IMG/VR virus record: IMGVR_UViG_3300028196_000030 | Coordinates: 1-39,677 of that record | DNA length: 39,677 bases | Source of the DNA: a virus | Strand: one strand, 5' to 3' | Shown here: piece after piece, positions 1-39,677 of the stretch | How the letters are laid out: the number at the start of each line of letters is the position of its first letter | How positions within the stretch are numbered: position 1 is the stretch's first letter | The notes under the pieces: model-generated | The model's input: the letters and a program-made list of their open reading frames with translations, nothing else | Database searches by the model: none | Told to the model about the DNA's origin: nothing | Made by a program: the position numbers and the translations under genes

Positions 1-1149
1 ATAAAAGAAATTGCACTATTTTCAGCAGGTGTAGCTACAACTAATGCTTACACAACTCCTGCGGCAGCTATTCAAGGTGGCAAAAACATTCTTAATGTTC
101 GTCGTCTTAATCAATTAGGAACAATGAGCGGCGCACCAAAATCAGTTAAGTTTACACCTGATCCATTAAAGACTCTTACTGACGCAGACGCAGGCGTTCT
201 TTTTGTAATGCAGCTTGCTAATGGTACCGCACCGACTGACGAATTGGACGATGCAGGTACTAATCTAACTGCTTCTTTCCCAGTTGCAGATTCAGTTACA
301 GTAGAAGGCGGAGCAGGTGGTGTTATAACTATTCCTACTTTTGAGTCTAATCTCGGAGCAGCTCCAAGTCCAGTCATTCCAGAAATTGACATTAAAATAG
401 AGTCAATCGCGGTAACAGCAACCACACGTAAGTTAAGAGCTCGTTGGTCTCCAGAACTCGCACAAGATCTTAATGCTTATCACTCAATGGATGCTGAGGT
501 TGAATTGACCCAGATTCTTTCTGAGCAGATTGCATTAGAAATTGATCGTGAGATTCTTAATGATCTTCTTGTTGAAGCAAAAGGTGCAAACTTCTTCTGG
601 TCACGTGCTCCTGGTAAATTCGTTAAGAAAGACACCGGTGTACTTGCTTCCAGTACGCTTGGACCTAATTTCCACGGAACAGTTCGCGAATGGTACGAGA
701 CTCTTGTTGAAACCATTATCGACGTTGCTAACGAAATTCATAGAAAGACTCTTCGCGGAGCAGCTAACTTTATCGTGGTTTCACCTGAAGTTGCAACAAT
801 CTTCGAAGCATCAATTCTTTACAAGCCAAGCATTAAGATCGACGGACAAGGACAAGCATCAACTCCTTTCTCTATTGGAGCTGAAGCTATTGGATCTCTT
901 TCTAACAGATTTACTGTTTACAAAGATCCTTACTTCCCACGTAACAAGATCCTTGTAGGATACAAAGGTGGATCATACCTTGAGTCTGGATACGTCTATG
1001 CTCCTTATGTACCACTTATCGTTACTCCTACCATCTTCGCTCCAGAGGATTTCACACCAAGAAAAGGTGTAATGACTCGTTACGGAAAGAAAATGGTTCG
1101 AGCTGACTTCTACGGAACAGTTACATGTCTTGACATGGACATTATCTAA
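1..1149 (+). CDS. 23: Major capsid protein gp23-like, 5' end outside window
   Basis: The frame is open from base 1 to the TAA at 1149, giving 382 residues. No start is visible, so the N-terminal part, including any prohead cleavage site, lies upstream. The stretch around window residues 141-180 (RKLRARWSPELAQDL, then DAEVELTQILSEQIALEIDRE) matches the characteristic gp23 region of T4, where a basic segment is followed by ELAQDL, DAE-E-L and EI-LEI-RE. T4 gp23 is 521 residues, so roughly a quarter is missing. It forms the hexamers of the head shell. Codon choice differs from the tail genes: Leu is often CTT and Arg often CGT or CGC rather than TTA and AGA, as expected for the most abundant virion protein. 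A strong terminator follows 22 bases after the stop. Confidence 0.93.
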   Translation: MKEIALFSAGVATTNAYTTPAAAIQGGKNILNVRRLNQLGTMSGAPKSVKFTPDPLKTLTDADAGVLFVMQLANGTAPTDELDDAGTNLTASFPVADSVTVEGGAGGVITIPTFESNLGAAPSPVIPEIDIKIESIAVTATTRKLRARWSPELAQDLNAYHSMDAEVELTQILSEQIALEIDREILNDLLVEAKGANFFWSRAPGKFVKKDTGVLASSTLGPNFHGTVREWYETLVETIIDVANEIHRKTLRGAANFIVVSPEVATIFEASILYKPSIKIDGQGQASTPFSIGAEAIGSLSNRFTVYKDPYFPRNKILVGYKGGSYLESGYVYAPYVPLIVTPTIFAPEDFTPRKGVMTRYGKKMVRADFYGTVTCLDMDII

Positions 1150-1171
1150 TCTTTAGGTAAATAAACAAACT

Positions 1172-1206
1172 GGGGTGTGGTGTTTATTCACCCACCCCTT
1201 TTTTTT
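1172..1206 (+). terminator. Intrinsic terminator after the capsid gene
   Basis: GGGGTG-T-GGTG (1172-1182) pairs with CACCCACCCC (1189-1198) around a six-base loop, with one bulged T. Eight T residues follow (1199-1206). The next gene starts only ten bases beyond the T tract, so that gene probably depends on read-through. Confidence 0.9.
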
Positions 1207-1216
1207 GGAAATTATA

Positions 1217-1567
1217 ATGAAAAAAATAACAAGAAAACAGCTTAGAAGACTAGTTATGGAAGCATTGGAACCGGATGCTATGGAAAAACCTGAAGAGAAT
1301 ATGGGAGACGATGATCGCGCTGCGATACAGCTAGAAAAAGATTTTACAATAGAGGAATTAGGTAACACAATAAACATTGGCTTAAATAACCAAGGTTATA
1401 AGAATGGACCGGTAGCATATTTTCATTATAAAAGCGGTAAAGTATATCTTAACTTTGGTAAAGGTCAGTATAAAGAAGTGATTCTCAAATCAGTACCAAA
1501 CAAGCAAGGTATTCCAGAAATGACAGTAGGCAAAGAATTTCGTATTGCAGGTGATCGCCCCAATTAG
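1217..1567 (+). CDS. Tagged small protein 1 (putative internal head protein)
   Basis: This encodes 116 residues. The ATG at 1217 was chosen because it places the signature MKKITRKQLRRLVMEAL at the extreme N terminus, as in seven other proteins of this block; the ribosome site is weak (GGA at 1207-1209). The tag is a basic amphipathic helix ending in VME-A, which resembles a T4 prohead protease site ([L/I]-x-E before A, G or S). Residues about 18-35 are acidic. The remainder looks like a small beta-rich domain with alternating hydrophobic and charged residues (around VAYFHYKSGKVYLNFGKGQY), for which I recognise no family. It sits directly behind the capsid terminator and would be made at a reduced level. 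Packaging in the head is inferred from the tag. Confidence 0.8.
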   Translation: MKKITRKQLRRLVMEALEPDAMEKPEENMGDDDRAAIQLEKDFTIEELGNTINIGLNNQGYKNGPVAYFHYKSGKVYLNFGKGQYKEVILKSVPNKQGIPEMTVGKEFRIAGDRPN

Positions 1568-1594
1568 ATAGTTGTTTTAAATTTGATAAAACAA

Positions 1595-1624
1595 TTGTAT
1601 ACATATGTTAAAATTTTGTATAAT
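1595..1624 (+). promoter_or_regulatory. Sigma70-like promoter for the 62-residue gene
   Basis: TTGTAT (1595-1600) and a perfect TATAAT (1619-1624) are separated by 18 bases. The start of transcription would be near 1631, where a 7-bp hairpin (ATGTATC / GATACAT, 1629-1647, loop ATTTA) begins. That hairpin would cap the 5' end of the transcript and could stabilise it. Host polymerase recognition is inferred from the consensus only. Confidence 0.6.
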
Positions 1625-1669
1625 CACCATGTATCATTTAGATACATTAACACACACACGGAGAAAACC

Positions 1670-1858
1670 ATGGCTAATAATCCATATGAATTGCGTCAAA
1701 CGCTATTAGAACAAGCACAAAGAATCTTAACAGACCAATATCATTCTGATCATCAAAGATGTCGAGATAAAGGCATTGCTTGTGAAGTAAAGTTTCCAAC
1801 AACAGAAGATATTATCGCAGAAGCTGAAAAACTTTATGCATTTATTCAGAAAAAATAA
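1670..1858 (+). CDS. Small conserved phage protein, unknown function
   Basis: This encodes 62 residues beginning MANNPYELRQTLLEQAQRIL. The ATG at 1670 has GGAGA at 1660-1664, and its own promoter and 5' hairpin lie upstream, so it is preferred over an in-frame start at 1583 that overlaps the promoter. The protein is predicted to be almost all helical: an N-terminal helix, a charged middle (H, R, K, D and one Cys), then PTTEDIIAEAEKLYAFIQ. I recall similar short proteins with this two-helix pattern from T4-like marine phages, always hypothetical. It does not carry the MKITR-type tag of its neighbours. No function can be assigned. Confidence 0.75.
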   Translation: MANNPYELRQTLLEQAQRILTDQYHSDHQRCRDKGIACEVKFPTTEDIIAEAEKLYAFIQKK

Positions 1859-1880
1859 ATAAATAACTTTATTTAATTAT

Positions 1881-1928
1881 AACATACTTATTTTTAACAG
1901 TTAAGTTAGAGGTAAGTATGTTTTTTTT
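1881..1928 (+). promoter_or_regulatory. Hairpin covering the start codon of the next gene, with T tract
   Basis: AACATACTTA (1881-1890) is perfectly complementary to TAAGTATGTT (1913-1922), and eight T residues follow at 1921-1928. The 3' arm contains the ATG at 1918, so RNA reading through from upstream would both tend to terminate and hide the start codon. A weak -10-like TATAAC overlaps the outer 5' arm (1878-1883); RNA started there would lack most of that arm. Confidence 0.5.
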
Positions 1929-2514
1929 ATTGTTTTTGTTTAGTTTGTTAGCACAAGGAGGAGAATCTGGTGTTTTAGTTGATATGGAATTAACCGTCAC
2001 AGGTAACCAAGGCAACATTATATTTGTCAATACACCTCGTGTTAGCGCAAACAATGATTTATATCAATCAACAGAATTACAGTTTTTAATTACTACATAT
2101 GCAGTTTTACATAGAACAACTTTTACACCAGATAACTATAAAATTAGCAACGTGTATAATAAAGACACAGCTAAAATATACGATGAAGACTGCAACTGGG
2201 AAACAGATTCACAAAAATGTGCTATAGAAAATGGAATGCACATAATAGATTCACAAGTAATTATTAATCCTGTCAGAGCCTACATTTCAATGACACTGTA
2301 TAGTTCTGAAATGATTGCAATTAGTGGCGCAACAGTTTCTAATAAACATCAAAGACAAGTAATACAGCTAACACAACAAAAGCAATCGCAAGGTTTGTTA
2401 GGTAGTGTAAAGACCACAGAACAACAAAAGCCGGAAATATTTAGTATTGAGCCTTATGTTTATAATAAAGATTTTCGACAAGCCATTATGCTTTTGTATA
2501 TGTCTATTAAATAA
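1918..2514 (+). CDS. Exported or membrane-anchored protein of unknown function
   Basis: This encodes 198 residues. The ATG at 1918 follows GAGGT at 1910-1914, spaced three bases. Residues 1-13 (MFFLLFLFSLLAQ) form an uncharged hydrophobic segment followed by GGESG, which could be a signal peptide or anchor, though it lacks the usual N-terminal Lys or Arg. The rest looks like a beta-rich soluble domain with many Asn, Thr and Gln. Two Cys (in DCNWETDSQKC) are spaced to form a disulfide, which would fit an extracytoplasmic location. I recognise no lysozyme, holin or spanin motif. The first codons are part of a T tract belonging to a hairpin. The 3' end overlaps the convergent minus-strand gene by eight bases. 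Confidence 0.7.
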   Translation: MFFLLFLFSLLAQGGESGVLVDMELTVTGNQGNIIFVNTPRVSANNDLYQSTELQFLITTYAVLHRTTFTPDNYKISNVYNKDTAKIYDEDCNWETDSQKCAIENGMHIIDSQVIINPVRAYISMTLYSSEMIAISGATVSNKHQRQVIQLTQQKQSQGLLGSVKTTEQQKPEIFSIEPYVYNKDFRQAIMLLYMSIK

Positions 2515-2854
2515 AATCTTTCCACGCGTGTGGTTTTCTTGTTTTAAGATACTTGAGGTTTTTGTCATTTTCATACGCTTCTTTTTCAAAAGGAATCGCA
2601 TAGTAAGCATCTCGACCGGTATTTCCCATAGCAACTGCCTTCAGCCAATACCATACATAAAGAATATAAAATCCTACCACCCAGAGTTCTCTCTGTTGAA
2701 CAAGGTGAATCTTTTCATGATTATATATAGTAACCGGTAGCGGTTCTTTTGAAATAATAAACGGGTATAGCGTAATCGCATAAACATCAATAAAGACACT
2801 CATTAATTTACAAAATCTTGGGCTAATGATTATTTTAGGCTTAAATTCTTTCAT
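2507..2854 (-). CDS. Small HExxH-like putative metal-dependent membrane protein
   Basis: This is the only convincing minus-strand gene in the window, with 115 residues. On the minus strand AAGGAG (2870-2865) lies ten bases before the ATG at 2854; a TTG at 2863 is too close to it. The core carries NHEKIHLVQQREL, an H-E-x-x-H zinc-peptidase-like motif, followed by a hydrophobic aromatic segment (VVGFYILYVWYWL) and a conserved-looking C terminus with GRDAYYAIPFEKEAYEND and a KTRK-H-W tail. A downstream E in PFEKEAY could be a third metal ligand. I recall similar short HE-IH proteins in marine phages and Bacteroidetes, without known function. It lies convergent to the exported protein gene and divergent from the coiled-coil gene. 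Peptidase activity is inferred from the motif only. Confidence 0.75.
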   Translation of the reverse strand: MKEFKPKIIISPRFCKLMSVFIDVYAITLYPFIISKEPLPVTIYNHEKIHLVQQRELWVVGFYILYVWYWLKAVAMGNTGRDAYYAIPFEKEAYENDKNLKYLKTRKPHAWKDFI

Positions 2855-2888
2855 GTTGTTCAATCTCCTTTATAATTTTCTTATGTTA

Positions 2889-2897
2889 TGGTATAAT
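2889..2897 (+). promoter_or_regulatory. Extended -10 promoter
   Basis: TGGTATAAT fits the extended -10 pattern TGnTATAAT, with no recognisable -35. It lies in the divergent space between the minus-strand gene and the coiled-coil gene, 40 bases before the start at 2937. Confidence 0.5.
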
Positions 2898-2936
2898 TAT
2901 ACTTATTCACGGCTATTTTAACATAAGGAGAATATT

Positions 2937-3146
2937 ATGCCTATAAAGAAAGAAGAAGTACATGATTGTAAAAAAGATTGTGAATTGTTGCACAAAGAGA
3001 TCGCAGATCTAAAAAAAGAAGTCGCAGCTCTTAAAGCAGAACTTAAAAAAGCACCAAAAGGTGGTGGAGGAGCAGATCCAAGAGTTGAGCTACTAATTGA
3101 TTTATTAGAAAGTAAAAGAATTATTAGAAAAAAAGAATTAAACTAA
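2937..3146 (+). CDS. Short coiled-coil protein
   Basis: This encodes 69 residues; the ATG follows AAGGAG by six bases. Residues about 8-40 form a heptad-patterned Lys/Glu/Leu coiled coil (CELLHKEIADLKKEVAALKA). A Gly-rich hinge (PKGGGGADP) and a C-terminal helix ending in Lys/Arg residues follow. Two Cys lie at the start of the coil. The layout of coiled coil, Gly hinge and helix suggests a small oligomer or a linker. It has no MKITR-type tag. Similar short proteins are, from memory, common and unassigned in marine T4-like phages. Confidence 0.75.
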   Translation: MPIKKEEVHDCKKDCELLHKEIADLKKEVAALKAELKKAPKGGGGADPRVELLIDLLESKRIIRKKELN

Positions 3147-3162
3147 ATAATTAGCAATAGGC

Positions 3163-3202
3163 CCGACACAAGCATAATAAGCTGATCTCGCCAGCGTGTC
3201 GG
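3163..3202 (+). other. Structured 5' leader of the next gene
   Basis: CCGACAC (3163-3169) pairs perfectly with GTGTCGG (3196-3202). Inside, GCTG (3181-3184) pairs with CAGC (3192-3195), so the inner helix stacks directly on the outer one, leaving an 11-base bulge on the 5' side. No T tract follows, so it is not a terminator. It is GC-rich against its surroundings and ends 17 bases before a very strong ribosome site. Confidence 0.55.
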
Positions 3203-3230
3203 AATCTTGCGAACAACAAAGGAGGATATT

Positions 3231-3731
3231 ATGCCAAAAATTGTAAGAGATGATACTAAAGGACTTTATCAAAAAGCCGGAAAAGGAGGCGTTGGGGTTA
3301 AGATAGTTCAGGTTGCTGAATTAACAAAGACAGCAGCTCGAGTTTACTCTATAGCTAGTGGTAATGGAATAGTACAACCAGAAAAATCAATATTAACAGG
3401 AGTAACTGTTGTTGTAAGTACAGCACTTGCATATTCAGGTGCTGCAACAACCGGTATAAGAATAGGTACAGCAGCAGCTGGTGAACAACTTATGGCACTA
3501 GATGCAGATTCGGTCGCCGGCTCTGGTGCTTCATTGGCAGCAGGAAAAGGTACTTCTACACAATCAGAAGTTGCAACTGCACTTGGTGGTAACGCTACCG
3601 CTATAATTGTAGCAAATTCACCATATACAGCAACTGAAAGAAAACTTTTTCCGGAAGTTGCTATACATGCTAATGCTGTTAATTCAGGTGTATTACAAGT
3701 CTTTTTAGAGTTTGTACAGTTCAGTGCTTAA
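3231..3731 (+). CDS. Putative virion decoration or head-associated protein
   Basis: This encodes 166 residues. The ATG at 3231 is preferred over an in-frame TTG at 3207 because a near-perfect AAGGAGG ends just before it. The sequence is low in charge and rich in Ala, Gly, Ser, Thr and Val, with repeated short beta strands (GVTVVVSTALAYSG, TGIRIGTAAAGEQL, VLQVFLEFVQFSA). This composition is typical of phage head decoration or fibre-like beta-sandwich proteins and unlike a cytoplasmic enzyme. The structured leader, strong ribosome site and strong terminator all point to high expression. I do not recognise a named T4 homologue; a T4 hoc/soc-like role is only an inference from composition and position in the head block. 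Confidence 0.72.
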   Translation: MPKIVRDDTKGLYQKAGKGGVGVKIVQVAELTKTAARVYSIASGNGIVQPEKSILTGVTVVVSTALAYSGAATTGIRIGTAAAGEQLMALDADSVAGSGASLAAGKGTSTQSEVATALGGNATAIIVANSPYTATERKLFPEVAIHANAVNSGVLQVFLEFVQFSA

Positions 3732-3758
3732 TTTTAATTTAGGCATTTAAGCTTTATT

Positions 3759-3787
3759 AAAGACACTCATCTCGGGTGTCTTTTTTT
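3759..3787 (+). terminator. Intrinsic terminator
   Basis: AAAGACAC (3759-3766) pairs with GTGTCTTT (3776-3783), extended inward by a T-G and a C-G pair, around the loop ATCTC. The uninterrupted T run covers 3781-3787. It closes the putative virion protein gene; no promoter is evident before the next gene. Confidence 0.88.
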
Positions 3788-3877
3788 ATGTTTGCAAGAA
3801 ACTACTGTTTAGTTTGTGTGATACTTTGATGTGTAAGCTAATAGTTATTAAGGAACATTAATTTGGAGTTAATAGCG

Positions 3878-4180
3878 ATGTCAAAGTTAAACAGAAAACA
3901 AGTAAGAAAAATGCTTTTAAAAGAATTTAAAATGATGGGAATGGCGCCTATGGGAGCATCAATGATTGGTCATTCACCTTTTCCAAGCGCACAACCTGAC
4001 CATGGTTATGATGATCATCATGGTGAAGAAATGATTCAAGTGCAGCATGGCGGACATAAAGGTGGCGTTTCAAAAGAAGATTGCTGCAAAGCAGTTCTTT
4101 GTCTTATTGAATGTTGTGATTGTCCTGAAACTAAGTCATTACTTCGAGAATGCTGCGAAGATATTCTTTCTCGTTGTTAA
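3878..4180 (+). CDS. Tagged small protein 2: His-rich and Cys-rich
   Basis: This encodes 100 residues. The start at 3878 is chosen because it gives MSKLNRKQVRKMLLKEFK, matching the tag of the neighbouring genes (R at position 6, L/V at 9, R at 10, then LLKE); a TTG at 3863 in frame has a better-spaced AAGGA and remains possible. After the tag comes a Met/Gly/Pro segment, then a His-rich stretch (HGYDDHHGEE and HGGHKGG). A C-terminal helix has about nine Cys in CC, C, CC-C, CC and C positions (KEDCCKAVLCLIECCDC, then LLRECCEDILSRC). The Cys repeat pattern resembles a four-helix metal or copper-storage type helix, but no family is confirmed. It begins the run of closely packed tagged genes. Confidence 0.72.
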   Translation: MSKLNRKQVRKMLLKEFKMMGMAPMGASMIGHSPFPSAQPDHGYDDHHGEEMIQVQHGGHKGGVSKEDCCKAVLCLIECCDCPETKSLLRECCEDILSRC

Positions 4181-4189
4181 TATTATAAA

Positions 4190-4579
4190 ATGTATCTATC
4201 ACGTAATAGTCTTCGATCATTAATTTTAGAGTCAGTATATCAAACTTTAAATGAAAGTGATCCAAAAGTAGGCACAGGTAAAAAGCCAAAAGGTTCCGGA
4301 AGAAGACTATATACAGACGAAAATCCTAAAGATACAGTTCGTGTTAAGTTTAGTTCAGCAAGCGCAATACGTCAAACATTGACAAAAAATAGTTTTAAGT
4401 CTAAAAGTCACAAGCGTCAGTCTCAAATAATCAATCTTATACATCAAAGGGTTCGCGCTGCATATAAAAATGCAAAAGACCCAAAGGTTAAAAAACGTTT
4501 AAAGCGTGCGTATGAATATGCAAAAAAACGAAAAGAAGCTAGTAAAAAGAAAACTCAAAGAATGAGGAAGAAAAAATGA
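4190..4579 (+). CDS. Tagged small protein 3: basic, probable nucleic-acid binder
   Basis: This encodes 129 residues. The N-terminal tag is MYLSRNSLRSLILESV, with ILE-S as a plausible protease site. The body is very basic: GKKPKGSGRRLYTDENPKDTV, then a helical region (SHKRQSQIINLIHQRVRAAY and a KKRLKRAYEYAKKRKEASKK tail). The GSGRRLYTDENPKDTV block followed by Lys-rich helices recalls a small basic family seen in environmental phages and giant viruses (I believe DUF5872; low certainty). Such a protein could condense or travel with packaged DNA. No good ribosome site precedes it, and it starts nine bases after the previous stop. The last codons overlap the next gene as ATGA. Confidence 0.8.
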   Translation: MYLSRNSLRSLILESVYQTLNESDPKVGTGKKPKGSGRRLYTDENPKDTVRVKFSSASAIRQTLTKNSFKSKSHKRQSQIINLIHQRVRAAYKNAKDPKVKKRLKRAYEYAKKRKEASKKKTQRMRKKK

Positions 4580-4872
4580 AACTAACAAGACACTTACTTA
4601 GACAGCTTATTATTGAAGCAATCGAACCAAAAGAAGTCAAAATAAAAGATATAGAAAAAGCAGTTCGTAAATGTCTTGAAAAAGAAGGTGGAGCAGCAGG
4701 TATGGGTCTTTTGGTTAAATGTGTTAAGGCACTTCAGACCAAAACTAAAAAATTACCAAAACATTGTAAATCAAACAAACAGATTGCAAAATGTATCTTA
4801 AAAATGGATTTTGTTGTTAAACATCGTTATGAAGATATTATTTTAACTGTGGGTTTACCTAAGAGGAAATAA
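4576..4872 (+). CDS. Tagged small protein 4: basic helical protein
   Basis: This encodes 98 residues beginning MKLTRHLLRQLIIEAIE, one of the clearest tags, with IIE-A as a textbook-like prohead protease site. The mature part would be a basic, mostly helical protein with four Cys (KCLEKEGG, VKCVKAL, HCKSN, KCILKM) and a C-terminal beta-like segment (YEDIILTVGL). I recognise no family. It overlaps its upstream neighbour as ATGA and its downstream neighbour as TAATG, so translational coupling is likely. Confidence 0.8.
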   Translation: MKLTRHLLRQLIIEAIEPKEVKIKDIEKAVRKCLEKEGGAAGMGLLVKCVKALQTKTKKLPKHCKSNKQIAKCILKMDFVVKHRYEDIILTVGLPKRK

Positions 4873-5249
4873 TGAAGATAACAAGAGCATTTTTAAGAAA
4901 TTTACTAAAAGAAGCAAAAGGTGACAAATCTTGTAAGCGAGCTACGCAAGACAGCAAGTTTAATAGTTCACAAAAAATGAAAGCAGCAAAAAGTAAAAAA
5001 ATTGCTTACGGTGAACCTAATAGACCTGAATTAAAAAAATTAGTAAAAGAAAATAAACTTTGTGGAAATTGCGGTGCTTTTGATGTTACAAAAAAAATGC
5101 AATCTTGTATGAAAGTCAAATACCCAAAAAATGTAAGTGCTGACTTTTTAATTAAAGGCAAAAAGAAAGGATACTGCTTAATGCACGATTTTATGTGTTC
5201 AGGACATAAAACTTGTTTAACTTGGGGTTCGGGCGGACCAAAAAAATGA
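4872..5249 (+). CDS. Tagged small protein 5: four-Cys metal or Fe-S-like protein
   Basis: This encodes 125 residues beginning MKITRAFLRNLLKEAK, with LKE-A as the possible cleavage site. After a Lys-rich linker, residues about 64-121 hold CGNCGAFDVTKKMQSC, then GYCLMHDFMCSGHKTCLTW and a GSGGPKK end. The C-x2-C-x11-C arrangement followed by G-Y-C resembles high-potential iron-sulfur (HiPIP) proteins, and I recall close look-alikes in many marine phages. A zinc ribbon is the alternative because there are six Cys and two His. It starts within the TAA of the previous gene and overlaps the next as ATGA. A redox or metal protein carrying a head-targeting tag would be unusual. Confidence 0.78.
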   Translation: MKITRAFLRNLLKEAKGDKSCKRATQDSKFNSSQKMKAAKSKKIAYGEPNRPELKKLVKENKLCGNCGAFDVTKKMQSCMKVKYPKNVSADFLIKGKKKGYCLMHDFMCSGHKTCLTWGSGGPKK

Positions 5250-5587
5250 AATTAACTAGGCAAAAATTAAGATCACTTATTCTTGAAATAGTTTTGCAAG
5301 AAAAAAGAAAGCGCAAAAAGAAAAAGGTCGATTATAAAAAAGCCTATAAAAAATATCATAGTTCGAAAAAAGCTAAAAAGCAACGTGCCCAGAGGAATAG
5401 AATTGGCAGGTTATTAAAAAAGCACGGCATTAAAGTCCCAAAAGGTCATGAAATTGATCACATAACCCCTATTAGCAGGGGTGGTGGAAACAATATTAGC
5501 AATATTAGAATTATTCCACGAGGAAAAAATAGAGCTTTAGGTCAAAAAATAACTACTAATAAAAGAAAAAAGAACGGAACTTATTAA
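5246..5587 (+). CDS. Tagged small protein 6: HNH endonuclease
   Basis: This encodes 113 residues. The tag is MKLTRQKLRSLILEIV. A very basic segment follows (RKRKKKKVDYKKAYKKYHSS and KKAKKQRAQRNR), then an HNH core around residues 70-100: HEIDHITPISRGG supplies the D-H of the first strand, NNISNIRIIP the central Asn, and RGKNRALG the C-terminal part where the last His is replaced by Asn (an HNN-type variant). HNH enzymes cut DNA with one metal ion. The basic region probably binds DNA. It starts as ATGA overlap with the previous gene. A free-standing phage HNH is usually a homing-type nuclease or packaging helper; the tag suggests it may instead be carried in the head and injected. Confidence 0.85.
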   Translation: MKLTRQKLRSLILEIVLQEKRKRKKKKVDYKKAYKKYHSSKKAKKQRAQRNRIGRLLKKHGIKVPKGHEIDHITPISRGGGNNISNIRIIPRGKNRALGQKITTNKRKKNGTY

Positions 5588-5588
5588 A

Positions 5589-6131
5589 ATGAAAATTACA
5601 AGAAAAAAACTAAGAAAATTAATTCAAGAAGAATTAAAAAGATTATCATACGTTAGTAAAGAACAAGGTCATACATATGGTATAGAACATTTACCTGACC
5701 GGTATGACCAGAAAAAAGCAGATGATATAATAGGACACACCTGACTGACTCATGTTCGGAAGAAGGGTTCTTCCTTAAATGAAGTTGGATATGTTCTTTG
5801 GCATTCCTTAAATGAAAGTGGTCATGTTGCAGTTTATGATGTTGAATGGCCGGACGGAACAATTGAAAGAAATATACCTGCGCGTCTTTTAGAAAAAGTA
5901 AAAGATAACAATGATAATGTTGACGAACATGATGAACATGGTATTGTTGGTCATGAAGAAGACTCGTTATTAGGTGAAAGAAAATATAAAAAAAGAAAAA
6001 GCAAAAAAAAGAAGAAGAAAGCATCAAAGAAAAAGCCTAAGTATTGGTATCTAGGTGGTTACGGGATAGATCATGACCATGATTATGCCGACTTTGGTGG
6101 AGACTTTGGTGGAGACGGAGGTGGAGAATGA
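5589..6131 (+). CDS. Tagged small protein 7, interrupted by an in-frame UGA
   Basis: The ATG at 5589 gives MKITRKKLRKLIQEELKRL and then 51 residues to a TGA at 5742-5744. The same frame stays open after the TGA to another TGA at 6129-6131. The downstream part is clearly protein-like (VGYVLWHSLNESGHVAVYDV, DGTIERNIPARLLE, a Lys-rich stretch, then a Gly/Asp/His C terminus). The final codons overlap the next gene's ATG as ATGA, as in intact neighbours. The sequence around the stop (GHT-stop-LTHVRKK) suggests that TGA stands where a Trp codon (TGG) would fit. No ATG, GTG or TTG with a ribosome site restarts the second half. Options are recent nonsense mutation, sequence error, or read-through in the leaky context TGA-CTG. 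TGA is a normal stop elsewhere here. Confidence 0.7.
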
Positions 6132-6829
6132 AAATAACAAGAAGCGATCTTAGTATACTAATTGAAAGTTATTTAAATGAAGAAGGAACAGACTCTAAAG
6201 GTGAAACTGTTGATGATGCATTATCTAATGAACTAGAGCAAACACAAGTTGGTGATTCATTTATGTCAAATCAAATGATGCGACATGGAGAAAAAAAGCC
6301 AATGGGTGCCGAAAAACATGCACAAGCTATCACAGATTTTCGAAAAGGAAGTGATAGAGGACAATTTCCTCCATTAACATTCGGTCCCGGGGTTGATGAT
6401 GAAGGTAATTTAATGCCAGGTAAGTTTACAACAGTTCATGATTACCACGAGCCAGACCCGTATGATCAAGGTGCTGTCAGAAGATATAAAAAACAGCATT
6501 ATTTAGGTCCGGATGAGAAAAGTGTTGATGATCCTGAAATTACTAGGATTGGCTTGGAAGATGATGAAGATACTGAAGAGTCCCCTTATGGTACACAGTA
6601 TAATTTAGACAATACAGATCCTCAATTTAGAATGCAAGATAAGACTGCCGTGGATGACGGATTTACCGCACATTCGGGTGATGATTTTTATTTAGAAGAT
6701 AAAGATGATGAAGATTATGAAGAATCAGAAGAATATACAGAAGAAGATACTCTTTACGATATTGATGATGACAGCGAAGAAGAAGGTTTAATTGCTAAAA
6801 TTAGAAATTATTTTTCTAGAAATAAGTAA
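6128..6829 (+). CDS. Tagged small protein 8: very acidic protein
   Basis: This encodes 233 residues beginning MKITRSDLSILIESYLNEE, with LIE-S as the possible protease site. The rest is low-complexity and strongly acidic, especially from residue about 130 (DDEDTEE, DDFYLEDKDDEDYEE, YDIDDDSEEE), with scattered Tyr and His, and ends in a short basic amphipathic helix (LIAKIRNYFSRNK). Acidic internal proteins of this kind resemble head scaffold or core components, or DNA mimics that occupy DNA-binding proteins of the host. Neither role can be settled from sequence. It is the last tagged gene of the block, overlapping the previous one as ATGA, and is followed by a promoter-like element. Confidence 0.8.
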   Translation: MKITRSDLSILIESYLNEEGTDSKGETVDDALSNELEQTQVGDSFMSNQMMRHGEKKPMGAEKHAQAITDFRKGSDRGQFPPLTFGPGVDDEGNLMPGKFTTVHDYHEPDPYDQGAVRRYKKQHYLGPDEKSVDDPEITRIGLEDDEDTEESPYGTQYNLDNTDPQFRMQDKTAVDDGFTAHSGDDFYLEDKDDEDYEESEEYTEEDTLYDIDDDSEEEGLIAKIRNYFSRNK

Positions 6830-6837
6830 TTTTGCAT

Positions 6838-6843
6838 TATAAT
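6838..6843 (+). promoter_or_regulatory. Possible -10 element before the neck genes
   Basis: A perfect TATAAT lies 70 bases before the gp13-like gene, right after the acidic tagged gene. There is no -35 match at 17 bases and no TGn extension, so the call is weak. A second AT-rich element, TATAAATT (6894-6901), resembles the T4 late promoter TATAAATA but lies only 12 bases from the start codon. Confidence 0.3.
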
Positions 6844-6913
6844 TGTTATTAGGTTGGTTAAATTTGAAGTCTTGTTTTGTTCGTAATAATTAATATAAAT
6901 TAACGAGGTAATA

Positions 6914-8071
6914 ATGGCTACATTTTCACAGACTTCTAAACCTACACCTTTTGGTATATACGATGAAGAATCAGTTTTTCAAACAGATGCTGATAGTATG
7001 GTTACTTTTGTTAAAAGAAAGTTAGGTGACGATATTCTCTCTGTTGAATTAACACAAAAACAAATTTTTGGAAATTTTGAAGAATCGACACTAGAATATA
7101 GTTCAATTCTTAATCAGTATCAGGCTAAATCTCAACTGGTCAATTACTTAGGTTTTCCCACAGGAAGTGCTTTAAGCGGTAGTGAAAATAGATATCCGCG
7201 AGAAAACTTAGAGTATTTGACACGGTTCGCCGAACCTTACGCAATGGAGGCTGGAATCGGTGGTTCATATAATTTTGCAAGTGGAACAATCAGCCTCGAG
7301 CTTGGCCGCCAGGACTATGATCTTTATACAGAGTTAAAAGATGAAAATGGTATTGCTATTTTTAATAGCACAAAAGGTAAACTTAAAATAGCTGAGGTAT
7401 TCCATTATAACCCGCAAGCTGCTTATAGATTTTTTGATACAACATCTGCTATCAATTATCTTAATAATGAATTTAGTTTTGAATCTTTTACTCCGGAGAC
7501 TATTTTTTACGTGTTACCTGTGTTTGAAGATATCTTGCGAGCAGGTCAGCTTGATCTTTCAAATAGAGTTCGTAGGTCAAATTATTCTTACAAAGTAGTT
7601 GGTACAAAAATTAGAATTTATCCTATTCCGTCAAATGATAATAAAAAACTATGGATTAAAGTAAGACAATACCCTGACCCTAATTCTCCTGCTTATGAAG
7701 ATGCATCTATTACAGGAGTTTCAAACTTAAGTAATATTCCTTTTGGTAATATTCCTTACAAACAAATTAATTCAATTGGCAAACAGTGGATTAGACAATA
7801 CACAATTGCCATATCTATGGAACAGCTAGGATACATTAGAGGTAAATTTGGAAATGTTCCAATTCCGGGAGGTGAAGTAAGTTTAAATTCTGGGGACATG
7901 ATTAGTAACGGAAGGTCAGACAAAGAATCATTAGTTACTAAACTTAAAGAAATGTTAGATACAATGACATATGATAAATTAGTTGAGTTGCAAGCAACAA
8001 GAGCAGAACAAATTAATAAACAACTTAAATTCGTACCCGTACCTAACGGGAAATGCGTATACTTAGGTTAG
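6914..8071 (+). CDS. 13: Neck protein, gp13-like
   Basis: This encodes 385 residues; the ATG follows CGAGGT. The C-terminal third (SIGKQWIRQYTIAISMEQLG, then IRGKFGNVPIPGGEVSLN and a helix with LVTKLKEMLDTM) matches what I remember of gp13-type head-completion proteins of T4-like marine phages, where a Trp/Arg helix precedes G-K-F/Y-x-x-(I/V)-P-(I/V)-PGG and a coiled helix. T4 gp13 is 309 residues, so this is longer, with extra N-terminal sequence. gp13 joins gp14 at the head vertex to seal the packaged head and attach the tail. The order of this gene, the next two, sheath and tube follows the T4 order 13-14-15-18-19, which supports the name. Confidence 0.68.
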   Translation: MATFSQTSKPTPFGIYDEESVFQTDADSMVTFVKRKLGDDILSVELTQKQIFGNFEESTLEYSSILNQYQAKSQLVNYLGFPTGSALSGSENRYPRENLEYLTRFAEPYAMEAGIGGSYNFASGTISLELGRQDYDLYTELKDENGIAIFNSTKGKLKIAEVFHYNPQAAYRFFDTTSAINYLNNEFSFESFTPETIFYVLPVFEDILRAGQLDLSNRVRRSNYSYKVVGTKIRIYPIPSNDNKKLWIKVRQYPDPNSPAYEDASITGVSNLSNIPFGNIPYKQINSIGKQWIRQYTIAISMEQLGYIRGKFGNVPIPGGEVSLNSGDMISNGRSDKESLVTKLKEMLDTMTYDKLVELQATRAEQINKQLKFVPVPNGKCVYLG

Positions 8072-8079
8072 GAGGAAAT

Positions 8080-8745
8080 ATGTCTAGACTGTTTATAACA
8101 CCAAGAGAGATTAATTTTATCAATGATTTAGCAAAAGAAATTGTTAAAGATGTAGCAGGACAAAAAATATATTATTTTCCTATATCAGAGGTAAAGTCAA
8201 AAGTTCACACACTTTATGAAGAAGCAATAGATAAAATTTTTGATGACCCAATTGAAATTGAGTGTTTTGTTAAATATGAAGAACCTTCAACTAAAACAGA
8301 TAGGTTTGGATCAGAGAAATATTTTACTGTTACAGCATACATTCAGTCAAGAGATTTATTAGATAAAGGAATAGAAATTTTAGAAGGTGACTTCTTTTCA
8401 TACGGGTCAGTCTTTTTTGAAGTCATAACCAGTCCTGGTACAAATGTGATTTTTGGACAAATAGAACACGGACAATATATAACTGTAACAGGAAAACAGT
8501 CAAGAAGATCTAATTTCATTACAAAAGTATTTGGGCCGACGTCTGAAGAATATACAGACGATGATGCTGTACAAGATACTTTTGTTCAGCAAAGAGGCTT
8601 TGAAAAAAATAGATTAGGAGAAACAGCTGATCGCCGTGAATTACAAGAAAACGGTGTTTTAGAAAAGCCTATATCTGGCCCAAAAGAAGTTTCAAAAAAA
8701 GGAGATAATACGGGTGTCGGTTCTTCTTTTTATGGAGATGATTAA
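8080..8745 (+). CDS. 14: Neck protein, gp14-like
   Basis: This encodes 221 residues. The ATG at 8080 follows GGAGGAA by three bases and is preferred over an in-frame start at 8053 inside the previous gene. The N terminus (MSRLFITPREINFINDLAKE) is followed by a beta-rich middle with aromatic strands (GDFFSYGSVFFEVITS, IFGQIEHGQYITV). The Gly/Glu/Lys-rich C terminus includes DDDAVQDTFVQQRGFEKN and KPISGPKEV. T4 gp14 is 256 residues and acts with gp13 in the neck. Assignment rests mainly on position and on remembered marine relatives; sequence alone would not prove it. It begins nine bases after the previous stop and overlaps the next gene by one base (TAATG). Confidence 0.62.
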   Translation: MSRLFITPREINFINDLAKEIVKDVAGQKIYYFPISEVKSKVHTLYEEAIDKIFDDPIEIECFVKYEEPSTKTDRFGSEKYFTVTAYIQSRDLLDKGIEILEGDFFSYGSVFFEVITSPGTNVIFGQIEHGQYITVTGKQSRRSNFITKVFGPTSEEYTDDDAVQDTFVQQRGFEKNRLGETADRRELQENGVLEKPISGPKEVSKKGDNTGVGSSFYGDD

Positions 8746-9956
8746 TGTCTAAGTTTGGAGATAATATATTTACTCAGTTTGACGGAACAAATATACCGGA
8801 AAATTTTAATTTTCCGAGTATAGAAATTGAAGATATTGACAAAGCTGTGTTTGATCTTTTTGATAAACAGATTGCATTTGAAATTGAAGAAAAAGGATCA
8901 GCAAGAAAAGTACCTGTTATTTTTGCTGCTGGAGAAAGATTTGCGTTAACCAGAAGAAAAAATGCAATAAGAGACAAAAACAACGCATTAATTTTACCAC
9001 TTATATCAATTCTTAGAGGCGAAATTGATGTAAGCGCTAGCCAGCATAATTATGGAACTGCAATATCATATCCGGATCAACCTGGTTATTACATTAAAAA
9101 AAGACTTTCTAAAAAAGATAGAAAATATCAAAACTTAATAAACAAGCAACAACTTAAAAATCAAGATAACGTAGCTCAAAAAAGTTCTTTCATTGATGAC
9201 TCTTTAATTTATCCTGGTCAAGATGTTTTACCAGACAGAATTGCCAGTAGAAAAAACAAAGGAAATAATAGTTTGTTTTCGAAAAAAAATATTGACTTAT
9301 CAAATGACATGTCAGATAATATTTTTGAAATAATAGAAGTACCTTATCCTAAATTTATGTCTATTAAATATGAAGTCGTATTTTGGTGTCAATATATGCA
9401 GCAAGCAAATCAAATGCTTCAAACAGTTTTTAGAAAATATCAAGGTCAAGGTCATGAAATTGCTGTAAAAACAATAGCCGGCTATGAACTGGTCGCATTT
9501 TTTAGTAAAACTTTTTCACTCGATAGTAATTTTAGCGATTTCACTAATGAAGAAAGAATGGTAAAATATGCTTTTGGAATTACAATACCCGGTTATATGA
9601 TTAACCCAAAGTCTATGAAAGGAATTCCTAATCAACTTAAAAGCTATATATCAGCGCCTGTTGTAGATTTTGGTTATAAAACAGCGAATAATAAAATTGT
9701 ACTAAGAGATAAAAATCCAATAAAAGAAAAAGATCAAAATTTAAACAAAAATGTCTTATCTGATCTTAATAATATTAATGAAGTGAAGGACAAAATCCGA
9801 GGCCACACATCGGAAGAAATTGAATTTTATGAAGTAAATCCTTTTTCTAAAGAGAAAAAAGTTCAGTTTTCAAAAATTTTAGGTAAAAACAAAAGAACCG
9901 GAGAATCAATAATATCTCCTTTGATAATAAAAGATATAGAGAAACAGAACGAATAA
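8745..9956 (+). CDS. 15: Tail completion / sheath terminator protein, gp15-like
   Basis: This encodes 403 residues, against 272 in T4 gp15. An N-terminal domain contains KVPVIFAAGERFALTRRK and LILPLISILRGEID. A charged, Asn/Lys-rich insertion spans about residues 120-195. The C-terminal domain has a run of aromatic beta strands (PYPKFMSIKYEVVFWCQYMQ, then NQMLQTVFRKYQGQGHEI), and the pattern E-x-F/W-x-Q-Y-x-x-x-x-N-Q-x-L-x-T-L recalls gp15-type tail terminators. gp15 caps the tail tube and sheath and binds the neck. The extended insertion and the long Lys/Asn tail explain the extra length. Position just before the sheath genes supports the call; homology is from memory and not certain. Confidence 0.62.
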   Translation: MSKFGDNIFTQFDGTNIPENFNFPSIEIEDIDKAVFDLFDKQIAFEIEEKGSARKVPVIFAAGERFALTRRKNAIRDKNNALILPLISILRGEIDVSASQHNYGTAISYPDQPGYYIKKRLSKKDRKYQNLINKQQLKNQDNVAQKSSFIDDSLIYPGQDVLPDRIASRKNKGNNSLFSKKNIDLSNDMSDNIFEIIEVPYPKFMSIKYEVVFWCQYMQQANQMLQTVFRKYQGQGHEIAVKTIAGYELVAFFSKTFSLDSNFSDFTNEERMVKYAFGITIPGYMINPKSMKGIPNQLKSYISAPVVDFGYKTANNKIVLRDKNPIKEKDQNLNKNVLSDLNNINEVKDKIRGHTSEEIEFYEVNPFSKEKKVQFSKILGKNKRTGESIISPLIIKDIEKQNE

Positions 9957-10012
9957 TTATTGATGTTTCCAGGTTTTTGGAATAATTAATTAAGAATAAA
10001 AAGGAGATATTA

Positions 10013-13000
10013 ATGGCTGAACAAACATTTAAATCACCAGGTTTTTTTGAAAGAGAAATAGATGTATCTCAGAGAGGTGCTTCTAAATCATTCAACGTTC
10101 CTGGTGGCATCATAGGAATATCAGAATCAGGGCCTGCTTTTGTTCCTACAACAGTTACATCAATTCAAGAGTTTGAAAATGTTTTTGGTAATATTAGACC
10201 TGAACATTTTGGCGCAATAGCAGCAAATGAATTTTTAAAAAGACGACCGGCAATTACTTTTGTCAGAACATTAGGTGCAGGAGTTATACAACAAAGTGGC
10301 GATCTAAATAATTTTAAGAATTACGGAACAGTATCTGGCGCAGGATTTTCTTTAAGCGGCTCTGAAGCGTCTGCAGCGCAGCAAGCAGGTGCAGCTGATA
10401 AAAGACATCAAGGCTGCGTCCAATTTATTGCTGCAAAACATGAAATAAATGAAAATGAATCACATTTATATCCATTTGTATCACAAAATCAATCAGTTGG
10501 TACTTCAACTTCTTATTTCATAAGAGGTATGGTTTTTTTAGCATCAGGTGCTAAAATGGAAATATTAGATCATGACAGTGGGTATAATTTAACAGGATCA
10601 GCTACAGATGAAGCACGAATAAGTAGTTATACCGGACCGATAAAAAAACAAGGTATTTTTAAAATAGTAATTTCATCATCTTTAGGTTCCACTTTTTCAA
10701 ATGATGAATCAGAAGCAGGAATTAAAATATATACTGCATCTTTAAATCCAGATTCTGATTACTATATTAACAAGGTTTTAAACACCAATTATCAAAAATT
10801 TGATGATAGACAACATTTACTATATTCTGATTTTGTTATTGAAAATGATTTAGCCAAAGTCGAATATAGTGCAGGAACACCAACAGTTGCTGTATTGTCA
10901 GGAACAGCAGGTTCTTCGACATCTGGAGACACTACCAAACATTACAGAGAACTATTCGGATCTTTTAATACGAGATACGCAAACGCAAAAACAACAAAGT
11001 TTATTTCGCAGCCCTTTGGAAATAAAGAGCACGACCTATTTCATTTTGAAACTTTGTCTGATGGCGAAAAATCAAATAAATTATTTTCTATTTCGATTGC
11101 TAATTTAAAAAAATCAACGAGCAATAAAAACCCATACGGAACTTTTACAGTTCAAGTTAGAAAATATAACGACAACGATGATCAACCAGTTATTTATGAA
11201 CAGTTTAATAATTGTAATTTAAATCCTAACAGTGAAGATTTTGTTGGTAGTTTAATTGGTGATGCAAAAAAATATTATAATTTTAACACAGTTTTAGAAT
11301 CTGAACGCAGTTTATTAACAGCAGGAACGTATCCTAATAAATCTAAATACATAAGAATAGTAATTAATCAAAGTGTATTAGATAAAAAAATACCAGCTGA
11401 CTGTTTACCATTTGGTTTTAAAGGTCTACCGTTAATTAAGACTTCTAATACACTCACTTCAACTGCAACTTCTATTCCAGGTGGAGAAAACACAATAAGA
11501 TTACATGCGTCAGGCACTCAATCTTCAAACTTTGCATATTCTATTTTACCACCTGTTCCTTTGACTTACAAAGTAACACAAGGCAATGGTAACGTAAATC
11601 CTAATTTTGCAGGCCACGCCAGTCAAGATGAAAACGTCAATCCTTCAATTTATTGGGGAATTCAATCTGGCAGGTTAAGAAAAAATAAAAATTATGATGA
11701 AAATGGAACATCTAATCCATTACTTCAAACAAACAACAGGATACAAAATGAATCATCATTAATCGATGGTTATTCTAAGTTTTTAGGAATTCAAAAACTT
11801 GATGCACTATTAAGCGGTTCAGGTGCTGATGCTTTTAACAATAACAAGTTTACTCTTGCAAGAGTGGCTTTAAATAATCAATCAGCTTCGACAGACAGTT
11901 TGTTAGGCGCAATTTCAAGAGAACTCACAGGTTCTGCAGATGATCATATGGTGAGTGCTGCTTATATCAGGAGCGCTTCTTTGGATCTTCCGAATATGAC
12001 AATTAACGATGGGGTTGCAAATCCAAGAAGATTAACTCTCGCATCTTTATTATCAGGCGATGCCAATACATTTAATAAATTTTCTAAATATGCTAAGTTT
12101 ACTAATATATTTTTTGGAGGTTTCGATGGTTTAAATATATTAGATAAAGACTCCAGGTTAATGAATGACAAAGCTTCTTCTTTAGAAGTCGGTGGAAAAG
12201 CAGCTGGAGGCGTTATTAGTTATCAAAACTTGCATGCAGGTGCTTCTCCTGGGGTAGGAACAAGAAACAATATTGTGTCTTCTTATTTAGAAGCTGCTAA
12301 TATTTTAACTTTAGAGGGTTTAACTAACATTAACATATTAATAGTTCCCGGGATTAAAGAGCCTTTAGTTACAAATAAGATTAGTGATAAAGTAAGAGAT
12401 AATTCAAAAATATTATATTTGATGGATATTCCTGCTTATGATAAAAATTCTAATCGTTTGTTTGAAGATTCAACAGTAAAAATTAATGTTAATAAAACAG
12501 TAGATAAATTCGCTGGAAGAAGTATTGATAACAGCTATGTTGCATCGTATTTCCCAGACACTTATATCAACACAGATGCAGTTGGCAAAATAACAAAAGT
12601 ACCTGCTTCGGTATCTGCATTTCAAGCTTTAGGATATAATGACAGTGTTAGTTTTCCATGGTTCGCTCCCGCAGGATTTAATCGCGGTGCATTAAGTAAC
12701 GTTGTAAATACAGTCTGCAAATTAAATACTGCAGATAGAGACAATCTTTATGAGGCAAGAATTAATCCAATTGCACAATTTGCGACAGGTAAAATCGTAA
12801 TATTTGGACAAAAAACTCTTCAGATGGATAAATCAGCATTAGATCGTGTTAATGTTAGAAGAATGGTTTTAGAAGTAAAAAGAATTGTTTCACGGATAGC
12901 AGGTGATTTTGTTTTTGAACAAAATACACAAATACTTAAAAATAGATTTATTTCTCAAGTAACACCTAAATTAGCATTAGTTCAATCTGAAAAAGGTATT

Positions 13001-13153
13001 GATCGATTTCAAGTAATCATGGATAAAACAAATAACACAACTTTAGACGAAGAAAACAATAGACTTAACGGTACAATAGTTCTGGTGCCTACAAGGGCAA
13101 TTGAATTTATTGCCATAGATTTTATTATAACAAATTCAGGCGTAATTTTCTAA
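10013..13153 (+). CDS. 18: Tail sheath protein A (gp18 type)
   Basis: This encodes 1046 residues, much longer than T4 gp18 (659). The ATG follows AAGGAG by six bases. The N terminus (FKSPGFFEREIDVSQR, then VPGGIIGISESGPAFVPTTV) is the classic sheath opening: a SPG-(V/F)-x-x-x-E-x-D strand followed by G-(I/V)-x-G-x-x-x-x-GPA. The C-terminal core has FPWFAPAGFNRGAL, DRDNLYEARINPI, FGQKTL and SALDRVNVRRMVLEVKR, the most conserved part of all contractile sheaths. About residues 100-700 contain large Ser/Thr/Asn-rich inserted domains likely exposed on the outer tail surface. It polymerises around the gp19 tube and contracts at infection. A second, related sheath gene follows directly. Confidence 0.93.
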   Translation: MAEQTFKSPGFFEREIDVSQRGASKSFNVPGGIIGISESGPAFVPTTVTSIQEFENVFGNIRPEHFGAIAANEFLKRRPAITFVRTLGAGVIQQSGDLNNFKNYGTVSGAGFSLSGSEASAAQQAGAADKRHQGCVQFIAAKHEINENESHLYPFVSQNQSVGTSTSYFIRGMVFLASGAKMEILDHDSGYNLTGSATDEARISSYTGPIKKQGIFKIVISSSLGSTFSNDESEAGIKIYTASLNPDSDYYINKVLNTNYQKFDDRQHLLYSDFVIENDLAKVEYSAGTPTVAVLSGTAGSSTSGDTTKHYRELFGSFNTRYANAKTTKFISQPFGNKEHDLFHFETLSDGEKSNKLFSISIANLKKSTSNKNPYGTFTVQVRKYNDNDDQPVIYEQFNNCNLNPNSEDFVGSLIGDAKKYYNFNTVLESERSLLTAGTYPNKSKYIRIVINQSVLDKKIPADCLPFGFKGLPLIKTSNTLTSTATSIPGGENTIRLHASGTQSSNFAYSILPPVPLTYKVTQGNGNVNPNFAGHASQDENVNPSIYWGIQSGRLRKNKNYDENGTSNPLLQTNNRIQNESSLIDGYSKFLGIQKLDALLSGSGADAFNNNKFTLARVALNNQSASTDSLLGAISRELTGSADDHMVSAAYIRSASLDLPNMTINDGVANPRRLTLASLLSGDANTFNKFSKYAKFTNIFFGGFDGLNILDKDSRLMNDKASSLEVGGKAAGGVISYQNLHAGASPGVGTRNNIVSSYLEAANILTLEGLTNINILIVPGIKEPLVTNKISDKVRDNSKILYLMDIPAYDKNSNRLFEDSTVKINVNKTVDKFAGRSIDNSYVASYFPDTYINTDAVGKITKVPASVSAFQALGYNDSVSFPWFAPAGFNRGALSNVVNTVCKLNTADRDNLYEARINPIAQFATGKIVIFGQKTLQMDKSALDRVNVRRMVLEVKRIVSRIAGDFVFEQNTQILKNRFISQVTPKLALVQSEKGIDRFQVIMDKTNNTTLDEENNRLNGTIVLVPTRAIEFIAIDFIITNSGVIF

Positions 13154-13185
13154 TCAGATATATAATTTAGAATGGAGTAATTTAA

Positions 13186-16100
13186 ATGGCAGAAATAGTA
13201 TACAAAAGCCCAGGAGTTTTCACAAGAGAGGTAGATAGTTCTCAACCTAGTCAAACTTCACAGGCATTATCAACTCCGGCAGGAGTAATAGGCACGGCAA
13301 ACCTTGGACCGGCTTATATTCCCGTTATTGTTAACTCTTTAACAGAGTTAACATCAGTTTTTGGTGGGATAACAGGCGATAGTTTTGGAAAATTAGCAGC
13401 AGCTGAATATTTTAAAAACGGCGGCGGATCAATTGCTTATGTAAGGGTACTCGGAGCTGGCGACGGTAAAGCTAGAAATGCAAACGGAACTGTTACAAAC
13501 GCTGGTTACTTTGTAGGTAATGAAAATATCCAATCAGGTGGTAATGTAGGCAAAAATATTTATGCCAATACAAACGCCGGCGCAGGTGAAACTTTAGGAA
13601 GATCTTACTTTCTTGGCTGTTTTATGTCTGAATCTAATGGATCAACAATATTTTCTGATGCTGGATTACAAAGTACAACACAAACAGCGGCTTCATTTAC
13701 AGCAACAGCTGCAGCTGGTTTGGTAATAAACGATGATACTGACGCAGGTAATTTAGATACACAAACAATTACGTTTACTTTACCAACAATAGGTAATATA
13801 GTAATTACAATTATTGATTCTACTGGGACACCTTCAGCCTCAGGTGCAAACATACAGGTTAAAAATACTGATGACTCTGAAACTTTGGTTGATAAATTAG
13901 TTAAAGCGATAAATGGTGAAACAGACGCAAATATTGATTTCGGAGATCATACAGGTATTCCAGGTGTAACAGCTACAAAAAATTCTATATCAGACCCACA
14001 ATTTGGTATTAATTTGTTATATCAATCACCAGGAACAATTGGAAATAATGTAAGTTTTCAATCTAATTCAGTATTAGCTTTAGGGTCAGGTGAGTCTGTT
14101 AATACAGCAATAAGCTTAGCAGGTGGTGTAGGTGGATCTATTCCAATTCTTCGTGGAGTTCTTCTTGCGCCAAGCGGCGTTGCTTTATCTTTAAGTAGCT
14201 CTTTTAATAATAATTTAAGTCAACACCCGGTATTGACAACAACAGCTACTACAGATGGCTCGACTCCAAGATATGGTCAAATGACTGGTTCTATCGAGTT
14301 AGCTGGGTCTGGCACTTTTGTTTTAATATTAAACGGATTTAAAGGATCAACAGAAAGACCAAGTAATGTTATAACTGCTTCTTTTGAATCAAATTCAGAC
14401 TTTTACTTCGGAAAGGAAGGTGTATTTAATATAGACCCATTAAAAATAGAAGAACACGGTCATTATTTATATTCACATTATTATTTACATCCTCAATATG
14501 CGACCATAACGGGGTCTGGTAATATCCCAGCAGGATTTAACACAACATATGAAAATACAGCATTTATTCTTACCAGTTCTATATCAAGAGGCGCAACTTC
14601 TGGATTTGGAAACACACCAGATTACGAAGATTGGCAAGATAGATTTTCATACGCAGAATCTCCTTATATTGTTTCTCAAGATGGTCAAGACTTATTTAAA
14701 TTAGTTTCACGCTCTCCTGGTAAAGAGTTTTCAACAAGCTATAAGTTTTCAATATCAAGTATCAACCCGACAGAAAAAACTTTTTCTTTAGGCATTAGAC
14801 ATGCTGACGATATTGATGGAGACATTGGTTATGCAGAGCCTTTATACACAAACATTTCTTTAGACCCTAATAGTCGAAGTTATATTTCAAGAATTATTGG
14901 TGATATTAATACTAAGTTTGATTTTGACAACGATAATAATTCACAAAAAATAACTATTGAAGGCTCACACTATGGAAAGTCTAAATTAGTAAGAGTTGTT
15001 GCATCAAGTGATTTAGAAAATGGCAACATTGATTCAAATGCAGTCCCATTTGGTTTTAGAGGGCCAATGCATACAGTTACTTCGGGTACAATGATGGCGT
15101 CTTATGCGGGAAATTATGGAAATTCTGACGTTCTTAAAAGATTAATTGAACCGCCTATTCCGTATAGAGAACACTTAAATGAAGGAGCAGGTACATCAAA
15201 AGCGGCCTTTACTAAATATTACTGGGGATATCAATCAGAAGCAAAAACAGAAGTTACTTTACCTAATCAATTCAATAACTCAGTAATCAATTCAAATACA
15301 GCATATTTAAAACATTATCCGACGCATAGAACTGACACGACAAACTTTGCTGTTAAAGAAAACACCGGTGCTGCTGACGTTAATGGTTCAATTTTAGATG
15401 TTGATCTTTTTAATAAAAGTTTATTTTCATTATCAAACATCAAAGTAAGAACCGGTTCAAACGAAAAAGCAGATCCAGCACAATGGTCATCAGCTTCATA
15501 TGTCAGAGGCGGTGGTATAACAGAAGTTGCTGCTAATAAAACTCGTGCATTGGCAGTTAATGATTTAGCTTTTAGTAATAATAGTGAATATGTTAAGTTT
15601 ACTTGTTTGTTTCAAGGTGGCTTTGACGGTGTTGATAAATTCAATAAAGATAAATCGGAATTTCTTAATGATGCTGTCAAAAGAGAATATGATAATGTTG
15701 CTGATCAAGGTGGCGTTAAAAGTGGTCCTACAATTAAAGCTTATAGGAAAGCTTTAGATATTTTAGGTTCAAAGTCAGACGTTGATATTCAACTTTTGGC
15801 AAACCCAGGAATTAGACACTCATCAGTCACAGATTATGGGATTAGTGTTGCTGAGAATAGATTTGATACTTTATACATTATGGATATTGAGCAAAGAGAT
15901 AGCTTAGATAATGTTATAACAGGATCAACTACAGAATTAAACAAACCAAGTATTAGATATACAACCAGTGGTTTTGTTGGAAGAAGTTTAAATACTTCAT
16001 TTGCTGCAGCATATTTTCCTGACGTTAACATATCATTTAGAAATGTTTCACGTCAAGATGAATTAAAGCAAGTTCCTCCTACTGTTGCGGTATTAGGAGC

Positions 16101-16629
16101 ATATGCTAATAATGACACAATTGGTGAATCTTGGTTTGCTCCAGCTGGTAATACTCGAGGCGTATTGAGTAGTGCAATAACAACTGAGTTAGGAACAATC
16201 AACAGGACTAATTTAGATACTTTGTATTCTGCAGATATCAATCCCATTAATGATGTTGTTAATGTAGGTATAACAATACAAGGACAAAAAACATTACTTA
16301 AGAATCTTTCTGCTTTAGATAGAGTTAATGTGAGAAGATTATTAATAACTGTTAGAAGAGCAGTTAGAAATATTGCAAATACTTTAATATTTGAACCAAA
16401 TCGTCCTGAAACTTTAAATAAATTTAGATCTATGGTTAACCCTATTTTAGAAAGCCTAAAAAGTCAGCAAGGGGTTGCAAGATATAAAGTTGTAATTGAT
16501 GAAACAACTACGACACAAGCTGACGTTGAGAATAATACACTTAGAGGTAAGATTTACCTTCAACCTGTAAGAGTAGCAGAATTTATAGCACTCGACTTTA
16601 ACATTACAAACAATGGCATCATTGATTAA
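13186..16629 (+). CDS. 18: Tail sheath protein B (gp18 type, paralogue)
   Basis: This encodes 1147 residues; GGAG lies eight bases before the ATG. It has the same two conserved ends as sheath A: YKSPGVFTREVDSSQ with AGVIGTANLGPAYIPVIV at the N terminus, and WFAPAGNTRGVL, DTLYSADINPI, QGQKTL and SALDRVNVRRLLITVRR near the C terminus. The middles differ. Residues about 165-315 form an insertion of Thr/Ile/Asp-rich beta strands (DTQTITFTLPTIGNIVITII, then SETLVDKLVKAINGE and PGTIGNNVSFQS) that sheath A lacks at this point. Because the core helices and strands needed for polymerisation are intact in both, both are probably functional subunits rather than one decayed copy. The tube gene follows 12 bases after the stop. 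Confidence 0.93.
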   Translation: MAEIVYKSPGVFTREVDSSQPSQTSQALSTPAGVIGTANLGPAYIPVIVNSLTELTSVFGGITGDSFGKLAAAEYFKNGGGSIAYVRVLGAGDGKARNANGTVTNAGYFVGNENIQSGGNVGKNIYANTNAGAGETLGRSYFLGCFMSESNGSTIFSDAGLQSTTQTAASFTATAAAGLVINDDTDAGNLDTQTITFTLPTIGNIVITIIDSTGTPSASGANIQVKNTDDSETLVDKLVKAINGETDANIDFGDHTGIPGVTATKNSISDPQFGINLLYQSPGTIGNNVSFQSNSVLALGSGESVNTAISLAGGVGGSIPILRGVLLAPSGVALSLSSSFNNNLSQHPVLTTTATTDGSTPRYGQMTGSIELAGSGTFVLILNGFKGSTERPSNVITASFESNSDFYFGKEGVFNIDPLKIEEHGHYLYSHYYLHPQYATITGSGNIPAGFNTTYENTAFILTSSISRGATSGFGNTPDYEDWQDRFSYAESPYIVSQDGQDLFKLVSRSPGKEFSTSYKFSISSINPTEKTFSLGIRHADDIDGDIGYAEPLYTNISLDPNSRSYISRIIGDINTKFDFDNDNNSQKITIEGSHYGKSKLVRVVASSDLENGNIDSNAVPFGFRGPMHTVTSGTMMASYAGNYGNSDVLKRLIEPPIPYREHLNEGAGTSKAAFTKYYWGYQSEAKTEVTLPNQFNNSVINSNTAYLKHYPTHRTDTTNFAVKENTGAADVNGSILDVDLFNKSLFSLSNIKVRTGSNEKADPAQWSSASYVRGGGITEVAANKTRALAVNDLAFSNNSEYVKFTCLFQGGFDGVDKFNKDKSEFLNDAVKREYDNVADQGGVKSGPTIKAYRKALDILGSKSDVDIQLLANPGIRHSSVTDYGISVAENRFDTLYIMDIEQRDSLDNVITGSTTELNKPSIRYTTSGFVGRSLNTSFAAAYFPDVNISFRNVSRQDELKQVPPTVAVLGAYANNDTIGESWFAPAGNTRGVLSSAITTELGTINRTNLDTLYSADINPINDVVNVGITIQGQKTLLKNLSALDRVNVRRLLITVRRAVRNIANTLIFEPNRPETLNKFRSMVNPILESLKSQQGVARYKVVIDETTTTQADVENNTLRGKIYLQPVRVAEFIALDFNITNNGIID

Positions 16630-16641
16630 TAGGAGAAACAA

Positions 16642-17130
16642 ATGGCAGAAACACTTAGCGTAACTGATATGCTGCCCAATAGATTTGAACCAAAAAGACA
16701 ACATCGATGGGTATTAGCACTTGAAGGAATCGATTCTTTTTTAATTAAAGGAACAGCTCGACCAACATTTACTATTGGATCAACAAAAATTGATTTTATC
16801 AATAGCTATCGATATGTAGCCGGCAAATTAGATATGGGTAATATTAATATAACACTTCACGATCCAATTGCACCTTCCGGTGCACAACAAGTAATGGAAT
16901 GGATTAGAACACATTATGAGTCTGTTTCTGGTAGAGCAGGTTATGCTGATTTTTACAAGAGAGATCTTCAACTTAAGTTATTAGATCCTGTGGGCACTGT
17001 TATTGAGCTTTGGGACATTAAAGGAGCATTTATAACAAGTTCAGGATTTGGTACTTTAGACTATGGGTCTGATGGATTGATGGAAATTAGCTTAACATTA
17101 CAATTTGATAATTGTGTTTTACAATATTAA
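16642..17130 (+). CDS. 19: Tail tube protein gp19
   Basis: This encodes 162 residues, against 163 in T4 gp19. AGGAGA lies six bases before the ATG. Motifs fit the tube family: an N-terminal arm (VTDMLPNRFEPKRQHRWVLA), a central GKLDMGNINITLHDPIAPSG strand and loop, a helix (QQVMEWIRTHYE), and C-terminal strands (YGSDGLMEISLTLQFDNCVL). Subunits stack as hexameric rings inside the sheath and form the DNA channel. It is the third gene of a tight sheath-sheath-tube run and is closed by a strong terminator, in keeping with very high expression. Confidence 0.95.
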   Translation: MAETLSVTDMLPNRFEPKRQHRWVLALEGIDSFLIKGTARPTFTIGSTKIDFINSYRYVAGKLDMGNINITLHDPIAPSGAQQVMEWIRTHYESVSGRAGYADFYKRDLQLKLLDPVGTVIELWDIKGAFITSSGFGTLDYGSDGLMEISLTLQFDNCVLQY

Positions 17131-17157
17131 TAATTTTAATTTACATTTATTTTTAAT

Positions 17158-17187
17158 GCGTTACTATTACTAGTAACGTTTTTTTTT
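17158..17187 (+). terminator. Intrinsic terminator after the tail tube gene
   Basis: CGTTACTA (17159-17166) pairs perfectly with TAGTAACG (17171-17178) around the tetraloop TTAC, followed by nine T residues (17179-17187). AAGGAGG of the next gene starts at once at 17188, so the downstream tail genes probably rely on read-through. Confidence 0.92.
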
Positions 17188-17198
17188 AAGGAGGTTTG

Positions 17199-18023
17199 AT
17201 GTCAAATTTACCGGGAAATACACAACAGCATGTCATGACACAAAATGTGATGAAAGAAGAATTTGGTTGGGAGATACCTGTAGAGATGGTCCCGATCCCT
17301 TCTAACGGTTTAATATATGATCCAAATAGTACTTTATATAAAAAGGATTCATTGAAAATCAAAGCAATGACAGCAAGAGAAGAGGACATTTTAAGTTCAG
17401 GTGCTTTAATTAAAGAAGGTACTGCTATTGATCATTTAATTAAATCTTGTGTAGTTGAAGAAAATTTTGATCCTTTCAATCTTGTATTAGGTGATAAAAA
17501 TGCATTAATGGTTTCTATTAGAATTACAGGATACGGGTCAAATTATAATATTCGGCCAAATTGTGAAGATTGCGGTAAAGTCAATGATATTAATTTTGAT
17601 CTGTCAGGATTAGAGATTAAAAGACTTAACGTGAAGCCTATAGAATTAGGTAAGAACGAATTTGAATTTACTTTTCCGGTTACTAAAAAAGTTGTTAGGT
17701 TTAAATTTTTAACGTCTAATGATGAAAGAGAAAGAGATAAAAAACAACAATTTTTTAAAAATAAAATGGGTATAAGTGTCGAAAATAACATTACAAGTTA
17801 TTTAGAAGCTGCTATATTGTCTGTTCAAGGAATAACAGATCGTAACAAAATTAATCATTTTATTAAAAATATGCCTGCATATGATTCTAAATCTTTAAGA
17901 AGCTTTATTAGAGATAATGAACCTGGAATTGATATGTCCCATGAATTTATGTGTCAACATTGTCAGCACGTAAATAAAGCAAATTTGGCAATAACACCTG
18001 AGTTTTTTTGGCCTAGGACATAA
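17199..18023 (+). CDS. 26: gp26-like baseplate hub / tail assembly chaperone candidate
   Basis: This encodes 274 residues. AAGGAGG (17188-17194) precedes the ATG at 17199; an upstream in-frame TTG is too close to it. The N-terminal half (EIPVEMVPIPSNGLIYDPNS, then KIKAMTAREEDILSS and TAIDHLIKSCV) follows the gp26 pattern of strand, Pro-Ser-x-G, then a helix reading AREEDIL. A zinc-ribbon-like pair is present: CEDCGKVN at about 124-131 and CQHCQHVN near residue 255. The chain ends PEFFWPRT before TAA. T4 gp26 is 208 residues and works in hub assembly. It lies just before the tape measure, where tail assembly chaperones sit in many phages. A conserved-looking reading frame continues in another frame right after the stop, suggesting recoding. 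Confidence 0.75.
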   Translation: MSNLPGNTQQHVMTQNVMKEEFGWEIPVEMVPIPSNGLIYDPNSTLYKKDSLKIKAMTAREEDILSSGALIKEGTAIDHLIKSCVVEENFDPFNLVLGDKNALMVSIRITGYGSNYNIRPNCEDCGKVNDINFDLSGLEIKRLNVKPIELGKNEFEFTFPVTKKVVRFKFLTSNDERERDKKQQFFKNKMGISVENNITSYLEAAILSVQGITDRNKINHFIKNMPAYDSKSLRSFIRDNEPGIDMSHEFMCQHCQHVNKANLAITPEFFWPRT

Positions 18024-18231
18024 CTGGAGAGAGCATTTCTTAGAGGAATGTTTTCAGCTCCAGCGACACCTCAACATGTCATATTCAGAGGTGAGGAATA
18101 TACCAACATCATATAGGCGTTGGTATATTACCAGACTATTGAAGCATTTCAAAGATATAAATGGTAAACAAGAAGAAACACCAACATCAGAAAACTTAAG
18201 AAAAGTTGATGATTATATTTCTAAACTTTAA
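17995..18231 (+). CDS. Downstream frame of the gp26-like gene, probably reached by ribosomal frameshift
   Basis: This frame is open from 17995 (a stop lies at 17992-17994) to TAA at 18231, and overlaps the end of the gp26-like gene by 29 bases. It reads NWREHFLEECFQLQRHLN, then MSYSEVRNIPTSYRRWYITR and a charged tail. The WRE-x-L/F-x-E-E-x-F-x-L and P-x-x-Y/R-R-W-Y-I-x-R pattern recalls the segment that follows FFWP in homologues I remember. The only ATG (18076, giving 51 residues) has no ribosome site and lies inside this pattern, and no GTG or TTG occurs upstream in frame. A +1 (or -2) shift near CCT-AGG-ACA-TAA-C would join PEFFWPRT to NWREHF. A gp51-like separate product from 18076 is the alternative. 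Confidence 0.6.
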   Translation, partial: HLSFFGLGHNWREHFLEECFQLQRHLNMSYSEVRNIPTSYRRWYITRLLKHFKDINGKQEETPTSENLRKVDDYISKL

Positions 18232-18245
18232 GTTTGTTATAATTA
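18232..18245 (+). promoter_or_regulatory. Extended -10 promoter before the tape measure gene
   Basis: TG-T-TATAAT (18235-18243) is an extended -10. The 14 bases 18232-18245 (GTTTGTTATAATTA) recur exactly at 31829-31842 upstream of another gene. No -35 is seen. It lies 34 bases before the start at 18277. Confidence 0.5.
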
Positions 18246-18276
18246 TTCAATATCAGATACTTAAAAAGAGGTTTGT

Positions 18277-20115
18277 ATGTCTACAGGTGAGTTAGGAACA
18301 GGAGATAGTTATAGTAGTACTTCTACTTCTTCAAAAGCATTAAGACAAGGAGAGGAATCCAATAAAGCATTGCGTATAGGAAATGAGCAAAGAGAAAAGT
18401 CCAATACTTATCTTAAAGGAACAATGCAAGCTACACTTGGTAAAGTCGGCTCTGCGCTAGGCGCAATTCAGATGGAAGCCCTTAAGGGTTTGAAAGATAC
18501 AATGGATGGTCATGCTGACGCTCTGGAAAGAACTGCTAAAGCTACAAATGACAATGTAGAATCTTTAAGAAGAGCTTATGGTGGTTTAGGTTTAAAAGAG
18601 TTTGATTATATACCTGAAAGTGCAGCCTCTAATGCTGTTAGGCGTTTTCAAGTAATACGTTTTGCAGCAGCAAAAACAAATACTGCGACAATGGGAATGC
18701 AACAGTCAGGAAAAGAACTTCTTGAAAGTTTAACAAAAGATGGCGTTAATATTTTTGATAAATACTTTGATAGTGCTGAAGAAGCTGCAACTAACGTTCA
18801 AAATATATTAGGTGATTTATCAACAACATATGGTAAACATGTAGCAGACCTTTCAGATAAACAAATTGCAAAGTTATCTATTTATGAAGACAGCTTAGGC
18901 GTTACATCATCAGAAATACAAAGTTTATTTCAAAAACAAATTGGTTTCACAGAAGAAATCACATTAGGATCAATGGATAAGTTAGGCGTATACGCAAGTA
19001 ATTTATCAAAAGAATTAAACATACCGATGACAACATTAACTCAGTCAACAATGAAAATGATGTCAAATACTGAGATGTTTGGTGATATAACAGTTGAAGA
19101 AGCAACAAGAATGTCTGCAAAACTTACTCAATTAGGTTATACATACGAAGAGTTAAATGCAGTGCAAAGTAAATTTGCAACATTTTCAGGCGCAGCTCAA
19201 GCTGCCGGTACCATGGCTCAACTAACAGGTGTACAGGTTGATGCAATGAAGATGTCTTATTTAGCATCTGAAGGTAAATTTGATGAATTAATTGAATATC
19301 AAAGAGATTCTTTACTTAAAGCCGGCTTTACTAAAGAAAAATTTCTATCTCAATCAAATTCAATGAAAAATGCAATTGCGAAGTCATTTGGTAGAAGTCA
19401 AGAAGAATTAGCATATTTATTAAGTGACCAGAGGAAAATTAGCTCTCAAGCTGAGCTCGATTCATTAATGGGTAAAGAAGATGAAGCTGCTGAAGAAGGA
19501 TTTGAAAAACTATTAGAGAACTTGACTCAAACAAAAAATGCATATGAAGATGTCGAAACCACTGTCGGTAAATTAAATACGAAAATGTACGTTGAATCCT
19601 CTGAAAATGCATATGAAGCATCTAAAAACTTTTCTCGATTAAATACTGAATTGGCAAACAATACAAATATATTAGGTACTTCTCAATCACAGTTTTCTAA
19701 TTTAAACAATGCATACATCAAGGGTGTAAAAGCATTGACGAATGTAGATGGAGAAAAGATAGGAATTAAAAAATTCACTGCCGCTGTTGTGGATTCGGGA
19801 AAAACTATGGGAAAAGAAGCCGCGAATATATTAAAAGAAGCTGAAGAGCTTCAAGGTAGAACAGCAGCACTTGCTAAACAATCACAAGAAGACATAAAAT
19901 CATTAAGCAAAACAAGGAAAGAAACACTTGAAATAGAAGAACAAGCAATTAAAAATGAGCAACAAAAAACAAATAGCAATAACAGCACTACTAGCGCTAT
20001 GGCACAACAATTTAATTCAACTGTCAATATACCTGAGGGTGGTGTTAAAGTTTATTTAGATAGTAAAGAAATTGCTGCTAGTATTAATACAGATGCCATA
20101 GTATCTAAGCCATAA
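18277..20115 (+). CDS. Tape measure candidate (gp29-like)
   Basis: This encodes 612 residues, close to T4 gp29 (590). AAGAGG precedes the ATG. The chain is predicted mostly helical: a Ser/Thr-rich head, long amphipathic helices (LKGTMQATLGKVGSALGAIQ, then AATNVQNILGDLSTTYGKHV) with many Ala, Gln and Thr, a central region FSGAAQAAGTMAQLTGVQVD, and a coiled coil at about 500-580. It ends with a short beta segment (FNSTVNIPEGGVKVYLDSKE) like the C-terminal motif of many tape measure proteins. Position directly after the chaperone-like genes and before the baseplate cap candidate is the expected place. It would set tail length and occupy the tube lumen. A transmembrane segment is not obvious, which is a mild mismatch with siphophage tape measures. 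Confidence 0.68.
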   Translation: MSTGELGTGDSYSSTSTSSKALRQGEESNKALRIGNEQREKSNTYLKGTMQATLGKVGSALGAIQMEALKGLKDTMDGHADALERTAKATNDNVESLRRAYGGLGLKEFDYIPESAASNAVRRFQVIRFAAAKTNTATMGMQQSGKELLESLTKDGVNIFDKYFDSAEEAATNVQNILGDLSTTYGKHVADLSDKQIAKLSIYEDSLGVTSSEIQSLFQKQIGFTEEITLGSMDKLGVYASNLSKELNIPMTTLTQSTMKMMSNTEMFGDITVEEATRMSAKLTQLGYTYEELNAVQSKFATFSGAAQAAGTMAQLTGVQVDAMKMSYLASEGKFDELIEYQRDSLLKAGFTKEKFLSQSNSMKNAIAKSFGRSQEELAYLLSDQRKISSQAELDSLMGKEDEAAEEGFEKLLENLTQTKNAYEDVETTVGKLNTKMYVESSENAYEASKNFSRLNTELANNTNILGTSQSQFSNLNNAYIKGVKALTNVDGEKIGIKKFTAAVVDSGKTMGKEAANILKEAEELQGRTAALAKQSQEDIKSLSKTRKETLEIEEQAIKNEQQKTNSNNSTTSAMAQQFNSTVNIPEGGVKVYLDSKEIAASINTDAIVSKP

Positions 20116-20131
20116 GGAATAGAGCCAAACA

Positions 20132-20341
20132 ATGAAAAAATATAAATTTTTTAAAAAAGAAGAGTATAAAGATCAAGCATATAAATTAACTGAAAAATAT
20201 AATTTGAATGACAAAGAAAAAGAAGAAGTTAATATACTTATATCTAAATACTCTTTACTTTTACAAAAAATTAATCAAAGTATTGAAAATAATAAGTTTG
20301 AATTAATTAAAAAAGAAATATTAGAAAAACTTAAGGAATAA
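20132..20341 (+). CDS. Small charged helical protein, unknown
   Basis: This encodes 69 residues; AAGGAA lies about 12 bases before the ATG. It is extremely rich in Lys, Glu and Asn (KKYKFFKKEEYKDQAYKLTE at the start, ending KKEILEKLKE) and predicted as two or three helices. It starts 16 bases after the tape measure stop and ends two bases before the next gene, so it belongs to the tail operon. It could be a small tail assembly factor like the ones that follow tape measure genes in other phages, but I recognise no family. Confidence 0.65.
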   Translation: MKKYKFFKKEEYKDQAYKLTEKYNLNDKEKEEVNILISKYSLLLQKINQSIENNKFELIKKEILEKLKE

Positions 20342-20343
20342 AA

Positions 20344-23300
20344 ATGTCATCTAGAAAAACTCTTAAAGATTTCTTTAAAGGAAATAATATCGGAAATAAA
20401 TCAGAAGTTAGTAATAAATTATACTATAATATAACTGACGCTAATGAAGACGGCAGAGTTGCTCGATCTGATGATGATGATTTAGGTACTTTTTTAGATG
20501 ACGATGGAATACCTAGAAAATTAATTAGTGACAATGAAGGATTTTTAGGTAATTATTTAAGATTTATTGTAAATCAATCAAACAATATGTATTATCCTGC
20601 TGGGAACAACAATATAATAGTAGGAAAATATAACAGAGGCAACAAAGTTATAACTGAAGATAGTGCTAGCTCTTTTTCAGAAACATTAAATACATCAAAA
20701 AAGACATTTATTAAAACAGCAGACACAGAAGGTACTAATACATCAGACTCTTTAGGTAAAAATTATTTAGACACAATTAGTTTAAATCAATTAGACAGTA
20801 ATAATTTACAATCAATATTAGATAAGGCAGGAAGTGACCCAGATAAATCAGGCAATAATTTATTTAAAGATATATCAGGTAGTGATTTAAATGCTTACAA
20901 TAATATTAACAGTAACGAAAGAAGTGATAATAAAGTATTGGGGTTGGTTGAAGATTATATAATAAACAACAATAGGTTTGGTAATGTAGGAGAAGACTTA
21001 AATCCATTTATGAAAGATAACAACCCAGACAATTTAGAAGACTTAGATTATAAAATAAATGACAAATTTGGATATTCTGATGAAAGTATACTAGTAAACA
21101 TCGATCAACTTAAAAGTTTAGGTGAAGAGTTATTAAAGAAAGCTTCTGGTTTTTCAGAACAAGATGTAAATATTGACAATTTAAATCTTGCCAGTGATAT
21201 CGAAACCAATAATTTGATAGGTTATGGTGAAAAATTAATGGGTATCATTAATAATCCAGTTAATTCTTTTCAAAAAGTAAGCGGTGATAATTATCGTGCT
21301 AAGTCAACATCAATTTACCCAAAAGATGAAAATGGAAATACGATTAGGCAAGGTAAGGGAAATTTTATTAATCAAAATTCTGATTCTTTTGGAACCAAAT
21401 TTAATAGTGAAATTAATTTTTATAAAAAAAATAAGAAAATAGTTTTAATACAAGCAAGATTGGCATCCCTGGCGATATACGCTATTTATAATAATTTATA
21501 TCAAGACATTATTAAATCTCTTTCTCAACATAACGATACAGAAGATCTTAAAAAAGAATCCGCGATTGCAATAGAATCAGGTAATTTTCAAAATTTATAT
21601 GGAAAAGCTAAAGCTTTACCTAACTTACAATTAGAAGCTTTAAGAGAAAAGTATATTACTAAAACTATCTACCCATATGAAGATTGTGTAGTAAGAGGTA
21701 TGGACATATGTTTAAGCGCTGCTGCCTTAGACGAAAGTGCTACTAATCCTGTTTTCGAACAATCCCCCGGGTACTGGCTATCAGTATGTAGTTCTGTAAT
21801 TAAAAGATTTGAATATTCAATAAATAATATAACAGAGTTTATTTCAAAAGATGATGACGCTAATTTAAGAGAATTAATGTTTTCTTTTACTGATAACGCT
21901 GCTTTAAGATTTTTTAATGCCATGGCTGTCGTTGGTGATGTTAGCTTAAGGTCAACTGCCGGCAAGCCAGTAGACAGTGATCTTTCTTTAAGCGAAAATT
22001 CTTCTTTTTATGATGTAGATGCTTTGGAAGATAATCCAAGTACCAGATTTTCGAAAAGTAAGCTTAAAAATGGTAAAAGAATTAACCAGTTATCTTATGC
22101 ACAGAGTACTGTTCCTTCTGCTTATCTTTTTCCATTAAACTCTTTAAGAGCGAGTATTAAAATGGAAAACGGACCTAGGCATCCTAATTTAATGAGAGCT
22201 CACTTTGGTAGTGATTTAGTCGAAAATACTTATTTGTCTATCAATAATGACGGTTCCGGTGGAAGAATACCAAATACTGTTGTAAAAGAGTTGGAAGATC
22301 GATTAGATGCAGAATACGTGCCTTTCTATATACAGGATTTAAGAACTAATGAAATTATTTCTTTTCATGCTTTTTTAAGTTCTTTAACAGATCAAATTAA
22401 TCCTAACTTTAATTCTCAAGGTGGTTATGGTAGAATGGATGATGTCCATATTTATAATAATACTAAAAGATCTATCACATGTGGATTTACTTTAATGGCA
22501 ACATCGCAAGAAGACTTTGATAATATGTGGTATAAAATAAATAAAATTACCACTTTGTTGTATCCACAGTGGACGCAAGGATCTCAAGTTACTAGAGGTG
22601 AGTCGACTTTTATTCAACCTTTTAGTCAAGTTATCGGTGCCAGCCCAATTGTAAGATTAAGAATTGGAGATGTAATCAAATCTAATTATTCAAAGTTTAA
22701 TTTAGGTAGAGTTTTTGGAATAGGTAACAAAGGAACAAAAATTAACAATAAAGGTGTTATAGGTAAAGTAGCTTCATTTGGCGAAGGGATACAAGAAGGT
22801 ATTGTCAATGCTATAGCAGCAATTTTTGGTTCTCCAATGCAATTTGAAAATACGACGTCAATGCAAATTAAAAAATCAGAAGATGGTTATAGTCAAACAC
22901 ACATACAAGCTGCTGCAGCCGGATTATCTACTTTACTAGTCAATGGTTTTGTTAATCCGCTTGCATTAAATCCAGTCATGAATCAAATTAAAGACCCAAG
23001 AGGCGGCAGCTTAGAATTTTTTTCACAAAACATGCCAGGTATACATGCTGGTTATATGCCTAATACATCAATTTTATTTCTTAAATCTAACGTTTCAAAC
23101 GGTTATCTCTACGAAACTGGAGAAAAAATAAGATTTAATAGAGCAATAACAGTTTTAGTAATAGAAAAGTTTGCTGAAGCATCAAAAGATAAATACGGTA
23201 AAACCATACAGAGAACCAAGTATAAGTGTAAAATAATAGACCCGTCAATTTTAAGCAACTCCGGTGATTATTTTAACAAACATGTGTATTGTTATCATGA

Positions 23301-23865
23301 AGATTTGTACCCGTTACCTAATAGTGTTTTTACAAATACCGCTCTATTACCCGGGTTACTTACCGTAGGCGCAAGTACTGACGGAGGAAGTTTGTTAGGA
23401 GGATTAGGGAAAGAATTGGCAGCACAAGCATTATTGTCATCTTCAGCTGCATATGGTCCGCTTGGCAACGCACTATCTTCAGTGTCGAATATATACGCCC
23501 AGCTTTTAGAATCACATGAAAATAAGTTTTTAAATTCCATGAACAACCCTTTTACAAAAGCTTTTGAATCAACAATGGGTAGAGGATTGGCAGGCAAACT
23601 TGGTGGTATAACTTTTGACTGGTTAGACAACTCTTTTTCTTGGGAAACAGACTATAATTCCAGAGCACCTATGGGTTGTAAAATAACATTTAACTTAGAT
23701 GTAATACATGACATACCACCTGGTTTGGATTATGCAGGCTATAATAGAGCACCACTTTACAACGTAGGAAAGATAATGAAAGATATATCAGGAGACGTCT
23801 ACAATGATGGTGGGTTTAATTCAGAAGCTTACTTTAATAAAACCAGGACAATTAAAAAAGGATAA
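20344..23865 (+). CDS. Large baseplate protein, tail-tube cap candidate (gp48/gp54-like region)
   Basis: This encodes 1173 residues. The N-terminal third is Asn/Asp/Ser-rich and low in complexity, and contains a calcium-loop-like motif (D32-x-N34-x-D36-G37-x-V39-x3-D43). The conserved-looking core at about 640-780 includes EYVPFYIQDLRTNEIISFHA, DVHIYNNTKRSITCGFTLMA, DNMWYKINKITTLLYPQW and IGASPIVRLRIGDVI. I associate this pattern with baseplate proteins that cap the hub and start the tail tube (T4 gp48/gp54 role). The C terminus (SRAPMGCKITFNLDVIHDIP, PGLDYAGYNRAPLYNVG) is also conserved-looking. T4 gp48 and gp54 are only about 320-360 residues, so this would be a much expanded version. Position between tape measure and LysM protein supports a baseplate role. 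Confidence 0.62.
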   Translation: MSSRKTLKDFFKGNNIGNKSEVSNKLYYNITDANEDGRVARSDDDDLGTFLDDDGIPRKLISDNEGFLGNYLRFIVNQSNNMYYPAGNNNIIVGKYNRGNKVITEDSASSFSETLNTSKKTFIKTADTEGTNTSDSLGKNYLDTISLNQLDSNNLQSILDKAGSDPDKSGNNLFKDISGSDLNAYNNINSNERSDNKVLGLVEDYIINNNRFGNVGEDLNPFMKDNNPDNLEDLDYKINDKFGYSDESILVNIDQLKSLGEELLKKASGFSEQDVNIDNLNLASDIETNNLIGYGEKLMGIINNPVNSFQKVSGDNYRAKSTSIYPKDENGNTIRQGKGNFINQNSDSFGTKFNSEINFYKKNKKIVLIQARLASLAIYAIYNNLYQDIIKSLSQHNDTEDLKKESAIAIESGNFQNLYGKAKALPNLQLEALREKYITKTIYPYEDCVVRGMDICLSAAALDESATNPVFEQSPGYWLSVCSSVIKRFEYSINNITEFISKDDDANLRELMFSFTDNAALRFFNAMAVVGDVSLRSTAGKPVDSDLSLSENSSFYDVDALEDNPSTRFSKSKLKNGKRINQLSYAQSTVPSAYLFPLNSLRASIKMENGPRHPNLMRAHFGSDLVENTYLSINNDGSGGRIPNTVVKELEDRLDAEYVPFYIQDLRTNEIISFHAFLSSLTDQINPNFNSQGGYGRMDDVHIYNNTKRSITCGFTLMATSQEDFDNMWYKINKITTLLYPQWTQGSQVTRGESTFIQPFSQVIGASPIVRLRIGDVIKSNYSKFNLGRVFGIGNKGTKINNKGVIGKVASFGEGIQEGIVNAIAAIFGSPMQFENTTSMQIKKSEDGYSQTHIQAAAAGLSTLLVNGFVNPLALNPVMNQIKDPRGGSLEFFSQNMPGIHAGYMPNTSILFLKSNVSNGYLYETGEKIRFNRAITVLVIEKFAEASKDKYGKTIQRTKYKCKIIDPSILSNSGDYFNKHVYCYHEDLYPLPNSVFTNTALLPGLLTVGASTDGGSLLGGLGKELAAQALLSSSAAYGPLGNALSSVSNIYAQLLESHENKFLNSMNNPFTKAFESTMGRGLAGKLGGITFDWLDNSFSWETDYNSRAPMGCKITFNLDVIHDIPPGLDYAGYNRAPLYNVGKIMKDISGDVYNDGGFNSEAYFNKTRTIKKG

Positions 23866-23870
23866 CAAAT

Positions 23871-24173
23871 ATGGCCATTTCAAGATACTCTTTTGTCAAC
23901 AAGTATAGGTTTGCTAATAACGTTTTTTATGGGACTGCTGAATATAATGTTAACATTAGCAAAGCAATATCAAATGGAACGTTAGAATGTCATACATATG
24001 TAATGGTGAAAGGTGATCGATTAGATCACCTTTCACATAAATATTATAATGATGCAAATTATTGGTGGGTGATCGCAGCAGCCAGTAGAATTGGGTGGGG
24101 ATTACAGGTTCCGCCAGGTACATTAATTTTAATCCCTAAGAGTTTGTCCAATGCGCTAGGAGTTGCACAATGA
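23871..24173 (+). CDS. LysM-domain baseplate protein (gp53 / tail protein X-like)
   Basis: This encodes 100 residues; AAAGGA precedes the ATG. Residues about 40-95 form a LysM fold: YVMVKGDRLDHLSHKYYND, then YWWVIAAASRI and VPPGTLILIPKS. This pattern of V-x-x-G-D-x-L-x-x-(I/L)-A/S-x-x-Y-x-D with a final G-x-x-(I/L)-x-(I/V)-P is typical of small tail proteins (P2 gpX) and of the LysM-like part of T4 gp53, which links baseplate wedges. T4 gp53 is 196 residues, so this is a short form. The middle of the gene encodes a long perfect RNA hairpin. The stop overlaps the ATG of the next gene as ATGA. Confidence 0.82.
   Translation: MAISRYSFVNKYRFANNVFYGTAEYNVNISKAISNGTLECHTYVMVKGDRLDHLSHKYYNDANYWWVIAAASRIGWGLQVPPGTLILIPKSLSNALGVAQ
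24006..24036 (+). repeat. Perfect 13-bp inverted repeat inside the LysM gene
   Basis: GTGAAAGGTGATC (24006-24018) and GATCACCTTTCAC (24024-24036) are exactly complementary around the loop GATTA. No T tract follows. It encodes VKGDRLDHLSH, the LysM motif itself. Confidence 0.9.
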
Positions 24174-27100
24174 TGATGGATAGTTTTTATAATTCTAATC
24201 CTAATTTAAAATTAAAAATATTAAGAAATTTAATACTAAAATTTAGCGGTTATATAGCAGGTGCTGAAATAGATAATACTCTTTCAATATTTGGTGGTTC
24301 GGAAATACAAAATCAAATAAAGCTATTAACTGACAATAAAATTTTCGAATCTTTAGTTGAAAAATTTAAAAATCAAAATAATATAACAAGTATAGAAAAA
24401 CAAATAATTGAAAAATTTACAAGCGGTCAATACGGTTCTTTTTGTGCACATGACTTATTATGCAATCCTAGTATATACACAGATATAGCTTTAAACTCAC
24501 TAACAGAAGATAATTATAATGTTTTAACCAAGGGTGGAATGATAGATGCATTGTCAGTTATAGCAGGTGATATTTCGCATGCTGCTGTTTTCCCTGGTGT
24601 TAGATTAAGTGATCGAACAGAGAAGGCACCAAAATATTATTCTATGAAAGACGTTTGTGCATTTTTCGAATATCAAAATAACAGCAATAAAAAGTTAACT
24701 CAGGATATATTCAATCAACAAGATCCACATATTAAAACTGCAATCGTGGAAGATTTTAACAATGCAGAACAAGGTATTGAAGATTACATAAAATCTAAAC
24801 AGGTTTTAAAAAAAGGGAAAGAATCAGAGTTACCTGACATTGATTTATTTGTGAATCCTGAAGAAAATACAAATTATGTATACAAATTAGACAAAGGATT
24901 GTGGTATACAAGAGACAAAACTGCAAATTCAAAAAAGTGGATTCCTTTAGATTCACCTGACTATAAAAAATCAATAGAAAATCTTAATGAGTCTTATAAA
25001 AAACAGCTAAAAGAGAATAATAAAAAAACACCTACAATTAAAAAAGAAAAAGAAATTGTTAAAAAAGAAATACACACTGTACAAAGTTTTGCGGGTTTTC
25101 TGAAAAACAACCCGCAACGTTTGCCTTTTTACGCAAAAACTGGTAATAAAAAAACTATTCCAGCTGCAGTTAATAATCCTTTAAACGATTTGCCTCAAAA
25201 TCAAACTTTGCCTAATTTAACTTCGTTTATATTTAGAAAACCTATACATAATAGAGGTTCCAGAAATGATAATTATTTATCAGTTTTTTTTGGGGCAGTT
25301 TCTCCATTAGAATTGTCTAGATGCACTCCTTATTTAAGTTTAACTTTTTATACTAAAAAAACAAAAGGACAAGATATAAACAGAATGGATTCAACAGGTT
25401 ATATGAGATTTGATGATGGTGTCAACGGCTTATTTTCAAAAACACCTGATGTTGAAAAATTATTCGAAGGTAAAATTAACAGTTTTGTAGGTGAAAAAGA
25501 AACTTTAGATAGCGTCAATTACATGGATATGTTTTTATCACCTCAGACCATGGTAAATGCAAATATTAACAATAATAGTACTAGAAACTTTAATGATTTT
25601 TTAGACGTTAGCAATACCAATAATGAATTAATTGAAGATTTAAACAATGTTTTAGATCCTTTTGCTCCAATGCTTACTCTTAAAAGTTTTAACGCCACAA
25701 TAAATAGTGGCGGTGACTATATGATAACTAATAGAAGGGCAAAATTGTCTATGACATTACATGACAGGAGCCGACTCAATGAAATTGCTCCTTTTGTTTC
25801 ATTAAACCAAGTAGCTAAAACTTTAGTAAAGATAGAACACGGTTGGTCTCACCCTGATGGAAATTTAGTTACTTCAAATAACGATATTGGTAAATTTTTA
25901 AATAGCCTGAGAGAATCTCACGTTTATATGTTAACTGCTTCTGACTTTTCCTTTAGCGGTAATCAAATAGATATTAATATGACTTTAGACTTTTGGGGTG
26001 CCTCTGATTTTAAATCAATTCATATAGCTGAAGGTAATTATAAAGACGCAACAAAACTGCAGTCAAAAATAATTGATGTAATATCAGACATGGAAAGCAA
26101 AAATATTGTTAAGTCAGAAAAAGGCAATCACCAACTTCAACAAGGCGTCCCGTCTAAAGCAAAAAAACCTGAGTCAGATAAAATAATATTAGATGAAAGA
26201 AATAGACGCGTCATGAAACATGTAAAAATTATAAGAAATTCTGTAACTGCAGCGAAAATATTATTACCTACAAATGTTGTTATGAAATTAATGAAAAAGA
26301 TAGAAAAATACAGTTCAAAGAACGGAAATGATAACACTACTTACTGGCATGCAGAAATTCTTATTGAATATTTTCTTGCATTAGCAAATGAAAATTTAGT
26401 TGACTTAGGTTCAAATAAATCTGGGTTAAATGAAAAAGATCCTGCTGCATTAATTGATTTATTAGATACAGATAATTCTAATTTTATAAATAGTTTTAAA
26501 GAATTTGAAATTAAATCAAAGAAAAATTTAGCAGAAAGATTGATATCTAAAATTGAGTCAATGACAGGCATAGAAGTCACAAAACAAAAAGATGGTTCAC
26601 TTAAAAGAAGCTTTAAAAAAGAACATGTAGACCCTTTTACGTCGACTCTTTGTAACGTATATTACGATCCGAATAATACGAAAGGTTTGTATAATGATTA
26701 TCCTGAAGGTCACATTTCTTTAGGTAAGGTAATATCTAATTTAATAGCTCTGCCCATGTCAGCTACAAACAATTATGATGAAGTTCAAATTTTATTCTAT
26801 CCGATAAACAACGCAGCAGCCGGCGCCAGAAAATATACAACTGCTTCATTACCTGTTGAAATAAAAACTCTTAAAAGACAAATTTATAAAGTAATTGAAG
26901 GTGCAGGAGACTTAACTCCGAGAGGCGTGTTCGATATTATTTCTAATTATTTTCAAGATAACAATTTAAGCATTTATAAACTTTCAAAAGATTCTTTTGG
27001 AATTGATAAGAATGAAAAAGAAAAAGAAATTAGAGCTGAACCTGACTTTAATTCAAATGTAAAAGCAAAATTTGAATCCCTTAATCCTGATTACGATTAT

Positions 27101-28405
27101 TCAACGCTCAAAATCGCAAAAGCAGAAGAAAAAATTAATGGTCCAGACAAGAAAAAAATAAAAAAAGAAAATGAAAAAATAAAAAAAGACTATAACAGAA
27201 AACAAAACGCAGCTGAAAGATCATACATTCAAAGCAGAATAGCTAGCATTCGAACAAAAACTTTAAAAGACGATTTGAATGATATATACAATTCCGATAA
27301 TTTAGGCCCGGGCAACTTAACATATTTTAAAAAGCCTGTAATTCATATGGAATTAGAAGTAATGCCTAAAATTGTACCTGCGCCTTCCCAAGCAGCAAAT
27401 GCCGGAAACATTACTAAAAAAGCAAAAACAGCATTTAAATCAACTTTTATTCTTGATGAAGAAGACATTACAAAAATAAAAGGAATAGATAACACAAAAA
27501 AAATACTTAAAATCCATGTATATGATGAAAATGCAACTTCAAAACCTGCTGAAGCTATGTTTATGGATGGTTTAGTTGAACCAGAATCATTTTTTCCTAT
27601 AGCAGGAATCCTAAATCAGTATGAAGATAAAGAAGAATTAATAACCTTAACAGGCGTGAAAAATTTTAGAGATGCTTCTAGTGCATATATTGAAAAAATG
27701 AGTATTAGAGAAATAAAACAATTTGTTTCCCGGGCATTTCCAACTATAAGATATGGAAGTCAACAAGGTGTTGTTAAATCTGTTAATGTAAGCAGTAATA
27801 CATCTGACGAAATTATCAATTCAAGGTTAATGAACGCATTTAAAAAAGATGAAGAATCAAATAATAGTAATATTACAAAAACAGCAGAAAATACCGGTGA
27901 AGTTATAGAAGAATTTATTATTCCTACATCAATTGACATGGCCATATACGGGTGTCCTTTTATTACAATGGGTCTTAATGTCTTCGTTGATATGCAAACA
28001 GGAACAGATATTGATAATGTGTATATGGTAGGTGATGTATCACACAGCATATCTGCAGGAGAATATTCAACTACCATTAGTTTGTATTTGCCGCAAATAG
28101 GCACAGGAAGAGATATGAGATCCCGGCTGATAGCAGCAGCAGAAAATATTGATAAAGAAAAATTGAATGCGGCAGCCGCTGAAGTTAAGCAAAAATTAGA
28201 AGAAGAAAAAGTGCCTGTTTCAACAGCAGACGCAGATGCGCAACAAACGCTTAGTAGGTATAATCAAAACGCCAAAAAAGAAAAAGTTAATAAAGTAAAA
28301 TCTAGCAGCAAGAAAAAGCCAGTCAAGTCTAATAATACACTAGGCAACGTTCACGGTTCGTTTGCAAATAAAAATATTGCAAGTATCGATTCAACCGATT
28401 ATTAA
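24170..28405 (+). CDS. Very large baseplate hub candidate (gp27 / gpD-like C terminus)
   Basis: This encodes 1411 residues. Recognisable parts are a region near residue 500 (DPFAPMLTLKSFNATINSGG, RRAKLSMTLHDRSRLNEIAP, VKIEHGWSHPDGN) that looks like the beta-barrel domain of hub proteins, and a C-terminal segment (IYGCPFITMGLNVFVDMQTG, then DNVYMVGDVSHSISAGEYST and ISLYLPQIGTG) with the G-x-Y-x-(V/I)-x-x-(V/I)-x-H-x-(I/V)-x-x-G-x-(Y/F) ending of gp27/gpD-type hubs. Long Lys/Glu-rich linkers separate the domains (residues 260-300, 950-1030, and the last 80). T4 gp27 is 391 residues. The hub would link tube and spike. It begins as ATGA overlap with the LysM gene. Spike or lysozyme motifs are not evident. 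Confidence 0.6.
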   Translation: MMMDSFYNSNPNLKLKILRNLILKFSGYIAGAEIDNTLSIFGGSEIQNQIKLLTDNKIFESLVEKFKNQNNITSIEKQIIEKFTSGQYGSFCAHDLLCNPSIYTDIALNSLTEDNYNVLTKGGMIDALSVIAGDISHAAVFPGVRLSDRTEKAPKYYSMKDVCAFFEYQNNSNKKLTQDIFNQQDPHIKTAIVEDFNNAEQGIEDYIKSKQVLKKGKESELPDIDLFVNPEENTNYVYKLDKGLWYTRDKTANSKKWIPLDSPDYKKSIENLNESYKKQLKENNKKTPTIKKEKEIVKKEIHTVQSFAGFLKNNPQRLPFYAKTGNKKTIPAAVNNPLNDLPQNQTLPNLTSFIFRKPIHNRGSRNDNYLSVFFGAVSPLELSRCTPYLSLTFYTKKTKGQDINRMDSTGYMRFDDGVNGLFSKTPDVEKLFEGKINSFVGEKETLDSVNYMDMFLSPQTMVNANINNNSTRNFNDFLDVSNTNNELIEDLNNVLDPFAPMLTLKSFNATINSGGDYMITNRRAKLSMTLHDRSRLNEIAPFVSLNQVAKTLVKIEHGWSHPDGNLVTSNNDIGKFLNSLRESHVYMLTASDFSFSGNQIDINMTLDFWGASDFKSIHIAEGNYKDATKLQSKIIDVISDMESKNIVKSEKGNHQLQQGVPSKAKKPESDKIILDERNRRVMKHVKIIRNSVTAAKILLPTNVVMKLMKKIEKYSSKNGNDNTTYWHAEILIEYFLALANENLVDLGSNKSGLNEKDPAALIDLLDTDNSNFINSFKEFEIKSKKNLAERLISKIESMTGIEVTKQKDGSLKRSFKKEHVDPFTSTLCNVYYDPNNTKGLYNDYPEGHISLGKVISNLIALPMSATNNYDEVQILFYPINNAAAGARKYTTASLPVEIKTLKRQIYKVIEGAGDLTPRGVFDIISNYFQDNNLSIYKLSKDSFGIDKNEKEKEIRAEPDFNSNVKAKFESLNPDYDYSTLKIAKAEEKINGPDKKKIKKENEKIKKDYNRKQNAAERSYIQSRIASIRTKTLKDDLNDIYNSDNLGPGNLTYFKKPVIHMELEVMPKIVPAPSQAANAGNITKKAKTAFKSTFILDEEDITKIKGIDNTKKILKIHVYDENATSKPAEAMFMDGLVEPESFFPIAGILNQYEDKEELITLTGVKNFRDASSAYIEKMSIREIKQFVSRAFPTIRYGSQQGVVKSVNVSSNTSDEIINSRLMNAFKKDEESNNSNITKTAENTGEVIEEFIIPTSIDMAIYGCPFITMGLNVFVDMQTGTDIDNVYMVGDVSHSISAGEYSTTISLYLPQIGTGRDMRSRLIAAAENIDKEKLNAAAAEVKQKLEEEKVPVSTADADAQQTLSRYNQNAKKEKVNKVKSSSKKKPVKSNNTLGNVHGSFANKNIASIDSTDY

Positions 28406-28440
28406 TAATGTATAAATATTATTTTTAATGTATTATTAAT
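28401..28440 (+). promoter_or_regulatory. T4 late promoter inside a hairpin, before the polymerase-like gene
   Basis: TATAAATA (28411-28418) is an exact T4 late (gp55-dependent) -10 sequence. It lies in the loop of a perfect inverted repeat, ATTAATAAT (28401-28409) with ATTATTAAT (28432-28440), flanked by one more A-T pair and an inner G-T pair. The 3' arm ends two bases before the ATG at 28443. RNA started at this promoter (about 28424) would lack the 5' arm. Confidence 0.7.
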
Positions 28441-28442
28441 AT

Positions 28443-29456
28443 ATGAATATAATAGTAGAAAAAGAATATAGCGTTTTAAATAAGCAATACCTGATTAATC
28501 TAAATAGTCACAAAACAAAGAATGTTAATCAGTTAAATATTGTTTGCGATGCGCTACAAATTGAAAAGATTAAGTCAATAAAAGAATATTTTTCTTTTTA
28601 CTCAGAAATAAATTGTAATGAAAATTATAGTATGTTTATGTCTTACAAAAACAAAAAAGACTATATGGACTACTTTAAAAATAAAATTAAAACAGTTCAA
28701 AAATATAATAATGATTATTTTGAAAAAGTCTACATACATAGAAAAGATTTATTATCTAAGTTAAAACCTGTTGATAATTGTGATATGCCAGTATATTCTC
28801 ATAGTAGCGCAACAGGAAGATCTAAAATAATAAAAGGTACAAATTTTATGACAATGAAAAAAGAAAAAAGAAAAAAACTGTCATATAACAACAATCAAAT
28901 GTTTGAAATAGATTTTAATTCTTGTGAACCTTATTTTTATTTACTGGCAAATGATAAAATAGATTCAAGCGTAGTAGACGTATATTCAGAAATTCAAGAC
29001 AAACTTAATATCGCAAATAAAACAAGAAAGCAACTTAAAAATGCAATAATATCTGTACTTTATGGAGCTCAATTTAATACCGTAAAAAGATTATCTAATT
29101 TTTCTAAGGTTGAGTATTCAAACCTTTTAAATTTTTTAGATATTACAAATTTTCTAGCTAAACTAAAAACATCAATTTATAACGATGGCTGCATATACAA
29201 CTTTTACAATCGCCCAGTTATCGTCACCAGCGAAAGATTGGCTGTTAATTATTGGGTTCAATCATCTGTAGCTGATTTTTGTTATTTGTCTTTTGGTAGA
29301 TTTATTAATGACAATAAAATAAATTTTCATGCAATTATTCATGATGCTATTATTTGCTCCAGTAATAAAAACATTGCAAATCAAATTAAAAATATAAAAT
29401 ATTTACAATGTCCTGTTAGTAATTTTAAAATTCCTGTTTCGTTTCTTACTTTCTAA
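28443..29456 (+). CDS. Miniature family A DNA polymerase-like protein
   Basis: This encodes 337 residues. All main motifs of family A polymerase fingers and palm are visible: SSATGRSKI (T-G-R at 124-126), motif A FEIDFNSCEPYF (metal-binding D157), motif B TRKQLKNAIISVLYG (R195-x3-K199-x7-Y207-G208, the standard O-helix spacing), N269-x3-Q273-x3-A-D, and motif C IIHDAII (H300-D301-A302, where most have HDE). The 3'-5' exonuclease and most of the thumb are missing; Pol I large fragments exceed 600 residues and T7 polymerase is 704. The first 100 residues are Asn/Lys-rich and unrecognised. No ribosome site precedes the ATG. It lies between baseplate and gp32 genes behind a late promoter, so it is not placed like a replicative polymerase. 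Activity with HDA is uncertain. Confidence 0.8.
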   Translation: MNIIVEKEYSVLNKQYLINLNSHKTKNVNQLNIVCDALQIEKIKSIKEYFSFYSEINCNENYSMFMSYKNKKDYMDYFKNKIKTVQKYNNDYFEKVYIHRKDLLSKLKPVDNCDMPVYSHSSATGRSKIIKGTNFMTMKKEKRKKLSYNNNQMFEIDFNSCEPYFYLLANDKIDSSVVDVYSEIQDKLNIANKTRKQLKNAIISVLYGAQFNTVKRLSNFSKVEYSNLLNFLDITNFLAKLKTSIYNDGCIYNFYNRPVIVTSERLAVNYWVQSSVADFCYLSFGRFINDNKINFHAIIHDAIICSSNKNIANQIKNIKYLQCPVSNFKIPVSFLTF

Positions 29457-29469
29457 CATAATTACTTTT

Positions 29470-30897
29470 ATGAAAAATCAAAAAATTAAAGAACTTAGAC
29501 TTAGTGTTGGAACATCACCTGCAAATATGCCTTTTGTTAATAAAGGAAATCCTATAGGCACAGTTTTCAATACAAATGCAGATGACGTATTTTCAAAAAG
29601 ATATTCTTTGGTTAATGAAGAAGAAGAATCTGAAGATGAAGGAGAAGAAATGCCAGAAAGTATATTAGAATATAGAGTTAGCATTAATGGCAAATACCAG
29701 TTGCTTGAAACATTAGAAAGGATTGATGAAGGCTTTTTCCAAAAAATAGCTGATTTAGCAAAAGCAGTTCCTGGTTTAGATCAAATCGTAGGCGATATCG
29801 AACTGTATATGCAAGCAGGTAAAGTAAAAGAAGCGTTTGATGGTTTAGAAAACATTGTGAGTAGTTTAAAACACACAGCAGGATTAACAGCATTATCAAT
29901 AATAGGCACTGTAGAACAATATTCGAGCTTATTACAAAATTTTATATTAGCTGATGAAAAAGATAAAAGTTTATTAAAGGAAGGCGTTGAAAAAATATTA
30001 GAAGTTTTAAAACAAATGACAATAACGGCAGCACAGACATTTGATTCTGTTGTTGCATTGCCTACATTCGCTGCAGCCGGCGTTGGTGGAATTGCAGGCG
30101 AAGCTATTACAAATGTTGTTACTTCATTAGGCACCTTTTTAAGAGATCAGCCTGTTGAACAATTTGTGTTTAAAACAATAACAAATAGAGAAGGAATAAT
30201 TTCAAAAATAGTTGAATTGTTTGAAAAAGTCATGACTTTAGTAACAGGCAAAGGCATGTTAGCAGATTCTTTAGGGTATATTGTTGAAAAAATATCCACA
30301 ACAGGAGGCGAAATAGTTAGATTATTTCTTAACAAACCTTTTGAATTATTAAGAAGACTAGGTGATCTTTATAAAGCTGCTATAGGAGAACCAATAGAAA
30401 ATATCGAATCGGCAAATGTTATTGATATCGAACAAATGAATATTGATAATAATAACAAAGCAGCTGAAAACACAATCTCAGCTGTATATGAATCTAAAAA
30501 ATATTCTTTGTTATCTTTAATTGAATCTTTTAATGAAGAAATTACTTCTGAAAAAAAAGGATTCACAGACAAATACGATGATCACAATAAATTAAAGGGA
30601 AAGCAAAAAAAAGGATTACCTGATCACCTTCAAAAAGCAATCATTAATAGTAAAAAAAATGAAGTAAATAATGACGAAGAAGTTGATGAAGAAGATTCTT
30701 TTGAAGAAATAGATTTAGAAGAATTTTCAGGCGCCGGCGCAGCTGGCGGATATGCTTTACCTTTAGGCGCTTCAAATAAATCAGCTTCTAAACAAAAAGA
30801 TCATCATAAAATTTTAGAAAAACAAATAAATGAGCAACGAGAAAGAATAGCATTACTTCAAGCTTTTCATCAAAAAACAACAAATAAATTAAAATAA
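29470..30897 (+). CDS. Unrecognised helical protein with internal tag-like motif
   Basis: This encodes 475 residues; there is no clear ribosome site before the ATG. An acidic segment spans about 48-64. An amphipathic helical domain at about 85-310 has several hydrophobic stretches (VVALPTFAAAGVGGIAGEAI at its centre) that might insert in a membrane. At 344-356 KYSLLSLIESFNEE closely resembles the N-terminal tags of the head-block proteins (compare DLSILIESYLNEE). A Lys-rich segment KGKQKKGLPDHLQKAIINSK follows, then an acidic stretch, then EEFSGAGAAGGYALPLGAS at about 417-435. I recall that Gly/Ala/Pro signature from marine phage virion-associated proteins. A C-terminal coiled coil ends the chain. 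A protease-processed virion protein is plausible; no enzyme motif is seen. Confidence 0.65.
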   Translation: MKNQKIKELRLSVGTSPANMPFVNKGNPIGTVFNTNADDVFSKRYSLVNEEEESEDEGEEMPESILEYRVSINGKYQLLETLERIDEGFFQKIADLAKAVPGLDQIVGDIELYMQAGKVKEAFDGLENIVSSLKHTAGLTALSIIGTVEQYSSLLQNFILADEKDKSLLKEGVEKILEVLKQMTITAAQTFDSVVALPTFAAAGVGGIAGEAITNVVTSLGTFLRDQPVEQFVFKTITNREGIISKIVELFEKVMTLVTGKGMLADSLGYIVEKISTTGGEIVRLFLNKPFELLRRLGDLYKAAIGEPIENIESANVIDIEQMNIDNNNKAAENTISAVYESKKYSLLSLIESFNEEITSEKKGFTDKYDDHNKLKGKQKKGLPDHLQKAIINSKKNEVNNDEEVDEEDSFEEIDLEEFSGAGAAGGYALPLGASNKSASKQKDHHKILEKQINEQRERIALLQAFHQKTTNKLK

Positions 30898-30899
30898 TT

Positions 30900-30928
30900 T
30901 TGTAACATACACACACACAATGTATAAT
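30900..30928 (+). promoter_or_regulatory. Promoter of gene 32
   Basis: TTGTAA (30900-30905) and TATAAT (30923-30928) are separated by 17 bases. The same hexamers at the same spacing occur at 33988-34016 before uvsX, which supports a real promoter class. The spacer carries a short CA repeat. Confidence 0.7.
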
Positions 30929-30999
30929 TGCTAAGCAATTAAAAATTAAATATTAAAAACTAAAAAATTGCAAATTAAACAATAAAACGGAGATAAATC
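30925..30999 (+). promoter_or_regulatory. A/T-rich leader of gene 32, candidate autoregulatory operator
   Basis: TAATTGC (30925-30931) pairs with GCAATTA (30935-30941), and a second AATTGC (30966-30971) could pair with the same GCAATT, giving two alternative structures. Between them and up to the ribosome site (CGGAGA near 30988) the RNA is nearly all A and U, with repeated AATTAAA-like units. In T4, gp32 represses its own mRNA by binding such an unstructured leader next to a 5' pseudoknot. Confidence 0.45.
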
Positions 31000-31788
31000 A
31001 TGGCTATTGATTTTGAAGCTATCAAGCGCAAATTAGAACGACTAAGCGGTAATAACCGATCACAAAATGTAATGTGGAAACCACAACCAGACGAAGAATC
31101 TCAAATTCGTCTTATATCATTTCCTGATAATGACGGCCAACCTTTTAAAGAGTTGATGTTCTATTACAATATTCCTGGACAACGTGGACTTCTTGCACCA
31201 TCTCAGTTTGGTGAAAGAGACCCGGTTCAAGAATTGATTAATAAACTTCGTGATGAAGGTACAAAAGAAAGCTATGAAATGGCAAAGAAGTTGTATCCTA
31301 AAATGCGAGTTTACGCTGCAGTAATTGTAAGAGGTGAAGAAGACAAAGGGGTTCAACTGTGGGGGTTTGGAAAACTTGTTTATCAAAAGCTTCTTGGTAT
31401 TATGCTTGATGAAGACTATGGTGATATCACTGATCCTAAATCAGGTCGTGACATCAAAGTGGTTTGTTCAAAGCCACCAGGACAACAATGGGCAAAAACA
31501 GAAATTCTTCCTCGTGGACGATCAACAAAACTTACAGATGATTCGAAACAGGCAAAAGAATGGATGACAAATATACCTGATACAAAAGGCATATTTAAAA
31601 CAAAGTCTTACGATGAACTTAGTAAAATTGTAAATGACTGGCTCAATGGTGGCGATGAAGAGGATGAAGGTACTGAAAAGTTTGGAGGTTCTTCAAAACC
31701 TGATGATACACCAAAATCTGGTGGCGGAGGTGGTGGTGAAAAATCTTACAATGATTTGGACGATGCATTTGCAGATTTAATGTCATAA
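31000..31788 (+). CDS. 32: Single-stranded DNA-binding protein gp32
   Basis: This encodes 262 residues, against 301 in T4; CGGAGA precedes the ATG. The N-terminal basic domain (FEAIKRKLERLSGNNRS) fits the cooperativity region, and NVMWKPQPDEESQIRLI begins the OB-fold core. Other core segments are FPDNDGQPFKELMFYYNIPG and VQLWGFGKLVYQKLLGIM. The C terminus is Gly/Ser/Asp-rich and ends YNDLDDAFADLMS, the acidic tail that contacts partner proteins. Only one Cys is present, so the zinc site of T4 gp32 (one His and three Cys) is absent, as I recall for some marine relatives. It has its own promoter and A/U-rich leader and is followed by a long hairpin terminator. Confidence 0.93.
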   Translation: MAIDFEAIKRKLERLSGNNRSQNVMWKPQPDEESQIRLISFPDNDGQPFKELMFYYNIPGQRGLLAPSQFGERDPVQELINKLRDEGTKESYEMAKKLYPKMRVYAAVIVRGEEDKGVQLWGFGKLVYQKLLGIMLDEDYGDITDPKSGRDIKVVCSKPPGQQWAKTEILPRGRSTKLTDDSKQAKEWMTNIPDTKGIFKTKSYDELSKIVNDWLNGGDEEDEGTEKFGGSSKPDDTPKSGGGGGGEKSYNDLDDAFADLMS

Positions 31789-31822
31789 TGACATAAGATC
31801 TTGTTTAAAAGCTTATCATTTT

Positions 31823-31874
31823 CTTCCTGTTTGTTATAATTAATAGTAAATTATAGCAAACAGGAAGTTTTTTT
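31823..31874 (+). terminator. Terminator hairpin with embedded promoter and ribosome site
   Basis: Bases 31823-31841 pair with 31849-31867 over 19 pairs (one T-G) around a seven-base loop, followed by seven T residues (31868-31874) that run straight into the ATG at 31875. The 3' arm contains AGGAAG (31862-31867), the only ribosome site for that gene. The 5' arm contains the extended -10 TGTTATAAT (31832-31840), part of a 14-base match to 18232-18245. RNA started there (near 31847) would lack the 5' arm and leave the ribosome site free. Confidence 0.85.
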
Positions 31875-33983
31875 ATGCAAGCAATTATATTAGAAACCAA
31901 AATAAACAGTTTGATTAGAGAATCAGTCTTATTAAACGTAAGAGAAATTGAATTTAAACAAGTTTTAAAAGAAGTATATCCTTATTTTAAGCATGCAATA
32001 GATGAGGAAAATGCCAAGCTAAGAAAATATATGCTATCCGAAGGATATATTAGTCATTATGAGTATATGCTTAGTGAACAAAAGCAGTTAGAAGAAGGCT
32101 GGTTAGATGTCATGGCTGACGTAGGTATCACAGCCGGTCAAATGGTAGGTGGTTTTGTAGGTCAAGCAGCTGGTTTAGCAGGTGTTGTTAAATACACAAA
32201 AGATTTTATTGGTGTTGTTGATAAAGCTTTCTTAGAAATGGTAGGTCCGCTTTTAGGATTATTCTTTTCAATGCAAGCATTACTTTTTCCTATGCCGGCT
32301 GTAGGCACAATCAAAGGTATTCTTTTAGGTTTTTTCAAAGGCGTTGGCAACGTAATTAGTGGAGCTGGAGGACTTCTTGCAAGAGGAGTAACTGCCTTAC
32401 TTAGTAGGGGTCATGGATTTATCGGAAAGGCTATTGAAGTCTTAGGTAAAGCTCTGAAGGGAATAACCGCAGCGATTAAGGCTGGTGGTCCAACTATTAC
32501 TAAAATTGAAGGTAAAGTTGGTGGTAGTATGCTTTCCAAAGCAACGAAGGCCATGGGTACTGCTATGGAAAACTTTATGAAACGCCTTGGGATCCTTAAA
32601 GAAGGTTTAAAAAGTCTAGGAAAAAAAGATGTAAAAGAAGTTCCGGGTATGGTAAAAGATATTCTTACAAAAGCTTTTCAAACTGGAAAAGATAAATTAG
32701 ATGATGTTGCTAATGCAATGAAACAAACAAAAATTGGAAAAGCTGTCGTAGCAGCTAAAACTAAAGCAGGCGAAGCTGTACATAATGCTTTGAAAGGTAT
32801 GACACTTGGCGCAACTGACGATGTTGCAAAGGTATCATTAAAAGGATTGGTTTCAAAATCTGGTGAAGATTTATCAGGCTTTACAATAAAATCAATCGGT
32901 AAAGGGCGTATGTATATGGAGAAGGTAGATGACGCAGGCAAAATAACGTCAACGCTATATGTTTCAGCAGACACGACTGCTAAAATAATGGCAAAGAGTC
33001 CTGTTGTTAAGAAGTGGGTTGTATCAAACTTAGATGATACAGCAAAAACTGCTTTTAATAAGTCTTTCGGTGCAGCAACTAGTACAACAAAAACAATGAT
33101 GAAAGTAGGAAAAGATTCACTTAACGCTGCTAAAGGTAAGTTTGGAAAAATGATCGGTGATTCTTTTAAGCGAGTAAATGACTGGCTAGCGGAATGGATG
33201 TTTAAAAATCCAAAGAGTTTGGAAAGATTTGTAGGCAAAAAAATGACTTCTGATGCTTCCGGTGTTTCGTATATGTTTTTAGGTGCTAAAAACGGAAAAA
33301 TGGTCATGACAACAAATAAGACAGCTATTACAAGGGCAGAAGCAGCAGTTAAAGCGTCAAAGCAGGTTGGTAGTGATGCAATTAAAAAATCAGTATCTAC
33401 TGGAAAAAATATGGTGAAGACAGCCAGAGAGACATCTAAAGCGCATATTAAAACAGTTAGAGATCAATATGCAAAAAAAATAGCTGCAAAGGAAAAAGGT
33501 TTGGGCAAATTAAAGACAAAACAAGGTAAAGTCAACAGAAGAGAAGAGATCTCGAAGCTGAGGGCTGAAAGAGATAAGCAATTAGCTATATTAAAACAAC
33601 GCCAATCAGATCTAGTATCTGCAGCTAGAAAAGGAAGAGATGCATTTGAAAAGACAGCAAGATCACAAAAAGTTTTAAATGTAGGAAAGACTCAGCAAAA
33701 ACTCTCAAGTGCTAAGGGTGCAAAAGACACTGTTGAAGAATTTATTGTAACACCTGCTCAATTCTTTTCATCTTATGGTCATATGTGGTTCGGAACTGCA
33801 AAAACAGGCATAAAAAAAGCAACTGGGGTTGGAATGCCTGAATTCAACCAGTTTATTATTTATTTGCGTCACATATATCCGCCTAAAGCAGCAGCGGCTG
33901 ACATGATGAGAATTGTAGCAGCTTCCGGAAAGGATTCACGAATGATACCTGGTACGTACGGGCAACTTGAAATGCCTGATTAA
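31875..33983 (+). CDS. Large hydrophobic-helical protein, possible ejected virion protein
   Basis: This encodes 702 residues. The N terminus (MQAIILETKINSLIRESVLL) has IRE-S, loosely like the head tags but less typical. KQLEEGWLDV at 70-79 contains LEE-G, which fits the T4 prohead protease rule. Hydrophobic glycine-rich segments follow at about 83-105 and 122-165, long enough to span a membrane. The rest is Lys/Ala/Thr-rich and mostly helical, with a coiled coil around 510-590 (KEKGLGKLKTKQGKVNRREE). A conserved-looking C terminus has SYGHMWFGTAKTGIKK and FNQFIIYLRHIYPPKAA. I recognise no enzyme domain. The layout of membrane segments plus long helices suggests an internal ejection or pore protein. 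It lies between gp32 and uvsX, controlled by the hairpin just upstream. Confidence 0.7.
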   Translation: MQAIILETKINSLIRESVLLNVREIEFKQVLKEVYPYFKHAIDEENAKLRKYMLSEGYISHYEYMLSEQKQLEEGWLDVMADVGITAGQMVGGFVGQAAGLAGVVKYTKDFIGVVDKAFLEMVGPLLGLFFSMQALLFPMPAVGTIKGILLGFFKGVGNVISGAGGLLARGVTALLSRGHGFIGKAIEVLGKALKGITAAIKAGGPTITKIEGKVGGSMLSKATKAMGTAMENFMKRLGILKEGLKSLGKKDVKEVPGMVKDILTKAFQTGKDKLDDVANAMKQTKIGKAVVAAKTKAGEAVHNALKGMTLGATDDVAKVSLKGLVSKSGEDLSGFTIKSIGKGRMYMEKVDDAGKITSTLYVSADTTAKIMAKSPVVKKWVVSNLDDTAKTAFNKSFGAATSTTKTMMKVGKDSLNAAKGKFGKMIGDSFKRVNDWLAEWMFKNPKSLERFVGKKMTSDASGVSYMFLGAKNGKMVMTTNKTAITRAEAAVKASKQVGSDAIKKSVSTGKNMVKTARETSKAHIKTVRDQYAKKIAAKEKGLGKLKTKQGKVNRREEISKLRAERDKQLAILKQRQSDLVSAARKGRDAFEKTARSQKVLNVGKTQQKLSSAKGAKDTVEEFIVTPAQFFSSYGHMWFGTAKTGIKKATGVGMPEFNQFIIYLRHIYPPKAAAADMMRIVAASGKDSRMIPGTYGQLEMPD

Positions 33984-33987
33984 ATTA

Positions 33988-34038
33988 TTGTAAACTTCTT
34001 CTTTTTGAATTATAATAAAAAGTAAAAAAGGAGAAGAA
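33988..34038 (+). promoter_or_regulatory. uvsX promoter within an imperfect hairpin over the ribosome site
   Basis: TTGTAA (33988-33993) and TATAAT (34011-34016), spaced 17, match the gene 32 promoter exactly. Bases 33996-34006 can pair with 34026-34038, leaving GG of the ribosome site (AAGGAG, 34028-34033) as a bulge. RNA started at the promoter (near 34023) would lack the 5' strand. Confidence 0.6.
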
Positions 34039-34039
34039 T

Positions 34040-35194
34040 ATGTCAGGTGATAATTTTACTAAAGACTTAATTAAGTCGCTAAATAAAGAACAAGGATCAA
34101 GAGTTGCATACAATCTTTCTGTAGACGAAAGTCCAACGCATGTTAATCGCTGGATTAGTACAGGAAGTCAAATGTTAGATTACATATGCGCAAATCAAAA
34201 AGGAGGCGGGTTACCTGAAGGTAGAATTGTGGAAATATTTGGACCACCTTCAATTGGTAAATCACACATAGCAACCCAGATTGCAAGAAGCACACAACAG
34301 ATGGGAGGAATTATTGTATATATAGACACGGAAAATGCAACATCTGTTGATAATCTAAGAATGCTTGGTGTAGATGTTGCAACGCGATTTGTATACGTTG
34401 ATACACATTGTACAGAAGAAGTGCTTTCCATAGCAGAAAAAACTATTTTAAAGGCAAAAGCTATGGACAAGAATGTACCTGTGACCGTAATATGGGACTC
34501 AGTTGCAGCTACTTCTCCAAAAGCTGAATTGTTAGGTGATTATGACAAAGAAACAATCGGCCTTCAGGCCCGCGTGATATCTAAAGGCATGAGAAAAATA
34601 ACAGGTGTAATAGGTCAAACTAATAGTTTGTTTGTAATACTAAATCAAATTAGAACTAAAGTAGGTGTTATGTATGGCGACCCAACAACCACACCTGGCG
34701 GGAAAGCAATCCCATTTCATTCTTCAATAAGAATTAAGTTAGGTGCGGGCCAACAAATCAAAGACGGGGATGATGTAATTGGTATTAATGTATCAGCAAA
34801 AACAATTAAAAATAAAGTAGCTCCACCATTCCGCGTTGCTAAGTTTCAAATACATTTTGGAAAAGGAATTGTTGAGCATGAAGAGTTATTTGATTTGTTA
34901 AGAAAACATGGTGAAGAGATAATTAATAACAAGTCAATTAAGGTCGCAGGCAGTGGTCAATGGAAAAATTTCCAAGTTGTTTGTTGTGAGTCAGGCGAAG
35001 TCCTTATTGAGAAAAAATTTAGAAAAACGTCTTTCAATGAGTTAATGAAAGATCCTGATTATAAGCCTTACATCGATCAACTGGTAGAAAAAGCAATGGT
35101 AAAAGTTATGACATCAAATGAATCTGTTGACATAGACACTGAATCTTTAGTAGAGTTAGAAGCACTGCAACAGGAAATGTTTAATGGCGAATGA
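34040..35194 (+). CDS. uvsX: UvsX/RecA-like recombinase
   Basis: This encodes 384 residues, against 391 in T4 UvsX. AAGGAG lies six bases before the ATG. Walker A is GPPSIGKS at 68-75, Walker B is VTVIWDSVAA with D153, and a RecA-type ETIGLQARVISKGMRKI and LNQIR segment follow. The TTTPGGKAIPFHSSIRIKL block near 215-235 is the L2/ATP-cap region typical of RecA and UvsX. It forms filaments on gp32-coated DNA and carries out strand exchange for recombination-dependent replication and repair. The 3' end overlaps the next gene by 11 bases. Its promoter matches that of gene 32, so the two partner proteins are probably co-expressed. Confidence 0.95.
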   Translation: MSGDNFTKDLIKSLNKEQGSRVAYNLSVDESPTHVNRWISTGSQMLDYICANQKGGGLPEGRIVEIFGPPSIGKSHIATQIARSTQQMGGIIVYIDTENATSVDNLRMLGVDVATRFVYVDTHCTEEVLSIAEKTILKAKAMDKNVPVTVIWDSVAATSPKAELLGDYDKETIGLQARVISKGMRKITGVIGQTNSLFVILNQIRTKVGVMYGDPTTTPGGKAIPFHSSIRIKLGAGQQIKDGDDVIGINVSAKTIKNKVAPPFRVAKFQIHFGKGIVEHEELFDLLRKHGEEIINNKSIKVAGSGQWKNFQVVCCESGEVLIEKKFRKTSFNELMKDPDYKPYIDQLVEKAMVKVMTSNESVDIDTESLVELEALQQEMFNGE

Positions 35195-36140
35195 TCGCTG
35201 CCTGATTGTAGATGCTTATAATCTTTTTATCAGGCATTATGTCGCGAATCCAACAATGTCAAAAAACGGTGATCAAATCGGTGGTATTGTTGGATTTTAC
35301 AATAATTTAACAAAGCTTATTGACAAGACTAATGCAAAAGATGTATATGTTATTTGGGAAGGAGGAGGCTCTGTTAGAAAAAAGAACATATACACAAACT
35401 ACAAAAGGCAGTCTCGTCCTGTAAAGTTAAACAGATACTATGAAGACATACCTGACACATTACAAAACAGAAATTATCAAATCAAAACACTAATTAAATT
35501 TCTTGATAACTTTCCTGTGACTCAGTTATACGTAGAAGGTTCTGAAGCTGATGATGTTATTGGATACCTATGTAAATATCGGTTTAAAACCAGACCTAAG
35601 GTTATCCTCTCGTCAGATCATGACTATTATCAATTACTTAATAAATTAACGATTATTTATTCTCCTACACTTAAATCTTTTGTTGATGAAAAGTTTGTAA
35701 TTAATAAGTTTGGAATACATCCAGACAATTTTGCATTAGCTAAAGCAATCGTCGGAGACAATTCAGATAATATACCAGGTGTACCTGGAGCCGGCTTCAA
35801 AACTTTGGTAAAAGAATACGGTCATTTATTTCAAAAACCTGATTTTGATTCAAACCGCTATCAACTCTTTGTAGAAAATGCTGCAAATATGGAGAATTCA
35901 AAAAAGAAAATTTATAAATCGATAAAAGAAAATAAAGATATGATTGAAAGAAATTTTAAATTAATTAATTTAGATGTAGGTAATTTGGCTCATTACCAAA
36001 TAAACAAGATTGAACAAAAACTTGAAAATAATGAAAAAACATATAATAATATAAACATACATAAACTACTAAATGAGAATGCTATTAATAGCATTGATAT
36101 ATACAATACAAAAATAATTTACAATAGACTATTGAGGTAA
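35184..36140 (+). CDS. rnh: RNase H / 5'-3' exonuclease (FEN family)
   Basis: This encodes 318 residues, against 305 in T4 RNase H. AGGAAA precedes the ATG, which lies inside the end of uvsX. The FEN nuclease motifs are in order: CLIVDAYNLFIRHY, YVIWEGGGSVRKK, VEGSEADDVIGYL, ILSSDHDYYQLL, and VGDNSDNIPGVPGAGFKT (metal-binding Asp cluster plus helix-hairpin-helix). It removes RNA primers and flaps from lagging-strand fragments and works with gp32. The C-terminal 80 residues are Asn/Lys-rich and less conserved. The ribosome may reinitiate from uvsX because of the 11-base overlap. Confidence 0.92.
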   Translation: MANDRCLIVDAYNLFIRHYVANPTMSKNGDQIGGIVGFYNNLTKLIDKTNAKDVYVIWEGGGSVRKKNIYTNYKRQSRPVKLNRYYEDIPDTLQNRNYQIKTLIKFLDNFPVTQLYVEGSEADDVIGYLCKYRFKTRPKVILSSDHDYYQLLNKLTIIYSPTLKSFVDEKFVINKFGIHPDNFALAKAIVGDNSDNIPGVPGAGFKTLVKEYGHLFQKPDFDSNRYQLFVENAANMENSKKKIYKSIKENKDMIERNFKLINLDVGNLAHYQINKIEQKLENNEKTYNNINIHKLLNENAINSIDIYNTKIIYNRLLR

Positions 36141-36142
36141 TA

Positions 36143-37531
36143 ATGAACATGTCCCCCAACCATGTTGAAAGCTATTTTTCTAAATACGGCCGCCCGTTTC
36201 AAGAAAAGATATTTCAAGCAATGCTAACAGACTCAAATTGGGCTGCCCAAATGATAGAAGTCATGACCCCGGAATACTTTGAGTTAAAATACTTATCGTA
36301 TCTTTGCGATCGACATTTTGGCTTTTATCATAAATACAAGAATTTTCCTACATTACAATTGCTAGCGTCTATTATAAGAGATGAATTATCTTCTGGTGAT
36401 GATGTTATTTTAAGAGAACAAGTTGTTGAATTTCTTTCAAGAGTTAAACATGCGCCCAATCAAGGCGATTTAGAGTACGTAAAAGAAAAAACTCTTGATT
36501 TCTGCAAAAAACAAGTGTTAAAACAAGCTTTAGAAGACTGTGTTAAAGCAATTACAGCAGAAAATTACGATTCAGTCCTTAGTATTATGAAAGATGCTGT
36601 TTCAAAAGGTACACCTGCAACTATTGGTCATGACTTTTTTGAAGATTACGAAGCTCGTTTTACACGATTACTCCGTGTATGCAGCCCTACCGGTCTTGAT
36701 CAATTAGACAAAAAAGAAGTATTGAATGGTGGTTTGGCTAAGGGTGAAATTGGAATTGTAATAGCACCTACTGGCGTTGGTAAATCTCATTGGCTAGTTC
36801 ACGTTGGAGCTGAAGCTCTTAAGCGCGGTAAAAATGTTTTACACTATACGTTCGAACTAACAGAAACTGCTGTAGGTGTTCGATATGACAGTCATCTTTG
36901 CGGAATTGATTCAACAAATGTGCCTGACAAAAAAGATGAAATTTTAACAAGATATGAAGAAAACGACTATGGTAGATTGATAATTAAAGAATACCCAACA
37001 GGCTCAGCGAGTATTATCACTATTAAGAATCATTTAGAAAAATTAGCAATGAAAGATTTCAAACCCGGTTTGATTGTAATTGACTATGCTGATATTATGC
37101 GATCAACTCGTCAATATGATTCTTTACGCCATGAGCTTAAATTAATATATGAAGAATTAAGAAATTTAGCTATGGAGTTAGGTATTCCAATTTGGACCGC
37201 TTCACAAGCAAATAGAGAAGCCTCTGATAAAGAAGTAGTAGGTTTAAGTAATATGTCTGAAGCTTATAGCAAGGCTATGGTAGCAGACGTTGTTATTTCA
37301 ATATCACGCAAACAATTAGAAAAAGCGACAGGAGCCGCACGCCTGTTTGTAGCAAAAAATAGAGCGGGTCAAGATGGATTACTTTTCCCAATCAGAATTG
37401 ATACAGCTAGGAGTCATTTTGAAATAATTGATGACCCTAATTCACTTTCTGTATTGGACATGGTAGAATCCTCAAACACAGGCACCAAAGACATGCTTAA
37501 GTCTAAGTGGAAAGAAATAACAGGAAAATAA
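36143..37531 (+). CDS. 41: Replicative DNA helicase gp41 (DnaB family)
   Basis: This encodes 462 residues, against 475 in T4 gp41. GAGGT precedes the ATG, and a second ATG two codons later is also possible. The N-terminal helical domain (about 1-150) is followed by the RecA-like motor: Walker A APTGVGKS at 208-215, Walker B LIVIDYADIM with D314, then IPIWTASQANREASDK (motif H3-like sensor) and VAKNRAGQDG (arginine-finger region). It unwinds DNA as a hexamer ahead of the fork and supports primase. It lies two bases after the rnh stop and 18 bases before the reductase gene, so replication and nucleotide supply are co-transcribed. Confidence 0.95.
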   Translation: MNMSPNHVESYFSKYGRPFQEKIFQAMLTDSNWAAQMIEVMTPEYFELKYLSYLCDRHFGFYHKYKNFPTLQLLASIIRDELSSGDDVILREQVVEFLSRVKHAPNQGDLEYVKEKTLDFCKKQVLKQALEDCVKAITAENYDSVLSIMKDAVSKGTPATIGHDFFEDYEARFTRLLRVCSPTGLDQLDKKEVLNGGLAKGEIGIVIAPTGVGKSHWLVHVGAEALKRGKNVLHYTFELTETAVGVRYDSHLCGIDSTNVPDKKDEILTRYEENDYGRLIIKEYPTGSASIITIKNHLEKLAMKDFKPGLIVIDYADIMRSTRQYDSLRHELKLIYEELRNLAMELGIPIWTASQANREASDKEVVGLSNMSEAYSKAMVADVVISISRKQLEKATGAARLFVAKNRAGQDGLLFPIRIDTARSHFEIIDDPNSLSVLDMVESSNTGTKDMLKSKWKEITGK

Positions 37532-37549
37532 AACTTATCGGAGAAATAA

Positions 37550-39677
37550 ATGTACGACTATAGTGAAGTGTACCAAGCTAGTCTTGAGTACTTCAATGGA
37601 GATGAATTAGCGGCTAGCGTGTTTGCCGGAAAATATGCCTTACAAGATGCAGAAGGTAATTATTTAGAAAAAACACCAAATGATATGCATAAAAGATTAG
37701 CAAAAGAATTTGCAAGAATTGAAAAGAAATATCCAAACCCAATGAATAGGCATGAAATATTTAGTCTGCTAAAAGATTTTAAATATATTGTACCTCAAGG
37801 TTCTCCAATGAGTGGCATTGGCAATAAGTCAAAAATACAGTCATTGTCTAATTGTTTTGTAATACAAGCTCCTTATGATAGTTACGCAGGTATTTTAACA
37901 ACAGATCAAGAACAAGTTCAGATTATGAAGCGCCGAGGTGGCGTAGGATTTGATGTTTCTACAATTCGTCCAAAAGGTTTGACTACTTCAAACGCAGCAA
38001 AAACAACTGACGGCATAGAAGTATTCATGGAAAGGTTTTCTAATTCGTGCCGTGAAGTCGCTCAAGGCGGACGCCGCGGCGCTTTAATGTTGTCTATCTC
38101 AGTGCACCACCCACAAGTTATGGATTTTATTAAGATTAAACGAGATCTTAAAAAGGTAACAGGCGCAAACATATCAGTACGTGTGACAGATGAGTTTATG
38201 AATGCAGTAAAGTATGATGACCATTATCAGCTTCGCTGGCCAGTAGAAAGCATTGCTGAGGGTGGAGGTATACCTGAAGTTGAAGAACAAGCTTTAGCAA
38301 AAGAAGTTTGGAATGCGCTGATCGAATCAGCACACACATCAGCTGAACCTGGTATTTTGTTTTGGGATACTGCAAAAAGTAATACACCGTCTGACATTTA
38401 TGAAGATCAAGGTTTTGGATCAGTTTCTACTAATCCTTGTGGTGAAATTATACTTTCCCCGTACGACTCATGTCGTCTTATGCTTGTTAATCTTACCTCA
38501 TTTGTTCAAAATGCTTGGACACAAGAAGCTTATTTTGAATGGAGTAAATTTGCTGAAGTCGTTCAAAAAGCACAAAGACTTATGGATGACATGATTGACT
38601 TAGAGCTCGAACAAATTGACAAGATAATGGAAAAGATAAAATCAGACCCAGAGCCCGAAGCTGTTAAAGAAACTGAACTTAAGCTATGGCATAAAATTAA
38701 GCGTGCAGCTGGTGTAGGTAGAAGAACAGGTTTAGGAATAACTGGCTTAGGTGATTGCATTGCAATGCTAAATCAACAATATGGTGACATGGAATCAATT
38801 ACAACAACAGAAGAAATTTATAAATGGTTAGCCCAAAACTCTTACGAATCTTCAATACAATTGGCAAAAGAACGTGGAGCATTTACTTGCTGGGACTATG
38901 AAAAAGAAGAAGATCATCCATTTCTTCAACGAATAATTTCAAGCCTATTGCCTAAACGTCAAGAAGACTATAAAAAATATGGTCGTCGAAACATCGCAAA
39001 TACAACAACAGCGCCTGCAGGATCTGTTTCATGTTTGACACAAACAACGAGTGGTATTGAACCAGCTTTTATGCTTTATTACAAACGTCGCAAGAAGGTC
39101 CAAAATGATGAAGAAGTGACTTTTGTTGATGACTTAGGTGATAAATGGACAGAGTACCTTGTGTATCACCATAAGTTTAAAGAGTGGATGGAATTTAACG
39201 CTGAATGTGAATGGCAAACAGATGATAATCCTGAAAATGCAGTTTCGCATAGCCCATATGCTGATGCAACTGCAAATGAGATTAATTGGGTAGCAAAAGT
39301 AGAACTTCAAGCAGCAGCACAAAAATGGGTATGTCATGCCATTTCTAACACAACAAACTTACCTGCTGATGTTGATGTAGAAACTGTTAAAAACGTATAT
39401 ATGAAAGGATGGGAAACCGGTTGTAAGGGAATAACAGTCTATCGCGATGGTTCTCGTTCTGGAGTGCTTGTAGCTGCTGATGAAAAGAAAGAAACTAAAT
39501 TCGAACAGCGACAGGCTCCAAAGCGACCAGAAGTTTTAGAATGCGACATCTTTCATACAAGTGTCAAAGGAGAACGCTGGGTAGTCATGGTAGGCCTTTT
39601 GGAAGGAAAGCCTTATGAGGTATTAGGCGGCGAAGCAAACCAAATAGAAATACCACGCAAGTACAATAAAGGCACAC
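37550..39677 (+). CDS. nrdJ: Class II (B12-dependent) ribonucleotide reductase, 3' end outside window
   Basis: The ATG follows GGAGAAA; 709 codons are visible without a stop. Motifs include VPQGSPMSGIGN, SLSNCFVI with C102, then EQVQIMKRRGGVGFDVSTIR and REVAQGGRRGALMLSISVHH. The radical-site triad is TNPCGEI (N295, C297, E299). Later come NIANTTTAPAGSVSCLTQTT, GWETGCKGITVYRDGSRSG, and a C-terminal domain starting RPEVLECDIFHTSVKGERWV that follows the catalytic barrel in NrdJ-type enzymes. The enzyme reduces ribonucleotides to deoxyribonucleotides using adenosylcobalamin, so it needs no oxygen and no small subunit. No intein or intron is visible in this part. Confidence 0.93.
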   Translation, partial: MYDYSEVYQASLEYFNGDELAASVFAGKYALQDAEGNYLEKTPNDMHKRLAKEFARIEKKYPNPMNRHEIFSLLKDFKYIVPQGSPMSGIGNKSKIQSLSNCFVIQAPYDSYAGILTTDQEQVQIMKRRGGVGFDVSTIRPKGLTTSNAAKTTDGIEVFMERFSNSCREVAQGGRRGALMLSISVHHPQVMDFIKIKRDLKKVTGANISVRVTDEFMNAVKYDDHYQLRWPVESIAEGGGIPEVEEQALAKEVWNALIESAHTSAEPGILFWDTAKSNTPSDIYEDQGFGSVSTNPCGEIILSPYDSCRLMLVNLTSFVQNAWTQEAYFEWSKFAEVVQKAQRLMDDMIDLELEQIDKIMEKIKSDPEPEAVKETELKLWHKIKRAAGVGRRTGLGITGLGDCIAMLNQQYGDMESITTTEEIYKWLAQNSYESSIQLAKERGAFTCWDYEKEEDHPFLQRIISSLLPKRQEDYKKYGRRNIANTTTAPAGSVSCLTQTTSGIEPAFMLYYKRRKKVQNDEEVTFVDDLGDKWTEYLVYHHKFKEWMEFNAECEWQTDDNPENAVSHSPYADATANEINWVAKVELQAAAQKWVCHAISNTTNLPADVDVETVKNVYMKGWETGCKGITVYRDGSRSGVLVAADEKKETKFEQRQAPKRPEVLECDIFHTSVKGERWVVMVGLLEGKPYEVLGGEANQIEIPRKYNKGT

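What the first reader, a model, noticed from the sequence alone, without database searches (positions are those of the whole stretch)
1217..6829. Cassette of eight proteins sharing a candidate capsid-targeting tag
Eight proteins between the capsid gene and the neck genes (starts 1217, 3878, 4190, 4576, 4872, 5246, 5589, 6128) begin with variants of M-K-[IL]-T-R-x-x-L-R-x-L-[IL]-x-E-[ASE], followed by unrelated bodies. T4 internal proteins and Alt carry a short N-terminal capsid-targeting sequence that prohead protease gp21 cuts after [L/I]-x-E. Several tags here end in IIE-A, ILE-S, LKE-A or LIE-S. This predicts an expanded set of head-packaged, injected effectors. I recall MKITR-type N termini on many uncharacterised marine phage proteins, so the tag may be a general marker for injected proteins.
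Basis: partly seen in the sequence, partly recalled or inferred. Interest (0 to 1): 0.85.

Follow-up and report, generated by a model that had tools for sequence, protein, structure and literature searches.

The report
Phage head-loading tag on many proteins
Eight neighbouring proteins of a marine T4-like virus, and up to about 45 in related genomes, share a short front-end tag that looks like an address label for loading them into the virus head, probably for injection into the host; one of them also carries a conserved internal stop codon that is apparently read through.

Summary
Observation confirmed. Eight ORFs between gp23 and gp13 share an N-terminal tag on unrelated bodies. In 14 related marine T4-like contigs the tag (consensus MKITRRQLRRIIREE) opens roughly 240 ORFs against 2-3 in shuffled controls, up to 45 per genome, in runs that are not confined to the gp23-gp13 gap. 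Best reading: a longer version of the T4 capsid-targeting sequence. Spacing phi8-phi11-phi12-x-E14 equals phi4-phi7-phi8-x-E10 of T4 IPII, IPIII, Alt and gp24. The clade's own gp23 propeptide ends [LV]LRE|A/S in 11 of 11. Core proteins between gp21 and gp22 start with tag-like helices. A gp21 protease is present in every tag contig that reaches upstream of gp23. A strict tag pattern has no match in 84,980 bacterial/archaeal genomes. Few tagged bodies match known families; those that do are mostly effector-like (Fic, zeta toxin, SET, peptidoglycan enzymes, nucleases), unlike matched untagged controls. Cleavage and injection are inferred, not shown. Unexpected: the tagged gene at 5589 is not 51 aa. 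Its in-frame UGA is kept in 32 of 32 distinct homologues, followed by a covarying hairpin and a predicted SH3-like barrel in the same frame: probable programmed readthrough, with selenocysteine not excluded.

The parts
1..1149 (+). gp23 major capsid protein, N-terminus and propeptide cut off by the contig end
   Evidence: Pfam Gp23 PF07068 8.5e-64; frame open from base 1
1217..1567 (+). tagged protein MKKITRKQLRRLVMEALEPD..., first gene after gp23; the same slot holds a tagged gene with an unrelated body in G032, G038, G025 and others
3878..4180 (+). tagged His/Cys-rich protein MSKLNRKQVRKMLLKEFKMM...
   Evidence: homologues in G032, G040, G003, G038, G010
4190..4579 (+). tagged Lys-rich protein MYLSRNSLRSLILESVYQTLNES...; body conserved with different front parts in G003, G038, G010
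4576..4872 (+). tagged protein MKLTRHLLRQLIIEAIEPK...
4872..5249 (+). tagged Cys-rich protein MKITRAFLRNLLKEAKGDK...
5246..5587 (+). tagged HNH-endonuclease-like protein MKLTRQKLRSLILEIVLQEK...
   Evidence: Pfam HNH 4.1e-5, above cut-off
5589..6131 (+). tagged recoded gene: tag + linker, in-frame UGA, SH3-like barrel, Lys-rich and Gly-rich tail
5742..5744 (+). conserved in-frame UGA; TGA in 32 of 32 distinct homologous sequences
5758..5774 (+). RNA hairpin GGAAGAA-GGG-UUCUUCC, 7 bp, 13 nt after the UGA, compensatory changes
   Evidence: synonymous constraint
5751..5897 (+). predicted five-stranded SH3-like barrel, wholly downstream of the UGA
   Evidence: AlphaFold2 pLDDT about 70-80 there; weak Foldseek SH3/KOW-like matches
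6128..6829 (+). tagged acidic protein MKITRSDLSILIESYLNEEG...
6914..8071 (+). neck gene (gp13 position), right boundary of the cassette
   Evidence: PHROG head-tail adaptor 5e-8

Best explanation
The tag is a capsid (core)-targeting sequence. It folds as a short amphipathic helix that docks the cargo on the scaffolding core during prohead assembly. The gp21-type prohead protease then probably cuts after the conserved Glu ([LI]-[IL]-x-E|A/S/E), or at a second [LI]-x-E a few residues on, leaving the cargo free in the mature head, from where it is probably ejected with the DNA. Gene bodies are exchanged behind a constant tag. Shown here: the tag, its spacing, its clustering, the genomes it occurs in, the co-occurring protease and the matching gp23 motif. 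Inferred: core docking, cleavage, injection. Within the set, gene 5589 most likely makes two forms, a short one ending at the UGA and a longer one with an SH3-like barrel made by UGA readthrough.
For: About 240 tagged starts in 14 related contigs plus the window vs 2-3 in shuffled controls. [LI]-x-E with Glu at residue 14 in 152/204 distinct tags; positions outside the profile also peak (Glu 18, 19, 21, 22: 33, 23, 15, 22 vs background 2). gp23 propeptides end [LV]LRE-A/S in 11/11. T4 IPII/IPIII MKTYQEFIAEA, Alt MELITELFDED and gp24 MAKINELLRES share the phi-x-x-phi-phi-x-E spacing; mutational work on the IPIII CTS places targeting at residues 4 and 7 and processing at 8 and 10 (PMC9026906). 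The protein after gp21 starts MAKLSRNDLKGIVKECLIEIL-like and fits the tag profile at 12 bits or more in 6 contigs; the next small one also fits. gp21 is in 11 of the 13 contigs with gp23; the other two are cut at gp23; no contig among 30 lacking gp21 has an S78 protease. Strict tag: 0 matches in 84,980 cellular genomes. 148 tagged proteins hit only 16 Pfam families, including Fic, zeta toxin, SET, TseH-like, L,D-transpeptidase, lysozyme, LysM; 148 length-matched untagged ones hit 116, mostly metabolic, glycan and DNA families. Tagged genes run adjacent far more often than chance in 8 of 10 contigs.
Against: No virion proteome or cleavage data. Window and relatives are linear fragments, and the window lacks the gp21 region. 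Bodies are mostly acidic (mean net charge -0.052 per residue vs -0.020 in controls), unlike basic T4 internal proteins. 3878 (LLKE|F) and 5246 (LILE|I) have atypical P1' residues. One tagged body resembles a 5'-3' deoxyribonucleotidase, not an obvious injected effector. The contigs were selected for having the tag.
Confidence: 0.72

Rival explanations
1. The tag targets proteins to the head core, but the tagged proteins are structural or assembly factors that stay in the particle or are degraded rather than injected effectors.
For: Core-gene proteins beside gp21 have tag-like starts; most bodies have no family.
Against: Bodies vary widely between relatives at the same locus and include Fic, zeta, SET and cell-wall enzymes, which fits cargo better than assembly.
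Confidence: 0.14
2. The tag is a docking helix for something outside the head, such as a host complex, a phage compartment or the tail; the [LI]xE pattern follows from a Glu-rich amphipathic helix.
For: Tagged genes also lie far from head genes; a Glu-rich helix gives [LI]xE easily.
Against: The spacing matches the T4 CTS and the motif matches this clade's own gp23 site; neighbours of gp21 share it.
Confidence: 0.1
3. The tag is mainly a DNA-level module (recombination anchor or translation leader), not a protein signal.
For: Tags within a genome share synonymous codons more than codon usage predicts (0.52-0.63 vs 0.38-0.47).
Against: The amino-acid pattern is kept between genomes with varied codons; no T4 late-promoter motif is enriched upstream.
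Confidence: 0.04
4. For gene 5589: the UGA is decoded as selenocysteine, with the downstream hairpin acting as a bacterial SECIS.
For: UGA only; hairpin with GGG/GGA loop 20 nt downstream, roughly compatible with bacterial SECIS geometry (from memory); synonymous constraint around the hairpin.
Against: No Cys or other sense codon among 32 distinct sequences; no redox motif next to the site; no Rfam match; host unknown.
Confidence: 0.15

Closest known systems
Capsid-targeting sequence (CTS) of phage T4 internal proteins (IPII, IPIII) with gp21 cleavage after L/I-x-E
   Same: N-terminal, short, phi-x-x-phi-phi-x-E spacing, [LI]-x-E before a small or acidic residue, many unrelated cargoes, T4-like phage with a gp21 protease
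   Different: about 4 residues longer with conserved K-I-T-R start; up to about 45 tagged ORFs per genome instead of a handful; arrays in several places; mostly acidic bodies
Head ejection proteins of giant phages phiKZ and SPN3US
   Same: many head-packaged proteins processed after x-x-E by a gp21-related protease; paralogues sharing an identical N-terminus (PMC5694885)
   Different: their propeptides are mostly long (>100 residues) and their motif is S/A-x-E; here a uniform short tag
C-terminal domain addition by recoding in phages (frameshift-made Ig-like extensions; UGA readthrough of the Qbeta coat gene, the latter from memory)
   Same: two forms of one protein, the longer with an extra beta domain (PMC5009743)
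   Different: in-frame UGA with a covarying hairpin, in a tailed DNA phage, on a head-tagged protein

Membership tests
T4-type capsid-targeting sequence | short N-terminal sequence shared by otherwise unrelated proteins | tested here: met
T4-type capsid-targeting sequence | hydrophobic positions -6, -3, -2 relative to the P1 Glu (L/I-x-E) | tested here: met
T4-type capsid-targeting sequence | encoded in a phage with a gp21-type protease and gp23-type capsid | tested here: met
   by relatives, since the window lacks that region
T4-type capsid-targeting sequence | targets cargo into the prohead | not testable with these tools
   needs virion proteomics or tag fusions
T4-type capsid-targeting sequence | removed by the protease | not testable with these tools
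   needs N-terminal peptide mapping
T4 internal proteins (IPI-III) | small basic proteins | tested here: not met
   tagged bodies mostly acidic; only 1% have net charge above +0.08 per residue
Programmed stop-codon readthrough | stop codon conserved with coding constraint in the same frame on both sides | tested here: met
   TGA in 32/32; third codon positions vary most on both sides (0.586 and 0.551)
Programmed stop-codon readthrough | cis-acting RNA structure downstream | tested here: met
   196/196 pair cells formed in 28 distinct sequences, with compensatory changes; synonymous suppression codons +4 to +14
Programmed stop-codon readthrough | stop codon not reassigned genome-wide | tested here: met
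   TGA ends 13-31 of the genes of 150 aa or more in each of five relatives
Programmed stop-codon readthrough | longer product made in cells | not testable with these tools
   needs a reporter or mass spectrometry
Bacterial selenoprotein | Cys homologues or redox context at the UGA | tested here: not met
   sequence context GHT-UGA-LTHV
Bacterial selenoprotein | host with SelA/SelB/SelC | not tested
   host unknown

The most novel reading that the evidence does not exclude
A clade of uncultured marine T4-like phages uses one short head-import tag to load dozens of exchangeable effectors (Fic, zeta-like, SET, cell-wall enzymes) per virion, and regulates one tagged head protein by hairpin-stimulated UGA recoding that adds an SH3-like domain to a fraction of copies.
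Probability: 0.5. Interest if true: 0.85.

Novelty: new variant of a known kind. Interest (0 to 1): 0.74.

Why it matters
If right, the tag lets anyone list the likely injected proteins of these phages from sequence alone, turning up to about 45 unknown genes per genome into testable effectors, and offers a compact address label for loading proteins into phage heads. The conserved UGA with a covarying hairpin would be a clear case of programmed stop-codon recoding in a tailed DNA phage.

Tried and rejected
T4-type late promoter TATAAATA upstream of tags: absent, 0% vs 1% in controls. T4-IP-like W[RK]xF[LI]xE class as a major second tag: only 12 hits vs 1 shuffled, most weak. Genome-wide TGA reassignment: rejected, TGA ends many genes. 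Downstream reinitiation as the source of the barrel: not supported, no conserved in-frame start after the UGA and the out-of-frame ATG reads only short, unconserved peptides. Suppressor tRNA: none in the window or four relatives scanned. Known RNA family at the UGA: none. Sense-codon homologues: none, although one peptide pattern used did not require TGA. Same element elsewhere in these genomes: none convincing; next best E 0.065. Outer stem next to the UGA: only 83% of cells paired and no double changes, so not claimed. Matches in cellular genomes or isolated phages: none. Literature for the tag or for such readthrough: nothing found.

Full report
What is there. The window is a 39,677-base linear IMG/VR fragment of a T4-like phage. 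It begins inside gp23, has a neck/adaptor protein at 6914, a sheath at 10013 and a tail tube at 16642, and a UvsX-like protein further on.

More than chance. A profile trained on the tags of 14 related contigs plus the window finds 245 starts at 8 bits or more, against 3 in shuffled N-termini out of 44,239 candidates. A first scan of viral contigs found 62 stretches. Per-contig counts at 8 bits include 45 (G025), 33 (G010), 33 (G004), 27 (G031), 26 (G038) and 20 (G003). Tagged genes sit in runs. The contigs were found by their tags, so these counts do not measure how common the tag is among phages. In isolates a consensus search finds one record, the huge uncultured phage LR756508; T4, a Flavobacterium phage and a Microcystis phage have none by pattern. 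The strict tag has no match in 84,980 bacterial and archaeal genomes.

Why a capsid-targeting sequence. (1) Spacing: T4 IPII and IPIII (MKTYQEFIAEA), Alt (MELITELFDED) and gp24 (MAKINELLRES) all have hydrophobic residues at 4, 7, 8 and Glu at 10; the tag has them at 8, 11, 12 and 14. A review reports that IPIII targeting depends mainly on residues 4 and 7 and processing on 8 and 10, that gp21 cuts after L/I-x-E, and that 10 residues suffice to carry foreign proteins into the head (PMC9026906; PMC9958956). (2) The clade's own gp23 propeptide ends in [LV]LRE followed by A or S in 11 of 11 contigs. (3) The protein encoded right after gp21 begins like the tag (MAKLSRNDLKGIVKECLIEIL), and so does a second small protein in that interval. 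(4) gp21 is found in 11 of 13 contigs that have gp23; the other two are cut at gp23; the 30 contigs without gp21 have no S78-type protease. (5) Beyond the profile, extra [LI]-x-E sites appear around residues 18-22 well above background. The tag itself is predicted as a helix in the one structure computed (residues 5-20).

What the cargo is. Of 148 tagged proteins, hits to Pfam cover only 16 families, among them Fic (with HPFxxGNGR intact), zeta toxin, SET, TseH-like, L,D-transpeptidase, lysozyme and LysM; PHROGs adds endolysins, endonuclease VII, polynucleotide kinase and a deoxyribonucleotidase. Length-matched untagged proteins from the same contigs hit 116 families, largely sugar, nucleotide and DNA metabolism. 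In the window one tagged body is HNH-like. These family names are annotation, not tested function. Tagged bodies are more acidic than controls, so they are not simply T4-style basic internal proteins.

The recoded gene. ORF 5589 looks like 51 aa because of a TGA at 5742-5744. The frame continues to 6128 and relatives keep the same TGA with conserved protein on both sides. Of 32 distinct sequences with this motif all have TGA; for the 36 loci TGA was part of the search pattern, but the 28 relatives were found with peptide patterns, one of which does not include the site, and all the distinct sequences extracted from them also have TGA. Third-position variation is high before the stop and after the hairpin but suppressed at codons +4 to +14, where a 7-bp hairpin is formed in every sequence with compensatory changes. 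TGA is an ordinary stop elsewhere in these genomes. The barrel predicted downstream lies entirely after the UGA; its fold matches are weak SH3/KOW-like ones. Readthrough is the most economical reading; selenocysteine is not excluded. This is inference from sequence; no protein was seen.

Bottom line. The interpretation as an expanded CTS system is well supported by independent sequence tests but unproven at the steps of targeting, cleavage and injection.

Noticed in passing
window 5742-5774 and homologues in L182-L240: Conserved in-frame UGA with a covarying hairpin inside a tagged gene (see report).
   Followed up: yes
G003:117285-117652 (L107), G038:151825-152161 (L098), G010:36680-37040 (L111): Phage-encoded tmRNA genes, in G038 and G010 inside arrays of tagged genes.
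   Followed up: no
window 31875-33983: 702-aa Gly-rich protein starting MQAIILETKINSLIRESV (LIRE-S) without family matches; perhaps an ejection-type protein. The nearby slot before uvsX in G032 holds a 161-aa tagged gene.
   Followed up: partly
G032:81041-81964 minus, G003:22389-23315 minus: Proteins in the gp23-gp13 gap beginning MNNMKQILTEWRKF[IL]NER, closer to the T4 IP-type CTS (YQEFIAE) than to the tag.
   Followed up: partly
L113:8327-10051 minus: 575-aa tagged protein with YHGSRTPP, which resembles an ADP-ribosyltransferase motif; no Pfam hit.
   Followed up: partly
G031:139350-142938: Two gp23 copies side by side.
   Followed up: no
L241:2916-4300 (LR756508.1): Tag-like starts in a 484-kb uncultured huge phage about 11 kb from its gp23.
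   Followed up: partly

Follow-up and report, generated by a model that had tools for sequence, protein, structure and literature searches.

The locus and its conserved gene order

We analyzed the virus record IMGVR_UViG_3300028196_000030, a 39,677-base stretch from an uncultured marine phage, hereafter called the window. A sequence-only reading had pointed to a 337-residue open reading frame resembling a family A polymerase, and this frame is confirmed (Table 1). It follows a long gene of the tail/baseplate region, itself preceded by a baseplate wedge homologue, and leads into a run of replication and recombination genes. The earlier placement between baseplate and gp32 genes is imprecise: gp32 is not adjacent, as a 475-aa gene intervenes.

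Searches with the single protein gave no match among records of cultured phages and none among viral contigs, and relatives were subsequently reached through the neighboring UvsX gene. The scan via UvsX found a relative of the polymerase encoded in 42 loci besides the window; a second scan, with an alignment of those relatives, found 80 loci, part of them already known. The small polymerase belongs to a deeply conserved cassette together with gp32, UvsX, a Pol I-type 5' nuclease and DnaB. The order tail gene, polymerase, gp32, UvsX, 5' nuclease, DnaB is the same, on one strand, in about 95 loci. Among loci selected by UvsX, the polymerase is present in 44, and every one that has at least 5 kb of sequence before gp32 encodes it.

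Table 1. Features of the window around the small polymerase gene (Pol I numbering is that of E. coli; rows are those of the alignment of relatives)
Feature	Position	Strand	Evidence or remarks
1411-aa gene, tail/baseplate region	24170-28405	+	conserved neighbor; no PHROG match
TATAAATA, earlier read as T4 late promoter, unsupported as such	28411-28418	+	chance frequency, not conserved
Small family A DNA polymerase gene, divPolA1-like, 337 aa	28443-29456	+	ORF, AlphaFold, structural matches, relatives
TGR motif, residues 124-126 (R126 = R668)	28812-28820	+	G125 and R126 in 93/93 covering rows
Motif A, EIDFNSCEP, D157 and E162 (= D705 and steric gate E710)	28905-28931	+	both in 94/94 covering rows
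Motif B, R195-K199-I203-Y207-G208 (= R754, K758, F762, Y766)	29025-29066	+	alignment of relatives
Motif C, H300-D301-A302 (= H881-D882-E883)	29340-29348	+	H and D in 97/97 covering rows
475-aa gene between polymerase and gp32	29470-30897	+	no Pfam or PHROG match
gp32-like single-strand DNA-binding protein	31000-31788	+	PF08804 E 1e-9; PHROG 1192 E 2e-16
UvsX/RecA-like recombinase	34040-35194	+	tblastn matches to annotated UvsX/RecA-like genes
5'-3' exonuclease (flap nuclease), Pol I N-domain family, 318 aa	35184-36140	+	PF02739 E 5e-26; PF01367 E 7e-10, just below cut-off
DnaB-like replicative helicase	36143-37531	+	PF03796 E 1e-22; PHROG 19 E 2e-71
Ribonucleotide reductase large subunit, runs off contig end	37550-39676

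Fold and active site

The predicted fold, the invariant catalytic residues and the substitution rates of the gene identify the 337-aa protein as a DNA polymerase of family A, with an active site that selection maintains. The window protein alone matches the Pfam family DNA_pol_A below the cut-off (E 4e-4); the cut-off is passed in 15 related records, with a best E of 3e-19. The AlphaFold model (pLDDT 93.6, pTM 0.90), together with its structural matches, has the palm-fingers-thumb fold of Pol I. Its best matches are T7 polymerase, Bst, Klentaq, pol nu and pol theta, at Z of about 20–21 and rmsd of about 4–6.5 Å over some 280–330 residues. The structural comparison with Pol I and T7 polymerase that had been proposed from the sequence thus yielded a polymerase palm, and the absence of one, named beforehand as grounds against a polymerase, did not occur. 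For the thumb, a reading of the model itself shows one long helix (residues 68–88). Between close pairs of polymerase genes, dN/dS is about 0.05–0.25, which corresponds to purifying selection.

The palm and fingers motifs reported earlier, in the right order and spacing, were all found: TGR, motif A, motif B and motif C. Conservation was counted over 99 distinct rows, with the number of covering rows varying by position (93–97). The equivalents of R668, D705, E710, K758, Y766, Q849, H881 and D882 are invariant wherever covered, and that of R754 has a single exception. In a survey of relatives, D157, R195 (with that one exception), K199 and D301 are kept, and no loss of a catalytic Asp was seen. 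The invariance of the steric-gate Glu argues for the use of dNTPs. In motif B, the Arg is present in 94 of 95 covering rows and the Lys and Tyr in 95/95, while position 203 (equivalent to F762) is occupied by Leu in 59 rows, Ile in 35 and Met in one. Leu or Ile at position 762 is atypical of bacterial Pol I. A Taq polymerase with Leu762 has been reported to be slower and more accurate (PMC9069017), which we regard as a lead only.

The sequence-only reading had also remarked that motif C reads HDA rather than HDE. It does, and HDA is the typical form in this family: across 97 covering rows the third residue is most often A (68 rows), followed by S (14), D (13), and E and G (one each). Other phage polymerases likewise depart from HDE, including those of FF47 (HDA), Lb338-1 (HDS) and CRP-212 (HDS) and the long immuto enzyme (HDQ). 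In the polymerase of phage Tt72 (HDS), the S616A mutant, which converts HDS to HDA, retains 76% activity, while mutation of either catalytic Asp leaves 4% (PMC9324360). As HDA and HDS occur in other phage polymerases and the Tt72 mutant remains active, HDA is no argument against activity, and with HDA also common among the relatives we rejected a dead or altered enzyme on this ground.

Loss of the exonuclease domain

The 337-aa protein has no 3'-5' exonuclease domain, as the earlier reading had stated. With TGR at residues 124–126, the roughly 125 residues ahead of it leave no room for a full exonuclease domain, and this N-terminal part is compact. No family A exonuclease domain scored over the cut-off in the 10 related records searched. 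A separate DnaQ-type exonuclease was considered as a general partner and dropped, being over the cut-off in only 2 of 10 records. These two are jumbo-size records (G017 and G018; loci L187 and L188), in which the match is to RNase_T. The full Pol I layout, in which a single chain carries the 5' nuclease, the exonuclease and the polymerase, is absent; the nuclease is a gene of its own.

Two known systems frame this architecture. T7 gp5 and other replicative phage family A polymerases share the palm and fingers motifs and give the best Z, but enzymes of this type are about 600–1050 aa long, carry an exonuclease domain and serve as the replicase. HoLaMa, a Klenow sub-fragment without the exonuclease domain, still extends DNA; like the window protein it is a polymerase domain lacking proofreading, although it is engineered, with eleven mutations, and not natural (PMC6457538).

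Sequence upstream of the gene

Before the gene, the sequence-only reading had recognized an exact T4 late promoter. The string itself, TATAAATA, is indeed there, but its promoter status did not hold: it occurs twice on the + strand of the window versus 4.2 expected, it stands at 1 of 32 gene starts versus 0.57 expected, and it is absent from the 80 bases upstream of the polymerase gene in all 38 relatives. We therefore rejected a T4 late promoter at this site. Late expression, and the end-filling and virion-linked roles proposed with it, had rested on this promoter and are unsupported, because it is neither above chance nor conserved.

A different element, TGTAAA, lies within 60 bases before the polymerase gene in 17 of 37 relatives versus 2.9 expected, an excess that is inflated by relatedness; the count reached at most 10 in 200 shuffles. 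Its location is mostly −34 or −35, and the window has TGTATAAA (28409) at a matching distance. The TGTAAA element is possibly a phage promoter. We also observed TGTAAA-16-TATAAT before UvsX in the window (33989).

Relation to divPolA1

A class of family A polymerases, divPolA1, was described by Yutin et al. 2024 in 14 phages, including immuto. Its members accompany a regular polymerase (family A, B or C) as a second enzyme; replication genes lie downstream, the catalytic residues are conserved, the thumb is truncated and the exonuclease is inactivated (PMC11348598). Our literature search found no experimental test of function and no biochemical data for any divPolA1 member. The window protein resembles divPolA1 (the immuto group and GOV bins) in the replication genes conserved downstream and in the loss of the exonuclease with the polymerase residues kept. 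The presence of an additional, regular polymerase is seen in relatives, the window contig ending 10 kb downstream.

At the same position, Flavobacterium phage immuto encodes a 441-aa “DNA polymerase family A” (gp001) ahead of SSB, recombinase, 5'-3' exonuclease and DnaB. Elsewhere its genome encodes a 777-aa enzyme of family A that does have an exonuclease domain; searches for polymerases of families B and C found none in this phage. In Microcystis phage Mel-JY01 the polymerase position is occupied by a 408-aa protein annotated as hypothetical, and the replicase is of family B, while LR756508 combines the small polymerase with family C and family B matches. In Mel-JY01, the gene in the 5' nuclease position (PP395634.1, 55792-56832; L191, 9985-11025) is annotated as DNA polymerase I.

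The named phages gave no match to an HMM made from every row of the hmmsearch alignment, and the A1 profile was used for them instead. Profile comparison of the window clade with the group of immuto, Mel-JY01 and LR756508 gave a probability of 95.5 (E 1.6e-8). In the tree, the marine clade forms one group (100/99) and the three named members another (100/100); the separation of both together from the full-length enzymes is modestly supported (95/73), on long branches. The named members have YDA in motif C, His at E710 and Tyr at R754, unlike the window clade, which marks the latter as a distinct subgroup. Size differs as well: the immuto member has 441 aa, whereas the window protein, at 337 aa, lacks room for a full-size exonuclease remnant. 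The window protein appears to fit divPolA1, and we file it as a shorter subgroup on direct comparison with the immuto, Mel-JY01 and LR756508 members only. New here are the short form and its approximately 95 mostly marine relatives, the class being already known from 14 phages. The divPolA2 proteins of barbaviruses are also second family A polymerases without an exonuclease, but by the description in the same paper they are set apart by a variable gene neighborhood and an unrelated N-terminal domain (PMC11348598).

Replicases of the related phages

From a T4-like background, the sequence-only reading had expected a family B replicase. For this clade the expectation failed: no DNA_pol_B was found in 28 related records, and family C (PF07733) was found in 15 of the 22 tested (7/10 and 8/12), in frames of about 1170–1210 aa and on contigs that include ones of 202, 237 and 284 kb. 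Where both enzymes are present and family C occupies a single frame (12 records), its gene is located about 20–41 kb downstream of the small polymerase, and several of the records without family C end short of this distance. In two records (G021 and G028), about 28 and 44 kb downstream are covered, which extends into this range or beyond it, and no other polymerase was found. In record G022 (L150), the family C matches extend over several frames (135889-154070), perhaps reflecting introns, inteins or frameshifts. The window stops 10 kb past the polymerase, and the replicase of its phage lies off the contig. In the passages found of a study on marine jumbo phages, PF07733 is mentioned in one group and no second polymerase appears (PMC9123017).

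That the small enzyme is a second polymerase beside a replicase, as suggested earlier, is supported by the relatives, which co-encode family C, A, B or B + C. The idea that it is the sole replicase of its phage was considered after the empty family B search and dropped once family C was found. Because it is conserved while a separate replicase differs (A, B or C) among relatives, the small polymerase is, on these comparisons, most likely an accessory enzyme retained while the main replicase changes family.

Proposed function and alternatives

The reading we prefer, with modest confidence, is that of a split Pol I, in which an active accessory family A polymerase and a separate 5' nuclease would serve gap filling and the maturation of Okazaki fragments or recombination intermediates. 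The earlier suggestion of gap repair is plausible and is the kind of function that we prefer; we infer that the enzyme is active, what its substrate is and that it acts together with the 5' nuclease. The small polymerase would be a natural counterpart of the Klenow fragment without its proofreading domain, and with the nuclease it would form a pair that covers both activities of bacterial Pol I. Bulk replication would fall to a different enzyme encoded elsewhere in the genome, of family C in the marine clade. On SSB-coated DNA, the polymerase would elongate a 3' end into a gap, the 5' nuclease would remove an RNA primer or flap, and ligase would seal the nick, thereby completing Okazaki fragments, repairing gaps and finishing UvsX recombination intermediates.

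Three observations favor a split Pol I: the pairing of the two genes in one cassette, the invariant dNTP-selecting Glu, and the presence of another replicase. Bacterial DNA polymerase I shares the fold, belongs with a 5' nuclease of the same family, here in the same cassette, and also works beside a family C replicase. It differs in that here the two are separate proteins, the 3'-5' exonuclease domain is missing, the N-terminal part is shortened, and A replaces E883 and I replaces F762. Several points count against the proposal. The polymerase and nuclease genes lie about 5.7 kb apart in the window, neither fused nor adjacent, and T4 RNase H works with the main replicase, so the 5' nuclease here could likewise work with the replicase alone. 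The two records in which no other polymerase was found also weigh against it, as do the atypical Leu/Ile at position 762 and the location of the window phage's replicase beyond the contig.

A less probable though serious alternative is a recombination or lesion-bypass polymerase, which would elongate the 3' end of the invading strand at UvsX D-loops, or copy past damage, and would be short, distributive and, for want of proofreading, error-prone. The constant place of the gene in the UvsX-gp32 cassette agrees with it, as do the missing exonuclease domain and the compact N-terminal part before TGR, but the Pol I-type 5' nuclease of the same cassette fits gap filling better. Somewhat more speculatively, a large marine phage clade might use the enzyme as the dedicated polymerase for recombination-primed replication that depends on UvsX. 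It would perhaps be what is left of an earlier replicase, retained as the bulk replicase switched among families A, B and C.

It is unlikely that the small polymerase is instead the main replicase or a co-replicase, for example of one strand, with the other polymerase secondary. Replication genes surround it, the neighborhoods of the “regular” polymerases vary among divPolA1 phages (PMC11348598), and G021 and G028 yielded no other polymerase; yet it is small and lacks proofreading, and a full-size replicase of three families is repeatedly present. It is highly improbable that the protein is a family A derivative working as an RNA polymerase or primase, a role suggested for divPolA2: T7-type RNA polymerases did arise from family A (PMC11348598) and an exonuclease domain is likewise lacking here, but the steric-gate Glu is present in 94/94 covering rows of the clade and the best structural matches are all DNA polymerases. 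Least credible of all is the late-expressed, virion-linked or DNA-end-filling enzyme proposed earlier, as the gene does come after tail genes but is tied to the replication cassette, and its supposed late promoter is at chance and not conserved.

A small polymerase without proofreading is kept in every scorable locus of these large phages while the main replicase changes family, and knowing its role would answer whether phages that replicate with a family C enzyme need a Pol I of their own.

Other observations on the window and its relatives

Upstream in the window, two very long tail-sheath-like genes (PHROG 23) stand in tandem, at 10013-13153 (1046 aa) and 13186-16629 (1147 aa). One related locus (L131, 9956-11025) has its small polymerase divided between two frames, perhaps through a sequencing error or a real break. 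Two other relatives (L099 and L100) lie on contigs binned to Rickettsiaceae and Flavobacteriales MAGs, which hints at hosts or at phage contigs in the bins.
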